Assembly: GCF_030413635.1 (NCBI RefSeq)
Contig: NZ_CP129235.1
Coordinates: 3,100,001-3,164,000, forward strand
DNA length: 64,000 nt
From: Planococcus shenhongbingii
GTDB taxonomy: Bacteria > Bacillota > Bacilli > Bacillales_A > Planococcaceae
Direction of reading: 5' to 3'
Below the pieces are notes generated by a model. It was not told the DNA's origin, did no database searches, and saw only the letters and a list, made by a program, of their open reading frames with translations. The translations under genes and the position numbers were made by a program. Each line of letters begins with the position of its first letter. The first letter of the stretch is position 1. Below, piece by piece: positions 1-64,000 of the stretch.

Positions 1-188
1 ATCCGTATAGTTCGTTCCCGCTTTATGCGGACGAGGACAAGCCTGCACCGCCATTTCTGGACCGGACGCAGCTGCGGCAATGGCTGCCCGAGCCGTTCGA
101 CCAGACGAATACCGCATACGCCGTGTATTGCCTGAGTTACCGGCAGTCCGCAGAGGAAGATCCACATGCGAAGCTGTTTGATGTTTAA
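1..188 (+). CDS. 3' end of an unrecognised protein (partial)
   Basis: The frame is open from base 3 and stops with TAA at 186-188, so only the last 61 residues are inside the window. The tail is rich in Pro, Asp and Gln and ends in Leu-Phe-Asp-Val; I recognise no motif in it. Codon use is GC-rich, like the housekeeping-type genes further right and unlike the AT-rich polysaccharide genes. A strong hairpin with a T run follows about 50 bases after the stop, which supports a real gene end. The function cannot be judged from this fragment. Confidence 0.7.
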   Translation, partial: PYSSFPLYADEDKPAPPFLDRTQLRQWLPEPFDQTNTAYAVYCLSYRQSAEEDPHAKLFDV

Positions 189-240
189 GGTTTTCAAGGT
201 GTGAAATGGATCCATCGCCGCTTTTCGTGAAAAAATGAAA

Positions 241-282
241 CAGCAACTCCGAGAATCTTATATTCTGGGAGTTGCTGTTTTT
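241..282 (+). terminator. Rho-independent terminator
   Basis: A ten-base arm at 241-250 pairs perfectly with 268-277. A second five-base stem (252-256 with 262-266) continues inside it, and a T run follows at 278-282. An A-rich stretch precedes it, so it may work on both strands. It fits as the terminator of the partial gene ending at 188. Confidence 0.85.
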
Positions 283-708
<426 letters not shown>

Positions 709-730
709 AAGAAATTACTAGAAACTAATA

Positions 731-774
731 AAAACGTCGAATTCGCGGTATACCTGTGAATCCGGCGTTTTACT
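731..774 (+). terminator. Terminator-like hairpin after the SDR remnant
   Basis: The arm 731-748 (starting AAAACGTCG) pairs, with a few G-T or mismatched positions, with 754-770 (ending CGGCGTTTT). It lies about 20 bases after the stop of the dehydrogenase remnant and probably was that gene's terminator. Confidence 0.6.
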
Positions 775-982
775 ATTTTGTCTTTCTGGTAAATCTGCGA
801 AAGCCGCCCCCCGAAACAATTGCAGTTCCCAGGAGCAGTATTTTCTCCATATAATTGTCGTGAATAAGCGGAATCTTTTCGCACACAAAGGAAAGATTTA
901 ATCAATGGAATTCGCATCATTATAAGCTTGCTAAATTATTCATGCAGTAAATTTTGGATTTGTTAAGCATAGAATTACGGTT

Positions 983-2026
983 TTATTTATGCGCAGTAAA
1001 TTTATAATTCTCTTTACCTTCATAACCGAGCGGATTCTGTTGCTGCCATTTCCAAGAATCTCTGCACATTTCTCCGATTCCTCTTTCCGCAACCCATCCT
1101 AGCTCAGTTTTCGCTTTCAATGGATCGGCATAACAGATAGCAATATCTCCCGGTCTTCTATCACTGATTCGATAAGGAATTTGCTGACCGCAGGCATCTT
1201 CAAATGCTGATACTATTTCGAGTACGCTATAACCCGTTCCAGTCCCTAAGTTATAGGCTTCTACACCAGTTGAAGACATCACTTTCTCCAACGCTTTTAA
1301 ATGGCCAAGTGCGAGATCTACGACATGGATATAATCTCGTATACCTGTTCCATCCATTGTTGGGTAATCATTGCCGAACACTTGCAGTTCTTTCAATTTG
1401 CCCACCGCCACTTGTGTGATATAAGGCATCAAGTTGTTCGGAATCCCATTAGGATCTTCGCCGATTGTCCCGCTTTTATGAGCACCGATAGGATTAAAAT
1501 AGCGGAGTAACGCAATACTGAATGAATCGTCTGTTACAAATAAATCTCTTAACATCTCTTCTACCATCAGTTTTGTTCTTCCATAGGGGTTTGTTGCACT
1601 TAATGGGAAATCTTCAGAAATCGGCACCTGTTCAGGAACTCCATATACTGTTGCCGAAGAACTGAACACAAGATTTTTCACGCCATATTCCTTCATGACC
1701 TCACAAAGTATCAACGTACCCGTAACGTTATTATGATAGTAATGGAGTGGCTTTGAAACAGATTCACCAACTGCTTTTAAGCTGGCAAAATGAATGACTG
1801 CCTCAATTTCATTGTTTTCGAATACCTTTTCGACACTTTTTCGCTCCAGCAAATTCGCTTCATAAAACAAAAAATCTTTCCCCGTTAGTTCTTTTACTCT
1901 ATGTAACGATTCTGGTTTACTATTAGAAAAATTATCAAGAACCACAATCTCATATCCGGCATTCAACAATTCCACACAGGTATGGCTGCCGATATAGCCC
2001 GCTCCTCCAGTGATTAATATCGCCAT
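983..2026 (-). CDS. galE: UDP-glucose 4-epimerase
   Basis: GalE interconverts UDP-glucose and UDP-galactose (and often the GlcNAc/GalNAc pair) with bound NAD in the cytoplasm, supplying sugar nucleotides for surface glycans. The 347 residues are the usual length. The NAD motif GGAGYIG is at residues 7-13, the Ser cluster SSSATVYG at 122-129, and the catalytic Tyr148 and Lys152 lie in PYGRTK. The Asn-Pro-x-Gly substrate region around 178-180 is also present. ATG at 2026 is the start. It reads in the same direction as the polysaccharide locus but is separated from it by a transposase remnant and an opposite-strand gene. It probably serves the locus as a peripheral precursor gene. No terminator is obvious after the stop. 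Confidence 0.96.
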
Positions 2027-2237
2027 TTGTACAATGCACTCCCATCTCTCTCTTTTCTTCCATTATACGTTAATTAAGAATCCTGCCATAGAAACTATTT
2101 CTTTTTAGATTTTGTTGAACTCTAATATATCAAATTCCCCAACTTATAAATGTTGAACTGAGGGTCACAGTCTTATTTTCCCAATATTTAACAAACATTT
2201 CTTGTAGTCTAGCTCCTTAAAAGTAGAGTCGGTAAAA

Positions 2238-2957
2238 TTAAGCGGTTTCACTATCTAGGAACGCCTGGTAATACATCTCTGACGACAGATAGCCCAAGCA
2301 TTTTTGCCCTCTTTTTATATTGTAGTACGTGATAAACTTGTGTAGCCCCTCTTGAATCCCTTTCAGGGATGTCAGCTGCGAATGGAACGGAAACTCGGTC
2401 TTCAAGTGCGAGAAAAAGCTTTCAATGACGGCATTGTCCCAACAGTTGGTTTTCCGTGACATAATCGGCTGAAACTACAGCTCCAGCGACAACTTCCGGT
2501 ACGCCTTTGAGGCAAAGACGATGCCTCGGTCTATATGAATCAGAAGACCCTCCAATGACTCCAGCTGTCGATTTTCCATCGCAGTCCGAACCGCTTCTTC
2601 TACAAGAGATGCATTCGGCCGGTCGCTTAGGCGAAAGACCACCACCTGACGGTCGAAGAGATCAAGGATCGCACAGTCGTAGAACTTTTGATTGAAGTAA
2701 GCGAATTCCGTGAGATCCGCCACCCACTTCCTGTTCGGTAGAAGCGCATCAAAATCCCTTTCCAGCCGGTTCGGATAGATTTCCTTCGGCTCTTTTGGCG
2801 CTGAAAACTCCGGAGATTTTTTCATCCGGATTCTGGATTTCAGGTTCATTTCATTCACCAGCCGCGCTACACGCTTATGATTGATCACATAATGGAACTG
2901 CTTCTTCAACATACCCGCAAATGGCGATCTAAATTTACTCATAAGTGGCATATTCAC
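2238..2957 (-). pseudogene. IS3-family (IS150-like) transposase orfB remnant, interrupted by a stop codon
   Basis: The two reading stretches 2957-2475 and 2462-2238 are in one frame, separated by a TAG at 2477-2475. Together they give the integrase core of an IS3-family OrfB. The INHKRV motif of the helical region is at the start, the first Asp lies in WVADLTEF, the second Asp in HIDRG, and the final Glu in ESFFSHLKTE. The N-terminal part and the whole of orfA are missing, so the element is truncated upstream as well as nonsense-mutated. No clear terminal inverted repeats or target duplications could be identified. It marks the boundary between galE and the AT-rich capsule island and is a likely scar of the rearrangement that brought the island in. 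Confidence 0.9.
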
Positions 2958-3115
2958 TATACAATATTCAATTAGTAGGTAAACTTTTTAAAGTAAGATA
3001 AAAGCAATTTAAATCATCTACTTAATTCAACTAAAAATTCCGAATACATTTAACCTTGTTTTAACCTCCTTTCTTTAACATTAGAACTACCAAATAGAAA
3101 AAGGGGTGCTAGTTT

Positions 3116-4009
3116 ATGAAAGGAATTATAGTTACAGGAAAAAGCAAGGATAAATTCAATTCGATTACTAAAGTAATTCCGAAGTCGCTATTACCAATTC
3201 ACGATAAGCCAATGATTTATTATCCTTTATCTATTTTAATGAATGCAGAAATTAAAGAAATTTTAGTAATATGTAACATTTCAGAATTCCCTTATTATTA
3301 CAAGCTTTTAGGTTATGGAGATGATTTAGGTATAAAGATAGAATATATAGAAGATGAAGAACATAATTCGGTTGCTGATGCTTTTATTATCGGAGAAGAT
3401 TTTATTGGAAGCGATGATGTTGCTCTAATACTTGGAGAAACTATTTTTTATGGACATGAATCTTCACTTATTATTCAGCAAAAATCCTCTCCTCAGAAAG
3501 GCGCTACCATTTTTGCTTCTAAAGATAAAAACACAAATCAATTTAATATAACGCAAAACAGTTTCATAAAAAAAATCACTTCAGAAATTGGAAATTCCTA
3601 CGGTTCTCAATCATCTTTTTCAATACCTGATTTATACTTTTATGACAATAGGGTTGTAGAAATTGTAAAAACACTTAAATTGTCACAAAAGGGTATAGTA
3701 GATATCACAGACATTAATAATGAATATTTAAAATTAAATTCACTTAAAATCATGTCTTTAGGAAATGAATTTCTCTCTCTGAATACCAACACTATTGAGT
3801 CATTGGCAGAAGCGACTGCATTTATTAAAACGATTGAAAAAGCACAAGGTAGAAAGATAGGATGCATAGAGGAAATTGCTTTTAACATGAAGTACATTGA
3901 TTTGAATCAATTAACGCTATTAGCGGAACCTCTTTTAAAAAGTGAATATGGCCAGTATTTAATAAATATTGGTGAAAAGGAATTGCAATACTCAAATAAA
4001 CCACTCTAA
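3116..4009 (+). CDS. RmlA/RfbA-like nucleotidyltransferase homologue lacking the catalytic motifs
   Basis: The 297 residues align end to end with glucose-1-phosphate thymidylyltransferase. KPMIYYPLSILM at 31-42, AFIIGEDFIG at 89-98, IFYGH at 110-114, YFYDN at 174-178 and the tail QGRKIGCIEEIAF at 244-256 are all kept. Yet the nucleotide-binding signature GGSGTR near residue 8 has become GKSKDK. The first metal Asp (LGDN) is Glu108, the substrate EEKP motif is gone, and the second metal site (LDTGT) reads LNTNT at 222-226. The frame is intact, with a good ribosome binding site (AAAGGGG at 3100-3106). It is the only plus-strand gene in the island, and no rmlBCD is present. Either it is a pseudoenzyme with a regulatory or binding role, or it is a freshly inactivated gene; I cannot tell which. 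Confidence 0.8.
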   Translation: MKGIIVTGKSKDKFNSITKVIPKSLLPIHDKPMIYYPLSILMNAEIKEILVICNISEFPYYYKLLGYGDDLGIKIEYIEDEEHNSVADAFIIGEDFIGSDDVALILGETIFYGHESSLIIQQKSSPQKGATIFASKDKNTNQFNITQNSFIKKITSEIGNSYGSQSSFSIPDLYFYDNRVVEIVKTLKLSQKGIVDITDINNEYLKLNSLKIMSLGNEFLSLNTNTIESLAEATAFIKTIEKAQGRKIGCIEEIAFNMKYIDLNQLTLLAEPLLKSEYGQYLINIGEKELQYSNKPL

Positions 4010-4051
4010 TTTAGTGTTCTTTTAACCTTACTAATTTAAATAAATAAAAAT

Positions 4052-4086
4052 GTCTTTCAAATCGCTAACTTAGCTTTCTGAAAGAC
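4052..4086. terminator. Bidirectional terminator between convergent genes
   Basis: GTCTTTCA at 4052-4059 pairs with TGAAAGAC at 4079-4086. T-rich sequence follows on the plus strand, and A-rich sequence precedes it, giving T's on the minus strand. It separates the RmlA-like gene from the end of the aminotransferase gene and so would end the long capsule transcript. Confidence 0.75.
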
Positions 4087-4094
4087 GTTTTCTT

Positions 4095-5267
4095 CTAATT
4101 ATTTAACTTTAAAGAAGAAGCAGGTTTTTCTACTCCAAATACTTCTATAACTTTATCGATAACTCGCTGCTGCTGTTCTAGAGTCAGATTAGAACCACTT
4201 GGCAAGCAAATACCTTGTTTAAATAAGCGTTCACTAACTACATTATCATCACTATTGGTGTAAAATGCACTGCCTTTAAATAATGGTTGCAAGTGTAACG
4301 GTTTCCAAACTGGACGAGCTTCGATGTTTACTTTCCCCAGTGCTTCAATTAACTCATAAGGAGTGGTTTTGATTTTCTCTGGATTCAAAGTCAAAGTCGT
4401 GAGCCAGCGATTGCCGTAGGTGTTTTCAAGTTCCGGCATAAAGTCGATGCCTTCTACTCCGCCAAATGCTTCCACATAGCGGTTGAAGACCGCTCTTCTT
4501 GCCTTAACCCGCTCATCTAATACTTCCAATTGAGCACGGCCAACTCCTGCAAGAATATTGCTCAAGCGGTAGTTATACCCCATCATACTATGCTGGTAAT
4601 GTACCGCTGTGTCTCTTGCTTGAGTGGCAAGGAATCTTGCATGTTTCAAGCTTTCCACATCGTTTGAAACAAGCATTCCGCCGCCTGATGTCGTGATGAT
4701 TTTATTGCCGTTGAATGAGAAGACTCCGTACTTCCCAAACGATCCGCTCGGTTTTCCTTTATAATACGCACCGAGCGATTCTGCAGCATCCTCTACAATA
4801 GGAACACCGAACTCATCACATAATGCAATCAGTTCATCCATCATTGCACTTTGTCCGTACAAGTTCACGATAATTACCGCTTTCGGCATTTTGCCATTTT
4901 GCTTCGCGTCCTTCAACGCCTTTTCCAAAGCATTAGGCGACATATTCCAAGTCTTTTCTTCCGAATCAATGAAGACTGGTGTAGCATTCATATAAAGAAT
5001 CGGATTAGCGCTCGCGATAAATGTTAGGGTGGAACAAAATACAACATCGTCTTTTTGAACATCTAATAATTCCAATGCCAAATGAAGAGCTGCCGTACCT
5101 GAGCTTGTGGCTGCAGCATCCTTCAACTGCACATAATCAGCAATCTCACGTTCAAAGCCATCTACATTCGGACCAAGCGGTGCAATCCAGTTCGTATCAA
5201 ATGCATATTCTATATAAGACTGCTCTTTTCCACTCATATGAGGTGAGGATAGAAAAATTCTTTCCAT
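4095..5267 (-). CDS. DegT/DnrJ/EryC1/StrS-family sugar aminotransferase (PglE/EpsN-type)
   Basis: This is a PLP-dependent enzyme. In this setting it probably converts UDP-4-keto-6-deoxy-GlcNAc to the 4-amino-4,6-dideoxy sugar using glutamate. The 390 residues are the normal length. SGTAALHLAL at 56-65 and the cofactor Asp160 in VEDAAESLG are present. The Schiff-base Lys189 lies in SFNGNKIITTSGGG, and the substrate region KPLHLQP is near the C-terminus. The start ATG at 5267 follows AAAGGAAG. It is the last gene of the capsule transcript, and its base composition is closer to the chromosome than that of its AT-rich upstream neighbours. Together with the dehydratase (16328-18160) and acetyltransferase (6656-7300) it completes a UDP-N,N'-diacetylbacillosamine route. 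The exact sugar is inferred from context. Confidence 0.9.
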   Translation of the reverse strand: MERIFLSSPHMSGKEQSYIEYAFDTNWIAPLGPNVDGFEREIADYVQLKDAAATSSGTAALHLALELLDVQKDDVVFCSTLTFIASANPILYMNATPVFIDSEEKTWNMSPNALEKALKDAKQNGKMPKAVIIVNLYGQSAMMDELIALCDEFGVPIVEDAAESLGAYYKGKPSGSFGKYGVFSFNGNKIITTSGGGMLVSNDVESLKHARFLATQARDTAVHYQHSMMGYNYRLSNILAGVGRAQLEVLDERVKARRAVFNRYVEAFGGVEGIDFMPELENTYGNRWLTTLTLNPEKIKTTPYELIEALGKVNIEARPVWKPLHLQPLFKGSAFYTNSDDNVVSERLFKQGICLPSGSNLTLEQQQRVIDKVIEVFGVEKPASSLKLNN

Positions 5268-5342
5268 GATTTATATACTTCCTTTCAGGAGCACTAACAA
5301 TAATTCTCTATTGCTTTTTAAAGAAGTAAAGCAACTCAAAAT

Positions 5343-6602
5343 TTAAGTTAACTCTCTTTTATAATTTTGAATTACGTATGGTCTTTTGCCAGATTTTTTT
5401 GGTGGTATTTCCTGTACATAATGAAAGGTGATTAAGGCATCTCTTCCTAAAAATTTCTTAAAACGATCTTCTATTAGTTTTTCTTCTTTATATCCTTTAA
5501 GTTTAATTATCCTTACAGTGTATTCTTTTTCGCTTTCCTGACTAAACTGATACTGCAAAATATTTTCTATATCCTGCATTGCACCATTTATTGCGAAACC
5601 TGAAACAACATCGCCATCAGTATTGAATATTTCTTCAATTAATCTACCCTCAATTTTATCAAGTACAGGAGATGTCCTTCCGCACTCGCATTGTTTTTCA
5701 CTCATGATACCTAAATCACCTGTATCGTATCTTATTAATGGCATAGCATGGGAAAATAAGTCTGTGACTACAATTCTGCCTAGCTCTCCCGGCAAGGCAG
5801 GAGAATCATTATTTATATTAAGTACTTCAATAATATAATTTACATCGTTTAAATGATGTTTTAACTTTTCTGGACATTCGTTTGCTAATACACCAAATTC
5901 TTGTGTAGAGTATCGACTTAACGCATTAACTTTAAATGCTTTTCTTATAGTTTTTCGATAGCTTTCTGTCAATACCTCTGAAACACAAATTACTCCATCT
6001 AGGTTATACTGTTTCCCTTCACTTATTACATATTTGGCTAATGTAGCTATTGCAGAAGTATAACCAATTAAAACCAAAGGTTTTTCTTCATCTAAAACAC
6101 GTTTTTGAGTATTCAGCCATTTGATATCTAATGTGAAAGGAGCCATAATAATTTCATTCTGCAAAAATAATTTCAGTTTACTTTTAGACTTAGTCATTAA
6201 ATAAGCGTGTTTTTTCCCAACCTTATAATTTGCCCATTCACCATAATATAATATTTCAGCTCGCTGTTTATCTTTCTTTTCAGAAGTTAAATAAAATGTG
6301 AAGGGAGTACCATAAGATCCACTTGTTGTCATCTTATATAATTGTTCTATTTTATATGAATTAGATAAGAAATCATTATAATTCTCTTTAATTACATTCT
6401 TAGAAATAATGGGATACTCATTTAAACTTTGATTTAATGAGTAATTCTCATAGTGCTTCGTGGTGTTTTTTGCGTGAGACAATAATTCATTAAACTTGCT
6501 TACTTGGCTCTTTTTACTGCCAGATTCAAGTTCTTTAATATTTTTCAATATTTTGTTTCCTGATATTTTCTCTTTAAGAATAAACAAGTTTTCTCTTAAC
6601 AT
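5343..6602 (-). CDS. CapK-like adenylate-forming enzyme (phenylacetate-CoA ligase family)
   Basis: The 419-residue cytoplasmic protein belongs to the ANL superfamily branch that includes phenylacetate-CoA ligase, coenzyme F390 synthetase and capsule proteins called CapK. The phosphate-binding loop TSGSYGTPF is at about 93-101. GELGRIVVTDL and RYDTGDLG lie in the C-terminal half, followed by a CxCGRxxPxLxxIxGR segment. Such enzymes adenylate a carboxylic acid. In capsule loci they may activate an acyl or amino-acid decoration, but no role is proven. The ribosome binding site GGGGAG precedes ATG at 6602. It lies between the acetyltransferase and the aminotransferase genes, with gaps of 53 and 75 bases. 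The gene is strongly AT-rich. Confidence 0.85.
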   Translation of the reverse strand: MLRENLFILKEKISGNKILKNIKELESGSKKSQVSKFNELLSHAKNTTKHYENYSLNQSLNEYPIISKNVIKENYNDFLSNSYKIEQLYKMTTSGSYGTPFTFYLTSEKKDKQRAEILYYGEWANYKVGKKHAYLMTKSKSKLKLFLQNEIIMAPFTLDIKWLNTQKRVLDEEKPLVLIGYTSAIATLAKYVISEGKQYNLDGVICVSEVLTESYRKTIRKAFKVNALSRYSTQEFGVLANECPEKLKHHLNDVNYIIEVLNINNDSPALPGELGRIVVTDLFSHAMPLIRYDTGDLGIMSEKQCECGRTSPVLDKIEGRLIEEIFNTDGDVVSGFAINGAMQDIENILQYQFSQESEKEYTVRIIKLKGYKEEKLIEDRFKKFLGRDALITFHYVQEIPPKKSGKRPYVIQNYKRELT

Positions 6603-6655
6603 AGTATCTCCCCATTTATGATAGTACTTCTGCTTTTTTTAAAAATTAGTCTCTA

Positions 6656-7300
6656 TCATTTTATTATCTCTCTAGCTGGTGCACCAACTACTGTCAGATT
6701 GCTCAATACATCACGATTTACCATTGAGCCTGCTCCAACAAAGGCACCTTCGCCAATTGTTACTTCTGCTAATACTGATGCATTAGTGCCAATCTGACTG
6801 TTCATTCCAAGCTTTGAAAAACCTGAAATACTAGCATTCGGATAGATTGATACGTAGTCTTCCACCTGTACATCATGACCAATTGTACAATTGAAGTGAA
6901 CAAGTGTAAAACTACCGATTTTAACTTGCGATGAAAAAGCAGTATTGTCTGAGATAATATTTCCGATTCCAATCTTTACAGATGGGTTAAGATTAACTTC
7001 TGGATGAATGATATTAGGGTATAAGAGATTTGGATTTTCCGCTAACTTATAATGAATCTTTACTTTTGCATGAGGATTTCCAATAGCTATGACTACATTT
7101 GCAACGGTTTTGAGGTTTAAAAGAAATTCTGTATTTCCTACAACAGCAGTCCCATCTACTTCTTTGCCAATAGAATCGTCATTGTCATCAATAAATCCAA
7201 TAAGTTTCCAATTACGATCTCTATTTGAAATTACTTTTATCGTTTCAGCAACTCCTCTACCTAGGCCGCCAGCCCCAAAAATATATGTTGGAATGCTCAA
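6656..7300 (-). CDS. PglD/NeuD-family sugar O/N-acetyltransferase
   Basis: The N-terminal domain carries the nucleotide-sugar loop FGAGGLGRG at 8-16. The C-terminal half is a left-handed parallel beta helix of hexapeptide repeats ending in GAPAREIIK. The catalytic His in this family sits in the IGHD motif, here His142. Length 214 fits PglD. The expected reaction is acetyl-CoA-dependent N-acetylation of UDP-4-amino-4,6-dideoxy-GlcNAc to UDP-N,N'-diacetylbacillosamine. The start is TTG at 7300, only two bases after the stop of the PglC-type gene. Its Shine-Dalgarno AAAGAGG lies in the end of that gene, so translation is probably coupled. PglC-PglD adjacency is seen in many glycan loci. Confidence 0.9.
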   Translation of the reverse strand: MSIPTYIFGAGGLGRGVAETIKVISNRDRNWKLIGFIDDNDDSIGKEVDGTAVVGNTEFLLNLKTVANVVIAIGNPHAKVKIHYKLAENPNLLYPNIIHPEVNLNPSVKIGIGNIISDNTAFSSQVKIGSFTLVHFNCTIGHDVQVEDYVSIYPNASISGFSKLGMNSQIGTNASVLAEVTIGEGAFVGAGSMVNRDVLSNLTVVGAPAREIIK

Positions 7301-7302
7301 TT

Positions 7303-7911
7303 TTATTCATCCTCTTTTCCAGTAAATCTCTTTACCATTTGATTTGAATTTGTATTTACACCATCAGAAGTTAATACTTTTTTAATAGTTAAAAGAATAA
7401 TTTTTACGTCTAACATTAAGGACCAATTATCAACATACCAGACATCATAATAAAATTTCTTGTTCCAACTAATCGCATTCCTTCCATTTACTTGTGCCCA
7501 TCCAGTTAAACCAGGTCTGACATAAAGTCTCCTTTTTTGCTCACTACTGTATAAATCGTTATATTCCATTAAAAGTGGACGAGGTCCTACCAGTGAAATA
7601 TCGCCTTTTAAAATGTTTATTATTTGAGGTAACTCGTCTAAACTATATTTCCTTAGAATATTCCCGAAATTGTCTTTACGTAAATTATTTTCTAAAAGCA
7701 TTCCATATCTATCTTTATTGTTTTTCATAGTACGAAATTTATAAATTTTAAAAGGTCTTCCATCTTTCCCCGCTCTTATTTGAGTAAAAAATATCGGTCT
7801 TCCCATTTTGATTATTATTAATAAACAAATTATTAAGAGTGGTATAAATCCCATAACACTCATAAAAACACTAAAGGTAATGTCAATTCCTCTTTTAATT
7901 TTTTTAGTCAT
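7303..7911 (-). CDS. Initiating sugar-phosphate transferase (PglC/EpsL-type monotopic phosphoglycosyltransferase)
   Basis: This enzyme moves a phospho-sugar, most likely phospho-N,N'-diacetylbacillosamine, onto undecaprenyl phosphate at the inner membrane face, the first step of repeat-unit assembly. One N-terminal hydrophobic re-entrant helix lies at about 11-35. Then come IYKFRTM at 56-62, the catalytic Asp92-Glu93 dyad in SLDELPQ, GDISLVGPRP at 103-112 and PGLTGWAQVNGR. I chose the ATG at 7911 because AAAGAGGG lies seven bases upstream. An in-frame ATG at 7956 has no ribosome binding site. The 202-residue product matches the small, single-domain PglC class and not the large WbaP class. Confidence 0.93.
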   Translation of the reverse strand: MTKKIKRGIDITFSVFMSVMGFIPLLIICLLIIIKMGRPIFFTQIRAGKDGRPFKIYKFRTMKNNKDRYGMLLENNLRKDNFGNILRKYSLDELPQIINILKGDISLVGPRPLLMEYNDLYSSEQKRRLYVRPGLTGWAQVNGRNAISWNKKFYYDVWYVDNWSLMLDVKIILLTIKKVLTSDGVNTNSNQMVKRFTGKEDE

Positions 7912-8011
7912 GAATACCCTCTTTGCTAATAATGTAATTTTTAGAACAGTTAACAAAAAAATAAATATATAATGATAGTTTCAAATTTGTAATGTTTTTA
8001 TTTTTTATACT

Positions 8012-8650
8012 TTAGTTATCATTTTGAATTTCTCTAATGATTTTAAACCATTCAGATTCTTTTTCTGCAAGAGTGCTAATAAGGATTTTATTTTCTGTAT
8101 AGTTTTCCAATAAATTTGATTTCTTTAAATAATTTATTTCTTGTTCGGGGAAACGCTTCTTAATAACTTTGGCCGGATTTCCCACAACTATAGAATAAGG
8201 AGGTACATCTTTTGTTACTACAGATCCTCCCCCAACTATAACTCCATCACCTATATCTAACCCACTTAGAATTATGGCCCCTGCTCCAATCCAAACATCA
8301 TTACCAATTTGTGTTTTAATATTATCTTTATATGTTTTTTTTACTCCGAATATATTACTTTCTGAATAAATAAATGGAGAAGTACTAACAAAATTAGTTG
8401 GATGGTTCGGAAGGCCAATCATACAATTATAACTTATTGAAGTAAATTTTCCGATGTCTGTATCCATTACTATGGAATTATTATTAATATATGAATAATC
8501 ACCTAATTTGACATTTGGTCCAACAATTACATTCTTATTAATCCTTGAGCCTTTTGATAACTCTACCGTCTTGTCAATTGCTTTGGAATTAATATGAGAC
8601 ATCCTAAACTTCATTTTTAAGAACCAGTATTTAATTTCAACCTTTATCAT
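8012..8650 (-). CDS. Hexapeptide-repeat (left-handed beta-helix) acyltransferase
   Basis: About 212 residues with repeated hexapeptide [LIV]GxxxX units from residue 20 onward. The xenobiotic/CatB-like signature [14 protein letters not shown] is followed by [24 protein letters not shown]. These trimeric enzymes transfer acetyl groups from CoA to sugars. This one most likely O-acetylates a residue of the repeat unit. ATG at 8650 starts two bases after the TAG of the upstream glycosyltransferase gene, so expression is coupled. A TTG nine bases earlier is possible but would overlap that gene. About 100 bases with no features separate it from the PglC-type gene. Confidence 0.85.
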
Positions 8651-8651
8651 T

Positions 8652-9428
8652 CTAAGCAACTTTTTTACCCATTGAATACTTTAAATATTTTGCCATATAA
8701 AATAGTTTATATTTAAAACTCGGAGTAATTTTTATCAAAAGTTTATAATAGAGAGTAGCGCCTTTTGGATTCCTGTCAAACAGCGAACTATTCCCAATAT
8801 GTGTTAATCCACCTACTTTATATTCATGTATTTGTAACGACTCATTAACTCCTAAAATTTCATACTTTTGAGACATATTAAAAAGTAATACTCCTTCAGT
8901 CAAAAAATTCTCATTTTGAATTTCAGGGAATCGATATTGCTTTAAAATGTCCATGTCAAACACCCATAATTTATCTCCATTAATTTTTTTATCATAAGTT
9001 AATGCAATAAGATTATAAGTTTTATTGCTCGAAGGGTAAGAATCGCCTATTATTTTTCCGTATTGATCTTCACATAAAAAACATGTTGCCATTAAATTTA
9101 TATTTTTTTCACAATATTCGTTCATTAATTCAATTGCACCTGGTTTTAATAAGTCATCAGAATCTATACAAGTAAAAAATTGGCCACCTGCTTCCTTAAT
9201 TGCTTTATTAAAGGCTCTGTGTTTCCCACCATTTTTTTGATAAAAATAGCTAACTGGAAATGGACTTGTTTTTCTAAAACTCATAATTAATTCTCTCGTA
9301 TTATCTAAAGATCCATCATCCACTATGAGCCATTCAAAATCATATTTCTTCTGATTTAATAAAGAATTATATAGATTAATTAAATCTTTTTCTCTGTTAT
9401 ATGTGGGTGTAAAAATAGTATATTTCAT
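8652..9428 (-). CDS. Family 2 (GT-A) glycosyltransferase
   Basis: The 258 residues begin with the GT2 nucleotide-sugar fold. FTPTYNRE is near residue 6, [12 protein letters not shown] at about 33-44, [11 protein letters not shown] near 67-77, and the metal-binding Asp-x-Asp region CIDSDD at about 87-92. A C-terminal amphipathic segment, rich in Lys and Tyr, probably contacts the membrane. It should add one sugar from an NDP donor to the lipid-linked repeat on the cytoplasmic side. Donor and acceptor cannot be read from sequence. A clear AAAAGGAG site precedes ATG at 9428. The gene is AT-rich and part of the minus-strand capsule operon. Confidence 0.9.
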
Positions 9429-9483
9429 TCTGGTTACTCCTTTTAAACTAATTTCGATAAATTATTTTAAGCATTTTTTAGTA

Positions 9484-10893
9484 TTAAGTAATTTTTTCTT
9501 TTTTAAGAAATGTTTCATAAATCATAAAAATTACTTCTTTAAAAGTTATGAAGAAAATAAAAATTAAAAGAAATATCCCGATGTACAAGATAAGTAAATC
9601 TGTAATAAAGTAGTATGTTAATACAGAAAGAAGGGTCATAAAAGTACCAACAAATAGTGTTTTGAATTTTAAATAGATTTTATACATTTTATTAATTTTT
9701 AGTGTTATTAATAATGCAGTTAATAGAAAAGCAAGTGTTAAAGAAATTGCAGCACCCATTAGGCCATACGGTTCAATGAAAATTATTAGAAAAACCCCAT
9801 TGGCAAATGCACCGAACAAAGTTGGAAATAATAGGCTAGTAGAATTTTTCTCTGCTAAGAAAAATGTGCCGGCGAAACTAGAATATGAATTAATTAACAC
9901 ACCAATAAAAACAACAGGAATTATTGGAAATACTTCTTGATAATCTTCATTAATTAGATAGGGAAATAAAATCTTTAGAATTATTAAAAATAGCGATCCA
10001 ACTAAGAAAATCACTTTTAGTATATAGTTTATACTCAGATTATAATATTCGTTTTTTCTGCTGTTATTTGTTAAATTGTAAGACATTTCATACCACGCAA
10101 ACTGAAAGACATTAACCGCTAGAATAATAACAGTAGTTAATCGATTAGCTATCGAAAATATACCATTTTCCTCCAATCCCAATTTATTACTAATAGTCAC
10201 TTTTGTTAGGCCGCTAAGTAGCCAATAAGAAACCGTTATTAAGGAAATTGGCAATGAGAACTTAAGTAACATTTTCATTAAACTTCTAGACAAACTTTTT
10301 ATTTTAAAATGATATAATAATTTAAATTTCCATTCTAGAATTGATATTTGGATTATTGTTCCTATAATAAAAGATAAATATAAAGATTCAATGCCCATTC
10401 CAAGAACCACAATTGCAAATATATTTATACTTATACTCGTAAAGCTATTTATTAAACCAGTAAGGACTACTAACGTGTTTTCAGAAAAACTTCTTGCAAC
10501 ACAATTATAGTAATATTGAAATGAAAATAAAATTCCATATAGAGTCACTAAATACAAGTTTTTAATATCAAAAAAATACTGAAAAGTAAAAGAGAAAGCC
10601 ACAAAAACGACTACACCAAAGATATGAATGAATAAACCATTTGAAATTACTTTATATTTTTCCAAGGGTTCTTCAAAATCAAATGTAAATCGAAATATTC
10701 CATCCCAGATTTGAAAAAAAAGAATTGGGACGGCTAAATTTATCAATGAAATACTTAAATCATAATAACCAAAAGATTCTGGAGCAATTTTTGCTGTATA
10801 AAGAGGTATTAATAAAAAACTTACTAACTTAGTAAGTGTATTCCCAAGAAAAAAAACTGCAGAAGTTTTAATAAATTTTCTAGCTATCCCCAT
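9484..10893 (-). CDS. Wzx-type polysaccharide flippase (MOP superfamily)
   Basis: The 469-residue, very hydrophobic protein has about twelve to fourteen predicted membrane helices. Its N-terminus is typical of Wzx/RfbX proteins: a short cytoplasmic tail, then FFLGNTLTKLVSFLLIPLYT. It would flip the undecaprenyl-linked repeat unit outward for Wzy polymerisation. Helices are spaced through the whole length and basic residues sit in the cytoplasmic loops. AAGGAAG precedes ATG at 10893. It lies 25 bases after the GT-D gene. A second, MurJ/SpoVB-like flippase at 49167-50714 belongs to the separate cell-wall-polymer operon. Confidence 0.92.
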   Translation of the reverse strand: MGIARKFIKTSAVFFLGNTLTKLVSFLLIPLYTAKIAPESFGYYDLSISLINLAVPILFFQIWDGIFRFTFDFEEPLEKYKVISNGLFIHIFGVVVFVAFSFTFQYFFDIKNLYLVTLYGILFSFQYYYNCVARSFSENTLVVLTGLINSFTSISINIFAIVVLGMGIESLYLSFIIGTIIQISILEWKFKLLYHFKIKSLSRSLMKMLLKFSLPISLITVSYWLLSGLTKVTISNKLGLEENGIFSIANRLTTVIILAVNVFQFAWYEMSYNLTNNSRKNEYYNLSINYILKVIFLVGSLFLIILKILFPYLINEDYQEVFPIIPVVFIGVLINSYSSFAGTFFLAEKNSTSLLFPTLFGAFANGVFLIIFIEPYGLMGAAISLTLAFLLTALLITLKINKMYKIYLKFKTLFVGTFMTLLSVLTYYFITDLLILYIGIFLLIFIFFITFKEVIFMIYETFLKKEKIT

Positions 10894-10918
10894 TTTTTTA
10901 CTTCCTTAATTTTGATTA

Positions 10919-11683
10919 TCATAGAGCTGCTTCTAAAGGGTCATCCCAACAATGACCAGTATCATACACTACCAAACCTATATTACTTAAATTTTCGACT
11001 AAGATCTTCCCTAAAGGTCCTGCAGAAACTATAATTATTAATTTTTCTTTATCAACTTCTCTTAATGCAATATTTATTTTATTATAAATTTTTTCGCGTT
11101 CTTCAAAAGCATTTTTTTTAGGAATTTCAATAAATTTAGTATTTATACCGTACTTTTGTTCAAAATAATTTGCATACTTTTCATTATTGTGTATAAAAAT
11201 AACATTTTTGGCGGTAATCCACAGTTTTTTATATATTTCCTCATTTCCTTTAGCAAAAAGGAACGCGTCACCATATGAAACATTTTCATCATACTTTTTC
11301 TTAAAGATGTATCTTGTGTACGACCAACTAGATATATAAATTCTTTTTTTTAATAAATAAAATCCGCTTTTTTTCAAAAAATCTGTAGGAAGACATAACT
11401 TATATGTGGCTTCGTCTTCTTTCAAATAATTTTTTATTATTCTTTCTAGCTCTTCATGTAATTCTTTTGAGTACATTTGATAAGCAATACTTTTACCGGA
11501 TAAAATATTAAACTCTCCATCTCCAAACCTAATAATTGATTTTTTATTTTTTAATACTTCCTTCACAGTATCATTACCATTCATTAAAAGAGCAGTGTTA
11601 TTACATTTTAAAGAAAACACAAAATAGTATATCGTTTTTAACCATATCTTTATTCTATATAAATTATATTTTTTACGGAGCAA
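10919..11683 (-). CDS. GT-D (DUF1792, SP_1767-type) glycosyltransferase
   Basis: The hallmark of this fold, RFGDGE, is at residues 52-57 with SIIRFGDGE around it. The C-terminus carries VSAGPLGKILVENL and the final YDTGHCWDDPL, as in the DUF1792/GT-D enzymes first seen in serine-rich-protein glycosylation and found in many capsule loci. The best start is TTG at 11683. AAAGGAG lies eight bases upstream, and the codon begins two bases after the TAA of the Wzy candidate gene. Starting further upstream would overlap that gene by 44 bases. Size is 254 residues. The donor sugar is unknown. Confidence 0.85.
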   Translation of the reverse strand: MLRKKYNLYRIKIWLKTIYYFVFSLKCNNTALLMNGNDTVKEVLKNKKSIIRFGDGEFNILSGKSIAYQMYSKELHEELERIIKNYLKEDEATYKLCLPTDFLKKSGFYLLKKRIYISSWSYTRYIFKKKYDENVSYGDAFLFAKGNEEIYKKLWITAKNVIFIHNNEKYANYFEQKYGINTKFIEIPKKNAFEEREKIYNKINIALREVDKEKLIIIVSAGPLGKILVENLSNIGLVVYDTGHCWDDPLEAAL

Positions 11684-11684
11684 A

Positions 11685-12851
11685 TTATGTTCTCCTTTCC
11701 TTTTTATTAAGAAATAGTTTACTAACATTCAATTCTCTGGTTCGGAATAATCCTATTGAAAGATATATATAAGGGAGGAATATAGCTAAATCTGAAGTGA
11801 ATAATGCATTTTCACTGATTTGGCCAAAACAAATCGCTATAAAAATGTAAACTACGGACATAGAGATTTTATCTTTTTTTGAATATTTATAAATGTATTC
11901 TAAAATAACTATAATAAGTAAGACATAAAGCATAAAACCTATTATTCCAAAAAAGTATTGGATAGAATAAAATATATTGTGTGAGTAAATATAGTTATAC
12001 AAACTAACACCATTACCAAATAAACCGTTATTACCGATTAAAATTTCGATGTATCCCCAAAAAATATCTCTATCTGAAAAAATAGTCCCTTTCCCCGTAT
12101 ACTCATACGAGAATTCTACTAGTGGTTTCAAATAAGTTAAATTGTTAATCCATGTAGAGAGTTTTGCAATAAGCATTGCGCTAAATAAAGCAAATAAATA
12201 ATACACCCGAAATATAAATTTATTATTAAAAAAATTCATAAAAAAATTTGTAAGAAATGCTATAAGAAAAATCATTATATTATTTCTACTATCTGTAAGG
12301 TATATACAATAAACACTAAAAATAATTAAAATTAAATAAAAAAATTTTAGTACATTGGATTTTGTTATTTTAAAAGTGAATATAAAACCTAACAATCCAA
12401 AAGTTGCAAACATCCCGATTGAATTTGGATTCCAATTACTTAAAACACCAAAGTAGTTGTAAGAGATTAGAAGAACAAGAGAGAATAGACTAGATAAAGT
12501 CATCATAGGTAAATAATTTTTCTCATTTGATTTAATGAGACCAAACAAAGAAATAGAAGAGAGCGTAAAAACTGAAATACTCCAATGATAAAAATCTTTC
12601 CCTGCTAAAGTTATTGCCAAAGTATACAAAATCAAAATTATATATATGACACTAATGGTTAGAGGAATTCTTCTAAAGTTTGATATATAAACAAGAAAAA
12701 ATAGAAGTGGAATAATAAAAGAAAGATTAGCACCGAAAAGGAAAGTTTGCCCAAAACTTGATAGTATAATAATCATCAACACATTTAAAAATAAGAGATA
12801 GAATATTTGTATATCATAAATTTTTAATAACTTATTTATATAAACTTTCAT
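11685..12851 (-). CDS. Wzy-type repeat-unit polymerase candidate
   Basis: The 388-residue integral membrane protein has about ten to eleven hydrophobic segments. A larger extracytoplasmic loop lies around residues 225-275 (ending near GNNGLFGNG), the pattern of O-antigen/capsule polymerases. Such proteins have almost no sequence signature. The call rests on topology, on the GNNGLFGNGVSLYNYIYSHN segment that resembles Wzy/WaaL loops, and on it being the only such protein in a locus with Wzx, Wzz and an initiating transferase. ATG at 12851 overlaps the upstream stop by one base (TAATG), so translation is coupled. Confidence 0.82.
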   Translation of the reverse strand: MKVYINKLLKIYDIQIFYLLFLNVLMIIILSSFGQTFLFGANLSFIIPLLFFLVYISNFRRIPLTISVIYIILILYTLAITLAGKDFYHWSISVFTLSSISLFGLIKSNEKNYLPMMTLSSLFSLVLLISYNYFGVLSNWNPNSIGMFATFGLLGFIFTFKITKSNVLKFFYLILIIFSVYCIYLTDSRNNIMIFLIAFLTNFFMNFFNNKFIFRVYYLFALFSAMLIAKLSTWINNLTYLKPLVEFSYEYTGKGTIFSDRDIFWGYIEILIGNNGLFGNGVSLYNYIYSHNIFYSIQYFFGIIGFMLYVLLIIVILEYIYKYSKKDKISMSVVYIFIAICFGQISENALFTSDLAIFLPYIYLSIGLFRTRELNVSKLFLNKKERRT

Positions 12852-13849
12852 TAAAACATTTCTCCATTTTCAAATATTTTTATTATATTTTGGCAGGCAT
12901 TTTCGTAATCTGAATTATCCCTATCAATCGAACTGATAAGTCTTATATGATTGCTATTTTTCAATAAATATTTTATTTTAATCGAAATCTCATTAATATC
13001 GTTTGGATCAAAAATTATATCTTTTTCTGATAAATCTTTAAATAGTGATTTTGCTCCAACATTCTGTGACACCAATATACTGCTTCCACCTAATAGTGCT
13101 TCAACTGGAGCTAAACCAAAGCTTTCAAATAGGCTATTTTGTACATATAAATTTGTTGATTTTAATTCTTTAAGAGTATCGCGATAACTTAATTTTTCAT
13201 AGTACTTAACAAAACTAAAAGACTTAATATATTCAGAGTCTTTCCCATATTTCCCAATAACCGTTAAGGTCAGCTTGTAATTAGATTGAGTATTGAGTAA
13301 TTCAATAGCTTCACAAACTTTCCTTATATTTTTGAGCGGGATACCTCCCCCAATTGAAAGAATCTTATTTTTTTTTTTAACTTCTGAAATTCTACTATAG
13401 AAATTTAACAGTTCCCAATCAACACCATTATTAACATAAGTTATTTTACTTGCTAGGGGCGGATATTTCTTTTTGAGTACCTCCATAAAAAATTCTGAGA
13501 CACAAATAACTTTAGGCGCTAATTTGAGCACCTTTCTTTCTAAATCTTCAGCCCTTTTGCTTTTATTTTTATTGATTTCGCCCTCTATTTCTTCACTTCC
13601 GTGCATTAAATAAGCAGATTTTTTATTAAATATTCTCGCTATAACAAAACCAACTATATTTATTTTCGATAAACCTGAAAAAACTACGCCTTCAGACTTT
13701 GGTATTTTATATAAAAGTTCTAAAACTCTTTTGACTTCTTTACTTTCTGTTGCAAAAAAAGCTGTATCAGGTAAATTTTTTTTTAACATTTTATTTACGT
13801 TAGCTGGACCATTATTCCCTTTAAAATCCCCTACAAAAAATAACTTCAA
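12851..13849 (-). CDS. Family 4 (GT-B) glycosyltransferase
   Basis: The 332-residue retaining transferase has a GT-B fold. The N-terminus reads FFVGDFKGNNGPANVNKML, the linker SIGGGIPLKNI opens the second domain, and the Glu-x7-Glu motif ESFGLAPVE with the following ALLGGSSILVS is typical of GT4. The predicted start is TTG at 13849, preceded by GGAGGAAG at a spacing of seven. It overlaps the polymerase gene by one base and is 13 bases from the previous gene, all within the capsule operon. It should extend the lipid-linked repeat; donor sugar unknown. Confidence 0.9.
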   Translation of the reverse strand: MKLFFVGDFKGNNGPANVNKMLKKNLPDTAFFATESKEVKRVLELLYKIPKSEGVVFSGLSKINIVGFVIARIFNKKSAYLMHGSEEIEGEINKNKSKRAEDLERKVLKLAPKVICVSEFFMEVLKKKYPPLASKITYVNNGVDWELLNFYSRISEVKKKNKILSIGGGIPLKNIRKVCEAIELLNTQSNYKLTLTVIGKYGKDSEYIKSFSFVKYYEKLSYRDTLKELKSTNLYVQNSLFESFGLAPVEALLGGSSILVSQNVGAKSLFKDLSEKDIIFDPNDINEISIKIKYLLKNSNHIRLISSIDRDNSDYENACQNIIKIFENGEMF

Positions 13850-13862
13850 AAATCTTCCTCCG

Positions 13863-14663
13863 TTACTTCTTATTTAATGCACGTATATATTCGTTTTTAC
13901 CGTTATTCATAGATTTCATCGCTTCACAAAAAGAAATATTTTTTCTATAAACTTTATACTTCCTTATTGCAAACTGTAATATTAATAAAAAATTCATTTT
14001 TTTTGTCATTTCGTAAAAAACTGCACCCTTGTCAAAAAAATATTTTTTATTAAACCCACTAAACCAAGTTGAATCACCTATATACAAATCAGCAATTTTT
14101 AAAGGAAGATACTTAATTTTTAAGCCTTTATTTATACATTTGAACAAGAAGATATTTTCTTCTCCCATTTTATATTCTGCACCTGCGCCGAACAATTCAT
14201 TAAACTTAATATTATGTTCTTTTATGCTTTTAACTTTAATTGCCATTTCTACTGAAGAAATTTTTAACGATGTTAAATAACCTATCTGTCGAGCATTTTT
14301 AGAGTATTTTTTAAACGTATCATTTATTCCTTCTACTTGAAAAACCAATACATCATATTCTTGATGATCTCTGAATGCTTTTTCTACAATATGGCTATAA
14401 TCATTCACATAGGTCATATCATCATCTGCTATCATACAAATATCATCTATACAAGCATGTTCCAAAGCTTTATTTCTACTCTTACTTAAACCTCTATCTA
14501 TACTATTGATATATTCTATAGAGTTTTGATTGCTCTTATAGTGAATAATGTCTTCTCTGTTACATTGATTTACAATTACTGCACTAGTATTAAGATTCAT
14601 ATTATTATATAACTCTAATGGATCCGTATTATTCATTGTAGATACTAAAACTTTTATGTTCAT
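13863..14663 (-). CDS. Family 2-like glycosyltransferase
   Basis: The 266 residues form a divergent GT-A transferase. GLSKSRNKALEHA at about 57-69 is the donor-loop motif of GT2 enzymes. It is followed by the metal-binding IADDDM near 77-82, then FGAGAEYKMGEENIFLFK near 167, the acceptor/catalytic region of this subgroup. The N-terminus starts directly with the Rossmann-like strand MNIKVLVSTMNN. ATG at 14663 lies one base after the stop of the next upstream transferase gene, with AAGGTGG inside that gene's end. Specificity is unknown. It is AT-rich like its neighbours. Confidence 0.85.
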   Translation of the reverse strand: MNIKVLVSTMNNTDPLELYNNMNLNTSAVIVNQCNREDIIHYKSNQNSIEYINSIDRGLSKSRNKALEHACIDDICMIADDDMTYVNDYSHIVEKAFRDHQEYDVLVFQVEGINDTFKKYSKNARQIGYLTSLKISSVEMAIKVKSIKEHNIKFNELFGAGAEYKMGEENIFLFKCINKGLKIKYLPLKIADLYIGDSTWFSGFNKKYFFDKGAVFYEMTKKMNFLLILQFAIRKYKVYRKNISFCEAMKSMNNGKNEYIRALNKK

Positions 14664-14664
14664 T

Positions 14665-15873
14665 TTATGCGTTAACCACCTTAGTCACTAATGCGCTGTA
14701 AGTTTTATTTCTATCAAACTTATCTTCTGCCAAACGTCTATTATTTTTTCCTTGCTCTTCTTTTATTTCCGGATTTTCATAAAGTTTAATAATTTTTTCT
14801 GACAAATCTTTTGAATCGCTATTACGACAGTTATAACCTGCATTATACTCATTCAATAAATTCATATATTCGTGAGATTCTTGAGTATTTAATACTGGTA
14901 ATCCAGCAGCCGCATAATCGCCTACTTTATTAATAATACTTCCTGCAGCTCCTTTAGTTATTGGGTTAACAGCCACATCACATTGGACTAAGATCTCAAT
15001 CATTTTTTCATAGGGTAACCTATCTATAAAATCACAATTGATTTGAAGCTCTTTTGAATAATTAACAAAAGTTTTTTTTAACGGACCATTGCCAATTATT
15101 TTTAGTTTCATCTTATGATATCCCTGTTTTTTTACAATGTTCATTGCTTCAATAACTGATTTCAAATCATAATTATGTCCTAATGTTCCAATATATACGA
15201 GCCAAAATTCTTCATTCTTTTTTTCAGAATAAATATTCTTAGCTATACTATCAAAATACACAAGATCAGTACCCAAAAATGCACTAAGTCCTTCTTTACA
15301 TTTCTGATTTATAGAAAGTGCTCTTTCTATATAGGTTTGTGAAACCCCAATAATTTCATCTGCATTTTCATAAATAAAATTTGCTTTTTTAATCATATTT
15401 CCAAAAATGTGTTTACCGATAATTGGGAATTTAAGTACTATTTTGAATGCCTCAGGCCACAAATCTTGAATATCAATTATAAATTTTATGTCATTTTCTT
15501 TTGCAAATGAGGCTGCTATATATCCAGCATCCAACGATGGTACTGAACAATAAATAACGCTTGGTTTTTTCCTGGACGATAAAAATATCTTCAAATTTTT
15601 ACCGAAGTAATAATGACTTATTAATCTCATTGGAGAAACATTTTTTTTATATCCTAATTCATTTACAAAGGTAATTTTGTATTTTTGCTTTTGAAATAGA
15701 ATATTATTTAGTTCTCTAAATCTTTTAGTTCCATGGGAGAAGTTTGTTGTCACTACTTCCACATTATGATTGGTTGCCAATAAATTCGCTATAAAATTAA
15801 ATCTGCTATTTCCATTTTCACCCGGTAATGTATTAAAATGGGTAATCATTAATATATCTTTTCTTTCTATCAT
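14665..15873 (-). CDS. Family 4 (WbuB-like) glycosyltransferase
   Basis: The 402-residue GT-B protein has the N-terminal pattern of WbuB/WcaI-type enzymes (LMITHFNTLPGENGNSRFNF). VIYCSVPSLDAGYIA, DIQDLWPEAF, then YIGTLGHNYDL and IIGNGPLKKTF open the second domain, and VGDYAAAGLPVL follows in the donor site. It is the first glycosyltransferase of the specific part of the operon, so it may add the second sugar to the PglC product; that is only inferred from gene order. The start is ATG at 15873, with AGGTG ten bases upstream. Confidence 0.9.
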   Translation of the reverse strand: MIERKDILMITHFNTLPGENGNSRFNFIANLLATNHNVEVVTTNFSHGTKRFRELNNILFQKQKYKITFVNELGYKKNVSPMRLISHYYFGKNLKIFLSSRKKPSVIYCSVPSLDAGYIAASFAKENDIKFIIDIQDLWPEAFKIVLKFPIIGKHIFGNMIKKANFIYENADEIIGVSQTYIERALSINQKCKEGLSAFLGTDLVYFDSIAKNIYSEKKNEEFWLVYIGTLGHNYDLKSVIEAMNIVKKQGYHKMKLKIIGNGPLKKTFVNYSKELQINCDFIDRLPYEKMIEILVQCDVAVNPITKGAAGSIINKVGDYAAAGLPVLNTQESHEYMNLLNEYNAGYNCRNSDSKDLSEKIIKLYENPEIKEEQGKNNRRLAEDKFDRNKTYSALVTKVVNA

Positions 15874-15996
15874 CTAAGTTAGCACCTACTCTGTTCAATT
15901 CATACTCAATATCTATTGATAGTAATAACTTTCAATAAACTTTGGTGTAAGAATTATTTATAATAATGTAAAAATTTTATCTCATTAACATTCATG

Positions 15997-16161
15997 TTAA
16001 CTTTTAGAAATGGGTAAATATATTCGAACATAAATTTTTTTTAGTTTTTTTATTATATAGGAAAAATGAGAATTAAATTTAATAAATATTAATATACTTC
16101 TTAAGACGATTAATGTTATTAATTCAATAAAAAAAGCATGTTTTTTACCATTTTTAAACAT
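15997..16161 (-). CDS. Small basic membrane peptide, unknown
   Basis: A 54-codon frame starts at ATG 16161 behind an unusually good site (AAGGTGG, five bases before the start). The product has a short basic N-terminus, one hydrophobic helix at about 10-26 (FFIELITLIVLRSILIFI) and a Lys/Arg-rich tail ending in Pro-Ile-Ser-Lys-Ser. I recognise no family. It stands alone between the dehydratase gene and the first glycosyltransferase, exactly where the AT-rich island begins. It could be a real small membrane protein, a leader, or the remnant of a larger gene. The good start signal is the main support. Confidence 0.4.
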   Translation of the reverse strand: MFKNGKKHAFFIELITLIVLRSILIFIKFNSHFSYIIKKLKKIYVRIYLPISKS

Positions 16162-16327
16162 AAAATCCACCTTACACCTTTTCAACTTTTAATTTTTTAA
16201 TCTCTTCTCATAATTTTTCGAAATTATTATAATGAGCAGAAAATGAATAGATGGTAACCTAAATAATGATATAAAATATTCTATAATTTTTTATCGGTTA
16301 AGAATGTAACTTTCATTACTTAAATAT

Positions 16328-18160
16328 TTATACGCTCTTTAATAATGTTCTAGAAACTTCCACATTTTTTCTGTTTGCTAAAGTAACCAAAGTCCCTTTA
16401 ATCTCTTCATTCGTCATCTCAGGCAACTTCTCCAGCACATATAACAATTCCATCTCACTAGCCGGATTCGCTTTCCCAATATAAATCTTCGGAAAAACTT
16501 GCTTGTTTTGGATTTCATCTTCATTCAACAACTCTTCAAACAACTTCTCCCCTGGCCGAATCCCCGAATACTTAATCTCAATCTCATCTTCTGTATAACC
16601 AGATAACCGAATCAAGTTCTTCGCAAGATCAACAATCTTAACAGGTTCCCCCATATCAAGAACGAATACTTCCCCGCCTCTTGCTAGAGAACCTGCTTGA
16701 ATTACTAAACGAGATGCTTCTGGAATCGTCATGAAGTAACGCGTCATCTCTGGATCGGTTACCGTAATCGGACCGCCCACTGCTATTTGGCTCTTAAACA
16801 ATGGAATGACCGATCCACGAGAACCGAGCACATTTCCAAATCGGACAGCAACAAACTTCGTGTCGCTGCGCTTCGCTAGGTTCTGTACAATCATTTCGGC
16901 AAATCGTTTGCTTGCCCCCATGACGTTCGGTGGGTTAACGGCTTTATCCGTGGAAATCATGACGAAACTCTCTACGCCTGAAATATGCGCAGCCTGAGCG
17001 ACGTTTTTCGTGCCGTAGATATTGTTTTTGACCGCTTCTGTCGGGTTGCCTTCCATCAACGGCACGTGTTTATGGGCTGCGGCATGGTATACGACATCGG
17101 GACGATGCAAGGTCATGATATCCATGATGCGTTCATAATCTTGTACATCTGCAATAATCGGAATCAGTTCTGTGGCCGGATCAATTTTCTTACGAAGTTC
17201 CATGTCGATTGTGTAAATCGAGTTTTCTCCGTGTCCAAGAAGCAAAAGCTTCTTGGGACCAAAGCGTGCAATCTGCCGGCAAATTTCAGAACCGATCGAA
17301 CCGCCTGCTCCTGTCACTAATACTGTCTTGCCAGTCAACTGATCTTTGATTTTATTCATATCGAGCTGTACTTCGTCGCGGCCAAGCAAATCTTCAATTT
17401 TCACGTCTTGGATATCTGTGACAGATAGCTTGCCTGTCATGATATCTTCAATGAGCGGAATGGTCTGGGTCCGGATTCCTGTATCGACCGCCATTTTGAT
17501 CAGTTCAGCCGCTTCTCTTTTCCCAAGTGATGGAATGGCGACGATGATATGTTCAATGTCATTGTCTTTCGCATATTCTTTTATTGCTTCGGTACTGCCC
17601 ATAACCCGGATTCCGTAAATTTCAAGGCCTTGCTTTTTGATATCGTCGTCAAGAAATGCAACTGGCAGCAAGCCTCGGTCTCTATTATTCAAGAGCTGTC
17701 TCGCTACCAAATTTCCTGCCTGCCCTGCCCCGACAATCATCGTCCGTTTCTGGTCCTGTGTTTTTTTGCCCATCAGGATGTCCCGGAACAAACGCCACGA
17801 AAGACGTGATCCTCCAATCAGCAATAAATGCAGCATCCACGTGATGGCTAAAGCTCTGAGTAGAATATCTCCTTTTGCAAGAAACTGTGCAGCCCCAACT
17901 GCAATGATTGAAAAAGTTACTGCTTTAAAGATGGACGTCAGTTCTCCAATTGATGCGTATTCCCATACTTTCCGGTACAAACCATAAGCGAGCGCGAATG
18001 CATGATGAGCAACGAAAATCGTCAGCGCACTCACCAGCAAAAACTTGACCTCAAATGGGTTGGTCCACGGATGCAACAGGAAGTAGCCGACAAAAATTGA
18101 AAAGAACACAATTAATGAATCGACCAGAATTAATAGAGAAATCCGGTTTTTTAATGACAA
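16328..18160 (-). CDS. Membrane-bound UDP-GlcNAc 4,6-dehydratase (CapD/EpsC/PglF type)
   Basis: The 610-residue protein has four N-terminal membrane helices (about 7-115) and a CoA-binding-like Rossmann module starting at MIVGAGQAG (141-149). It ends in a SDR domain with GAGGSIG at 284-290, the active-site Thr404-Asp405-Lys406 (STDKAVNPP) and MGASK at 414-418. The TDK set is that of PglF-type dehydratases, which make UDP-4-keto-6-deoxy-GlcNAc, the first bacillosamine step. The start is TTG at 18160. AGGAAAGGG is ten bases upstream, and an in-frame stop lies just before, so no longer form is possible. It follows the PHP phosphatase gene by 145 bases and is not AT-rich, so it belongs to the conserved end of the locus. 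Confidence 0.93.
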   Translation of the reverse strand: MSLKNRISLLILVDSLIVFFSIFVGYFLLHPWTNPFEVKFLLVSALTIFVAHHAFALAYGLYRKVWEYASIGELTSIFKAVTFSIIAVGAAQFLAKGDILLRALAITWMLHLLLIGGSRLSWRLFRDILMGKKTQDQKRTMIVGAGQAGNLVARQLLNNRDRGLLPVAFLDDDIKKQGLEIYGIRVMGSTEAIKEYAKDNDIEHIIVAIPSLGKREAAELIKMAVDTGIRTQTIPLIEDIMTGKLSVTDIQDVKIEDLLGRDEVQLDMNKIKDQLTGKTVLVTGAGGSIGSEICRQIARFGPKKLLLLGHGENSIYTIDMELRKKIDPATELIPIIADVQDYERIMDIMTLHRPDVVYHAAAHKHVPLMEGNPTEAVKNNIYGTKNVAQAAHISGVESFVMISTDKAVNPPNVMGASKRFAEMIVQNLAKRSDTKFVAVRFGNVLGSRGSVIPLFKSQIAVGGPITVTDPEMTRYFMTIPEASRLVIQAGSLARGGEVFVLDMGEPVKIVDLAKNLIRLSGYTEDEIEIKYSGIRPGEKLFEELLNEDEIQNKQVFPKIYIGKANPASEMELLYVLEKLPEMTNEEIKGTLVTLANRKNVEVSRTLLKSV

Positions 18161-18305
18161 AACGGGTCAGCCCTTTCCTGAATACTACTTTTTCCTTAGC
18201 TCCTCCTAAAATACTCACAGGATGGAAAATTCTGTTCTAATTCTAACATACTATTATTTGGAAATGATAGGCTTTTATTATCATTTTTATACTTTTATTG
18301 CAAAT

Positions 18306-19073
18306 TTATAAAAATAAATTCCACCATTTTCCTTTTTGAATCTTCAAAGGTTCCAGGATGGTCATCGGCTTGTCGTGGATGATGCATTCGTTATTGGCAA
18401 GCAGGATTTCAATCAGTTCGTGGTGCTTCTTTTTCTCCAGTGTGGCGAGCCCTTCTTTAAACAAAAACGGTCTTTTCGACATGTTGTGAACGTCCGATCC
18501 GTATACATGGATCAAGTTGGCTTCGATTAGCGAGAAAGCGGTTCGTTGTATGGCTTTGCCAAAACCGCCGACAAGGGAACCTGCAGTCACTTGAGCCAAT
18601 GCCCCATGGACCAATAACTGTTCCAGCCGTTCTGGCTTTTCAATGATTCCTTGGTTGCGCTCGACGTGGGCAATGATTGGCACGTAATTGTCGGCGATGA
18701 GCTGCTGAATGATCTGTACGGTATAGGCCGGGACACCCGATGACGGCAGTTCGAGCAATACGTAGCGGGAATCAGCGAGCGTTAACGCTTTTCCTTGAGC
18801 TAGCCGTTCCGGCAGCTTATCGGATAACCGGCATTCGTTGCCGCTGTAGATTTCAATCGGGAGGTTCTGTTCGGTTATATAGTCTTTGGTAATGGCCAGC
18901 TGCTTTTTGATTTCGTTTATGTCAGTGGGATAGCTCGGATGGTGGGCATGCGGTGTCGCGATGATGCCTGTCAGCCCTTCTTCCAAGGCTTTATCCAGCA
19001 GCTGTTTGGTTTCTTCCATCGTTTCTGCCCCGTCGTCAATGCCTGCCAGGATATGTGAGTGAGTGTCGATCAT
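18306..19073 (-). CDS. CpsB/CapC-type PHP-domain protein-tyrosine phosphatase
   Basis: The PHP metal motif DTHSHILAGIDDG is at the N-terminus (His5, His7). ATPHAHH near 40, IAHVERN near 139 and GSDVHNM near 193 supply the other metal ligands. The family dephosphorylates the tyrosine cluster of the partner BY-kinase and so tunes polymer length and export. The 255 residues are normal. AAGGAGGAAG precedes ATG at 19073. It is separated from the kinase gene by 265 bases that contain a dispersed structured repeat (19171-19270), an unusually long gap for this conserved operon. Confidence 0.93.
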   Translation of the reverse strand: MIDTHSHILAGIDDGAETMEETKQLLDKALEEGLTGIIATPHAHHPSYPTDINEIKKQLAITKDYITEQNLPIEIYSGNECRLSDKLPERLAQGKALTLADSRYVLLELPSSGVPAYTVQIIQQLIADNYVPIIAHVERNQGIIEKPERLEQLLVHGALAQVTAGSLVGGFGKAIQRTAFSLIEANLIHVYGSDVHNMSKRPFLFKEGLATLEKKKHHELIEILLANNECIIHDKPMTILEPLKIQKGKWWNLFL

Positions 19074-19170
19074 GCTTCTTCCTCCTTGCTATCGAGATTT
19101 TACTTTTCTTCATATCTAAGTATGCAAACACCAAAAACCATCTCATTTTTCTTCTCTTTTCCAAAAAGTT

Positions 19171-19270
19171 CCTCTAGCGCAGACGCGTCCACGGGCTAGG
19201 CGGAGCTATAAGACGAGTGTACTTCTCGGCTTATAGTGTGAGCCATGCCCAAAGCGGCCGAAGCGGCATA
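19171..19270 (+). repeat. Dispersed structured intergenic repeat, copy A (inside the capsule operon)
   Basis: A segment of about 95 bases recurs at 27942-28038 (reverse orientation) and 38276-38440. Its centre is a hairpin: CTATAAG 19206-19212 with CTTATAG 19230-19236, continued by CGAG 19214-19217 with CTCG 19225-19228 around a seven-base loop. GGGC 19193-19196 can pair with GCCC 19247-19250. The stem shows compensatory changes between copies. This copy lies between the kinase and phosphatase genes and would be transcribed with them, as the reverse complement. Confidence 0.85.
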
Positions 19271-19322
19271 TAAATGGATGACTGTTCAGTACATCTTATA
19301 GATAATTTCCCAAGAAAAAAGC

Positions 19323-19340
19323 AAAAAGGAAAACCTTTTT
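19323..19340 (-). terminator. Weak AT-rich hairpin at the end of the kinase gene
   Basis: AAAAAGG 19323-19329 pairs with CCTTTTT 19334-19340 and is followed on the minus strand by GC and six T's. It overlaps the kinase stop codon. The stem is short and AT-rich, so it may only partly end transcription before the phosphatase gene. Confidence 0.45.
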
Positions 19341-20070
19341 ACTTTTCTGAGCCGTAGTATTGGTAGTAGTAGCTGTCTTTTGGCGGAACGAAGTTGTTCA
19401 ATACTGCGCCGATGATCCGGCTATTGGAAGAAGCGATCGCTTCTTTCGCTTTCGCTGCCTGTTCTTTTTCTGTCTTTCCTGAGTTGACGACCAGAATCGT
19501 GCCTTCGCATTTATTGGCAAGAATTTGGCCGTCGGCTACAGATAGGACCGGAGGAGCGTCAAAGATGACCAAGTCATACATGCTTTTCAGCTGTTCCATC
19601 ATATTGGTCATCTGCTGGGAACCCAGCAGTTCTGCCGGGTTTGGCGGAATCGGCCCGCATGTTAACAGGTCGAGCCGCTCCACTTCCGTGGGACGGGCAG
19701 CGTCTTCAATTTTCGCCTGGCGAGTCAAGACGTTAGATAAGCCGATGATGTTGTCCATATGGAAAGTATGGTGCGTTGTCGGTTTGCGCATATCGCCATC
19801 TATCAATAAGACTTTCTTTCCTTCTTGTGCAAAAACGACTGCCAAGTTCGCTGCTGCGGTGGACTTGCCTTCTTCAGGCGCTGCTGAAGTCACGACGATT
19901 GAACGGATGTCTGCGTCCGGTGACGAGAAGTTGATATTGGTCCGGAGCGTCCGGAACTGCTCCACGACAAACGACCGCGGATGGGTATGGGCCACCAGTT
20001 TCCTGGCGGTTTGCTGCAGTCTTTTTCTTTTTTCTTGTTTTCTATTCTTTAGTTTTGCGAACATGCTCAT
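19339..20070 (-). CDS. Bacterial tyrosine kinase (CpsD/CapB/YwqD type)
   Basis: This cytoplasmic BY-kinase works with the membrane activator encoded just upstream and controls polysaccharide assembly by autophosphorylation. The Walker A motif AAPEEGKST is at 63-71 (Lys69), Walker A' VLLIDGDMRKP at 87-97, and Walker B LVIFDAPP near 171. The C-terminal tyrosine cluster YYYQYYG is at about 234-240. Length 243. ATG at 20070 overlaps the activator stop (ATGA). A second ATG at 20064 is better placed relative to AAAGGCGGG and may be the real start. The kinase lacks its own membrane segment, as in Firmicutes. Confidence 0.95.
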   Translation of the reverse strand: MSMFAKLKNRKQEKRKRLQQTARKLVAHTHPRSFVVEQFRTLRTNINFSSPDADIRSIVVTSAAPEEGKSTAAANLAVVFAQEGKKVLLIDGDMRKPTTHHTFHMDNIIGLSNVLTRQAKIEDAARPTEVERLDLLTCGPIPPNPAELLGSQQMTNMMEQLKSMYDLVIFDAPPVLSVADGQILANKCEGTILVVNSGKTEKEQAAKAKEAIASSNSRIIGAVLNNFVPPKDSYYYQYYGSEK

Positions 20071-20795
20071 CCCGCCTTTCTTTCCGATGGAGTGCCTGAA
20101 CTGTTTTGAAGCGGTGTTTCTTCTTTAATAGGAGAAATAACGCCTAATAGTGGCACACCGAGTACGTCTTCAATGTCCTGCTCGTTTTTCAGGCTCGTGT
20201 CCAAGTATTCAAGCAGGAAGGCAATTCCAACTCCAAGCATTAAACCGACTACAGCAGCGATTGCCATATTCAACATCGGGTTTGGCGCAACCGGTGACGG
20301 ATTTTCCTTTAATACAGCCGGAGACAGAATTGATACGTTGTCGACTTTCATCAATTCCTGGATTTCTTCCTGGAACACGGCCGCTGTCGTATTGGCGATA
20401 TCAACGGCAATGGCAGGATCCGGATCCTGCACGGAAATATTGACGACTTGGGAATTTTCCGCGTTGTTGACGGTAATTTTCTGGTTAAGAGCTTCTACAG
20501 AGAGACCTAAGTCAAGCTGCTGCGACACTTGGTCGAGGATAGCCGGGCTTTTAATGATGACGCTGTATGTATTGATCAGCTGAAGATCGGTTTGGATGTT
20601 TTGGTTCAGCAATTGGGAAGCGTCCGTTTTTTCCTGGTTTACGAGAATCTGTGTGTTTGTCTGGTAAATGGGTGTCAGGAAATTGTAGCTAATGACGCCT
20701 GCAATCAGAACTGCCAAGACCGTTAACGCGATGATTAAGGCCAACCTCTTTTTTAATGTGGCAAATAATTCTTGTAACGAGATGGTTTCTTCCAT
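20067..20795 (-). CDS. Wzz/CapA/YwqC-type chain-length determinant and kinase activator
   Basis: The 242-residue membrane protein has a Wzz domain. It starts MEETISLQELFATLKKR, then has one membrane helix at about 20-42 and an extracellular coiled region. Near the C-terminus a Pro-containing second helix (PVAPNPMLN, then AAVVGLMLGVG) leads into a cytoplasmic tail that activates the kinase. I use ATG at 20795, with AAAGGAG eleven bases upstream, and not the longer frame from 20843. It is the first gene of the capsule operon. The tail end overlaps the kinase start by four bases. Confidence 0.93.
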   Translation of the reverse strand: MEETISLQELFATLKKRLALIIALTVLAVLIAGVISYNFLTPIYQTNTQILVNQEKTDASQLLNQNIQTDLQLINTYSVIIKSPAILDQVSQQLDLGLSVEALNQKITVNNAENSQVVNISVQDPDPAIAVDIANTTAAVFQEEIQELMKVDNVSILSPAVLKENPSPVAPNPMLNMAIAAVVGLMLGVGIAFLLEYLDTSLKNEQDIEDVLGVPLLGVISPIKEETPLQNSSGTPSERKAG

Positions 20796-21169
20796 TTGAT
20801 GAGTGGCTCCTTTGTCAGTAAAATGCTTTTTATAGTATAGCATGAAGTAATTAGGGAATAGAGGTTTTTATTGGAAAAAGTTTTTGGGTAATATTACATA
20901 TATTTTTTGAAAATTCATTTGACTTTTGGGAATTCCTATGATGAAAGATAATGAGGGTGGTCTTATAGTTCGAACTTTGAATATATTTTACAAAATATTA
21001 CTAAAAGACATTCTTTTTGCTCTATTTTTATGGTATTGTTTTAATGTATTGAAAAAAGAGGTTCAGCACTTATCTTTTGTAATAATTTTATTAAGCTTAA
21101 AAAGAAGTACTTCTCATGTTAAAGATATGATAATGTAAAAAGAAGGATTTTATTCAGGAGGAATGTAAT
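20796..21169. promoter_or_regulatory. Divergent intergenic region between the capsule operon and a surface-protein gene
   Basis: About 370 AT-rich bases separate the capsule activator gene (minus) from the low-complexity protein gene (plus). Promoters for both must be here, but no good paired -35/-10 set stands out. A -10-like TATACT (minus strand, about 20834-20839) lies shortly before the capsule leader. A short plus-strand open frame (20926-21138) has no ribosome binding site and reads as chance. Confidence 0.5.
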
Positions 21170-22081
21170 GTGAAAAATTATTGGAAACAAATAACAATTG
21201 GATTAACTGTTGTTCTTTTGGCTGTCGCGGGTTACTTGGTTTACGCTTTCGAATTCAAGGAATACGAAAATGCAGATAAAAATGTGGATGAAGTGACCAA
21301 AGAAAAAATCGAAGTTGACTTGCCTGACGATAGCAAGATTGTCGTAGACGGGGAAGGCAATGTAACTGAAGAGAAAGACGAAGAAACGGATGAAGACAAA
21401 GAAGCTGACACTGAAGATGCAGCTGATTCCAATGCAGGTTCATCAAGTGAAGGCTCGTCAAGTTCTTCCAGCAGCAACGGTTCTGCTGCAGCTATAGCAA
21501 CTGCTGCAAACACAAGCCAAACTGCTAGTGCTTCTGCTGGCGGGAATTCTTCCAACGGCACTAACGGCTCGAACGATCACAATGGTTCTGGCAAGAGTTC
21601 AAACGGAACTACTGGATCTAACAATGGCAATAACGGAAACAACGGTTCAAACGGGAATAACGGTTCGAATAATGGCAACAACAATGGTTCAACTAATGGA
21701 TCAAATGGCAATAACGGATCTAACAATGGCACCAAACGTGTGACGGTTTCTCAGATCAAAGCGAAGTACGAGACTTCGTTGACCCGCCTCGAAGATACAG
21801 CAAATGCACGCATCGATGGCTTAGTCAATGTCGCTAAAAAAGAGTACCAAGCAGATGCTTCACCAAACTACGCTAGCTACTATAACAAGTATACGAATGC
21901 AGCAAAAGATCTTGAAAAAAATATGGATGCCGCATTCTACGCAGTGGTTGATGTGATGAAGCGCGATTTGAAAGCGAATGGCCTTGCTGAGTCTCATGTA
22001 AAGTCAGTCGTCAACGAGTATGAAAACACGAAAAAGCAACGCCGCAACGCGTTGGTGAAAAAAGCCGCTGGACTTAAATAA
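21170..22081 (+). CDS. Membrane-anchored surface protein with a Ser/Asn/Gly low-complexity linker
   Basis: GTG at 21170 is preceded by AGGAGG at a spacing of about eight. The 303 residues comprise a cytoplasmic KNYWKQ tail and an uncleaved-looking hydrophobic helix at about 8-26. A very acidic segment follows at 30-85, then a long Ser/Ala and Asn-Gly-Ser repeat region (about 90-185). A charged helical C-terminal domain (about 190-303) carries KYETSLTRLEDTANARID and KAAKDL-like patterns. I recognise no family for the C-terminal domain. The layout suggests a stalk holding a small helical domain outside the membrane. It is divergent from the capsule operon and followed by its own terminator, so it is monocistronic. 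Confidence 0.8.
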   Translation: MKNYWKQITIGLTVVLLAVAGYLVYAFEFKEYENADKNVDEVTKEKIEVDLPDDSKIVVDGEGNVTEEKDEETDEDKEADTEDAADSNAGSSSEGSSSSSSSNGSAAAIATAANTSQTASASAGGNSSNGTNGSNDHNGSGKSSNGTTGSNNGNNGNNGSNGNNGSNNGNNNGSTNGSNGNNGSNNGTKRVTVSQIKAKYETSLTRLEDTANARIDGLVNVAKKEYQADASPNYASYYNKYTNAAKDLEKNMDAAFYAVVDVMKRDLKANGLAESHVKSVVNEYENTKKQRRNALVKKAAGLK

Positions 22082-22093
22082 GAAGAGTTTTAA

Positions 22094-22125
22094 AGACGCT
22101 TCCTTGGTGGAAGCGTCTTTTTTTG
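22094..22125 (+). terminator. Rho-independent terminator
   Basis: AGACGCTTCC 22094-22103 pairs perfectly with GGAAGCGTCT 22109-22118, followed by seven T's. It ends the low-complexity surface-protein gene. The opposing protease gene ends at 22142. Confidence 0.93.
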
Positions 22126-22141
22126 TTTTAATTTATCTTTA

Positions 22142-23086
22142 TTAGCCGAAGCCGTCGTAAGTGTCATAGACTTCTTCCACTTCCCTTTCCGTCATCGGCT
22201 CTGTTGCCCATCCTTTTAGCAGTTCGTTCATTGAATACATGGGAATCGAGAAACCGATGGCGTTGCCGTCGTTCAACAAGAGTGAATTGATGCCGATGAC
22301 TTTACCTGTGACAGCGTCAATGAGCGGGCCGCCGCTGGAACCCGGTGCGATTTGGGCATCGATCTGGTACATGTCTTTGTACAGGAATTCATGATCGAAA
22401 TCTCGGTCGGTGCCAGTCAAATAACCGATTGCAGCGGTATTTTCCAAGCCGGATGGACTGCCGAGCGCAATGACTTCGGTTCCGACGTCACTCGGATTTT
22501 GCTCGATTTGGAGCGGCTTTGCCCCAGCGAAAGCATCAACTTGGATCAACGCGATGTCATAAGTTTCCGAGATGCCGATGACTGTTCCCGGCTTCTCTAC
22601 ACCTTCTACTGTACGGACCATGACGTCGGTATAGCCGATGATCAAATGGGCGCTGGTGACGACTGCGCCGGAATCCGTAAACAAGAAACCGGAGCCGTAT
22701 GCTGAACCGGTCTTGATGGTAAAGACTTTTTGCTGGGTTTCTTTGATAATGTCTTTTATAGCTTTGGTTCCGGGCTGGGCTGATTGTTGGGCATTTTCTG
22801 GTGGATCTGTGGTTTCTGTGACCACTTCTTTTATGGGCGGGTTGGTTTGCGGCTGGGTGGCAGTTGCGTTTTCGACTGCTGCTGAAGGCTGATCGGGTAA
22901 TGGCTGATAGAATATCCGGGCTGAGCCGAATCCTGTGCCGAGCAACAGGATCGCTGCGATGAAGATATTTAAGCGCTGGCGTCTTTTGTATTTTCTAATT
23001 CGGGTGGTGCGGTCCAGTGGCCGGCCGCAGTTGAGGCAATTTTTCGCTGTCAGGTTGTTCATGCATCCGCAATTTGAACAAAACAT
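22142..23086 (-). CDS. Trypsin-like (HtrA-type) membrane serine protease with an N-terminal zinc ribbon
   Basis: The 314-residue protein starts with a cytoplasmic Cys4 ribbon (Cys3, Cys6, Cys17, Cys20) and a basic stretch. One membrane helix at about 38-56 and a Pro/Thr/Gln-rich linker lead to an extracytoplasmic chymotrypsin-fold domain. The triad is recognisable as His in TSAHLI, Asp in YDIALIQ and Ser in PGSSGGPL. No PDZ domain follows. The zinc ribbon could sense or bind something inside the cell, but that is inference. GGGGGAAG precedes ATG at 23086. A second membrane protease of similar fold but different flanking domains is at 36591-37940. Confidence 0.88.
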   Translation of the reverse strand: MFCSNCGCMNNLTAKNCLNCGRPLDRTTRIRKYKRRQRLNIFIAAILLLGTGFGSARIFYQPLPDQPSAAVENATATQPQTNPPIKEVVTETTDPPENAQQSAQPGTKAIKDIIKETQQKVFTIKTGSAYGSGFLFTDSGAVVTSAHLIIGYTDVMVRTVEGVEKPGTVIGISETYDIALIQVDAFAGAKPLQIEQNPSDVGTEVIALGSPSGLENTAAIGYLTGTDRDFDHEFLYKDMYQIDAQIAPGSSGGPLIDAVTGKVIGINSLLLNDGNAIGFSIPMYSMNELLKGWATEPMTEREVEEVYDTYDGFG

Positions 23087-23272
23087 AGCGGCTTCCCCCT
23101 ACTCGATTAGTTATTGTTTATATACCCTTTCGAAAGAAAGCTAGTCGGTTGTGGCTAGCAATTTTTCGTCAATAAATAGAGAAGTTTTTTACTTAGGCTG
23201 ATGGATTTAGTTGATTTTCATTGAATTCTTTTTATCCTGTTATTGGTATACTGTGGCAAAAGGAGTGATGCG

Positions 23273-24202
23273 ATGTTTATGAAAGAACGTGAGGCGCCGG
23301 CTTTGCTGGAGGTGCTGCCCCGGTTGATGCATCGGCTAAAGATGGAACATGAAGATATTGTTTCCGACCACTATAAGGCGAGAGCCGGGTTTGGCGGAGA
23401 GCAGCGGGTTGATGAGTTGTTGCAGCGGATGCGCTGGTTGGAACCCCCTGTCATTATCGCTGATCTGCAGCTGAATGAGCGCTTTTGCCAGATTGATACG
23501 GTGGTGCTGACTCCGCATTTTGCTGTGGCGCTTGAAGTGAAGAATTATTCCGGGACGCTGTCGTTTGATGAACAAAGTTTTCATATGAAGCAAGAAACAC
23601 GTGACGGCAAATTTTTCGGGTACAATTCTCCTGTGACGCAAGCGTGGAATGCGCGAGAAGAGTTGCAGATTTTATTCCATCGGCTTAGTATTCCGTTGCC
23701 TGTTTATACAGCTGTTGTGCTGCCGTACTCGACGACGCTGATTGAAAAGGCGCCGATAGAAGTACCTGTGATTTACGGTTATTCGCTGAACCGGTTCCTC
23801 TCCTCCCTCCCCCGGACCGGGCTGCCGATGCCTCCTCAAGAACTGGCGCGCGCCGGCCAGCTTGTCATTGACCACCATACCCTTTCCCCCCAGATGAATT
23901 ACCAGGATGTGTACCGTTATCAGTTGAAGGATTTGAAAAAAGGCGTGCTGTGCGGCAGCTGCGGAGCGGTTTGTGCGCGGAAAAGTGAGCGCGTGCATAT
24001 TTGTATGAAATGCCACTCAGATGTCTGGGACGGCTATTCCCGGGCATTGGATGATTGGTTCGAGTTTGTGTCGCCTGTGATTTCGAATGCCCAGTGCCGG
24101 GAGTTTCTCGGCTTGAAGGATAAGCATGCGGCTGGGTATGTGCTTCGGAAGATGGGTTTGGCATCACATGGCGATTCTGTCCGGCGGGTTTATATGAGAT
24201 AG
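23273..24202 (+). CDS. NERD-domain protein with a C-terminal zinc ribbon
   Basis: The nuclease-related domain is seen from GFGGEQRVDELL (about 43-54) to QIDTVVLTPHFAVALEVKNYSG. That segment holds the Asp and Glu-x-Lys residues of the PD-(D/E)XK-like core. The C-terminal quarter has CGSCGAVC and ICMKC, a probable four-Cys zinc site. Length 309. ATG at 23273 has GGAG about eight bases upstream; the open frame extends 30 bases further but without a start signal. NERD proteins are thought to process or bind DNA, but no role is established. The gene is single, with a TATACT -10-like element at 23247-23252. Confidence 0.85.
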   Translation: MFMKEREAPALLEVLPRLMHRLKMEHEDIVSDHYKARAGFGGEQRVDELLQRMRWLEPPVIIADLQLNERFCQIDTVVLTPHFAVALEVKNYSGTLSFDEQSFHMKQETRDGKFFGYNSPVTQAWNAREELQILFHRLSIPLPVYTAVVLPYSTTLIEKAPIEVPVIYGYSLNRFLSSLPRTGLPMPPQELARAGQLVIDHHTLSPQMNYQDVYRYQLKDLKKGVLCGSCGAVCARKSERVHICMKCHSDVWDGYSRALDDWFEFVSPVISNAQCREFLGLKDKHAAGYVLRKMGLASHGDSVRRVYMR

Positions 24203-24296
24203 TTTTGTGGAGCCAGTCGTTGGTGCGGCCGGCTTTTTTGTGGAGTTATTATGGGGTGGGTAGTTGAGTTTCTACTATAATATAGGTGTTGTTTTG

Positions 24297-24402
24297 GTGA
24301 GTTGCGACCTTTTGCGGGTGAGTTGCGACGAATCGGGCGTGAGTTGCAACCAATTGCCTTTGAGTTACGACCTTTTGAAGGCGAGTTGCAACCTCCAGTG
24401 GA
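24297..24402 (+). repeat. Five-unit array, 21-bp period (block 1)
   Basis: An 11-base core, GAGTTGCRACC with small changes, begins at 24299, 24320, 24341, 24362 and 24383, exactly 21 bases apart. The ten bases between cores vary. The same core forms block 2 (24503-24609) and the array at 33764-33868. Confidence 0.93.
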
Positions 24403-24439
24403 ATGAGCAGGTATTTAATGAGGGATGCCCTTCTTTTTC

Positions 24440-24461
24440 GCTTTTCGCCGCGGCGAAAAGC
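24440..24461. repeat. Perfect 22-bp palindrome between the two repeat blocks
   Basis: GCTTTTCGCCG at 24440-24450 is followed at once by its exact reverse complement. A near-identical palindrome with the same flanking bases (TTTTTC before, ATG/ATC after) is at 33718-33739 beside the related array, and a shorter one is at 36489-36507 beside a different array. Confidence 0.93.
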
Positions 24462-24502
24462 ATGTCATTGGGGCTTTGGGGTGTTTGTTATGGCTGGTTT
24501 GC

Positions 24503-24609
24503 TTGAGTTGCACCCTTTTCGGGGTGAGTTGCAACGAATCGGTTGCGAGTTACGACCAATGCGGCTTGAGTTGCAACCAATTGCTCGTAAGTTACAACCT
24601 CGCGCATGG
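24503..24609 (+). repeat. Five-unit array, 21-bp period (block 2)
   Basis: Core positions are 24505, 24526, 24547, 24568 and 24589, again exactly 21 apart. The cores read GAGTTGCACCC, GAGTTGCAACG, GAGTTACGACC, GAGTTGCAACC and AAGTTACAACC. Confidence 0.93.
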
Positions 24610-24658
24610 GAAATCCCCTTTTTGGTCGCTGTCCCTTACTATTGCTTTTCCCATACAA

Positions 24659-24688
24659 AGAGAGTGCAGGGTTATTCCTGCACTCTCT
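24659..24688. terminator. Terminator of the first large S8 protease gene
   Basis: AGAGAGTGCAGG 24659-24670 pairs perfectly with CCTGCACTCTCT 24677-24688, thirteen bases beyond the protease stop on the minus strand. Only a short T stretch follows. Confidence 0.8.
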
Positions 24689-24701
24689 TTCACTCCATTA
24701 T

Positions 24702-27700
24702 CTACTTGATTGTTTTCTGGCCTTTATTGCCAGCGGCGTCTGTTACGCTGACTTTTACAGAGTCGGTTTGTGCGTTGAATCCTTTAACGGTGACGTTAAA
24801 ATTGCCTTTTTGGTCCAGTTTGAACGGTACCGCTTTTTGGGCTTCGCCGTTCCGGGTGATAACGTACGACGCTTTCAATTTAGTATTCAAATCATAATTA
24901 GTCGGAGGAAAGTACTTTTCTAACTCGGCGTTATAGTCAATGTATTTGTCAATCACTTTCCCAGTCAGCTTTCCTTCCTTGATGGAACCGCTAATTTTCG
25001 GTGGCGTTGTTTTTACAAAGACCGGAGAAATCATTTCTTGAATATACTCCGGATTTTTGGATGCCGGGGTACCTGTGAAAGTGAAATGGTACAAGCCGTC
25101 TGGTAACATCGTTTCAGGGCCTCCGTTCCATGGCCGATAATTCCCTTTGAATAGAATCTTATTTTTTCCAGCTTTCAAGGTAGTTCCTAAAAGGATGTAG
25201 CCAACAAGAGGATCTTCAAATACATTGGGATCGGTTTGCAGCAAAGTGTAAACTTCCATTGAATGCTGAGCTAGGTCTCCCGTCAGCGTAAAGCTGATTA
25301 CTCCCTGATCATGGATGCCATCTCCATTAAATGACAGGTCTCTTTCAGAGATTTGCAGAGACTGAAGTTCGACTAAGAGGTTCCCGCTCAAATCAGCTGC
25401 AAACGGCAAAGCGATCGTCGTGGTGCCGTTTGAAATGCGGATATAGCCAATGATTTCATCATCCACTGCCGCATTGGCGTTCTTTGAAGCAATCAATGTG
25501 ACGTTCAGCAGCTGTTCACCAGCCAATGTAAATGTCGGTTTATCGACAGTCAGTTTGGCATTGCCCGCTGTTTTCTTCACATCAACCGTCACTTTGTAAT
25601 TGCCGCCTTTGCCGGTAATATCTTTCACCAGGATTTTCTTGGAGACGGAAATATCCTTTTGCTTGATAGGCTGCGCCCCGAATGTGACCGAGCCTTTGAT
25701 GTTGTCTACTAGAGTCCCGCTCTGGTTTTGCACCGCTTTGTCCTGCACGTAAGCGAGGGCAGCTGGATGGACGGCATTGTATGCTTGGACGCGGCCGGAG
25801 CCTTGTGCAAACACATCGTATTTTGCTGTATCCAGTAATTTCGCCGTATTGGACAAAGCGACTTTGATATCGGACGCTGTCCAGTCCGGATGCGCTTGCT
25901 TCATGAGGGCAATGATCCCGGTCACATGCGGTGCCGACATAGACGTCCCTGAATTGCGGACATAGGCGTCACTGTAATCGGCGTTCGGGAAATCCGATTT
26001 ATACATCGGGAGCGCGGACAGTATGTTCATGCCCGGTGCGATGATATCCGGCTTAATGTCAAAGTTCGGCGTAGAGGGTCCGCTCGAGCTGGTCTGGGAA
26101 ATGACGTCACCCGCTGTTGCTTTCTTGGTGAAATTTGCAAAAGACACGGTGCCAGCCGCTTTTGCCACTGCCAGGCGCAACGCTTCTCCGTCCGTCTGAG
26201 ACAAGTCAAATGCCGGGATAAAGTCCGGCGAGTCGCCGAAGAATACGCCATTCGGCCCCGGTGATTCCTGCGTGTTGCGGATGTTATGGATCAGGATGGC
26301 CACAGCCCCTTTTTCTTTGGCAATCCGGATTTTATCAACATATTCGTTTTTGCCCCGGGCAACAAGCACCACTTTTCCTTTTACATCCAGCCCTTCATAA
26401 TCAACGGCTTTTCCTGCTTCCGGAATAGCGACCACCGGGAACGATCCCGCCAGCTGCTTTGCCGGATCTTCATTGATCGCAGTAGCCATCAGGTTATGGA
26501 CTTTGGCTAATTTAAAGCTGCCGGCTGTTGCATTGACAGTGCCTTTATGCCGCTCTTCCGGCAAAGTTGAGTTGCCGACTGCAATTCCAAGGCGCGAAGT
26601 GGCCGGCGTGCCAATCGATCCCCGATATAAGCCGTTATTTCCCGCTGCAGATACGGCCAGCGTTCCGCTGAGTACGGCATTGTTCAGTGCAAAAGCCATC
26701 GCTTCCGCTTCTGAGGTCTGATAAGCGTTAAGCGATAAATTGATGACATCCATATCCTGGATGACCGCTTCTTCGATTCCCGCAATCACTTGGGAAATCT
26801 CTCCGGAACCGTAGGCTCCAAGCACGCGGTACATATACAGTTCAACTTTCGGTGCAATTCCTTTAAAACCGAAATCATTGGAACCCGTTGCAGCGATGAT
26901 TCCCGCTACATGCGTTCCGTGAGACGTGGCAAATTTATTGCCATACGGATCTATTGCGGGCTGATTTGCCGGACGCTCCGATGGTTTGGTTTCAGACGGG
27001 TCATCTTTGGCCCGCGGCTTCGTATACTGGCTAGAACTTGGCACAAAGTTTTTTCCGCCTTTAAAGACCGTTTTGAATTCCGGATGGTCCCGGTCAATCC
27101 CTGTATCCAGAACCGCTACTTTGACGCCTTCCCCTTCATATCCTTCCGTCCACAGTTTATCGGCTCCAAGAAATGAAGCACCTGAATTGAGAGAAGCTTG
27201 AACCTCTTCTTTCGGGACAACCGGAATTAATTGGACGCGGGTGTCTGGTTCAATTAGGAGGACGCCTTTGATCGCCAGTAATTTTTTAAGATCCCCAGCT
27301 TTCACTTTTGCTGAAAAGCCGTTCAGGACGGTGTTATACGAATAACCTTCCTTCACCGAGAGCTGCTGTGACTGGATCTGCGTTTTTACAGCTGTTTGCT
27401 GGGCAACGACGGCCGCTTTCACTGCGCCGACTTGTGCCTGGGAAATAGCTTTTCCTTCTGATGCCTGGATTCCCTGCTCGAGCGCAACTGGCCGTTGGGA
27501 AAGGTGGACGATGACATTGACTTCTTTTTCAGGTGCTATGCCCTGCAAGTCTTGATGGAGCATCGGCCCTCTTTCCAGCAACCTTGTCTGTTCGGCGATG
27601 GCTGCCCGGATATGTGCCTGGCCTTCTGATTGTGCGGCTGATTTAAATGGGCTGTTGGCTGCTGTTGGTGTTGCGGCCGGGTACGGGAACAGCAGGGTAA

Positions 27701-27758
27701 GAATCATAATGAGTGCCACTATGCTGCTGAAGACTTTCCAAAATGTGTGTTTTTCCAA
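24702..27758 (-). CDS. Secreted subtilisin-like (S8) serine protease, Vpr-like, with inserted PA domain
   Basis: A 1018-residue exported protease. The signal peptide is at about 1-33 (hydrophobic core FSSIVALIMILTLL). An inhibitor-type propeptide follows (EVNVIVHLSQRP, SYNTVLNGFSAKV). The catalytic domain has Asp near 218 (VAVLDTGID), His near 280 (SHGTHVAG) and Ser in GTSMSAPHVTG. A PA domain (VKGKVVLVARG, KEKGAVAILIHN) is inserted before the Ser, and a long beta-rich C-terminus ends in VTDAAGNKGQK. No SLH or sorting signal is seen, so it is probably released. I prefer the TTG at 27758, nine bases after AAGGAGG, over the TTG at 27764, which is too close. It is a single gene with its own terminator. 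Confidence 0.93.
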   Translation of the reverse strand: MEKHTFWKVFSSIVALIMILTLLFPYPAATPTAANSPFKSAAQSEGQAHIRAAIAEQTRLLERGPMLHQDLQGIAPEKEVNVIVHLSQRPVALEQGIQASEGKAISQAQVGAVKAAVVAQQTAVKTQIQSQQLSVKEGYSYNTVLNGFSAKVKAGDLKKLLAIKGVLLIEPDTRVQLIPVVPKEEVQASLNSGASFLGADKLWTEGYEGEGVKVAVLDTGIDRDHPEFKTVFKGGKNFVPSSSQYTKPRAKDDPSETKPSERPANQPAIDPYGNKFATSHGTHVAGIIAATGSNDFGFKGIAPKVELYMYRVLGAYGSGEISQVIAGIEEAVIQDMDVINLSLNAYQTSEAEAMAFALNNAVLSGTLAVSAAGNNGLYRGSIGTPATSRLGIAVGNSTLPEERHKGTVNATAGSFKLAKVHNLMATAINEDPAKQLAGSFPVVAIPEAGKAVDYEGLDVKGKVVLVARGKNEYVDKIRIAKEKGAVAILIHNIRNTQESPGPNGVFFGDSPDFIPAFDLSQTDGEALRLAVAKAAGTVSFANFTKKATAGDVISQTSSSGPSTPNFDIKPDIIAPGMNILSALPMYKSDFPNADYSDAYVRNSGTSMSAPHVTGIIALMKQAHPDWTASDIKVALSNTAKLLDTAKYDVFAQGSGRVQAYNAVHPAALAYVQDKAVQNQSGTLVDNIKGSVTFGAQPIKQKDISVSKKILVKDITGKGGNYKVTVDVKKTAGNAKLTVDKPTFTLAGEQLLNVTLIASKNANAAVDDEIIGYIRISNGTTTIALPFAADLSGNLLVELQSLQISERDLSFNGDGIHDQGVISFTLTGDLAQHSMEVYTLLQTDPNVFEDPLVGYILLGTTLKAGKNKILFKGNYRPWNGGPETMLPDGLYHFTFTGTPASKNPEYIQEMISPVFVKTTPPKISGSIKEGKLTGKVIDKYIDYNAELEKYFPPTNYDLNTKLKASYVITRNGEAQKAVPFKLDQKGNFNVTVKGFNAQTDSVKVSVTDAAGNKGQKTIK

Positions 27759-28245
27759 AATCAACTTCCTCCTTCGAATTGTTATGTATTATCTGAAATC
27801 TTAAACAATTCAATTCTATCATGTTTTTTTATTAGTTTGATGGTTTTTTAATAAATAATTACCAATTTTATTTTTGGAGTTTCCAAAGATGGATTTTGGT
27901 GAGGGATTATTGGTTGATTTCATAAGTATGATTTTTTAACACTCCGCTTCGGACGCTTTGGGCAGAGCTCCCGCCATAAGCCGAGAAATGCACTCGTCTT
28001 ATAGCTTCGCTTCGCCCTTGGACGCGCCTTCGCTGGATAGTTTTTTGTAAAAGAGATACTTGTTTTTATGGCTTTATGATGGTTTACTACCTTGATATGG
28101 GACAAAGCAACAGAACTTTCTTCCAGTATATCCACTGTTAACACATAATTATGACAGACAAATTTCTGTAAATTCTATTTTCTCTATTGATTAAATTTAT
28201 ATTTAATGTAAAATTTTAGTTAAAAACAAAAACAGGAGTGGAGAA
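27759..28245. other. Divergent intergenic region with repeat copy B
   Basis: No gene is supported in these roughly 490 bases between divergent transcripts. They contain copy B of the dispersed structured repeat (27942-28038) and otherwise AT-rich sequence that must carry promoters for both neighbours. Confidence 0.6.
27942..28038 (-). repeat. Dispersed structured intergenic repeat, copy B
   Basis: The reverse complement of this segment aligns without gaps to copy A through about 95 bases (CCAGCG start, TCTCGGCTTATGG centre, GCCCAAAGCG end). The central stem is CTATAAG with CTTATGG, which replaces one A-T pair by a G-T wobble. Confidence 0.88.
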
Positions 28246-28605
28246 ATGGGCGCGTGGGGTACGGGGATATTTGATGATGATACGACTTGTGATGTGAAAG
28301 ATGGCTTTATTGATTATATAGAAGAAGGTTTGTCTTCTAAAAAAGCGGCGACGATCATTTTGGATGAGTATTTGGAGGAGTTCCATCCCGAGGAAGATTT
28401 TGAAGTGATGTCGCTGGTGCATATCGGGCTGGCGGCTGTGCAGCTGGAAAACAATTGCCTGGTGGAGGATGTGCGCCATTTGGCGATCCAGTCCATCGAC
28501 CGCGGGGCGGATCTGGAGCTTTGGGAAGAAGCCGATGAAGCGGATTATCTGGCGCGGAAAAAAGAGTTGGAAGAGTTGAAGCAGAAATTGCTTGAAGTTG
28601 GATGA
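28246..28605 (+). CDS. DUF4259 family protein
   Basis: The 119 residues begin MGAWGTGIFDDDTTCDV, the defining N-terminus of DUF4259. Alternating acidic helices follow, ending in a Lys/Glu-rich coiled segment (KKELEELKQKLLEVG). It has no signal peptide and is strongly acidic, so it is a soluble cytoplasmic protein. Family function is unknown. Members are scattered singly in Firmicutes, often next to unrelated genes, as here. AGGAG lies about eight bases before ATG at 28246, and a strong bidirectional terminator follows. Confidence 0.88.
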   Translation: MGAWGTGIFDDDTTCDVKDGFIDYIEEGLSSKKAATIILDEYLEEFHPEEDFEVMSLVHIGLAAVQLENNCLVEDVRHLAIQSIDRGADLELWEEADEADYLARKKELEELKQKLLEVG

Positions 28606-28613
28606 TATATAAA

Positions 28614-28652
28614 GGAGTGCCATCAGCCTGGGCTGATGGCACTCCTTTTTTT
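28614..28652. terminator. Strong bidirectional terminator
   Basis: A 15-base arm, 28614-28628, pairs perfectly with 28631-28645 and is followed by seven T's (A's precede it). It serves both DUF4259 (plus) and the second large protease gene (minus, stop at 28656). Confidence 0.95.
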
Positions 28653-28655
28653 GGC

Positions 28656-31600
28656 TTAAGGTGCTTGTTTAATGATGGTGAAAGTGATTTGTGACCGGTT
28701 CCCTGTTAAGTCTTCGGCGACTAGCGTGAAATTATTGGGTCCTGTTGCCGGCACTTCGATTGTTTCTGTGATGTTTTCATTGAATTCGACCCGATCGTTC
28801 CGGCTTATTGGATGGGCGTAGATTTCACTGTCGAATAAATAGACGCGGATCTGGTCGAAGTTGTCTTTGACATTGAACGTGATTTCCGTTTCGTCTTCAT
28901 CCGCCGCAATCGTTTCCGGCACATCGATCAATTCAATAGCAGGAACGGTGGTGTCGACGAAGATCCGCCGGCGGATTTCCATATCGTTGCCGAATTCATC
29001 GACCGCTTTTATGGTGACGTGCTGGGTGCCATCTTCAAATGTCAATGTGTGTTTGAACGCCGTGCCGTTGAATTCTCTTGGCACTTGGCCATTGATGGTG
29101 AGCGACGTCACTTTCGACGCATCTTCCACCCGCCCGGTCACTTCGACGGTTTTGGTTTTATGCGTCGACAGCACGGCTGGTGCATCGATGTAAATGACTG
29201 GTTCGTTCGTTTCTGCTGCCGGCGCCACTGTTGTGCTTGTTGGCAGCGCCACTTCGGTTTTATTGCCAGCGGTGTCGTAGAACACGGCTTTCAGTTTGTC
29301 GGCCGGCTTGAGTTCAGCAGCTACGGTGTAGGTGGCCACGCTTGGCGCCAGCGATTCGTCTGCAGGAGTTGCAGTGTTTTCCGTCAATTCGGTGTTATTT
29401 AAGAACACTTCCCAGCGGTCTGCTCCCCCGCCTCCCGGATTATCCGTGAAGCCGGCCACTTGGATAGTTTTGGTTTGTGCATTGAATGTCACCGTTGCCA
29501 CTGGTTTTGCGGTATCGACGATGATCGGGAAATCGATTGATTGCCATTCAGCGTCCGGATAATCGATGACCGCCCGCAATTGAATGCGGTATTTGCCGTC
29601 CGCCGCTTTTTTGCCAAGGATGTTGCCGTCCCAGGCATACAGCGGATTCAATACGTACGGCACGTCGGGTGCGGTCGCTGAGAAGTTCTTGCGCAATTCC
29701 TCATCGGAGCGGATCGTCCGCAGCTTTTCGCCTGCTTCGTTCAGGATATTCACTTCAACCTGCTTGGCGTTCCGCAGCAATGAGAAGACCGGAATCACAG
29801 CATCCAGCACACCGTCCCCGTTCGGTGAAAAGGCGAAGCGTCCGGGTTCGTAGCCGGTCGAATGGCTGTTGCCGTTGATAATTTTACCGGTCGGGTCAGC
29901 AAGCAGCGTCCGGCCGTAGAACGTATTCGGATCCCAGGCGAAGCGGTCAAAGATGCGGGCGTCGTCCCAATCGCCGCTAAAGCCGAAATACGGAACGGCA
30001 AGCGCGGTATTGCCCGTTACTTCTTCATCGCCATCGGTCAAGGTGATAAAGCCGTCCACGAAGAAGCCGTTGGTGAAATTGCTTTGGAGCTGTTCGCTTG
30101 CTCCTGAAACATCTACGGTCACCGGAATATCAATGGTTCCGTTAGCAGGAACGGTGATGGTGGCCGGTGCATCGATTTCTGTGTCTCCCGTGATATTGAG
30201 TGAGCCGAGTTCGTTCGGCGACGTGACGACTTTGCCGTTGGCATTGGTCACAGCGTCGACTTGGACATTGACGGTGACGTTAAACTTGGCCGCTTGGTCC
30301 GATGTGTTTTCAGCGGTCAGCGTCATGCCGATTTGATTTTCGGCGATTTCCTTCAAGGCCACGTATCCATTTCCTGTTTCTTTATCAGTCACAATTACGC
30401 GGGTTGAAAGTGCATCATGGAGCTGCATGAGTCCCGCTCCTTGGCGTCTTGGCGAGACGAACTGGCCTTGTGAGAACACCACCGGATTGGCGGTATTCAT
30501 CATCAGCGTTTTCGCCAACTGCACACGGTCGCGGCCGGTGAGTTCCTGCTCTTCAATGCGCTGGAACAACAGCGCCGCTCCACCGGCCACATGCGGAGAG
30601 GCCATTGATGTGCCGCTCATCAAGCCGTATTCGTTGTTGTTGAGAGTCGAGAAAATATTGCCGCCGGGCGCTGTGACTTCTGGTTTGAAATCGAGGTTCG
30701 GCGTCGGTCCCCAGGAAGTGAAGGCGCTCATTTTGCCGGCCGTTTCACTCGGCACTTCAAAATACTGGCCGTCGAATGTGACGGTCACTTGCTGTTTCGC
30801 ATCCAGCCCTGCTTTCATAGCCAGACCGACGGATTGCAGCGTCGACATATACGGAATCGTGATGGCCGGGTCGGTCTGCATGGCGACCGTGCCTGCAGTG
30901 TTGTTGTAGATAATGACGGCGACGGCGCCTGCTTTCTGGGCGTTCAAGCCTTTTTCAACGAACGTGATGCCGCCTCGGGCAATAAGCGCCACTTTGCCTT
31001 TGAAATCTTTCCCTGTAAAATCAGCAGGCGTTCCAAGCCCGGCATCCATTACCGGATAGGTGTCCTGCGGCAGCCCGGCCGGATCGGCGTTATTTCCCAG
31101 GAAATAAATGCCGCGCTGCGTTTCTTGTGCTGCTACCTTATAAGCAAAGCTTTTGGCGGTGATGACGTCGTTTTCAAAAGACGCCACCCCAAAAGAATCG
31201 GGTGACACACTCGGTGAGCCCGTCAATCCGTAATCCTGGTTTTCCGCCAGCGGGTTGAAGTGGCCGGAGCCGAATAAATTTTCGTTCCCTGCCGAAATGG
31301 CAACGAGGATGCCGTTGTTGGTCGCGCGCTCTACGGCTTGCTGTTCCGGATCTGTCGAATCGACGAATCCGGCAGTGGCCCCGATTGATAAATTGAGGAC
31401 GTCTGCGCCCAGTTTAATGGCGTCGTCCATCGCTTTGATGTAAATGTCGCTGTACGTTGATTCGTACAGCGGGTCGTTGCTGAACACTTTCAAGGCCAAT
31501 AGCTGCGTTTCGGGTGCGACGCCGCGGATGCCGCCGTCTTCTTCGTTGCCGTTTGCGCCAACGGTTCCGGCGACGTGCATGCCGTGCATCGAGGCGTTCG

Positions 31601-32360
31601 GCCGGATATCACGGACTTCGTTATTGGCGTCCATGTAATTGAAGCCGAACGGCACTTTCGCGGAGAAGTACTGGCCGTTCGGGACCGAGCCGTCCGCACG
31701 CAAGGCATCGACTTCCGCTTTGGTGATTTCACCGGTTGAGTTGTCGGTCAACACCATGTCTTTATGGGTCGGGTCAATGCCGGTGTCGATGATGCCGACG
31801 ACCGTCCCTTCCCCTTTAAAGCCGTAGTCGTTCCAGACGCGCTGTGCCTGGACCAGTTCTTTTGAATGTTTCATCTCCGGCGTGACGTCCGGCTGCTGGT
31901 ATTCAGTCGCTTCGTAGACCGCTTTGACGCCGGCTTGATCACCGATTTTCGCTACTTGGCCTGCTGGGACAGTGGCGGAAAAGCCGTTGAATACTGTCGT
32001 AAAACTTTGCAGGTACTTGATATTCGGTGCAACATCGCTGACGGAGGCTTTTACCGACTTTTGCTGAGCTGCAACAGCGGCTTCCAAAGTTTCTTTTGTG
32101 GCATTCGGCAATTCACTGTAGAGGATGCCCCTATCCGTGGCTCGTTCAATGGCCGGCTCTTTTTCAAGTTCAACGATGATGCGCACTTCTTTTTTCGGCT
32201 GCTGCGGCTTCAATAATTGCTGCGGGACGGTGGCTGCTTTTTCGGAACCCGGGACGCTGGCGCTTTTGCTGCTGGCGGATTGTGCGGTACCGAATGCCAG
32301 CGAGCTGAATACCAAGGCGGCGATTAAGAAAATCATGAATAAGGCCTTCCGGTTCTTCAA
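28656..32360 (-). CDS. Secreted S8 serine protease of the lactocepin/C5a-peptidase type
   Basis: A 1234-residue exported protease. TTG at 32360 is chosen because AGGAGG lies seven bases upstream; the longer open frame lacks a start signal. The signal peptide core is FMIFLIAALVFSSLAF. The propeptide contains VRIIVELEKEP and FNGFSATV. The catalytic Asp is in VVGIIDTGID and the His in MHGMHVAG, where Met replaces the usual Thr, as in lactocepins. A PA insert (FKGKVALIARGG, AGAVAVIIYNN) follows, and the Ser lies in GTSMASPHVAGG. Fn3-like and other beta domains make up the rest, ending in LTGNRSQITFTII. No SLH, LPXTG or membrane tail is seen. It probably digests external proteins. Confidence 0.93.
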   Translation of the reverse strand: MKNRKALFMIFLIAALVFSSLAFGTAQSASSKSASVPGSEKAATVPQQLLKPQQPKKEVRIIVELEKEPAIERATDRGILYSELPNATKETLEAAVAAQQKSVKASVSDVAPNIKYLQSFTTVFNGFSATVPAGQVAKIGDQAGVKAVYEATEYQQPDVTPEMKHSKELVQAQRVWNDYGFKGEGTVVGIIDTGIDPTHKDMVLTDNSTGEITKAEVDALRADGSVPNGQYFSAKVPFGFNYMDANNEVRDIRPNASMHGMHVAGTVGANGNEEDGGIRGVAPETQLLALKVFSNDPLYESTYSDIYIKAMDDAIKLGADVLNLSIGATAGFVDSTDPEQQAVERATNNGILVAISAGNENLFGSGHFNPLAENQDYGLTGSPSVSPDSFGVASFENDVITAKSFAYKVAAQETQRGIYFLGNNADPAGLPQDTYPVMDAGLGTPADFTGKDFKGKVALIARGGITFVEKGLNAQKAGAVAVIIYNNTAGTVAMQTDPAITIPYMSTLQSVGLAMKAGLDAKQQVTVTFDGQYFEVPSETAGKMSAFTSWGPTPNLDFKPEVTAPGGNIFSTLNNNEYGLMSGTSMASPHVAGGAALLFQRIEEQELTGRDRVQLAKTLMMNTANPVVFSQGQFVSPRRQGAGLMQLHDALSTRVIVTDKETGNGYVALKEIAENQIGMTLTAENTSDQAAKFNVTVNVQVDAVTNANGKVVTSPNELGSLNITGDTEIDAPATITVPANGTIDIPVTVDVSGASEQLQSNFTNGFFVDGFITLTDGDEEVTGNTALAVPYFGFSGDWDDARIFDRFAWDPNTFYGRTLLADPTGKIINGNSHSTGYEPGRFAFSPNGDGVLDAVIPVFSLLRNAKQVEVNILNEAGEKLRTIRSDEELRKNFSATAPDVPYVLNPLYAWDGNILGKKAADGKYRIQLRAVIDYPDAEWQSIDFPIIVDTAKPVATVTFNAQTKTIQVAGFTDNPGGGGADRWEVFLNNTELTENTATPADESLAPSVATYTVAAELKPADKLKAVFYDTAGNKTEVALPTSTTVAPAAETNEPVIYIDAPAVLSTHKTKTVEVTGRVEDASKVTSLTINGQVPREFNGTAFKHTLTFEDGTQHVTIKAVDEFGNDMEIRRRIFVDTTVPAIELIDVPETIAADEDETEITFNVKDNFDQIRVYLFDSEIYAHPISRNDRVEFNENITETIEVPATGPNNFTLVAEDLTGNRSQITFTIIKQAP

Positions 32361-32494
32361 GGTTTTTCCTCCTCTAGAATAATAGTAAATTTTATTGAAC
32401 ATTCATAATTTATTGATAACTATAATTTACCATAGTTTTTCATTTTTGAGGGTATAAAACCGTGTCGATTTGGTTTTATTTTTTGGAAGCATTA

Positions 32495-32526
32495 AAAAAC
32501 CGTCCGCCGAAGAGGCGAACGGTTTT
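32495..32526. terminator. Terminator at the end of an acyltransferase gene
   Basis: AAAACCGT 32496-32503 pairs with ACGGTTTT 32519-32526, and CGCC 32505-32508 pairs with GGCG 32514-32517. It overlaps the stop codon of the minus-strand acyltransferase gene. Confidence 0.8.
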
Positions 32527-33544
32527 AAGGGACGATGTGTTTGACGCCCGGTATTTTTTGGAACAGCAAAATGATGGCGAACGACAGGAAGAAAATCAAG
32601 ATCCACACGAGCGGGATGCCGATGATCGGTGTTCCGGTCATTTCATTGATTCCAAAGATTTTGTGAAGATAGGTCTGGATGAGCGGATGGATGACATAGA
32701 TGCCAAGCGTCGCGGTGCTCATCCGGGTAATCCAGCGGTTCGGTTTGATTTTTGCGGCGAGATGCTGGAATCCGACGTAGATGAACAGCGTGATGGCAAG
32801 TGCATTCGGCCGGTAATGTTCATAGAAGAAATCGTCGAATTCGCCCCGGCGTTCTGTCAGAAGAGATGTGCCGAAAAAGGTGATGAAATAGCCGATGATG
32901 GCCAAAAATCCGAGCAGCGGCAAGCTCTTTTTCGACAACGGATACAAGTACAGGTAAGCCCCCAGCATGAAATAGCCGATATACGGCTCGAACATGCCTG
33001 CCGGGATGGCCAGTTCAAACCCGAAGAATTTCGGGGCGAACGGCAAGACGCCGGAATACACGAACCAGAAAATCAGGAAATAAAGGAAGGCTTTTTGCGA
33101 CAAATGATGGACCAGGATTCGCAAGAAAGGCGCCATCACATACAAGCCGATGATGACGTAGAGAAACCAAAGATGGTAATACACGTCATCGCTGAGGAAC
33201 AGCTTAATCATTTCCCAAATCGTATAGGATTCGCCTTTCTCGAAAATATTGTAAGCCGTATACACCCCGCTCCAGAAAACCAGCGGGATGAGCGCTTTCG
33301 CCAGCCGCTTTTTCAAAAACTCCCCTACCGGTTCGTCCGGCCTCCGGGTCAGCAGCAATGCTCCGCTCAACATGAAAAAAACCGGCACGCACCAGCGCAG
33401 AGCCGAATCAATGGCATTGGCATATTGCCATTCCCATTCTGTATAGGAGCCGGAATTGATGATCTTCGACACCACATGGATGCCGACCACCACAAAGATG
33501 GAGATTACACGCAGCCAGTCCATGTAGTGAATTCGTTGTGCCAT
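32525..33544 (-). CDS. Acyltransferase-3 family integral membrane protein
   Basis: The 339-residue protein with about ten membrane helices starts MAQRIHYMDWLRVISIFVVVGIH. The family's His is in this first helix and the Arg of DWLRV precedes it. PVFFMLSGALLL follows in the second hydrophobic segment, typical of OafA/WecH-like enzymes that O-acylate exported sugars. The start is ATG at 33544, with GGAAGGAG upstream; a longer frame to 33601 has no such site. It is a stand-alone gene. The substrate is unknown, but capsule, wall polymer or exopolysaccharide are all plausible. A second member is at 44893-46050. Confidence 0.88.
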   Translation of the reverse strand: MAQRIHYMDWLRVISIFVVVGIHVVSKIINSGSYTEWEWQYANAIDSALRWCVPVFFMLSGALLLTRRPDEPVGEFLKKRLAKALIPLVFWSGVYTAYNIFEKGESYTIWEMIKLFLSDDVYYHLWFLYVIIGLYVMAPFLRILVHHLSQKAFLYFLIFWFVYSGVLPFAPKFFGFELAIPAGMFEPYIGYFMLGAYLYLYPLSKKSLPLLGFLAIIGYFITFFGTSLLTERRGEFDDFFYEHYRPNALAITLFIYVGFQHLAAKIKPNRWITRMSTATLGIYVIHPLIQTYLHKIFGINEMTGTPIIGIPLVWILIFFLSFAIILLFQKIPGVKHIVP

Positions 33545-33717
33545 CTGTGTATCTCCTTCCGATAAAAATATATGTATAGGTTGAAGGCTTGCTATCCGCA
33601 TTATCCCTTTCCCCTCAGGAAGGTGTGGTTAAACCGGTTAATGGGGAGAGTGGCGGATGGGTTGTGCCACTTTGGGTAGAGCCATGATCTTTATTATAGA
33701 AGAAATTCATCTTTTTC

Positions 33718-33739
33718 GCATTTCGCCTAGGCGAAATGC
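33718..33739. repeat. Perfect 22-bp palindrome beside the array
   Basis: GCATTTCGCCT is followed directly by AGGCGAAATGC. Compared with the palindrome at 24440-24461, the inner and outer differences are matched on both arms, so symmetry is conserved while sequence varies. Confidence 0.93.
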
Positions 33740-33763
33740 ATCTTTTGGGATACTGGAATTTTC

Positions 33764-33868
33764 GGGTTGCGACCTTTGGTACGTGAGTTACGACGAATTG
33801 GGCTCGAGTTACAACCTTTTCGATGTGAGTTACGACCAATCCCCTTTGAATTGCAACCTCACCATTTA
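33764..33868 (+). repeat. Five-unit array, 21-bp period
   Basis: Cores related to GAGTTACGACC start at 33764, 33785, 33806, 33827 and 33848, each exactly 21 bases apart, with ten variable bases between. It is the same family as the two blocks at 24.3-24.6 kb. Confidence 0.93.
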
Positions 33869-33894
33869 AAAGGAAAGTTTCGGCATCAAATCTA

Positions 33895-33931
33895 AAGGCA
33901 TTCGCAGAGAAAAACTGCGAATGCCTTTTTT
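33895..33931. terminator. Terminator downstream of the patatin gene
   Basis: AAGGCATTCGCAG 33895-33907 pairs perfectly with CTGCGAATGCCTT 33915-33927. Six T's follow on the plus strand; the minus strand has three T's. Confidence 0.88.
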
Positions 33932-33934
33932 ATG

Positions 33935-34912
33935 TTATTCCAGCAGCTGCTCGCATAGTTTGTCGAGTTTGAGCTGGTTGTCTCTGTTGCGGATGATGCC
34001 GATGCCCAGCGCTTCGAGTTTTTCCATATTAAAAGGGTCGGAGTTGTCAATCGGTTCGGTGTCTTTGCCGAGTTCGGTCTGGAAACGGTAATAACGGTCT
34101 TCCCCTTTTCGCGGTGTCACAATTTGCTTCAATTGATAGTCGACGGAATCGGAGCTGCCATCCATGATGATGTTCAGCATGCGCCGCGACCAGCCGATAT
34201 GGCCCCAGTGGACCGCTTCTTCGTACGGAATGGGTGCGTTGGCTTCGCCGGTGCCGAGCGATACGACCAGAAAATCAGTTTCTTCTTGAAAAATCGCCTT
34301 TGCTTCGGCATAGGCGCACATTGCCGGGTTGTTGGCATAGACACCGCCGTCGATAAACGCCAATTCCGGAAGTGTCTCGATTCTTTCAGGCGTAAAGTAA
34401 GTCGGTGCCGCGGACGTCGCTCTGGCGACATCTCTCATCAATACATCCATTTGTGTCGGCTGTTCTGATTTTACTTTGGCACTTTTGAAAAAGGCGGGAC
34501 TGCGCAGCTGAATTTCGTAACTGGGAATCAGGACGTCAGTCAGCGACTCGGAAATCATGGCGTCTTTGAAATATTTTTCCAAGACAAATTCCATACCGTC
34601 GTCCGGATATCTTCTATATACATAGCGTCCGCCAGGTATGCGGAACAAAATCGATTTATCGAAAATGATATGGGCATCGTTTTTGAACAGTTTCGCAAGC
34701 GTTTTCGCTGTATACCTCGGGATGCAGCTAATCGCATCTCCTTCTTCCGGCACCACGAGCCCAAGCGCCAGAATTCCGCCGGCGGATGTTCCGGCGATTA
34801 AATCGAAAAGTTCGCAGATCGGCTTTCTTGTCCGTCTCTCTATCTCCGCTAACACAATGGCTGGAATAATGCCCCGAACACCGCCTCCGTCTATGGACAG
34901 TATCTTGATCAT
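33935..34912 (-). CDS. Patatin-like phospholipase
   Basis: The 325-residue protein has the full Ser-Asp dyad of patatins. The oxyanion loop DGGGVRGII is at about 8-16, the nucleophile Ser in GTSAGG near 43-48, and the Asp in DGGVYANNPA near 188. No signal peptide is present, so it acts inside the cell on acyl lipids. ATG at 34912 has GGGAGGG seven bases before it. Some patatins of this general type are effectors in nucleotide-signalled phage defence. No cyclase, kinase or other partner lies next to it here, so a plain lipid acyl hydrolase is the safer reading. The gene is monocistronic. Confidence 0.9.
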   Translation of the reverse strand: MIKILSIDGGGVRGIIPAIVLAEIERRTRKPICELFDLIAGTSAGGILALGLVVPEEGDAISCIPRYTAKTLAKLFKNDAHIIFDKSILFRIPGGRYVYRRYPDDGMEFVLEKYFKDAMISESLTDVLIPSYEIQLRSPAFFKSAKVKSEQPTQMDVLMRDVARATSAAPTYFTPERIETLPELAFIDGGVYANNPAMCAYAEAKAIFQEETDFLVVSLGTGEANAPIPYEEAVHWGHIGWSRRMLNIIMDGSSDSVDYQLKQIVTPRKGEDRYYRFQTELGKDTEPIDNSDPFNMEKLEALGIGIIRNRDNQLKLDKLCEQLLE

Positions 34913-35549
34913 GCCATTTCCCTCCCACTTTATTTAAATGGAATATTCTGAATAATTTAAGGGTAGTTTATCAAGCCCCATTTGTCAAAAAGAGGCGCTT
35001 CTGAAAGCTAATAAATGCTCGCTGGCTGTAAGAATTACATTAGAAATATTCCATCGTTATATTAGTGTAGGAAATATACCGATTTAATCATAATTTTATT
35101 TCTTTTAATAATTATATGATAATTCGTTATTTTTAATTAATGCCATAATTTGGTTGTAATAATTTCTGAATATTTAGGTATATGTATAGGTATTTTAAAC
35201 ATATTCCCAACTTTTTTAATGTTGATTTCCATTTTTTATGATAATCTTACAGTTTATTTAATACCCATAAACAGGTAGTAAATGTCTTTTTAAGTCATAA
35301 AATAGTCTGAAACCTAATATAAAACCCGTTTTTCATTAGTTTTAAACCTTTTTCTTAAATTCGTGGAAACCCTGAAACCCTTGATACTACTGGTTTTATT
35401 AACCATAAATATTTTTGTTATACAACTGTAATATAACTGCAATCGAATTGACGTTGTTATTCAACCTTCGACTCTTTATAGTAAGTAACAGATTAAAGAA
35501 ACAAACAAAATCCTATTCAAGGATAACAAAGAATGTTAGGAGAAAAATA
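34913..35549. other. Long AT-rich 5' region before an NlpC/P60 gene
   Basis: About 640 bases without a supported gene. The left 500 bases are AT-rich with no obvious element. The right end holds a near-match WalR box and a promoter (35427-35482) for the following hydrolase gene. Confidence 0.6.
35427..35482 (+). promoter_or_regulatory. Probable promoter with near-consensus WalR box
   Basis: TGTAAT-5-TGCAAT at 35427-35443 differs in one base from the WalR consensus TGTWAH-5-TGTWAH. TTGTTA at 35454-35459 and TATAGT at 35477-35482 form a sigma-A type pair with a 17-base spacer, 68 bases before the ATG of the SH3-NlpC/P60 gene. The box is a weaker case than the two at 53797 and 58481. Confidence 0.5.
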
Positions 35550-36311
35550 ATGAAAAAATTAGTCTTCACTCTTTTCGCAGCTAGTTCATTGATATTTACT
35601 AACTCAGCTGTTGATGTCGAGGCAGCATTTAATTCCAACACTATTACTCCAGCCATTGAGTCTTCACATACAGCACAAGTTAACACCGAGGAAGTTGAAC
35701 AAGTTGCAGCAGCTAAAGCAACTGTTAAAACTGGCAAATACAAAACAAAATACAACTCCAACATCCGTTTGGATGCAGGCACTAAATATAAAGTGGTAAC
35801 TATGGCTAAAAAAGGCACAACAGTTACTGCAACTCACCAAAAGAAAGTCGGCTCTAAAACTTGGTACAAAGTGAAAGTCAACGGCAAAGCCGGATGGGTT
35901 CTTAGCACATTATTGACTCCAACTTCTACTAAAGTAGTAAAAGCTTCAAACTCAGCTTCATCTTCTGAAGTTGTATCAATCGCCTTGTCTCTTAAAGGAA
36001 TTCCATATAAATTTGGCGGAACGACTACAAGCGGTTTTGACTGCAGCGGTTTCATCCAATACGTATTCAAAAAAGCCGGCAAATCAGTTTCACGCACAAC
36101 TGGCACTCAGTTCGCGGAATCTACAACTGTCAGCAATCCAGTACCTGGAGACTTGATCTTCTTCGCTAACACTTACAAAGCTGGAATCTCACACGTTGGG
36201 ATCTACATCGGAAATGGCCAATTCGTCCATGCCGGCGGATCAAAAGCTGAAGTGAAAAGCGTAAACGACCCTTACTGGGGCAAGAAATTCCACAGCTACA
36301 AACGCCTTTAA
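35550..36311 (+). CDS. Secreted SH3-NlpC/P60 cell-wall endopeptidase
   Basis: The 253 residues comprise a signal peptide (about 1-24, LVFTLFAASSLIF), a linker, one bacterial SH3 domain (about 60-118, with NIRLDAGTKYKVV and KTWYKVKVNGKAGWV) and a C-terminal NlpC/P60 domain. The catalytic Cys is in DCSGF, His in SHVGIY, and the third polar residue is the His of FVHAGG. It cuts gamma-D-glutamyl-diamino-acid bonds in wall peptides, acting outside the membrane. ATG at 35550 follows AGGAG at spacing eight; the open frame upstream of it is untranslated leader. There is no SLH domain, unlike the hydrolases at 51-58 kb; SH3 alone would give wall affinity. Confidence 0.93.
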   Translation: MKKLVFTLFAASSLIFTNSAVDVEAAFNSNTITPAIESSHTAQVNTEEVEQVAAAKATVKTGKYKTKYNSNIRLDAGTKYKVVTMAKKGTTVTATHQKKVGSKTWYKVKVNGKAGWVLSTLLTPTSTKVVKASNSASSSEVVSIALSLKGIPYKFGGTTTSGFDCSGFIQYVFKKAGKSVSRTTGTQFAESTTVSNPVPGDLIFFANTYKAGISHVGIYIGNGQFVHAGGSKAEVKSVNDPYWGKKFHSYKRL

Positions 36312-36322
36312 TCAATGAATGA

Positions 36323-36356
36323 AGCACTTCAGCCCGCGGGCTGAAGTGCTTTTTTG
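36323..36356 (+). terminator. Rho-independent terminator
   Basis: AGCACTTCAGCCC 36323-36335 pairs perfectly with GGGCTGAAGTGCT 36338-36350, followed by six T's. It ends the SH3-NlpC/P60 gene. Confidence 0.95.
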
Positions 36357-36391
36357 TTGGTTTTGAAAACTTGGCTATGCCAGATTTTATC

Positions 36392-36471
36392 GAACGCAGG
36401 TAAATTTTTCTGAACGCAGATAAAGATTTCTGAGCGTAAATAATTTCAGCTGAACGCAGATAAAAGACTGT
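36392..36471 (+). repeat. Four-unit array, 20-bp period
   Basis: Cores related to GAACGCAGATAAA begin at 36392, 36412, 36432 and 36452, exactly 20 bases apart, with mostly T/C-rich bases between. A more degenerate unit may precede at about 36372. The sequence is unrelated to the arrays at 24 and 33 kb, but it is followed in the same way by a palindrome (36489-36507). Confidence 0.9.
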
Positions 36472-36488
36472 TTGCCAAAAGAACAAGC

Positions 36489-36507
36489 GCTTTTCGCTAC
36501 GAAAAGC
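36489..36507. repeat. Palindrome beside the 20-bp array
   Basis: GCTTTTCG 36489-36496, loop CTA, CGAAAAGC 36500-36507, then ATC. Its arms are the same as the outer arms of the palindrome at 24440-24461. Confidence 0.9.
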
Positions 36508-36558
36508 ATCAAATCCGCACTTAAAGTCTTTTTTCTTCATTTAAGAGAATAGAAAAAA

Positions 36559-36588
36559 GCCATTTTCGCGGACGAAAATGGCTTGAAA
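36559..36588 (-). terminator. Terminator of the second trypsin-like protease gene
   Basis: GCCATTTTCG 36559-36568 pairs perfectly with CGAAAATGGC 36573-36582. Six T's follow on the minus strand. Confidence 0.93.
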
Positions 36589-36590
36589 CT

Positions 36591-37940
36591 TTATTTAGTG
36601 ACCATGCTCTTGATCTGGTAATCGCCGTATTCATCGATCACCACGGTGAAGACGGTTGTTTCGGTTTCGCTGAATGTCTCGTTGGTCGCTTTGTCATGGT
36701 ACATGTATTCAGCGGTCGCTTCAATCGTCGATTCTTCTTCACCAATTTCAACATTCATTATCTGAACCTCGTTGATATTGTACACTTTATTAGCATCTGT
36801 TCGTTCTATTACGCGCTTTACGCCCTCTGTTTCCCCTTCACTACCCGGCAGCAAATACGCATGATAATACGTCAACTCAGGTTCGTTCAGTGAATAGACA
36901 ATCAGTTCGTAATAAGATTGGATAAAACTGCCGAGCAATTCCTCATCGAAGTATGCATCTTTCACATCCGGCAATACGACGTCTTCTTCTTCATATTCAA
37001 TCGGATTGGAAACCCATTCATTCAATTGGCCGACCACGGTATGGATCGGAATCGCGTAACCAATCCCTGGACTGTCTTCAAGGATGATTGAGTTGATGCC
37101 AAGAATTTGTTCGTTTTCAGTATCAATCAGCGGCCCGCCGCTGGAACCTTTTTTCAGGATGGCGGTACTTTCAATCATATTCACATATTCGAATGTATCC
37201 GAAAAGCTGGCGCCTGTTGCTGTCACTTCGCCTTCGGTCGCGGTATTGGCCTGATCTTCCGGAGATCCGATTGCTACGACGTTCGTACCGACTTGCGGAT
37301 CAGCACTAGCCATCGGCATCGGCTGTTTGCCAGCAAGTTCTTTCACACGCACAAGCGCAATGTCTTCCGTTTCCGAGATGCCGATTACATGACCGTTAAA
37401 TTCTTGCCCATCACTGTTTTTAAGTGTCACATACGACGCGCCTTTAACGACGTGGGCATTGGTCAAGATGTCACCCTGCTCATTGAATAGGAAGCCCGAG
37501 CCCTGCTCCAGGTCGGTATAAAGCGTATAGACGTGCGTCTTCGCATTCGCAATCATCAATGAGAGATCTTTTTCCGGCGCCTCAACTGGCTCTTCCGGTG
37601 TAATAACCACAACTTCGTTTTCAGTTACCGGTTTTTCAGCCGGTTCTTCTACAACCTCTTCTTCCGGTGTTTCTTCCCTTGTATCTTCCACTGTACCTTC
37701 GGCTGGAGCCGTCTCTTCAGGCACTTCTTTAGGCTCTACTTGAAAACCAGAATAGCTCTTTCCTGCGAACGCTTCCTGTTTCACACTTGCTGTTGCCGGT
37801 GGAGCAGTTTCCGGCGGCGGTGCAATCAGGAGGTAACTGCCAATGCCGACTGCAGCAATCAGAATCAGCGATAATAAGAAAATTAGAATTCGTTTTTTGT
37901 TTTGTCCAACGGTGTTACGGTTAGCTCTGCGACTATTCAT
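36591..37940 (-). CDS. Trypsin-like (HtrA-type) membrane protease with C-terminal TcaA-like NTF2 domain
   Basis: The 449-residue protein has a basic cytoplasmic N-terminus and one membrane helix at about 18-40. A long Glu/Pro-rich linker (about 60-125) leads to the protease domain with His in LTNAHVV, Asp in EDIALVRV and Ser in KGSSGGPL. A C-terminal domain of about 120 residues starts near LLGSFIQSYYELIVYSLN, with the NTF2-like pattern found at the end of TcaA and related wall-stress proteins. PDZ is absent. It sits outside the membrane with its active domain facing the wall. The fusion of protease and NTF2-like domain suggests a wall-linked sensor or housekeeping protease. The start is ATG at 37940; its Shine-Dalgarno is weak. 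Confidence 0.87.
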   Translation of the reverse strand: MNSRRANRNTVGQNKKRILIFLLSLILIAAVGIGSYLLIAPPPETAPPATASVKQEAFAGKSYSGFQVEPKEVPEETAPAEGTVEDTREETPEEEVVEEPAEKPVTENEVVVITPEEPVEAPEKDLSLMIANAKTHVYTLYTDLEQGSGFLFNEQGDILTNAHVVKGASYVTLKNSDGQEFNGHVIGISETEDIALVRVKELAGKQPMPMASADPQVGTNVVAIGSPEDQANTATEGEVTATGASFSDTFEYVNMIESTAILKKGSSGGPLIDTENEQILGINSIILEDSPGIGYAIPIHTVVGQLNEWVSNPIEYEEEDVVLPDVKDAYFDEELLGSFIQSYYELIVYSLNEPELTYYHAYLLPGSEGETEGVKRVIERTDANKVYNINEVQIMNVEIGEEESTIEATAEYMYHDKATNETFSETETTVFTVVIDEYGDYQIKSMVTK

Positions 37941-38106
37941 GTGTTCAACTCGCTTCTTTAAATTAATGGTAATTATATAGACGCAAAAGGAGCTAAATGG
38001 TTACAGCTCTATTTAGCGTGTCGGGCACCTTTGCTATTCAATCTTTTTCCATTATAGCAAGTTGAACCAAAAAGGTCTGCTAAAGTGGGTGCGATGGGAT
38101 AGAAAA

Positions 38107-38137
38107 AGAGCTTCCGCAGTTTGCGGAAGCTCTTTTT
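38107..38137. terminator. Terminator distal to the nuclease gene
   Basis: AGAGCTTCCGCA 38107-38118 pairs perfectly with TGCGGAAGCTCT 38122-38133. T runs occur on both strands. The nearest gene end that can use it is the nuclease stop at 38457 on the minus strand, more than 300 bases away. Confidence 0.85.
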
Positions 38138-38180
38138 CTTACTATATAAGTGGAACTAATAAACTTTATATGCCATATTC

Positions 38181-38223
38181 GTAAAACAGCTACGCTGCCT
38201 CGCGGGAGTCTCCGCTGTTTTAC
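38181..38223. repeat. Palindromic interspersed element
   Basis: GTAAAACAGC 38181-38190 pairs exactly with GCTGTTTTAC 38214-38223. Between them is a GC-rich centre (CTGCCTCGCGGGAGTCTCC) of a kind I recognise as frequent between Bacillales genes. The family assignment is from memory and unchecked. Confidence 0.65.
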
Positions 38224-38275
38224 TTCATATCTAGAGAAGGATAAATTTGAATGATCATCACTATTACTTAGAAAT

Positions 38276-38440
38276 ATCCAGCGCCGGTGCGTCCAGGGGC
38301 TAGGCGGAGCTTTGAGACGAGTGTACTTCTCGGCTCAAAGCGGGAGTCAAAGTGGTGCCCAAAAGCTTGGGCACCACTTTTGCGACGAGCTTGCGCAGGA
38401 GCAATCGTCTTTGCCTTACCCAAAGCAGCCGGCGCGGCTT
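38276..38440 (+). repeat. Dispersed structured intergenic repeat, copy C, with an inserted hairpin
   Basis: The first 70 bases align to copies A and B without gaps. The central stem is CTTTGAG 38310-38316 with CTCAAAG 38334-38340, which changes two base pairs on both sides relative to A. After GGGAGTC an extra segment of about 70 bases starts with a perfect 14-base-pair hairpin (38349-38362 with 38367-38380). The repeat end (CCCAAAGC, then GCC) returns at 38419-38430. Confidence 0.85.
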
Positions 38441-38456
38441 ATCAAAGTGAAGACAT

Positions 38457-41400
38457 CTACTTGTTCTTCTTCATCTGTCCATTATTGGATACAACCGTGT
38501 AGTTGCCGAGTCCGGTGATGTTCAATGTGAACGTTTTGCCGGTTTTCTCGCCTTGGATGATTTTCCATTTGCCCTTGGCGTCTTCACGGGCGCCGAACAG
38601 GATTTTGACGTCGGTGTTCAAGTCAAATTCCAGTTCAGCAGCTGCGTTGAATTGGATACTCAAATTTTCGCCGTTTTCCTTCACTAGATTTAAGCTCACT
38701 TGATCGGCTGTTGTCGGGCGTTTGTCGACTTCGCTTTCGTCGTCATACGCCACTTCCAATGTGAAAGCTCCGTCTGCGGCTGCAACGATTTGCTGCAGGT
38801 TCGCTGCGGACAATGTCAGGTCTGCTGAAGGCATGTCGATGACAAGCGTTTTGTCGCTTGCCAGCAATTGTTCTGCTGTTTCTTCATTAAAGAGGATATT
38901 CAATTGGCCTTGTTCATCTGCCGGGCCTGCGACAACAATTGCTGACTCTCCTGAGTAATCAGGGTCCGCTTGCTGTTCACCCGGAACGGCCGGATCTGCC
39001 AAGTCGATTTGCAGAAGCACCGGATCATGGTCAGATGCGCGTCCGTGCTGTTCCATGAACATTGCGTTGATGTGGATCATATCGACTTCTGTTTTATCGT
39101 CTAAGTTATTCGTCACGAGCATATGGTCAAGCACTTGAGAGTTTCCTTGGTAATAATAAGAGAAACGGTCATCCAGTGGTACATCTTCGACTTTGTTCGC
39201 CAGGATGTCGCCTTTCAATGCGTCAAGTGCCGGCGTGAATTCGAAGTCGTTCATATCTCCAGCCACAACTACGTTCAAGTCGGGATTTTGCTCTAAGCCT
39301 TCTTCAATAAAGCCGTTGATCGCTGATGCAAGTTCGATGCGCTCTGCTTCAGAGCCAAGGAATGGCGGCTGGTTCTGGCCGAACAGCGGCTGGTCGCCGC
39401 CTTTTGAATTCAAGTGGGCCGCAATGACGACCACGTCTTCGCCTTGGAATTCAAATTGTGCAGCCAATGGCTTGCGGGTATTCGGCATCGGAATTGGCTG
39501 GACGCGTCCAGGATTCAACGCCAGTTCGCCGTTTACCCATGAATTGTCGTCGTTGTAATCGCCTTTTGGTGCATCGGAGAGCGTCACGCGTTCCGGGTTA
39601 TACAGGAATCCGACACGGATATTTCCGCCCGGCTCCCCGCCGTCCTGGTTGTTTTCCGGCGCAATGTCGGTCCATTTATAGCTTGGGCCGCCCGCCGCTT
39701 CGATGGCTTCGATCAAGCGCTTATAGCTGGCATCTGCATTCGGGTCGCCTGAATTGATCGGCCCGTTGGAATCCTGCACTTCCACCAATGCGACAACATC
39801 CGGTGATTTCAAGTTCTCCACAAACGATTCGCCGAGGCGCGCCGCTTTTTCGTTACTTGTATGGTTCGGGTCAGCTGAGAAGTTTTCCATATTATACGTA
39901 GCAACCGTCAATTTGTCTTCGTCTTTTTGGATCCATGTGGTTTCGGGAGCTGTATCGCCTTCAATCAGTTCCGGCAAGCTTGCTCGCTCTGTCCACAATT
40001 TATAGTTTCCGAAGCCGAAGCCAAGGACGCCGACGACGTCTCCGTTAAAGCGGTCTCCGCCTTTCGCGACGAAACTTTCATCGTTAAAATCGACGGTGAT
40101 GCGTTCCGGGTTATAATCGTTTTCGGAAATCAGGATTCCGCCTTGCTTGTGGAAATCCGTGTTCAGCGAGTTTTCTGCTACGACTACCACTTCACCGTAG
40201 CCTTGTGGCCCGACGATTTTGGCGTTCGGCACGGCCAAGCGCATCAACTCGAGCGACTCCCAGAAATCAATGCCGTCCTGTTGTGGATCGAATTTTGCGA
40301 ACTGGTCATTGTCGATGATCTCTGACGGCGGCTGAACGTCTTCGCCGATGACAATCGGTTCAGGAAGTGAAGCTGTTCCTGTTTTGACAGTTTCCACAGC
40401 GCGGATGCGCGTAATCGGAAGGTCGTTTTGTCTGATGTCCGAATAGCCTTCCTGGAAATGCTCTTCTACTGTCCCGCTGACTGTCACCACATCGCCGACT
40501 TTCAAGCCGTTCGATGCTTTATTGACAATCAAGGCTTCCGACGTAGTGAAGTCGTTGTCCGGATTGGTATCTTGGATGACGAAGTTCGCCGAGTTGTAGA
40601 TATGCGTCACAACTCCAACGATTTCGCTGACGGCCACGCCTTCATAATCCGAGTAATGGCTTTCGCCTTGGATATCACGGATTTTCAGGTCTGCTGTTTT
40701 CAGCACCGTATAATCGAATGAAAAGACTTCTGAGGTCCCGTCTCCAACAGCAATCGCTTTGATCACCGTGTCTTCGGTCAATTCAATCGGTGCTGTGTAT
40801 TTTGCGCTTGCGGCAGTTGGCACTGAGCCGTCAAGCGTGTAATGGATGCTTGCGTTGTCCCAGCCGGACTGCAGGGTAATTTTCGTTCCTGCAGAAACGA
40901 CGCCCGGGAATACGTCTGTATAAACGGCCGGTTTATTGACCAAGTCAAAGCTGCCGGTGCCGAGTGTTTTCACTTGGTACGTGTTATTGAATTTCGAAGC
41001 GATTCCCGATACGTGAATGAGGTCGCCTTCTTTGTATTGCTGCGTGAAGCGGGCAAAATCAAGGCCGTTGCGGTTATCGTTGCGGATGATGACCGATTCG
41101 CCGTTTTCCGCAGCCGCTGAAAATTCAAATGTGCCAAAATCGTTTACTGATTTTAAGCCTGTGATCGTGACGTTGCGCAGTTCGATGCGCTCGCCTTGCG
41201 TTTCTTCATTGACTCCTGCTGGCGTAAGGGTTTGCGCTGCAGGCAATGGGTTGTTAGATGAAATTACTTCTATTGTATCTGGCTGCAATTGCAGTTCGTT
41301 TGAAAATAAGGAAGTGCGTCCTGTCAAGCGTACGTTATCTCCAGGAGCAACGTTCGCGTTCGAAGTAAAGACATAAAGGCCTGCTGTTTCGTCCTGGATG

Positions 41401-41951
41401 TAAAACGCTTTTCCGCCCCAGAAACCGGTTCCTGTTGTTACTGTGCCTTCAACTTCGATCAACTCGCCATTAGAGGTGCGGGCTTCAGCGATTGAATCGA
41501 CCGGCGCTGCTTCCGGCGGCGCTTCGCCTTCAGAAAGGATCGTGTAAGCTGATGCTGAACGGAGGCCAGGAACAGAGAAATAAGCACTGAGCGTTCCGGT
41601 GATAGTCACTTCCGCTTTGAAATTTTGCGGGTTGTCTGCCAGATTCAATCCTCCACGGACAGAACCGGTCGGCAATTGGACAGGCAGTATTTTAGCGGGA
41701 TCTGTTTCGTCCGGCGAATCCGCCAATCCCACATTGGTAGCTGCCGTGAACGGGGCTTCCTGGTCGTAACTCGTTCCGCTATTAGCGGTTCCTACGATAA
41801 ATCCTTTCACCGTAGCGGTTCCAGAATTATTGGCAATCGCTTCCGCTACCGTAATCGGTTCTGCCGCCTCTGTAGTTGCCATATACGGCAGCATAGCGAA
41901 CAAGGCCACTAACAAGCTCAAGAACATCTTGCCGAATGCATTCTTCGTCAC
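38457..41951 (-). CDS. Large secreted endonuclease/exonuclease/phosphatase-family nuclease (ExeM/YhcR-like architecture)
   Basis: The 1164-residue protein has a signal peptide at about 1-29. An N-terminal OB-fold region of the YhcR/DUF6359 kind follows (SGTATVKGFIVG). Next come further OB-type nucleic-acid-binding repeats with EVEGTVTTG and GDVVTVSGTV, and a chitobiase-like beta domain (IHYTLDGSVPTAAS). The EEP nuclease domain has TVATYNMENF, VALVEVQD, AAHLNSKGG, VVAGDMNDF and ASDHDPV. A C-terminal beta domain ends the protein. Catalytic Asn, Glu, Asp and His are all visible. It should degrade extracellular DNA or RNA. GTG at 41951 follows AAGGAG at spacing nine. No SLH or sorting motif is seen. 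The next gene upstream is an SLH-anchored 5'-nucleotidase. Confidence 0.92.
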   Translation of the reverse strand: MTKNAFGKMFLSLLVALFAMLPYMATTEAAEPITVAEAIANNSGTATVKGFIVGTANSGTSYDQEAPFTAATNVGLADSPDETDPAKILPVQLPTGSVRGGLNLADNPQNFKAEVTITGTLSAYFSVPGLRSASAYTILSEGEAPPEAAPVDSIAEARTSNGELIEVEGTVTTGTGFWGGKAFYIQDETAGLYVFTSNANVAPGDNVRLTGRTSLFSNELQLQPDTIEVISSNNPLPAAQTLTPAGVNEETQGERIELRNVTITGLKSVNDFGTFEFSAAAENGESVIIRNDNRNGLDFARFTQQYKEGDLIHVSGIASKFNNTYQVKTLGTGSFDLVNKPAVYTDVFPGVVSAGTKITLQSGWDNASIHYTLDGSVPTAASAKYTAPIELTEDTVIKAIAVGDGTSEVFSFDYTVLKTADLKIRDIQGESHYSDYEGVAVSEIVGVVTHIYNSANFVIQDTNPDNDFTTSEALIVNKASNGLKVGDVVTVSGTVEEHFQEGYSDIRQNDLPITRIRAVETVKTGTASLPEPIVIGEDVQPPSEIIDNDQFAKFDPQQDGIDFWESLELMRLAVPNAKIVGPQGYGEVVVVAENSLNTDFHKQGGILISENDYNPERITVDFNDESFVAKGGDRFNGDVVGVLGFGFGNYKLWTERASLPELIEGDTAPETTWIQKDEDKLTVATYNMENFSADPNHTSNEKAARLGESFVENLKSPDVVALVEVQDSNGPINSGDPNADASYKRLIEAIEAAGGPSYKWTDIAPENNQDGGEPGGNIRVGFLYNPERVTLSDAPKGDYNDDNSWVNGELALNPGRVQPIPMPNTRKPLAAQFEFQGEDVVVIAAHLNSKGGDQPLFGQNQPPFLGSEAERIELASAINGFIEEGLEQNPDLNVVVAGDMNDFEFTPALDALKGDILANKVEDVPLDDRFSYYYQGNSQVLDHMLVTNNLDDKTEVDMIHINAMFMEQHGRASDHDPVLLQIDLADPAVPGEQQADPDYSGESAIVVAGPADEQGQLNILFNEETAEQLLASDKTLVIDMPSADLTLSAANLQQIVAAADGAFTLEVAYDDESEVDKRPTTADQVSLNLVKENGENLSIQFNAAAELEFDLNTDVKILFGAREDAKGKWKIIQGEKTGKTFTLNITGLGNYTVVSNNGQMKKNK

Positions 41952-42357
41952 TCTGCTTCACTCCTTGGAATTTAATAACATACAGCTCCATTATATAAAA
42001 GGAATGTATCGTTTTCGTTAAAATTGTGTAATTTTTCAAATTTAATGCCTTAAAAGATTATAAAAATGTAAATAATTAGTTATTTTAAAGTATATAGGCA
42101 CACATTTTAATCGTTTCATATAAATTCCATCTGAATTCCCACCTTCCCACACCTTTTCCCGATTGATTCAGTTTCTTCAAAAAGGGCATGCATTTACTAA
42201 TAAAATACACAAAGGTCAGGCAATAATTTATACAAAAAAGAACTGTTTGTCCATTTCCTCAAAAACCATTTGTTTATCTCCACATCCTTAGCCTTTCAAA
42301 AAAATAAAGCAACCCCCTCCTACCGGCATTCCGGTAAGCGGGGGTTGCTGGTTGTAT
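41952..42357. other. Intergenic region between nuclease and 5'-nucleotidase genes
   Basis: The only element found in these 406 bases is the nucleotidase terminator (42309-42348). The remainder is AT-rich and presumably carries the nuclease promoter. I find no convincing -35/-10 pair. Confidence 0.5.
42309..42348 (-). terminator. Terminator of the 5'-nucleotidase gene
   Basis: GCAACCCCC 42309-42317 pairs with GGGGGTTGC 42340-42348, with a second inner stem TACCGG/CCGGTA (42321-42336). T-rich sequence follows on the minus strand. Confidence 0.9.
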
Positions 42358-44577
42358 TTACTTTTCAGTATGCGGAAGCAATAATGAGAACATTTTAGCT
42401 GTTTCTTCACGTGATGTGAATTTTGTTGGCATGTAATTGTTCTGCCAGCCTTCCGAAATTTTCAGATCATAAAGCATGGCAATCGCTTTTTGCGACTCTG
42501 GCCCCAATTTGCTGATATCTTCAAATGGAGCTGGTTTGGCCGTTTTGTACTCTTCTTTATTTGCATGCTCATACAACCGGTTCATGATCAATGCGAAATG
42601 TTCGCGTGAAATTTTTTCTTTTGGATTGAACTTCGTTTTGCTGCTTCCTTTGATCAGACCCTCTGCGTATGCTGCATTAATTTCCGCCTGGCGCTCTGCT
42701 GGAAGTGCTGAAATGTCCGTGAATGAGGATTTCGGCGCAGTGGCTACCGGCAGGTCTAATGCACGCACCATAAGCGTTACTGCCTGCCAGCGCGGCAAAT
42801 CTTGTTTTGGCGAGAATGTAGTATCTGAAGTACCGTCAATGATGCCTTTTGCAAATAGATCTTGAATGAATGGATATGACCATCTTTTTTCATCCAGATC
42901 CTTGAATGGCAATTTCGCTTCCCCCGGCTGTTCAGCTGCAGCGCCAACTGTGATGCGTCCTTCGACTGCCGGGTTTACTTCCGGCAATGTTTTGATGTAA
43001 TCAATGAACATCTGATAATCGACAAATCCTGGTTCACTCACCCGGCCGTCTTTATAAGCGGCAGCGAACATCGTATAATTGTCGCCGCCTTTTGCAGTGA
43101 ATGTATTTGTTGCTACTTTGTAGCGTTTTGCGTCATCAAGCGGTGTTAGTGCATCTCCTTCTTTTACATTCACCGAGTGAACGCGAGATCCCGCTGCTTT
43201 TGTCGGATCAAACTTAAACTGAAGCCCCGCTACATGCAAGAATGCGCCAGACTCGCTTGGATAAGCACTCACGCTGTGCTCAAGAGCCGCTTTGATCTCA
43301 GCGCCAGTCAAATCCATGAGGGCAAGTGCGTTGCCGAAAGGCATTACTGTCAATACTTCACCGACTGTAATATCGCCGGCATTGATTGAAGCCCGGATGC
43401 CGCCGCCATTTTGAAGAGCGATAGCCGTAGCAGGATCGATTGTTTTGGCTTTTGCCAGCATGCCATCCGTAATCAAGTTTCCAAGATTGGTTTCAGAAGC
43501 ACGGACACCTGTACCATCTCCATTTGTTGCACTTCGGCCCCCATTAAGTGCCACTTTCGCTTCTTTTCCAGTAGATTGGTTTTTAAGTGCCTCAATCTCA
43601 GCTGCATATGGTTTTAAAGCAGCTTCTACATCTGAGTCCGGCATGATCGCTGCTGCATTCACATCGTGCAGCTTGCCTGTATGCCCCGTAATGATGCCTG
43701 CGTCATTGATAGTGACATCCAGTTGGCCAAGGAATTTATTGTATTCATTTGCCTGCACGATTACAACCGGTTCACCAGTGCCTTCCACTAATACCGGTGA
43801 TTCAAGTTTCGTATGCGTATGCCCGCCTACGATCACGTCAATTCCTTCGACTTCTTTAGCCAGAGTCAAATCATTGTCAATTGCAGCAGAATCGTCATAG
43901 CCGATGTGAGTCAAAGCGACAATTTTGTTGACGCCTGCCGCTTCAAATGCCGCAACCGCTTCTTCAGCAGCGGCCAGATAGTCGGTGAATCCAATATCGC
44001 CAGGGCTTGAAATGGTAGCTGTTTCTGCTGTCGTCAACCCGAAAATCCCCACTTCTTCGCCGTCGACTTCTTTGACAACGCCGTTATATATATTGCCGTC
44101 TATATAATCTGCAGTGACTTCTTTATGTGCATAATCCTGGAAATATTCATTTTTCGAAAAATCAACGTTCGCTGCCACAAACGGAAATTCCGCATCGCCA
44201 ACAAATTCGTCAAGTGCTTTGTGCCCTTCTTCGCTTGAACCAAGATCAAACTCATGGTTTCCGAAAGTCATGGCATCGTAGCCCATCATGTTCATGAACT
44301 TCATATCCGGCTCGCCTTCAAAAGCATTAAAATAAAGCGTTCCGGAAAAAACGTCCCCTGCGTCCAATAACAAGTTATTCGGTTTTTCTGCACGAATCTG
44401 TTTTACCAATGTTGCACGGTTGGCCACTTTGTCCAAGTTCGCATGCGTATCATTCGTATGCATGATCGTCAGTTCAAAATCCCCTTCAGCAGCTTTTACG
44501 TCAGCCGGCGCTTGAACTCCAATTACACTAGCTGTCAGAGCAGCGGCGATTGTGGTCTTTAACACTTTACCTTTCAT
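42358..44577 (-). CDS. Secreted 5'-nucleotidase / metallophosphatase with three C-terminal SLH domains
   Basis: The 739-residue exported enzyme has a signal peptide at 1-29. The calcineurin-like metallophosphatase domain carries MHTNDTHAN at 39-47, LLLDAGDVFSG near 77, TFGNHEFD near 108, and GGHTHTK near 252. The 5'-nucleotidase C-terminal domain follows (LGNLITDGM, LQNGGGIRASI, YKVATNTFTAKGGDNY). Three SLH domains start near 560 (FKDLDEKRW, FTDISALPAE, FEDISKLGPE). It would strip phosphate from nucleotides while bound to the pyruvylated wall polymer made by the CsaB operon. The third SLH domain is divergent. ATG at 44577 is the start. It probably works in sequence with the adjacent nuclease. 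Confidence 0.94.
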   Translation of the reverse strand: MKGKVLKTTIAAALTASVIGVQAPADVKAAEGDFELTIMHTNDTHANLDKVANRATLVKQIRAEKPNNLLLDAGDVFSGTLYFNAFEGEPDMKFMNMMGYDAMTFGNHEFDLGSSEEGHKALDEFVGDAEFPFVAANVDFSKNEYFQDYAHKEVTADYIDGNIYNGVVKEVDGEEVGIFGLTTAETATISSPGDIGFTDYLAAAEEAVAAFEAAGVNKIVALTHIGYDDSAAIDNDLTLAKEVEGIDVIVGGHTHTKLESPVLVEGTGEPVVIVQANEYNKFLGQLDVTINDAGIITGHTGKLHDVNAAAIMPDSDVEAALKPYAAEIEALKNQSTGKEAKVALNGGRSATNGDGTGVRASETNLGNLITDGMLAKAKTIDPATAIALQNGGGIRASINAGDITVGEVLTVMPFGNALALMDLTGAEIKAALEHSVSAYPSESGAFLHVAGLQFKFDPTKAAGSRVHSVNVKEGDALTPLDDAKRYKVATNTFTAKGGDNYTMFAAAYKDGRVSEPGFVDYQMFIDYIKTLPEVNPAVEGRITVGAAAEQPGEAKLPFKDLDEKRWSYPFIQDLFAKGIIDGTSDTTFSPKQDLPRWQAVTLMVRALDLPVATAPKSSFTDISALPAERQAEINAAYAEGLIKGSSKTKFNPKEKISREHFALIMNRLYEHANKEEYKTAKPAPFEDISKLGPESQKAIAMLYDLKISEGWQNNYMPTKFTSREETAKMFSLLLPHTEK

Positions 44578-44892
44578 CTTAACACCATCCCCATTATTTT
44601 TTGAGCAATTGCCAATTACCCAGCTGTAACTATCGGTTAAAGGCCATGCTGAATTTGAACACAGCTAAAAGCGCAACTATTCGCTTTTAGTGTAGCACGC
44701 TCTTTTTTTTCAAACAATAAGAATGTTTAGTCATTTTACATTTAATTAAAACTTAATACCTTATTAATATTTCCATACAACGAACCAGCAAAGGTATGCT
44801 AAAATGGGAAAGGTGAATTAAAATAACACGCTCTCAACTAAATGATATCAATGCTATATTTCCCAGGCAATAAAAGAAAGTATGGTGATTAC
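44578..44892. promoter_or_regulatory. Divergent promoter region with a stem-loop
   Basis: About 315 bases lie between the 5'-nucleotidase (minus) and acyltransferase (plus) genes. CTAAAAGCG 44665-44673 pairs with CGCTTTTAG 44682-44690, and a run of eight T's follows at 44703-44710 on the plus strand. TATGCTAAAATGG near 44793-44805 has the form of an extended -10 (TGCTAAAAT) for the acyltransferase gene. Confidence 0.45.
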
Positions 44893-46050
44893 ATGAGTTT
44901 AAAAAGAAAATATTTGGATGAAGTCCAATATGCTCGGGCTTTAGCTTTGTTTGCTGTTTTTGCAGTGCATTCTTCTTCCACTGGAGTAGTAGCAACAGCG
45001 GGAACAGATTCCATAATGTTCGGCGTTTATAATTTTTTGAACATCGCTGGAAAATTGGGAACCCCTACATTCATTTTCCTCAGCAGTTTTATTTTGTTTT
45101 ATACATATTACCACCGGGATTTAACAGCCAAGCTGTTCAAGCAATTTTATAAAAAACGGTTATTGTTCATACTGGTGCCTTATGTTGTTTTTTCAGCTTT
45201 TTATTTTTTAATTTATACACGGATGTATGGAAGCTTTGACAATATCCCGCTGCTTCTTGAAAACTTCCTGTTTAAGCTTGCTACCGGCAATGGGCATCAA
45301 CATCTGTACTTTGTATTTGTCAGTGTCCAGTTTTACTTAATGTTTCCGATTTTGTTATTCCTCTTTAAGAAATTCAAATTTATCCGGAAATACTCCATCT
45401 TCATCGGAATTGCTATTCAGTGGATATGGGTATTCTTAAATTCCGAGTTCTTGCAGGTGCCTTCAAAAGGTTCTGTGTCACTGTCTTACTTCATGTTCTA
45501 TTTCTTCGGGGCTTTCCTTGGAGTGTATTATGAAGCGGCAGCTAATTGGATTCGGAATTGGAGAAAGCACTTTGCGGGTATTGCATTGATATTCGCTGCA
45601 TTTGCAGCAACGATTTACTTCTATGTTAGCATTTACTACAACATCCGTACGGGCCAGCCGACTTTTGGCAATTACGTGGTGGAATTTGCCTGGAGCACAC
45701 ATGCATTGTTTGCTGGTGCTACTATTTTCATCGTTGTTCATTTCCTGAGTTTGATGAAGCTCAATTTCACAAAAAAACTGCTGACTGAACTCGGTACTGT
45801 ATCGTTCGGCATGTACTTGATCCATCCGTTCTTCCTGATGATTTTGAGAAGGATAGGGCCTGCAGGAGGAGAACCGATTGTTTTTCACTCGTGGCAATTA
45901 ATCACATTTCTGATTGCATTTTTCGGCAGTTGGATCATTGTACGATTTTTCTTTGAGTTTGTACCGCATAGCTGGATTGTTTTTGGAAAAGGCAATAAGC
46001 TATTCAATATACAAAAAATCAAAAAAGGAGTTGCCCCCAAATCTTTTTAG
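44893..46050 (+). CDS. Acyltransferase-3 family integral membrane protein
   Basis: The 385-residue protein with about ten helices starts MSLKRKYLDEVQYARALALFAVFAVHSSS; the family His is in the first helix. LSSFILFYTYY and SVQFYLMFPILLFLFKKF follow, and the C-terminal FGMYLIHPFFLMILRR matches the usual last helices. I use ATG at 44893, although its Shine-Dalgarno is weak. Another ATG at 44842 would add 17 residues with no better signal. It probably O-acylates an exported glycan. It lies back to back with the nucleotidase gene and converges on the CsaB operon, which may hint at modification of the wall polymer. That link is inference. Confidence 0.87.
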   Translation: MSLKRKYLDEVQYARALALFAVFAVHSSSTGVVATAGTDSIMFGVYNFLNIAGKLGTPTFIFLSSFILFYTYYHRDLTAKLFKQFYKKRLLFILVPYVVFSAFYFLIYTRMYGSFDNIPLLLENFLFKLATGNGHQHLYFVFVSVQFYLMFPILLFLFKKFKFIRKYSIFIGIAIQWIWVFLNSEFLQVPSKGSVSLSYFMFYFFGAFLGVYYEAAANWIRNWRKHFAGIALIFAAFAATIYFYVSIYYNIRTGQPTFGNYVVEFAWSTHALFAGATIFIVVHFLSLMKLNFTKKLLTELGTVSFGMYLIHPFFLMILRRIGPAGGEPIVFHSWQLITFLIAFFGSWIIVRFFFEFVPHSWIVFGKGNKLFNIQKIKKGVAPKSF

Positions 46051-46066
46051 GGGCAACTCCTTTTTG
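46026..46066. terminator. Bidirectional terminator between convergent genes
   Basis: AGGAGTTGCCCC 46026-46037 pairs perfectly with GGGGCAACTCCT 46050-46061, with T's after and A's before. It overlaps the acyltransferase stop and lies just beyond the csaB stop. Confidence 0.93.
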
Positions 46067-46067
46067 C

Positions 46068-47204
46068 TTATCGATTTCGTATCCTTGATCTTTCAGAATA
46101 GGAAACAGCATCTTTTGAATCGGTTAAAGGTTCAAACAGCAAATCAATTACTCGCTTTGCTGTATCATCGGCTTGTTTTTGCAAAGGAACCACAAACTTT
46201 TTCAGTTTGCTGACTTCTCCCGGATAATCTGCGAAAATCTTTTCAATGGCGAAGACAATGTCTTCAGAAGACCAATTTCTCTCATTGACATTGCCAATGA
46301 CCGGTTGGTCGACGATCGAGGCAAACGAATCAATTTTCGGATCGTACGACAATGCTATAAATGGCGTCAATCCTACACTTGCGAAAATAAGGGCGTGCAG
46401 GCGCATGCCCAGCAAAACATCGGATTCTTTGATGACTGCCATTTTTTCCTGTATAGAATGGTCGTACGGGAAGATATGGACTTCTTCTATCATCATGTTT
46501 GTTACGCGTTCTGAAGTTTTCAAATCATGTTTGCCGTGCATGGGTACCAGTACAATGTTATGGCCTTTCTTAGAAAGCTGATCCAATGCCTCTGCCACTT
46601 TTTCCAAGTAAGATAAATCTTCTGTCCAGTCCCTGATAGATACTGTAATGACGCGTCCTGAAAATTGTTTATGATCCAGCCAGCCACTGTGGAAATTGGA
46701 TGCATCAAGGCCCATTACCGGATCCGGGACAATCTGGATCTGCTGCTTGATGCCTATTTCTTTCAGCAATTGCTTGGATGATTCATCCCGGACTGTCAAC
46801 AACTTAGCTGCTTGCAATGTTTTTTTCATGATCATTTTATTAATCCGGCTTGTAACAGGACCCATACCTTGGGCGTATACAAAAACTGGCTTTCTCAAAA
46901 ACTGGGCGATTTTCATCACACCGGAATAATACGGAATGCTTTTTCGTCCTGTTTCATCCTGCAGCAGACTGCCGCCACCGCTAATCAGTCCATCCGCTGC
47001 TTTTATCGCCTTCGCAACTTCTGCAATATTCCACCGGTTTACCGATTCGACACCATAAGTCGCGGCCGTTTTTTCCGGTTTATTGGATAGCACCACGATT
47101 TCTATTTTTGGATAATACTCTTTTAACGATTGAGTAATGGCATAAAGGATAGCTTCATCCCCTACATTATCAAAGCCATAATATCCCGACAAAACTATTC
47201 TCAA
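46068..47204 (-). CDS. csaB: Polysaccharide pyruvyl transferase (CsaB)
   Basis: CsaB adds a pyruvate ketal to the secondary cell-wall polymer, creating the ligand that SLH domains bind. The sequence starts LRIVLSGYYGFDNVGDEAILYA. LISGGGSLLQDETG near 75, VYAQGMGPV near 106, and the HALIFASVGLTPFIALSYDPK region near the C-terminus are all family hallmarks. TTG at 47204 overlaps the TGA of the preceding gene (TTGA), and AGGTG lies upstream. The longer frame to 47252 would overlap that gene needlessly. Length 378. It is the last gene of a four-gene operon and is surrounded by five SLH proteins in this window, which fits its role exactly. Confidence 0.94.
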   Translation of the reverse strand: MRIVLSGYYGFDNVGDEAILYAITQSLKEYYPKIEIVVLSNKPEKTAATYGVESVNRWNIAEVAKAIKAADGLISGGGSLLQDETGRKSIPYYSGVMKIAQFLRKPVFVYAQGMGPVTSRINKMIMKKTLQAAKLLTVRDESSKQLLKEIGIKQQIQIVPDPVMGLDASNFHSGWLDHKQFSGRVITVSIRDWTEDLSYLEKVAEALDQLSKKGHNIVLVPMHGKHDLKTSERVTNMMIEEVHIFPYDHSIQEKMAVIKESDVLLGMRLHALIFASVGLTPFIALSYDPKIDSFASIVDQPVIGNVNERNWSSEDIVFAIEKIFADYPGEVSKLKKFVVPLQKQADDTAKRVIDLLFEPLTDSKDAVSYSERSRIRNR

Positions 47205-49066
47205 AACTGACACCTCGCCTTTATCTGTCCAACTATCCTTCTGCCAATCCATTTATACAGTAAAATAAGCAACAAGCCGATTAAAAATCCTATAATTACA
47301 CTATATGTGCTCCGGAGCAAGGAAATCGACAGAGGGATATGCAAATGTGTAAACGTATTGACCATCGACAAAAAGCCGATGACCGCCGGAATCAAAATGA
47401 AATAACTGGCTTTGATGTTTCTTTTCGCCACGTAAAGTGCTACGACGAAAAGCGGGAAGCCAATCAAAAACTCTTTTGTTCTCGGCCGCACATACAAAAT
47501 TTGCTCAAGCAACTGTCTTACCTGCAGCTCCAATGCACTGACAGCTCCTGCATTCCCGGTTCTGCTTATATAATACATCCCTAAAACAGCAATCAACCCG
47601 ACTGTTAACAAATGCCAATATTTCACATTCATTTTTAGCAGGAAATTAATGCTTCCCCATACTGCATAAATCGCAATAAATGCCATGGGCAAAATATAGA
47701 CAAGTTTAACTCCTCTAAAAGAGTCTATACCTAATAGAAATTGATTTCCATTGAGTAATACGACAATAAACCAAATACCTACTAAAGTAACAGCGACCGC
47801 TTTTGCATACTCTTTGACCAAATACCCTTTGGATTCGATCTTTTTATCCTGCAATACTGCGAAAATAGGGGCAGCTATAGCCACGCCAAGGGCAAAAATT
47901 TTCAATATGATGCTAAGGTCAAACAGCATATAAATTAATGCAAGCAATAGAGCACCCGCTATTGTCAGCAACGTCAACAGGCGTTTTTTGATAATAACAT
48001 CGATTGCTAAACCTAAAAAGGCAATTGCGCCAATCAATCCGGCAGCCGTTTGCCAAGCTGGCACTTCATAGGCTGCAAAAGCCTTGGCTTCGCCTCTGGA
48101 ATACGCTACCAATCCTGTGTCGACATCTGCTCGGATAGTTTTCAATCCTGCTATCGCTTCACCGTAATCAGTTGAGCTCATACTCAAGAAAATCGAACGG
48201 ATATTGCGCTCTTTTACAGCTCGGACAATCCGTTCTGACATAGTGGAAAGGTCATCTTTGGTGACAGGTACACTATGAAGCCTTACCACGTCGAGATCCA
48301 TCGCATAAGCCAATTGCTGGAAACCTGTCTGATTTCCGGATTCAATTTGCAGCAGCGTAAAACCGCCTTCTTTCAGTTCAGTTGCAAAATCTTTAAGGAG
48401 CTCCGGTTCTTTGTAGAACGGAGCATTCATACCGAGGAACAGCACTTTTTCTATTCCTTCTTGCTTTAAAGACAAAAGTTCATCCGCCATACGCTTGGTT
48501 TGTTCTTCTTCTCCGTAATCAGCGAGGCGGGGAACAACGTTTATCCCTGCGTCCAATACTGCAGCAATTACTTCTTCATCATAGCCAACTGGCATTGAAA
48601 GAATAGTATGCTGCACTCCCGGAATGAACGTGTATTGAACACCGTTGACTTCTATGGAATGCGTTTCTTCAAACATCTCTTTCGCTACTTCTGCCAGAGG
48701 AAAATCTTCAGTTGAAGCGACGAACAGTCCTTCTGTATTGTAAAAAGCGTCCAGAGGCTCTTGGCGATTAAGCAAAAGATGCTCTCTCATTCGGGAAGAA
48801 TTTACCGCCGTGATCGCCCCTTTCCGTTCCAATGTCCGCAACGTATCAGGTTCCACAGAAATGGATTGGACACCTGCCTCTTCTAAATCACTGAATACCT
48901 GGCCTTGAGTAATATCTGGATTGTTGCCCATCCATTGATGGATCAATTTGTAAGGCACAATGGTTTCAACAGTCTTATTGGATTCTTCTATTTGAACGCG
49001 CTGGTATATTGAAGGAATTGTCAATATTAATGTGGCTAGAATAATAGCAATTAACACTTTTCGCAC
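47201..49066 (-). CDS. DUF5693 family polytopic membrane protein of the CsaB operon
   Basis: The 621-residue protein has an N-terminal helix (VLIAIILATLILTI) and an extracytoplasmic part of about 310 residues with alternating alpha/beta character (VEPDTLRTLERKG, VVPRLADYGEEE). Eight or more membrane helices then fill the C-terminal half and end in a basic tail. DUF5693 proteins are regular neighbours of CsaB in SLH-bearing Firmicutes; their reaction is not known to me. A TIM-barrel-like outer domain coupled to a membrane unit could suit polymer modification or ligation, but this is speculation. The start is GTG at 49066. The end overlaps the csaB start by four bases. Confidence 0.82.
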   Translation of the reverse strand: MRKVLIAIILATLILTIPSIYQRVQIEESNKTVETIVPYKLIHQWMGNNPDITQGQVFSDLEEAGVQSISVEPDTLRTLERKGAITAVNSSRMREHLLLNRQEPLDAFYNTEGLFVASTEDFPLAEVAKEMFEETHSIEVNGVQYTFIPGVQHTILSMPVGYDEEVIAAVLDAGINVVPRLADYGEEEQTKRMADELLSLKQEGIEKVLFLGMNAPFYKEPELLKDFATELKEGGFTLLQIESGNQTGFQQLAYAMDLDVVRLHSVPVTKDDLSTMSERIVRAVKERNIRSIFLSMSSTDYGEAIAGLKTIRADVDTGLVAYSRGEAKAFAAYEVPAWQTAAGLIGAIAFLGLAIDVIIKKRLLTLLTIAGALLLALIYMLFDLSIILKIFALGVAIAAPIFAVLQDKKIESKGYLVKEYAKAVAVTLVGIWFIVVLLNGNQFLLGIDSFRGVKLVYILPMAFIAIYAVWGSINFLLKMNVKYWHLLTVGLIAVLGMYYISRTGNAGAVSALELQVRQLLEQILYVRPRTKEFLIGFPLFVVALYVAKRNIKASYFILIPAVIGFLSMVNTFTHLHIPLSISLLRSTYSVIIGFLIGLLLILLYKWIGRRIVGQIKARCQF

Positions 49067-49166
49067 AAATTACACACCCTTAACTTTTCATGGTTTAGAA
49101 CCTTTATTTTTTGAACCCTAAGAGCTGGAGCTATTTCTTCTGCCTCTCTCAAGCTATGTCCTTGTT

Positions 49167-50714
49167 TTACTTAATTATTTTATTGAGCACTGGAATCTGG
49201 CTCATATTATCTTTATTGAGCACTTTTAATACGAGAAGCAAGCCAAAAAAGATTGAAACTCCTACTACAATTGCAATTGCGGCATATAGTAAAGCTCCAA
49301 TTCGCGACATTTCTTCGAAGTCCAGGAAAGAACTTGGAAGCCAGATAATTGCCCCCATTACTAATGCTGCAATAGAAATGGAAATAATTTTATTTGAATA
49401 ATACTCAAATTCCGTGTATTTCCAAATGAAATATACATTTAACAGGAACAAAATCAAGTAAACAAGGGCGGTGGAAATTGCAGCTCCCGTTAATCCATAC
49501 AGGTTCACCAGTAAAAAATTGAGGATCAGCTTGATGATGACACCGAAGATGATAATCCATGCACCGAGCTTTGCTTTATTGATACCTTGCAGCACGCCTG
49601 TTCCGAGAACTGTCAACGAAGTAAAAAGTGAGCTAAATGAAATGATTGCTACGACTTGGCTTCCTTCCAAATCAGTGAATAATCCCAAGTTAATCGGCAG
49701 CGTTAACGCAACTAAGCCGAAGGCCGCTGGTATTGAAATAAGATATGTAAGGAAAAACGTATTTTCAATCAGTTTCTTCGTTCCGTTCAAGTCTCGCTGC
49801 GAGAGTTTTTTTGAAATAGAAGGAATAAGAGGCAGGACAACAGAACTTGCGAATACTGTTACAATTTGTACAAGCGCTAATCCTCTTCCGTATATTCCGT
49901 AAAGATAATTGATGTCATCGCCTGCATAGCCATAAGTCTTCAATCCTGTAGGGATAGTGATGGAATCAACCAGATTAAGAAGAGCCATCGTGATGGCTCC
50001 GATGCAAATCGGGATGGAAATTTTCAGTATGGTTTTTCCAGTTTTCCAGAACGATCCGTCTTTCTTCCTTTTCAGCTTACGGATTGATGTCCGTTCATAC
50101 AATATTCTCAGATAAATAAGCGAAACAGCCGCTCCAATAATGGAGCCGATCATGATGCCTCCGCCTATTTCTTGATCGCTGTACAGGTTTTGGACCATGA
50201 TAACTGCCACTATTAAGATCAAACCGACGCGGATAAACTGTTCAATCACTTGGGAAACAGCCGTAGGCGTCATATCCTCATAGCCTTGGAAAAACCCTCT
50301 ATATACCGCCATATAAGGTGCGACCAGCAATGTACAAGAGACCACAATTAATGCCGGCCGGGTAGCCGGTCCTCCCAGAACCTCCGCAATCGGATGAGAA
50401 AACGCATAAATTAACAAGAAACTTATGATACCAAACAGCGCTGCTAAAACTCCAGAGACCGAAAAAATTGTTTTGATGCGCTGATCATCACCTTTAGCCC
50501 GTGCTTCTGCAATTAGTTTGGAAATTGCAATCGGAATACCCGCGACCGACAGCGTCAATGCCACCATGTAAACCGGGTACACCAATGTGAAAATTCCAAG
50601 CACTTCGTCCCCCGCTATATTCTGAAGCGGAATGCGGAACAGGCTTCCAAGTATTTTCGATAATAACGCAGCAACTGATAAAATAAGCGTACTTTTGACT
50701 AGCGTATTTTTCAT
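49167..50714 (-). CDS. MOP-family lipid-linked glycan flippase (MurJ/SpoVB-like)
   Basis: The 515-residue protein with about fourteen helices has the family N-terminus LVKSTLILSVAALLSKILGSLFRIPL. YPVYMVALTLSVAGIPIAISKLIAEA, YRGFFQGYEDMTPTAVSQVIEQF and a repeated second half follow. This sequence style is that of SpoVB/MurJ/YtgP proteins of Bacillales. In this operon it probably flips the wall-polymer repeat, though a peptidoglycan role cannot be excluded. ATG at 50714 overlaps the stop of the TagA-type gene (ATGA), so the two are translationally coupled. The next gene follows after 100 bases. Confidence 0.9.
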   Translation of the reverse strand: MKNTLVKSTLILSVAALLSKILGSLFRIPLQNIAGDEVLGIFTLVYPVYMVALTLSVAGIPIAISKLIAEARAKGDDQRIKTIFSVSGVLAALFGIISFLLIYAFSHPIAEVLGGPATRPALIVVSCTLLVAPYMAVYRGFFQGYEDMTPTAVSQVIEQFIRVGLILIVAVIMVQNLYSDQEIGGGIMIGSIIGAAVSLIYLRILYERTSIRKLKRKKDGSFWKTGKTILKISIPICIGAITMALLNLVDSITIPTGLKTYGYAGDDINYLYGIYGRGLALVQIVTVFASSVVLPLIPSISKKLSQRDLNGTKKLIENTFFLTYLISIPAAFGLVALTLPINLGLFTDLEGSQVVAIISFSSLFTSLTVLGTGVLQGINKAKLGAWIIIFGVIIKLILNFLLVNLYGLTGAAISTALVYLILFLLNVYFIWKYTEFEYYSNKIISISIAALVMGAIIWLPSSFLDFEEMSRIGALLYAAIAIVVGVSIFFGLLLVLKVLNKDNMSQIPVLNKIIK

Positions 50715-51448
50715 CCTTTACTGAAGACCTTCCCGCGGATCACGACGAGCGCAAACTTCGGCAAGACGAGCATCCGTTTCCAGCGCGAAGGCTGCTTCAC
50801 TAAACGGTAGAACCATTCCAGATTAAGCTTTTGCCAAAGTTCAGGCGCTCGTTTGACATTTCCACTGAAAACATCAAAACTGCCACCGACGCCGATGAAG
50901 ACTCCCTGATCAAATCCATCGATATGTTGCCCAATCCACTGTTCCTGACGCGGAAAACCGAGTGCTATGAATACTAGGTCTGGCTCCGAATTTTTGATAG
51001 TTTGCGGCAAAGTTGGGTCTGTCCAATCAAAAAAACCGTTGTGATGTCCCGCTATATGTATGCCAGTATACTTTTCTTGAACTAAGCGTACCGTTTCCTG
51101 CAGCACTGTTTCTGAAGCTCCCAGGAAGAAGATCCGCTGGCGTTTCTGATTAGCCATTTCCATCAAGTCAAGCATCATGTCATAGCCACTAACCCGTTCT
51201 GGCAAAGGTTCGCCGACAATGGCAGCTGCTTTAACAATACCAATTCCATCAGCTGTTATATAATCCGCCTTGCCGAGTATCTGCTTATAAGCCGGATCTT
51301 GGAGCGAGTGCATAACAATTTCCGGATTCGCCGTAACGACAAATGTCTTTTCCCGCTTTTCAATGCGGTCCTGCAATCTTGTTATAAATTCCTTACGGGT
51401 CGTATCGATAAAAGGCACACCTAATATATGTACAAATTTGTTTGTCAT
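50711..51448 (-). CDS. WecG/TagA/CpsF-family (GT26) glycosyltransferase
   Basis: The 245 residues contain the family pattern: FVVTANPEIVMHSLQDP near 37, the catalytic-base region YITADGIGIVKAAAI near 65, RVSGYDMM near 87, FFLGASE near 107, and VFIALGFPRQEQWI near 158. VGGSFDVFSGNVKRAP follows. The family transfers ManNAc(A) to lipid-linked GlcNAc, which fits a secondary wall polymer backbone. ATG at 51448 has AGAGGAG eight bases upstream; the frame further upstream runs through a terminator and is not coding. It is the first gene of the csaB operon. Confidence 0.93.
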   Translation of the reverse strand: MTNKFVHILGVPFIDTTRKEFITRLQDRIEKREKTFVVTANPEIVMHSLQDPAYKQILGKADYITADGIGIVKAAAIVGEPLPERVSGYDMMLDLMEMANQKRQRIFFLGASETVLQETVRLVQEKYTGIHIAGHHNGFFDWTDPTLPQTIKNSEPDLVFIALGFPRQEQWIGQHIDGFDQGVFIGVGGSFDVFSGNVKRAPELWQKLNLEWFYRLVKQPSRWKRMLVLPKFALVVIRGKVFSKG

Positions 51449-51484
51449 TATAAAAACTCCTCTATTTAGGGCAAAATATTCTAT

Positions 51485-51496
51485 GATAGTATAACA
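51485..51496 (-). promoter_or_regulatory. Probable extended -10 promoter of the wall-polymer operon
   Basis: On the minus strand the sequence TGTTATACT (TG one base before TATACT, bases 51488-51493) lies about 40 bases before the TagA-type start. It is immediately downstream of the terminator of the previous gene. No good -35 is seen at the proper spacing. Confidence 0.5.
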
Positions 51497-51503
51497 TAAA
51501 CAA

Positions 51504-51546
51504 AGAATCCTGTGTTCAAGTGCTAAGCGCTTGAACACAGGATTCT
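51504..51546 (-). terminator. Terminator with a 17-bp perfect stem
   Basis: The 17-base arm 51504-51520 pairs without mismatch with 51530-51546. T-rich sequence follows on the minus strand. It ends the SLH-glucosaminidase transcript just before the wall-polymer operon promoter. Confidence 0.9.
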
Positions 51547-51615
51547 TTTGTGAAATTTATTAAAAGTTTATTGGAATCTATACGAAGCTTACAACTTAGA
51601 GATTGGCGTTTTTCT

Positions 51616-53586
51616 TTACTTAGCCAACGGCAGCATTTTAATGTATGAGCCGTGAACATAGGCTTCAGTATCGGCCTTGTTTTCAGGCTGTACTTTATGC
51701 CAGGCAACTCCGGAAGCCGTCGTGTTGCCATTAATTACGACTGGAACTCCGGCAACCGGCAATGTATACAACATTTCATTTGTTGCTGATGCACCACTTC
51801 GGAAGTTTAAAGGCGCAGTTGTTGTTTCCCCTAAAATCTTCTTATTAAGATCTTTGCCGCCAAGTTTAAGGTCAGCGCGGTACATATGCCCCGCGATTTT
51901 CTCACCCCAGAATGGATCGGATGCATAGCGAACGTTCATCCCTCCACCTTTGTTGCCAAGGTATGCTCCATTATAGTAGCTGGCTTTGATCGTATGGTAA
52001 TTCGCATCGACTTTTTGAGCAGCGTATTCAATCGATTCTCTAAACGTAAGATAAGTGAAAGCGGCCTTGTAAGGATCCGCATCTACTGCGCCATAACCGA
52101 AAAGATTGAATTTATCCTGTGCAATTTTACTGGTTCCCCATCCACTTTCGTGGATGGCATGGGCCATCAGATAAAGCGCGTTGACTTTGTATTTGCTTTC
52201 CATTTCTTTGAAGAATTTACCTGTTCCAACAAGTGGACTCTTGGTCCAAGTTTTGCCAGCTACCGTCTTGTTGTAATACGGGAAGGCGTCCTGAAGGTAC
52301 TTGTCCAGTTCTGCAGCCGTATAGTTGGATGTCGTATGAAGCGGCAGTTTGTTGAAATATTGATGCGCTTCTGTAACAAGAGCGCCAGAGGCATTGGTGA
52401 ATGTCGCTCCGTCCCAGCTGTAGTACTTCATGCCAGCCACGAATTCTTTCGGCGCTTTGCCGATTTCTCCCGTTGACTGCAAAGTTCCATTTGAGTGGTT
52501 ATAAATTTTATGAACCAGACTGCCGGAGGTTGATACTTCATAATACGATTGCCCTTTTTTAGCCTGTTCCGGAATCAAACGGATGACATTCTGGCTGACA
52601 TAACCTATTTTACCCGCCAATTCCACTTTGACTGTTGTGCCTGTCGAATCCAAAAACTTTAGTTCAGTACTAGCCGGAACATATGGACGGAACGTTCCAG
52701 TTGAAGCTTTTAACGTTTCAGAAGGATAAATTTCAGTGAAGGCATTCGTAAACCCGATCCCCTCCTCCATCCAGAGGATTTTGTTGGTGCGTTCAACTGC
52801 CTGCGAATTCGTATTGTCTTGAACATATTTTTTCGCTTCTGCGAATGTATCAAAATGTTTTACGATAGTAGTTTTATCCGAAGCTACTGAAACCGCCTGG
52901 AATTCTTTTTCCGCTGGTCCGTCCATGTAATCTTTAGCTCTCAGCATAACAAGCGCCACCATCCATCTTTTTGAGCTTTCTTTCGGTTTGAACGTTCCAT
53001 CAGTATTCCCTGTCAAGATTTCAAGATGCGATAAAATCCGAACATCTGTTACATGATCTTCCAATATAGTAGATAAATCTTTGAAGTTCAATGTGGCAGT
53101 CTGTTCGACATCCGGAAGCATTCCTTTTGCCGCTAATGCTCTTGATACCATTGTTGCCATTTGCTCGCGGGTGATGGATTCATTTGGGCGGAATGTGTTA
53201 TCTGGATAGCCTTTAACAATTCCCGCTTGAACAGCATCCATTACCGGCCAATAAAACCATTGATGCGCAGAAATATCTTTAAAGTTTATAGCAGTGGCAG
53301 TTATTCCCGCGTTTGTCAGTCCAGCGCTTTTAAACTCTGCACTTTCAGCATTTGTTCCAAGACCAAAAGTTTTAATGACCATTTTCGCAAATTCTGCACG
53401 AGTCACATGGCGCTCCGGCTGAATAGAGCCGTCATTGTATCCAGTAATAACGCCGAGCGCCATCAATTCTCTCATTTCTTTTTCATACGGATGTCCGCTC
53501 AGGTCATCTGCTGCTTTAGCTATCGGCGAATTGAATAACGATAATACCAATGCCGCCATGACTGTTATAAGCAATACTTTCTTCAT
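51616..53586 (-). CDS. SLH-anchored N-acetylglucosaminidase (GH73/LytD-like) with SH3 domain
   Basis: The 656-residue exported wall hydrolase has a signal peptide at 1-25. Three SLH domains follow (MRELMALGVITGYNDGS, FKDISAHQWFYWPVM, FKDLSTILEDHVTDVR), then a linker domain with EVSTSGSLVHKIYN. The glucosaminidase domain carries the catalytic Glu in HAIHESGWGTSKIAQ, NLFGYGA and YASDPFWGEKIAGHM. A C-terminal SH3-like domain contains APLNFRSGAS. It cleaves the glycan strand outside the cell. ATG at 53586 follows GGGGG at a rather long spacing. A perfect WalR box and an extended -10 lie about 200 bases upstream (53782-53813). The next gene is divergent. Confidence 0.93.
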   Translation of the reverse strand: MKKVLLITVMAALVLSLFNSPIAKAADDLSGHPYEKEMRELMALGVITGYNDGSIQPERHVTRAEFAKMVIKTFGLGTNAESAEFKSAGLTNAGITATAINFKDISAHQWFYWPVMDAVQAGIVKGYPDNTFRPNESITREQMATMVSRALAAKGMLPDVEQTATLNFKDLSTILEDHVTDVRILSHLEILTGNTDGTFKPKESSKRWMVALVMLRAKDYMDGPAEKEFQAVSVASDKTTIVKHFDTFAEAKKYVQDNTNSQAVERTNKILWMEEGIGFTNAFTEIYPSETLKASTGTFRPYVPASTELKFLDSTGTTVKVELAGKIGYVSQNVIRLIPEQAKKGQSYYEVSTSGSLVHKIYNHSNGTLQSTGEIGKAPKEFVAGMKYYSWDGATFTNASGALVTEAHQYFNKLPLHTTSNYTAAELDKYLQDAFPYYNKTVAGKTWTKSPLVGTGKFFKEMESKYKVNALYLMAHAIHESGWGTSKIAQDKFNLFGYGAVDADPYKAAFTYLTFRESIEYAAQKVDANYHTIKASYYNGAYLGNKGGGMNVRYASDPFWGEKIAGHMYRADLKLGGKDLNKKILGETTTAPLNFRSGASATNEMLYTLPVAGVPVVINGNTTASGVAWHKVQPENKADTEAYVHGSYIKMLPLAK

Positions 53587-54017
53587 TTTTTATTAAAGCC
53601 CCCTTATATGGAAATAAAATCCTTTATCAATCGGAAAGTAAATTCGTTCTTTAGACCTTCCAGATAGTAAATATCTTATAGGAGTTACCAGATGATAACT
53701 ATCATACTTTTTATCTAATTTTTACATATAACTAAAAATTAGTACCTAATTCGATAGTTTTTCACTTAGAGTCACTTTTTGCTTATAGCACATATTTTTA
53801 CAATTTATTTACAATATTTATATGAAACTAAAAATAAATAGAAAAAAATTAAAATTAAGTAGTTATTTATGCTTACTTTTAATGAATTTACCCTTCATTT
53901 AGTTTTTTAAACCTATCTATTCTATCATTTATTAAAAAAAGGAATATTTTAGAACTAAAGTCTGCTAAACTGACTATAGAAATTAACAAAAAAATATTAG
54001 GGGGAAATTTTTAAATT
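53587..54017. other. Divergent intergenic region of two SLH wall-hydrolase genes
   Basis: About 430 AT-rich bases with no supported gene. It holds the WalR box and -10 for the glucosaminidase gene (minus). For the amidase gene (plus) I see TGACTATAGA near 53970, a possible -10, but no matching -35 and no WalR box in that orientation. Confidence 0.6.
53782..53813 (-). promoter_or_regulatory. WalR box and extended -10 promoter
   Basis: On the minus strand TGTAAA-5-TGTAAA (53813-53797) matches the WalR consensus TGTWAH-5-TGTWAH at every position. Nine bases later comes TATAAG (53787-53782), with TG one base before it, an extended -10. The box covers the -35 position, the layout expected for activation. 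The target is the SLH-glucosaminidase. Confidence 0.7.
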
Positions 54018-55421
54018 ATGCAAAAAATATTAGTTAAAGCTGGGCTCTTCTTTGTCGCTCTGGTATTAGTGATTACGTCTTTAGGTTCAAACAGCTCTTC
54101 TGCCTCAGGCGTTCCTTTCAAGGATATTAAAACAACGGATGAAGAAATTATTTATTTATGGAATAAAGGCTTAATCAATGGAACGTCAAAAACAACTTTC
54201 AGCCCTGACGCTTCCGTTACACGCGAACAAGCCGCTGCTATGATTGGTCGTGCCCTAAAGTTAAATGGCACTTTACGAAAAACTTCTTTTAATGATGTGG
54301 ATCCCAAAAATTATGCTTCTGGTTATATTCAATCCGCTGTTGACAAAGGAATCGTCGAAGGCGACTCAGAAGGAAATTTTCGTCCGAAAGATACAATAAC
54401 ACGCGGTGAGATGGCTTTCCTTTTAAGCAGAGCCTTTAACTTCACACAAACTGGAAATGTTTTTTTCACAGACATTAAAATAAATACAAGCTCTACAAGT
54501 TTATATGCAGCAGCAAATAAAATCGCCACAGCCGGCATCACAAACGGGACAGGCGACGGAAGTTATGAACCAAACAGTGAATTGAACAGAGGGCAGTTTG
54601 CCGCTTTTGTAGCGCGAGCACTCAACACTGACTTCCGTGTAATATTCAAAAACGTTACAATTGCTGAACTGACAGTAACAGCTGATAACTTGAATGTCCG
54701 CAAAGGTCCGGATGCGAGTTATTCATCATATGGGAAAATTTACAGAGGCGCAAAATTCCAAGTCTATGGTTACAATGGTAGCTGGGCATACGGTAAAAGC
54801 GGCACTTTAACCGGCTATGTCAGTACTGCTTATTTGGCAAAATCGGTGACACCCGTAGCTAATACAAATAAATACGTAGTTCTTGATGCAGGTCACGGCG
54901 GTACAGACCCAGGTGCGGTCGGCCATGGTTTAAAAGAAAAAGATATCAACCTTGATGTAGCAAAACGCGTTGAATCACTTCTTAAAACCAAAGGTATTTC
55001 TGTCTACATGACACGCTCGACTGACATTTTTATTCCGCTGGCAAGTCGAGTTGATTTAGCTAAAAAGAGCGGTGGCAACGCGTTCGTCAGCATCCATACC
55101 AATGCTGCAACTCCTTCAGCTAGCGGGTCAGAGACCTTCTACTCAGCTGCGCTTGATCAACGGGCTTTAGAAAGTAAACAATTGGCAACATTCATCCAGA
55201 ACAGGCTTTATAAAGCTATGAACAACAACAACCGAGGTGTAAAAGAAGCCGGTTATCTGGTTATCGGTTCAAATCCTCTTCCAGCCGCATTGGTGGAATT
55301 AGGATTTATCACAAACAGCACAGATGCTTCTAAATTAGCTTCTGCTACTTATAAACAACGGGCTTCTGAAGCAATTGCCAGCGGCATCGATGATTACTAC
55401 AAGTGGAAAGCTAATAATTAA
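54018..55421 (+). CDS. SLH-anchored N-acetylmuramoyl-L-alanine amidase (Amidase_3) with SH3 domain
   Basis: The 467 residues comprise a signal peptide (1-30) and three SLH domains (FKDIKTTDEEIIYLWNKG, FNDVDPKNYASGYIQ, FTDIKINTSS). An SH3 domain (TADNLNVRKGPDASY) is followed by the zinc amidase domain: VVLDAGHGGTDPGAVG with the first His, Glu in LKEKDINLDVA, SIHTNAA with the second His, and the catalytic Glu in ALVELGFITN. It cuts the bond between muramic acid and the stem peptide. ATG at 54018 is preceded by AGGGGG at thirteen bases, a long spacing. A terminator follows, then another SLH protein gene in the same direction. Confidence 0.95.
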   Translation: MQKILVKAGLFFVALVLVITSLGSNSSSASGVPFKDIKTTDEEIIYLWNKGLINGTSKTTFSPDASVTREQAAAMIGRALKLNGTLRKTSFNDVDPKNYASGYIQSAVDKGIVEGDSEGNFRPKDTITRGEMAFLLSRAFNFTQTGNVFFTDIKINTSSTSLYAAANKIATAGITNGTGDGSYEPNSELNRGQFAAFVARALNTDFRVIFKNVTIAELTVTADNLNVRKGPDASYSSYGKIYRGAKFQVYGYNGSWAYGKSGTLTGYVSTAYLAKSVTPVANTNKYVVLDAGHGGTDPGAVGHGLKEKDINLDVAKRVESLLKTKGISVYMTRSTDIFIPLASRVDLAKKSGGNAFVSIHTNAATPSASGSETFYSAALDQRALESKQLATFIQNRLYKAMNNNNRGVKEAGYLVIGSNPLPAALVELGFITNSTDASKLASATYKQRASEAIASGIDDYYKWKANN

Positions 55422-55433
55422 TTAATAAAAAAA

Positions 55434-55458
55434 CGGGCTTTTTAGCCCGCTTTTTTTT
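55434..55458 (+). terminator. Rho-independent terminator
   Basis: CGGGCT 55434-55439 pairs with AGCCCG 55444-55449, flanked by seven A's before and a long T run after. It ends the amidase gene. Confidence 0.88.
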
Positions 55459-55506
55459 ATATTGCGCTATACTACTAGAAAACGGCTTAAGCATGGAGGG
55501 AATCTA

Positions 55507-57159
55507 TTGAAAAAAATATATGTTTTAGCAGCAACAGCACTTACTCTCATTTCATTAAACATTAACCATATAGAAGTTGCCGCTTCTGAAAACGAACCTG
55601 AGAAAGTGATTATTTCTTTTAAAGATGAAATCGATTTTGAAGTGCTGGATGAAATGGGTGCAGAAGTTCAAGAAGAATTGAATAGCATCAACGCAGTTGT
55701 GGTCACCCTGCCGGATCAGCAATCCATCGAGTCAGCCAGCATAGATTCTTCCATTGAATACATTGAGGAAGATCATCTCGTAAAAGCAGCCGGCCAAATG
55801 CAGACATGGGGCTATAAACAGATAAAAGCCAATACCGCTTCGAAAATCGGTTATACCGGAAAAGGAGTGAAAATAGCGGTTGTCGATTCCGGGATTAACA
55901 ACAAGCATCCTGATTTGAAAATTGCCGGTGGTGTATCAAAAATTTCAGGGCTGACCGCCTTTGCCGATAAACTTGGGCACGGGACACATGTCGCAGGTAT
56001 AATTGGAGCACAGAACAATTCAATTGGAACAGTTGGCGTAGCACCAGACGCCTCACTTTATTCAATCAGAGTGTTGTCAGATGAAGGCTTTGGCGATATG
56101 ACCGACGTCATCGCCGGCATTGAATGGGCTATTGAGCAGAAGATGGATATTATCAACCTCAGTTTGACAACACAAACCAATAGCCCGTCTCTTCAGGCTG
56201 TCGTCAAGAAAGCTTATGACCAGGGCATTATCATCGTTGCAGCCTCTGGCAACTACCGGGCAAATTTAAGTATTAAAGATGTTCTATTTCCTGCCCGTCT
56301 TCCTTCTGTCATTGCCGTGGGTTCTGTATCCCAATTGAACAAACTGTCCTATTTCTCAAATTTCGGTCCAAACCAGGAATTGGTGGCGCCTGGGGAAAAC
56401 ATTAAAAGTACATTTGTAGATGCCAAAACTTCCACTCAGGAAGATTATATGGTCTCAGAAGGAACGTCCATGGCTGCGCCTTTCGCTGCCGGTACATTTG
56501 CCCAGTACATGGAAGCTTATCCCCATTTGACCAACGTACAGCTTCGCGCTACAGTGAATAGGGCCGCAATGGATTTAGGGGCAAAAGGAAGAGACAATCT
56601 ATATGGACATGGTTTGGTTCAGTCCTTGTCTTCAAAAGCGGCTTTGTTCCCTGATTTAGTTCCTGATATTTGGTACACTTCAGCTATCCAAAAAATCTTC
56701 GATCAAAACATAACTAACGGATTCTCGGACGGGACATTCCGGCCGAACAGTTCCATCACCCGTGGAGAAGCGGTCACAATGATCGGCCGTGCATTAAATT
56801 TGAATAAGAACAACATTAATCATAAATTTACGGATGTCCCAAAAAATTCATACGCTGCCGGCTATATCAATAGCGCTGTTGAGCTTGGTTATGTCAAAGG
56901 AATTACAGCAACTAATTTTTCACCGGATGCTCCAATCAATCGCGGAGACATGGCAGTCCTTATTCAGCGCATATATAATCTGAAGAGTACACAAAATACC
57001 CAGTTTAGCGATGTACCTTCTTCCAAGTACTATTACGACGCTGTTCAAGCTGTATTCGAAAACAATATTGTAAAAGGATATCCAAACGGCACTTTCCGTC
57101 CGGAAAATCCGATTACACGAGCAGAGAATGCACAAATTTTGAGTAATTCATTGGAGTAG
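55507..57159 (+). CDS. S8 subtilisin-like protease with three C-terminal SLH domains
   Basis: TTG at 55507, six bases after GGAGGG, is the start; the frame open from 55462 has no signal. The 550 residues comprise a signal peptide (VLAATALTLISLNI), a short inhibitor-type propeptide (KVIISFKDEIDFE, YIEEDHLV), and a compact catalytic domain. Asp is in IAVVDSGIN, His in GHGTHVAG and Ser in GTSMAAPFAAG. Three SLH domains begin near 398 (FPDLVPDIWYTSAIQ, FTDVPKNSYAAGYIN, FSDVPSSKYYYDAVQ). It is a wall-bound protease that could process neighbouring surface proteins. It follows the amidase gene after a strong terminator, so it probably has its own promoter (TATACT at 55468-55473 is a candidate -10). 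Confidence 0.94.
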   Translation: MKKIYVLAATALTLISLNINHIEVAASENEPEKVIISFKDEIDFEVLDEMGAEVQEELNSINAVVVTLPDQQSIESASIDSSIEYIEEDHLVKAAGQMQTWGYKQIKANTASKIGYTGKGVKIAVVDSGINNKHPDLKIAGGVSKISGLTAFADKLGHGTHVAGIIGAQNNSIGTVGVAPDASLYSIRVLSDEGFGDMTDVIAGIEWAIEQKMDIINLSLTTQTNSPSLQAVVKKAYDQGIIIVAASGNYRANLSIKDVLFPARLPSVIAVGSVSQLNKLSYFSNFGPNQELVAPGENIKSTFVDAKTSTQEDYMVSEGTSMAAPFAAGTFAQYMEAYPHLTNVQLRATVNRAAMDLGAKGRDNLYGHGLVQSLSSKAALFPDLVPDIWYTSAIQKIFDQNITNGFSDGTFRPNSSITRGEAVTMIGRALNLNKNNINHKFTDVPKNSYAAGYINSAVELGYVKGITATNFSPDAPINRGDMAVLIQRIYNLKSTQNTQFSDVPSSKYYYDAVQAVFENNIVKGYPNGTFRPENPITRAENAQILSNSLE

Positions 57160-57170
57160 ATTAAATAAAA

Positions 57171-57205
57171 GGCAGTCCAGATGATCTCATCTGGACTGCC
57201 TTTTT
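57171..57205 (+). terminator. Rho-independent terminator
   Basis: A 14-base arm, 57171-57184, pairs perfectly with 57187-57200, followed by five T's. It ends the SLH-protease gene. Confidence 0.95.
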
Positions 57206-57288
57206 GTCTGGTAAAAGCCTTGGACTAATGAAGCTATAATTTAGAATATCGGTAAGTAAATAAGAATATAATGCTTTTGATAAGCTGA

Positions 57289-57318
57289 AAAAGGAGCCTT
57301 CCACTGAAGGCTCCTTTT
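57289..57318. terminator. Terminator of the SLH NlpC/P60 gene
   Basis: AAAAGGAGCCTT 57289-57300 pairs perfectly with AAGGCTCCTTTT 57307-57318, just beyond the minus-strand stop at 57331. Confidence 0.88.
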
Positions 57319-57330
57319 CTAAAACTTATT

Positions 57331-58368
57331 TTATTTGCTGATTGCTCTGTGGATGAATGTGGCCATCTCAGCGCGTGTAGCGTTATTATTCGGCTTGAAT
57401 GTGCCATCATCGTATCCGGTCGCCAAGTTGTTTGAAGCAACTTTTACAACAGATGCCTCAGCCCAGTGGCCTTTCAAATCTTTGAATGACACTGATGTTG
57501 AAGATGCTTTCAAAGTGAATGCTCTAGTTAGCATGGCACTGATTTCTGCACGTGTGATCTTCTCAGCTGGTGCGTATCTGCCGTCACCGCGGCCATTAAT
57601 GATGCCTGCCCGTTTAACAGCATTGATATAGCCATTTGCCCAGTAAGCAGAAGAAACATCTTTGAATGATGAGCCGTTAACCGGTTTAAGTCCTACTGCA
57701 AGTGCAATCATTTTTGCTGCCTCTGCACGGTTTACTGCATTATTCGGTTTAAAAACACTGACATCATAACCATTGATAATGCCCTTAGTGCCTAGATTTT
57801 TAATAGCAATATAACCCCAATATTTGCTTGACACATCATAATACTGACCTGCTGGCAATTGTTTTTTCGGTGCAGAAACTGTGACCGGTGCAGCTTTTAC
57901 GCTATTATATCGTTTTGCACCAATATAGCGTGGAGCCCAGTAAGAGTTTGTATTCAAATTCTCTGTAGCAATTCCTTTACTTGTTGTTGCAGAGATGAAA
58001 TTCCCATTTCCGACATAGAGTCCTGAGTGTGTGACTCTGGTTGAACCAGCACTTGCTCCAAAAAATACTAAGTCACCCTTTTTTAGATTGCTTTTCGATA
58101 CCCATGCGCCTTCCTTATATTGATCCGCAGAAACACGAGGGATGGAAAGATCAAATTGGTTGAATATGTATAAGAGGTAACCTGAACAGTCAAAACCTCT
58201 TGGTGTTTTGCCGCCCCATAGATAAGGTACTCCTGTAAATTTATTTGCATATGCGATTAATTCTTCTGGTGTTACTGTTCCACTGGCTGCTTCGGCTTTA
58301 TTTGATAAGAACGGATTAGCTGTAAAAATTAGCATCGCTATCACCATAACTACTATACATTTTTTCAA
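57331..58368 (-). CDS. SLH-anchored NlpC/P60 wall endopeptidase
   Basis: The 345 residues have a signal peptide (1-27) and then an N-terminal NlpC/P60 domain with Cys in FDCSGYLLYIF, His in VTHSGLYVGNG and a third polar residue in the following strand. Three SLH domains make up the C-terminal half (YDVSSKYWGYIAIKN, FKDVSSAYWANGYIN, FKDLKGHWAEASVVK). The catalytic domain comes first and the SLH domains last, the reverse of the amidase and glucosaminidase nearby. The start is TTG at 58368 with AGAGGTG five bases before. A perfect WalR box is at 58481-58497. It cleaves stem peptides in the wall. Confidence 0.94.
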   Translation of the reverse strand: MKKCIVVMVIAMLIFTANPFLSNKAEAASGTVTPEELIAYANKFTGVPYLWGGKTPRGFDCSGYLLYIFNQFDLSIPRVSADQYKEGAWVSKSNLKKGDLVFFGASAGSTRVTHSGLYVGNGNFISATTSKGIATENLNTNSYWAPRYIGAKRYNSVKAAPVTVSAPKKQLPAGQYYDVSSKYWGYIAIKNLGTKGIINGYDVSVFKPNNAVNRAEAAKMIALAVGLKPVNGSSFKDVSSAYWANGYINAVKRAGIINGRGDGRYAPAEKITRAEISAMLTRAFTLKASSTSVSFKDLKGHWAEASVVKVASNNLATGYDDGTFKPNNNATRAEMATFIHRAISK

Positions 58369-58465
58369 TTGGACACCTCTGTTGTGGATTCTAGATGTTG
58401 ATCAGACACCGAATCTAATATATTTTTCCGAGTAGTACTTAATACACTTATGATCTTATCAGATA

Positions 58466-58497
58466 AATGTACTATTTTTCATTACATTTGTATTACA
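58466..58497 (-). promoter_or_regulatory. WalR box and probable -10
   Basis: On the minus strand TGTAAT-5-TGTAAT (58497-58481) matches the WalR consensus exactly. TACATT (58471-58466) lies nine bases after it, the same distance as between box and -10 at 53782-53813. A second possible -10, TAAGAT with TG before it, is slightly further downstream. The target is the SLH NlpC/P60 endopeptidase. Confidence 0.68.
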
Positions 58498-58642
58498 ATT
58501 TTAAATTTATGCTCATTTTAATGTTTATTTTTATATAAAAAGGGAATTATAATATTTTTATTTTAAAATGGAAAATATAAACTAATTTAAAGTCCATTTA
58601 ATCTGGTCATCTTAAACAAAAATTCTTGAAAATCGACTCAAT

Positions 58643-58678
58643 AAAAAGCAGTGCTGGATTGATTCCAGCACTGCTTTT
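58643..58678. terminator. Terminator of the VanZ gene
   Basis: AAAAGCAGTGCTGGA (ending 58658) pairs perfectly with TCCAGCACTGCTTTT 58664-58678, with A's before and T's after, so it can act on both strands. Confidence 0.92.
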
Positions 58679-58692
58679 TATTCCTCCACAAG

Positions 58693-59157
58693 TTATTGTT
58701 CTTTTGTTTTTCTTTTTCCTGTATTCCATAACAACCAAATACTTAAAAACAAGAGCGCTCCAAAAGCATCAAGCAACACATCTTGAATAGCCGGCGTCCG
58801 TCCTCCCGTCAACGATTGATGGAACTCATCCATCAATGCAATGGCAAGAGCGATTATGAAAGCAAGCCACACTTTTGGTTTAGGCAAAAGATTCAGCACG
58901 GCCAAGGCGATCAAGCCGAACATCAGGACATGGGCGCCTTTGCGAAGCAAAAATTCGATAAATTTATGGTAGCCTCTTTCTTCAATCGATACGTGAGTGC
59001 CCCAATACGGAATTTCCAAATGGCTCAATACACCTTTGAACGGCTCGGACGGCAGGTACTTTTCCAATGCCGGAATCAAGGATTGTTCTTCATAAGTTTG
59101 GCCAGATGATACAAATAAGATGATAAACAATATTAGAAAGATAAGTATTTTTTTCAT
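58693..59157 (-). CDS. VanZ-family membrane protein
   Basis: The 154-residue protein has four membrane helices. The conserved VanZ pattern is present: KFIEFLLRKGAHVLMFGLIA, then ALAIALMDEFHQSLTGGRTPAIQDVLLDAFGALL. The first helix may act as a signal anchor. VanZ was named for low-level teicoplanin resistance, but the family's activity is unknown. The location beside wall-hydrolase genes is suggestive only. The start is ATG at 59157. Confidence 0.92.
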   Translation of the reverse strand: MKKILIFLILFIILFVSSGQTYEEQSLIPALEKYLPSEPFKGVLSHLEIPYWGTHVSIEERGYHKFIEFLLRKGAHVLMFGLIALAVLNLLPKPKVWLAFIIALAIALMDEFHQSLTGGRTPAIQDVLLDAFGALLFLSIWLLWNTGKRKTKEQ

Positions 59158-59207
59158 AGTTGAATTGTATCATGAATTTATTTCCGAGTTGCTGCCAGAG
59201 AGCAGAA

Positions 59208-59241
59208 AAAAGCACATTTGCCATTGCGCAAATGTGCTTTT
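59208..59241. terminator. Terminator of the amidohydrolase gene
   Basis: AAAAGCACATTTG 59208-59220 pairs perfectly with CAAATGTGCTTTT 59229-59241, just beyond the minus-strand stop at 59262. Confidence 0.92.
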
Positions 59242-59261
59242 CTTTAAAACCTGCCACTCGT

Positions 59262-60365
59262 TCAAGTTCTTCTCAGCGTTTCTGCCAGTACGCGCGCCCC
59301 GATATCAAGCGCATCCCGGTTGAACGCCATATCGGGATGATGGAGCCCCGGCACAAGGTCTGCACCCACTCCAAGCATCGCCGCTTTCAGTTCCGGCTTC
59401 TTTATCGTGTAAAAATGGAAATCATCCGCACCGGTTGTCTCAATAGGCGCTGACGTATTTTCATCGCCTATGACGGACCGGATGGCGGCGTCCGCAATCT
59501 GCATTGCTTCTTCCGACACTTCCGCCGCCGGCGTGTAATCATCCCATTCCCACTCTATTTCGACGCCGTGCAAGGCTGCGATAGATTCGAGCCCTGCATC
59601 GATGCGTTTTCTCAATTCCGCCATCAGGCTGTTCGACTGGGAGCGGACATCCAGTGCAAAATCAGCGCTGCCCGGAATGATGTTCAACGACTCGCCTCCC
59701 GCCTGGATGTTCGTCAGCTTCGCCGAATACGACTCAAACGGCGAGAAATAAATCGATTTCACAAATTGATGGATAGCGACAACCACATCGATGGCATTTT
59801 TCCCTTGATGCGGCCGAGCACCGTGGGCATCCACTCCGGTAATCTTGCCTTTCAGGAAAATCCCGGAACCGTGATAAATGGCAGGCGCTACTTGGCCAAA
59901 AGGCATTTCCTCAATCGGACGCAGATGCACACCGTATAAATGCGTCACGTCTTCCAGCGCTCCACGTTCAATCATCGCAAGCGATCCATTGCCTTTTTCC
60001 TCTGCCGGCTGAAAAATAAACCGAATACGCTTCGTCAGTGTTTCGTCTTTCAAGTAAAGAAGCGCCCCCAGCACCATCGCCATATTGGCATCATGGCCGC
60101 AGGAATGATTGGCTTGCACTTTTCCCTGCACTTCCTGCCACAGGGCATCGATGTCGGCGCGTACCGCCACTACTTGATCTCCTTCGCCAATTTCAGCGAT
60201 CAATCCCGTTACGTCATTGAAGGTATGATGCCTGATTTGCAGCTCTTCCATAATGTCAGCCAGTTTTTTCGTCGTTTGGACTTCTTTCCAGCTCACTTCG
60301 GGATGGGCATGGAAATGGTCAAAGTACTCCAGTATTTTTGTTTCATTATCCATTTGTCCGTTCAT
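59262..60365 (-). CDS. M20-family amidohydrolase (aminoacylase/carboxypeptidase type)
   Basis: The 367-residue cytoplasmic metal-dependent hydrolase shows the M20D residues: Cys-Gly-His in SCGHDANMAMVLGA near 88-101, the paired Glu in FQPAEEKGNGS, the His of YGVHLRP, a dimerisation segment with DAHGARPHQGKNAIDVV, and the final His pair in HHPDMAF. Substrates in this family are N-acyl amino acids, N-acetyl-diaminopimelate or gamma-linked amides; which one applies here is unknown. ATG at 60365 overlaps the upstream enolase-superfamily gene by 20 bases. A second ATG at 60353 is possible. The overlap implies coupled expression and a shared pathway. Confidence 0.9.
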   Translation of the reverse strand: MNGQMDNETKILEYFDHFHAHPEVSWKEVQTTKKLADIMEELQIRHHTFNDVTGLIAEIGEGDQVVAVRADIDALWQEVQGKVQANHSCGHDANMAMVLGALLYLKDETLTKRIRFIFQPAEEKGNGSLAMIERGALEDVTHLYGVHLRPIEEMPFGQVAPAIYHGSGIFLKGKITGVDAHGARPHQGKNAIDVVVAIHQFVKSIYFSPFESYSAKLTNIQAGGESLNIIPGSADFALDVRSQSNSLMAELRKRIDAGLESIAALHGVEIEWEWDDYTPAAEVSEEAMQIADAAIRSVIGDENTSAPIETTGADDFHFYTIKKPELKAAMLGVGADLVPGLHHPDMAFNRDALDIGARVLAETLRRT

Positions 60366-61479
60366 TCCCTTCCACTATGCAAGTGGCCGTGGACAGTTTC
60401 TGCAGCTGCTTTTCATCCACTTCGACGCCAAGGCCAGGCTGGTCCGACAAATTGACATAAGGCAGCTGGTACTCCAGGTTCCCAATCTCTTCTGCGAATA
60501 AAAGAGGTCCAGTCAACTCAGCTGACTGGATATTGCGGCGCGACATAACCGCATGATAGCCTGCCGCAGAACCGACTGAAGACTCCACCATCGACCCGAT
60601 CTGGACAATGATGCCTGCTGCTTCTGCCGCTTTCGCCATTTGGATCGCCGGGAAAATACCGCCGGATTTCATCAATTTGATGTTGATGTAATCGGCAGCC
60701 TCAAGACGGATGATTTCAAGCACGTCTTCCATCGTCTGCACACTTTCATCTGCCATAATTGGCGTGGTGGTTTTTTTGCGGATATCTGCAAGCCCGCGGA
60801 TATCGCCCATGCGGATCGGCTGTTCAATCCAAGTGAGCTGTGCATCCGCCAATTGGTTGATGGTCTGAACCGCATGCCCGACCGTTTTCCATCCTTGATT
60901 GACATCGATGCGGATTGGCATTTCGGGTCCCACCGCTTCCCGCACTGCGTAAATGCGCGCAATGTCAGTAGCGGAATCCGTGCCGCCCACTTTCAGTTTC
61001 AAGCTGCTGAATCCTTGGTCCATCGCTTTTTTTGCTTTTTCCGCCATGATTTCCGGCGCTTCGATGCTCAGAACTTTCGGATATTGGAGATGGTCATGTG
61101 CACGTCCGCCGATCAAGTTATAGACCGGCTGATTTGCCGCTTTCCCCATCAAGTCATAGCACGCAATATCAATCGCCGCTTTTGCCGCGGGGTTTCTGGC
61201 AATCGTCGCATCCATGAGATGGTGGATGTGTTCGATGTCGAACGGGCTTTGATTGATGATTTGCGGAATGAGGACATTTTTCAAAATTTCATATGTACCG
61301 GTAACTTGTTCTCCGGTAACGTGCTCATCCGGTACCGCTTCGCCGTAGCCGACGATTCCCGTATCCGTCTCCAGCTTGATAATGACCGCCGGCATATTCG
61401 GATAAGTCGCATACGAAATGATAAACGGCTCCTTCAACGGAAATTCCACTGCAGAGATTTGCGCTTTGACGATTTTCAT
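60346..61479 (-). CDS. Enolase-superfamily racemase/epimerase (MLE subgroup, dipeptide-epimerase-like)
   Basis: The 377-residue protein has the capping domain (VGYGEAVPDEHVTGE) and a barrel with the MLE-subgroup catalytic set. Lys-x-Lys is in SLKLKVGG near 163, the metal ligands are Asp in RIDVNQGW, Glu in WIEQPI and Asp in IMADESV, and the second base Lys is in INIKLMKSGG. Ala-Glu dipeptide epimerases carry a DxD motif just before GPLL; here the bases encode ELT in AELTGPLLF, so dipeptide specificity is doubtful. Other options are an N-acylamino acid racemase or a muconate-lactonising type enzyme. ATG at 61479 has AAGGGGG upstream. It is coupled with the M20 amidohydrolase, so an acyl-amino-acid racemase plus hydrolase pair is attractive but unproven. 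Confidence 0.85.
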   Translation of the reverse strand: MKIVKAQISAVEFPLKEPFIISYATYPNMPAVIIKLETDTGIVGYGEAVPDEHVTGEQVTGTYEILKNVLIPQIINQSPFDIEHIHHLMDATIARNPAAKAAIDIACYDLMGKAANQPVYNLIGGRAHDHLQYPKVLSIEAPEIMAEKAKKAMDQGFSSLKLKVGGTDSATDIARIYAVREAVGPEMPIRIDVNQGWKTVGHAVQTINQLADAQLTWIEQPIRMGDIRGLADIRKKTTTPIMADESVQTMEDVLEIIRLEAADYINIKLMKSGGIFPAIQMAKAAEAAGIIVQIGSMVESSVGSAAGYHAVMSRRNIQSAELTGPLLFAEEIGNLEYQLPYVNLSDQPGLGVEVDEKQLQKLSTATCIVEGNERTNG

Positions 61480-61694
61480 CTTCAGTTCCCCCTTATTATG
61501 TATAAGTAAATTGTACATGATTGAGGACGATTGTTGTAGGACAGGAGGGGTTATTTTGGGTTAGTGGTGTTCGTTAGGGAAAGTTTCCAAAACCGAAGTT
61601 CACATGCTCAGGATGGAAAAGACCTTCGCAGTGCGCAAAGGTCTCCAATGAAGCTCAAGGATGCAGTCCGCCGGTCGGCGAACTGCAATGTGAT

Positions 61695-61780
61695 TTCTAT
61701 CAGTGTTTTGTGCAGGTTCTATCGGTGTTTTAATGGTTTTTATCGGTGTTTCTAAGATTTCTATCGGTGTTCTTCGGAAC
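61695..61780 (+). repeat. Four-unit array, about 21-bp period
   Basis: Cores related to TTCTATCGGTGTT have their TATC at 61698, 61720, 61741 and 61762 (steps 22, 21, 21). The sequence differs from the other arrays, but period and intergenic setting are alike. Confidence 0.88.
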
Positions 61781-61820
61781 AAGCTTCGCCCACTGACGCC
61801 AGACCAAGGGCTTTGAATGG

Positions 61821-61848
61821 AAAAGACCTTCGCTGTAAGCGAAGGTCT
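61821..61848 (-). terminator. Terminator of the RocB-like gene
   Basis: AGACCTTCGCT (to 61833) pairs perfectly with AGCGAAGGTCT (to about 61847) around a three-base loop, with four T's on the minus strand. It lies just beyond the stop at 61864. Confidence 0.88.
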
Positions 61849-61863
61849 CTTCTTTCAACACCC

Positions 61864-63480
61864 TTAATAATGAGGACTCTTAACGGAAATCGACAAAATC
61901 AACTCTTCCAGCAGAATCGGCATTTCTTCAAACGTATTTTTGATATGAAGGCGCTCTGTGCGTTTATGGGCGTCTTTGCCAAACGGACCGACATTCAAAA
62001 CAGGCGCCTGCAATTGCTTCATCGCCTGGAAAGGGATGTTGTACAAGTCACCATACACCGGTGTATTTTTTTCGTAGGTGATCCAACCGCCATTCTGGTC
62101 GGTGTAATTGACATAACTTAAATCCGATATGCCGTTAAAGTAATGGATTTGTTTCATTTTCAATCCGAATTTATTCATGGCATTAGTTGTCACTTGTTCA
62201 ACGCAGCGCTTGACGAGTTCGTTTTCCGACGAGTTTACTGGCGGGTAATAAGGCGGCGCATACAGCAGCACAGTCGCCGGTGTAAGCTCCTGGCAATTGA
62301 TCAGCAGGATATCGACGATGTGCATCGACTTGTCCCGCACGTCCCATTCCGGGTGCATCATGGTATCATACAAGGCTTCATTGACGTATTCGATGCCAAA
62401 TTTATCAATCGCGTATTTCATCAGTTCTTCAAAGCGAAGCACCCGGATGTCTCCGACCGGTTCGATGTTTTCGCGCTCGCACATTGCGCGGTAATCACGC
62501 GTGCAATGTTCCATCGCTTCGATGGCTACTTTCTCGAATTGATCGAATACTTGTTCCGCCGTTTTTTCCATCAAAAAGACATTGTACATGGCGCTGGTCC
62601 GGTACGGCGTCTGTGCCGAGTACTCTTCTTTCATGTCCCGCTGCATCAAAGTTACAGGCACAGGCGTCTTTTCGCCATAAACGGTTTCAGTAAAACTAGT
62701 ATTCCATTCCATCCGGTGCGTCAGATATGTCGAGATATAGCTCGACGTGATGCCGGACAGCGGTTCACCAACATGCGTTTCTTTGCCGTAGAATAAGGCA
62801 GATGGCATTATTTTACCAATCGATCCGGTATAGACGTAATGGTTCATGTCGCCCGGATGGTGGGCAAACACCGGTTCACCGTTCAAGAATAAGATGTATT
62901 CCAAACCGTGCTCCCGCTCCAGGTCCAGCAGTTTCGAAACCCCGTAGCGCATGCCGGCTGAATTTACTTCTTCGTCGGCCACTGTCACCAGCAGCAAATT
63001 GATTGGCCATTCTTCGGCAGCCGCTTTCTCAATCATTGCCATGTGAAGCGCCAATCCTGCTTTCATGTCCATGGTGCCGCGTCCGAATAAGTATTCACCT
63101 GACTCAAGGTCCGCCCTTGCATCTGGATCCAATTCATCCCGCACTTTCTTGAACGCTTCCGCCAATTCCAGTGGGCTGCAGGCAATCGGCTCCAGGTCGC
63201 CATATTCCGATGTATGGACGGTATCGTAATGGCTGATGAGCACAATTGTTTCTTTGGCTTCAGGATGTTTATACAGCGCAGTGACGTTCTCGCGCTCCCA
63301 GTTCACTTGGCTAAACGCCAAGTTTTCAGGATGCTCCTGGAAATACGGAATCATTTCCAGTTTTTCTTTCAATTTATAAGCGAATTGAACTTCGCCTTCT
63401 GTTAACGTCATGCTTTTCCAGCTAACCAACTCGCATAACAATTCCTGCAGCTTTTCGGGAGTCCCCCATAATGTAGCCAT
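61864..63480 (-). CDS. RocB-like M20-family peptidase
   Basis: The 538-residue cytoplasmic metallopeptidase resembles Bacillus RocB, the arginine-utilisation protein of the M20 clan. His and Asp are in ISHYDTVHTSEYG near 92-104, the bridging Asp in GRGTMDMKAGLA near 140, the Glu pair in VADEEVNSAGM near 172, and further ligands in PVFAHHPGDM and the C-terminal FGKDAHKRTERLH. It carries a large inserted domain, making it longer than ordinary M20 enzymes, as is usual for RocB. ATG at 63480 has AGAGGAGG eight bases upstream, so the open frame beyond is untranslated. The exact substrate is unknown. It lies 66 bases after the aminotransferase gene, in the same direction, suggesting an amino-acid breakdown operon. 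Confidence 0.92.
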   Translation of the reverse strand: MATLWGTPEKLQELLCELVSWKSMTLTEGEVQFAYKLKEKLEMIPYFQEHPENLAFSQVNWERENVTALYKHPEAKETIVLISHYDTVHTSEYGDLEPIACSPLELAEAFKKVRDELDPDARADLESGEYLFGRGTMDMKAGLALHMAMIEKAAAEEWPINLLLVTVADEEVNSAGMRYGVSKLLDLEREHGLEYILFLNGEPVFAHHPGDMNHYVYTGSIGKIMPSALFYGKETHVGEPLSGITSSYISTYLTHRMEWNTSFTETVYGEKTPVPVTLMQRDMKEEYSAQTPYRTSAMYNVFLMEKTAEQVFDQFEKVAIEAMEHCTRDYRAMCERENIEPVGDIRVLRFEELMKYAIDKFGIEYVNEALYDTMMHPEWDVRDKSMHIVDILLINCQELTPATVLLYAPPYYPPVNSSENELVKRCVEQVTTNAMNKFGLKMKQIHYFNGISDLSYVNYTDQNGGWITYEKNTPVYGDLYNIPFQAMKQLQAPVLNVGPFGKDAHKRTERLHIKNTFEEMPILLEELILSISVKSPHY

Positions 63481-63546
63481 CTCTATGTCCTCCTCTTGGA
63501 TCAACTAACACTCAGCGGGGGTTGTATCCCCGCAAAATGATATTCC

Positions 63547-64000
63547 TCATTTCTTCTCCAGCGTTTCCATCCATGCTGCCATGCGTTCCATTGCCCGTTC
63601 TAGTGTCGGCATGGAATAGGCGTATGAGATGCGGAGAAAGCCTTCTCCGGCTTTTGTGAACGCTGACCCGGGTACAGCTGCCACGCCTCCTTCTTTCAAT
63701 AAAGCGCTCGCGAACTCGAATGACGTCATGCCGTATTTTGTGATGGAAGGGAAAATATAAAATGCGCCTGCCGGTTTCACGACATCAAGCCCCATCTCGG
63801 TCAGTTTTCCGTAGACAAAATCACAGCGCTCCCGGTATGCCCGGTTCATCATTTCCGGTGCGTCGCGGTTATTTTTCAATGCTTCGATTGCGGCATACTG
63901 GCTTGGCACGGATGCACACACGGTATTGTACATATGCACTTTCAGCACTTGCGTGACATATTGTTCCGGCCCCAGCAAAAAGCCCATGCGCCATCCGGTC
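63547..64000 (-). CDS. Class I/II PLP-dependent aminotransferase (5' end outside the window)
   Basis: Only the C-terminal 151 or so residues are inside; the gene continues past 64000. The visible part begins with TGWRMGFLLGP, the segment just after the Schiff-base Lys in class I/II aminotransferases. It continues with YNTVCASVPSQYAAIEAL, PAGAFYIFPSI and the carboxylate-binding Arg in GFLRISYAYS. The pattern is that of PatA/aspartate-type enzymes that act on N-acetyl-LL-diaminopimelate or aromatic and acidic amino acids. Specificity cannot be read from this part. It precedes the RocB-like gene in the same direction. Confidence 0.92.
   Translation of the reverse strand, partial: TGWRMGFLLGPEQYVTQVLKVHMYNTVCASVPSQYAAIEALKNNRDAPEMMNRAYRERCDFVYGKLTEMGLDVVKPAGAFYIFPSITKYGMTSFEFASALLKEGGVAAVPGSAFTKAGEGFLRISYAYSMPTLERAMERMAAWMETLEKK

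Follow-up and report, generated by a model that had tools for sequence, protein, structure and literature searches.

Short direct repeats set at a helical pitch are known from plasmid partition and replication sites, such as parC/ParR arrays and iterons, where the small DNA-binding protein that reads the repeats is usually encoded adjacent to them. Other intergenic repeats, including REP/BIME elements and MITEs, occur in multiple copies near gene ends and have palindromes nearby.

The NERD domain is found in SmdA of Staphylococcus aureus, a membrane protein in cell morphology, and the function of bacterial NERD domains was called unstudied in 2022 (PMC9040797). NERD is also known from defence genes (PMC12458937), with Mokosh type I and Nhi-like as examples (PMC10952713), and a NERD protein of plasmid pXO1 is said to show nuclease activity, with reference to the founding NERD paper of Grynberg and Godzik 2004 (PMC12567373).

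The DNA analysed here, called the window, is a stretch of 64,000 nucleotides from Planococcus shenhongbingii. It contains phased repeat arrays, inverted repeats and a NERD gene:

23243 to 24202, plus strand: gene of a NERD (PF08378) protein, assigned by Pfam, alignment, an AlphaFold2 model and fold comparison
24211 to 24239, plus strand: terminator-like stretch 3' of the NERD gene, as we read the sequence
24299 to 24403, plus strand (that of the NERD gene): block 1, five 21-bp units with core GAGTTRCRACC
24440 to 24461, no strand: perfect 22-bp palindrome GCTTTTCGCCGCGGCGAAAAGC, seen in the sequence
24505 to 24609, plus strand: block 2, five 21-bp units with the core of block 1
24657 to 24690, minus strand: 14-bp inverted repeat, the probable terminator of a convergent S8 peptidase gene (24702-27764)
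33718 to 33739, no strand: perfect 22-bp palindrome GCATTTCGCCTAGGCGAAATGC beside the third block, 24 bp upstream
33764 to 33868, plus strand: third block, five 21-bp units with the core of blocks 1 and 2
36392 to 36464, plus strand: 20-bp array with core GAACGCAGATAAA, four units spaced exactly 20 bp apart, assigned to group E in our grouping of NERD proteins
36489 to 36507, no strand: inverted repeat GCTTTTCGCTACGAAAAGC with arms of 8 and a loop of 3, adjoining the 20-bp array
61694 to 61775, plus strand: array with core TTTCTATCGGTGTT, four units with spacings of 22, 21 and 21, NERD group C

A preliminary description of this DNA had reported ten cores in two five-unit blocks with an exact 21-bp period, and the cores do lie at 24299, 24320, 24341, 24362 and 24383 and at 24505, 24526, 24547, 24568 and 24589. 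Eight of the ten are exact GAGTTRCRAC, with one mismatch each at 24505 and 24589. The perfect palindrome that it saw between the blocks is also there; 46 bp separate it from the final 11-bp core of block 1, and 43 bp from block 2. A role of the palindrome as a symmetric centre finds no support: the third block is flanked by its palindrome on a single side, and in tandem modules at other loci hairpins and blocks take turns. The palindromes and inverted repeats at 24440, 33718 and 36489 have arms GCTTTTCG or GCATTTCGC, which adjoin arrays of two different core groups and have partly similar stretches elsewhere in the genome. Autocorrelation scans of the window also show weak periodic stretches, with a 20-bp period at 53773-53868 and a 12-bp period at 37645.

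With at most one mismatch, the GAGTTRCRAC-type core matches 19 times in the window against 9.7 expected, a number reached in none of 100 shuffles with spacing disregarded. In the 3.98-Mb genome, a pattern of two units 21 bp apart with at most three mismatches gives 17 matches, and its reversed control gives none. The 17 matches form five blocks, namely the two reported, the third in the window and, elsewhere on the chromosome, two near 1550803 and 3745903 whose cores are more degenerate. The search in this genome and in other Planococcaceae recovers the same core in five blocks here and in relatives: the window-core pattern matches 9 of 60 relatives and its three-unit form 11 of the 261 genomes of the family, this genome counted in each time. 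All 17 matches in this genome are on the plus strand, but both strands are used in relatives, and a link with replication polarity is unsupported.

Pitch and core are conserved much more strictly than spacers. At 23 loci, both strands included, successive strong cores less than 60 bp apart are spaced exactly 21 bp in 210 of 226 cases and 42 bp in nine more, and the core is kept relative to the spacer at this unchanged pitch, which fits well with the proposal of selection on helical phasing for a DNA-binding protein. Unit number is exactly five in 33 of 68 array rows at these loci (range 3-9), where two rows are arrays already listed on the other strand (L099, L105). In 280 units of eight species, most core positions hold about 1.4-1.9 bits, two variable core positions (6 and 8) hold 0.29 and 0.69 bits, and five late spacer positions hold 0.02-0.11 bits. 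The spacers had been described as varying freely; this holds for about their last six positions, which carry near zero information, while the positions just after the core are biased. Unit-by-unit comparison of orthologous arrays at an acyltransferase locus in four species gives a core identity of 0.96 (240 cells) and a spacer identity of 0.36 (168 cells); between this genome and G029, the values are 0.86 and 0.49. Scattered copies within one genome likewise share their cores and hardly their spacers, and tandem copies are alike, with tandem duplication of units and modules seen in L096 and L104. Taken together, sequence comparison establishes the exact pitch and the constraint on the core. 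What the preliminary description had named as refuting was not observed: arrays are found at many loci, and their pitch has stayed fixed while their spacers have diverged.

Arrays with other cores were suspected because the reversed control of a generic four-unit pattern also matched some family genomes; the pattern itself matches 63 of 261, where some matches may be coding. When the orthologous locus of 20 species (368 kb) was scanned by autocorrelation without any motif, 42 period-21 arrays emerged against 1-6 for every other period from 14 to 33, with an N run in L185 contributing one match at each of periods 19-22. The cores vary across these 20 species, some related species have one in common, and several species are without an array; the acyltransferase gene of the locus is present in 46 of 46 genomes. 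Over 35 loci, there are 91 intergenic period-21 segments compared with 1-11 for other periods up to 43, the exception being period 42, the double of 21, with 79. A class with 20-bp pitch also exists, of which the window holds one array. Control stretches were of three kinds. Random 20-kb stretches of Planococcus (400 kb), in which no NERD-type gene was found, contain five matches at periods 20 and 21, which look weak or coding-like; stretches from other families (349 kb) contain six; and stretches from other genera of the family (300 kb) contain 14, several of them genuine by eye. Five of 20 control stretches in one set and two of 20 in another were nonexistent. Among intergenic gaps of 150-2500 bp, 20/21-bp arrays are found in 27 of 55 where the flanking genes converge, in 29 of 123 where they run in tandem and in 9 of 50 where they diverge. 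Perfect hairpin arms of at least 9 are present in 49% of the 61 array flanks on the upstream side and in 56% on the downstream side, compared with 8% of 336 control stretches; the six G131 loci were omitted from this count, as were arrays lying too close to a locus end.

The arrays are linked to NERD genes, whose product is a partner that the preliminary description could not see. In the window, the NERD gene ends 96 bp before block 1, and in another genus (L113) the array likewise adjoins a NERD gene. NERD-type genes are present in 231 of the 261 family genomes, often several per genome, and in a class-wide sample of 398 genomes that includes this family, the protein is found in 138, belonging to 61 of 145 genera. 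The first 30 NERD loci contain 84 period-21 segments, spread over 29 loci, and any other period between 12 and 33 accounts for 0-3. Period 20 or 21 was found at 21 of 24 further loci, mostly paralogues in six Planococcus genomes (some extra segments being coding), at 23 of 25 NERD loci from 13 other families (one coding by eye) and at 21 of 22 further NERD loci of the family. Pooled over this family and the 13 others, and with a slightly lower threshold than in the single scans, a 20/21-bp array lies within 1.6 kb outside the gene at 98 of 105 NERD loci (96 of 102 distinct ones), upstream of the gene in 58, downstream in 79 and on both sides in 39. Control periods from 14 to 33 at the same 105 loci occur at 0-5 loci each when they are not multiples of 3 and at 5-15 when they are, the latter being mostly coding in our reading. 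Six distinct NERD loci are without an array in this search (L269, L291, L296, L300, L302, L342), and four positives are doubtful by eye: L340 is coding, L322 and L333 are weak, and L329 passes at no threshold but the lowest. Between paralogues the core mostly differs, between close orthologues it is mostly the same, and array strand is fixed relative to the NERD gene within the orthologue groups compared by eye. Linkage, private cores and fixed orientation are thus features of the sequences themselves. A general nucleoid element, which the preliminary description had also considered, fits less well because NERD paralogues carry different cores; its proposal of phasing for a DNA-binding protein is the part that fits well.

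The NERD protein of the window scores above threshold against PF08378 (E 5.4e-14; 53.1 bits, gathering cut-off 22.1). Counted from the start codon at 23273, it comprises the NERD domain at residues 39-151, a zinc ribbon (C227, C230, C244, C247) and a C-terminal winged helix at about 254-309. Structure comparison of the AlphaFold2 model (pLDDT 95.1) indicates a PD-(D/E)XK-like fold over approximately residues 3-183. In an alignment of 42 proteins, E43 and K90 are invariant and D75 and E88 are present in at least 90%; we read these four residues as a putative PD-(D/E)XK active site, and on the predicted structure the domain may cut or nick DNA. None of six NERD proteins matched PADLOC-DB models at E 1e-3. 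A sixth NERD-domain match in this genome (G000:C1:3031272-3031604, 113.9 bits) had been missed with the window protein as query.

Core similarity follows the winged helix more than the NERD domain. Across 90 of the 105 loci (duplicates L306, L303 and L308, loci without arrays and arrays scoring below 36 left out), its correlation is 0.171 (Spearman) with winged-helix identity, 0.168 with that of the zinc ribbon and 0.082 with that of the NERD domain; core similarity on the opposite strand gives about 0.02. The partial correlation is 0.156 for the winged helix given the NERD domain (maximum of 300 permutations, 0.081) and 0.009 for the NERD domain given the winged helix. The sequences thus show co-variation of winged helix and core; the correlations are small, though above all permutations, and the permutations leave relatedness partly in. 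Where winged-helix identity exceeds 0.8, the core is common to 11 of 12 pairs; below 0.5, it is common to 0.3% or fewer.

Closely related proteins of Mesobacillus provide a finer view of this co-variation. One such protein used as query recovered 11 loci, to which L338 was added. A period-21 array lies upstream of the NERD gene in all 12; the distance from its end to the start codon is 94-96 bp in 11 of them and 75 bp in L363. All five units fit the core in ten loci, and the first unit deviates in L363 and L364. The cores are of type I (AACCGGAGATAAA), type II (AACCGTTGATAAA), type III (AACCGTTAAATTA) and others; among these orthologues, a core shift affects most or all units together and the spacers can remain alike. 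Within type I, identity is 0.96 in the specificity triplet and 0.84 in the spacer. Between types I and II (9 pairs), it is 0.22 and 0.60, with L338/L359 as the best pair (0.27 and 0.77), and between types I and III (12 pairs) 0.12 and 0.32. Spacers of types I and II are alike while their triplets differ; therefore the units changed one by one and the array was not replaced. Such separate changes are what selection by a changed reader would predict. One record with a Mesobacillus-type NERD gene and array (87% identity) is titled Chryseobacterium sp. ISL-80 (L362, JAGGQZ010000013.1), and this assembly is probably mislabelled or mixed.

Of the 48 variable columns in the winged helix of 11 of these 12 proteins (frameshifted L368 left out, L363 cut to 332 residues), six segregate with core types I, II and III; of the 115 variable columns in the remainder of the protein, none does (p 5e-4). 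The six are columns 297-300, with ITNI in type I, IKDL in type II and ASDL in type III, together with 308 and 312. Columns 297-300 correspond to residues 287-290 of the window protein, within a predicted helix at 284-293; column 308 falls on strand 297-299 of the model and column 312 on the wing, between the last two strands. Set against each other, helix residues 296-299 read TITN, TIKD and TASD where the cores read GGAGATA, GTTGATA and GTTAAAT. Types III, IV and V have ASDL in common although their cores differ. Shared descent is only partly removed from this comparison because the tree of these Mesobacillus proteins fails to resolve their branching.

Genes and arrays have been lost and exchanged. 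Five genomes without a NERD match (G004, G019, G024, G027, G145) have no genuine array at the orthologous locus, where three matches are coding-like, and 15 of 18 genomes with three or more NERD matches have array matches there, a few of them weak; of three genomes with one NERD match, G009 has an array. Arrays can outlast their reader, because in G001 and G029 window-type arrays persist although no gene of that group is present. Their cores have only slightly more mismatches per unit (0.50 and 0.70, compared with 0.18-0.43 in five genomes with the gene), which weakly suggests that arrays may decay after gene loss. Genuine-looking arrays without a NERD-type gene in the same 20 kb occur at L220, L235, L237, L242, L245 and L246. 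In L220 (G042), from another family, TTGGATTAAA arrays of 20-21 bp lie near 5657 and 17524. Broken NERD genes, with a stop codon or frameshift, are G000:C1:3556093 (L300), which is the sole group E gene seen in this genome, the gene at G143 locus L250, and L368; arrays persist at L250 and L368, and none lies within reach of L300. A gene of NERD group C was not found in this genome. For a relic of such a gene near the 61.7-kb array, tblastn with 56 NERD proteins gave, among the matches listed, nothing better outside the NERD gene than E 0.008 at 57.6 kb, and blastn of nine NERD loci (three of group C) against the window gave no match.

The spacer between engB and hemA (names read from the proteins) has matches in 9 of 30 loci, with different cores: the window-type core in this species, CGCAGATAAA with 20-bp pitch in G006 and G029 and as two units in G139, and TTCCGCAAACAA in G023, G033 and G008. 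A further core, GTGATCATAGAA, has a 20-bp pitch in this spacer in G138, G141 and G005 and one of 21 bp beside its NERD genes in G000 and G143, which rules out that pitch is fixed per core. Different families have therefore come to occupy the same places, and a single core can be served by both of the pitches close to two turns. The large S8 peptidases at 24702-32402, with acyltransferase, patatin, NlpC/P60 and trypsin-like genes, form a cluster with similar counterparts in L098, L101 and L105; it adjoins genes that we read as exopolysaccharide-type, is a hot spot of arrays in Planococcus and is home to one NERD group. A tie to surface-protein genes, considered from this cluster, was dropped, as arrays also flank housekeeping genes such as engB-hemA.

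The arrays are probably the cognate, cooperatively read binding strips of the adjoining NERD-zinc ribbon-winged helix proteins, a pairing that recurs with many different cores across Bacilli; physical binding and cooperativity are what we infer from the pattern of the sequences. One protomer (or dimer) would sit on each unit, and its winged helix would read the core of about 11 bp through the recognition helix and the wing. With units spaced by two helical turns (20 or 21 bp), the protomers would come to lie on one face of the DNA, where they could load cooperatively, typically on about five sites. The purpose of such strips is more speculative. A conflict-type role, in defence or as a selfish element, with a sequence-specific nuclease or nickase parked on the strips or acting at them, is offered as a guess somewhat short of an even chance. 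It is favoured because there are several paralogues, which are patchily distributed, change fast and are broken in some cases, and because the active-site pattern is kept. The fuller picture, to which we give about an even chance, is a widespread two-part system of Bacilli in which winged helices of nuclease-fold NERD proteins have diversified into many private address words. These would be kept in step with phased strips of about five units, beside the gene and scattered; after a shift in specificity the units would be rewritten by point mutation, and the strips would mark self or hold the nuclease in genomic conflict.

Other explanations were weighed as well. Loading of NERD proteins on arrays downstream of terminators, where they would act between transcription units as roadblocks, insulators or nucleoid anchors with no cutting, also suits the data because arrays favour convergent gaps and lie near hairpins, and one and the same spacer is held by different families in different species. 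Such architecture or boundary sites are nevertheless rather unlikely: a pure DNA clamp would have no need of the four conserved residues of the putative active site, five Planococcus genomes do without a NERD match, and many private cores sit poorly with one housekeeping role. A family of mobile elements, with the NERD gene and its flanking arrays as the autonomous member and scattered array-palindrome modules of about 200 bp as non-autonomous ones, moved or copied like MITEs or by homing, is a less likely reading. Scattered copies with common cores and hardly common spacers are no recent copies, and 96% core versus 36% spacer identity in orthologous arrays needs selection on the sites.

Explanations without a reader protein are much less probable. 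Neutral tandem repeats arising by slippage, with 21 bp as a mutational preference, could draw on the tandem duplications in L096 and L104; the fixed pitch beside spacers near saturation, the excess of period 21 far above all others from 14 to 33, the tracking of NERD genes by arrays and the joint shift of cores while spacers remain alike make this very improbable. Coding heptads (21 bp being seven codons) or structured RNA are more improbable still. Several frames do remain open through the arrays, but a 20-bp class exists, the variable core positions 6 and 8 of the window's group could not both fall on the third base of a codon, and no Rfam 15 match in the window exceeds its gathering score.

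Read as binding strips of their neighbours, the arrays would give the NERD domain a partner and hence a testable role, and would explain a repeat class whose look differs from species to species. They would also document, in nature, how a DNA-binding protein shifts its target and its sites follow, and the helix/core series could help to decode winged-helix specificity. If the nuclease domain is active, there would be many natural, private, array-addressed nucleases. No description of NERD proteins with repeat arrays was found in the literature searched, which left out most subscription-journal papers, and such pairs seem undescribed.

In comparison with known NERD proteins, SmdA, Mokosh type I and Nhi-like share the Pfam domain and its predicted PD-(D/E)XK relation, and the available text of the published accounts of these, of NERD in defence genes generally and of the pXO1 protein mentions no repeat array. 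Over about residues 3-183, the modelled fold is predicted to be shared with Nt.BspD6I nickase, Can2/Cdn1, McrC, Holliday junction resolvases and I-Ssp6803I. CRISPR was rejected, as the cores drift between units, the pitch is 20/21 bp and the units number 3-9, unlike near-identical repeats; no cas gene was among nine proteins scanned. A derivative of a MITE or insertion sequence was rejected because copies at different loci are not alike over their whole length, their spacers being different. Tandem copies are alike. REP/BIME elements were rejected on the array of direct units with a linked NERD gene. Compared with REP/BIME elements and MITEs, these are arrays of direct 20/21-bp units in which mainly the core is kept and which are tied to a neighbouring reader gene. 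The closest likeness is to parC/ParR arrays and iterons, which also combine helically pitched direct repeats with an adjacent reader gene, the neighbour being here a candidate reader. Scattered intergenic sites in a 3.98-Mb chromosome speak against a function in replication or partition of a replicon. In contrast to those systems, the arrays described here are chromosomal, occupy many loci per genome, use many cores, and would be read by a nuclease-fold protein with a zinc ribbon and a winged helix.
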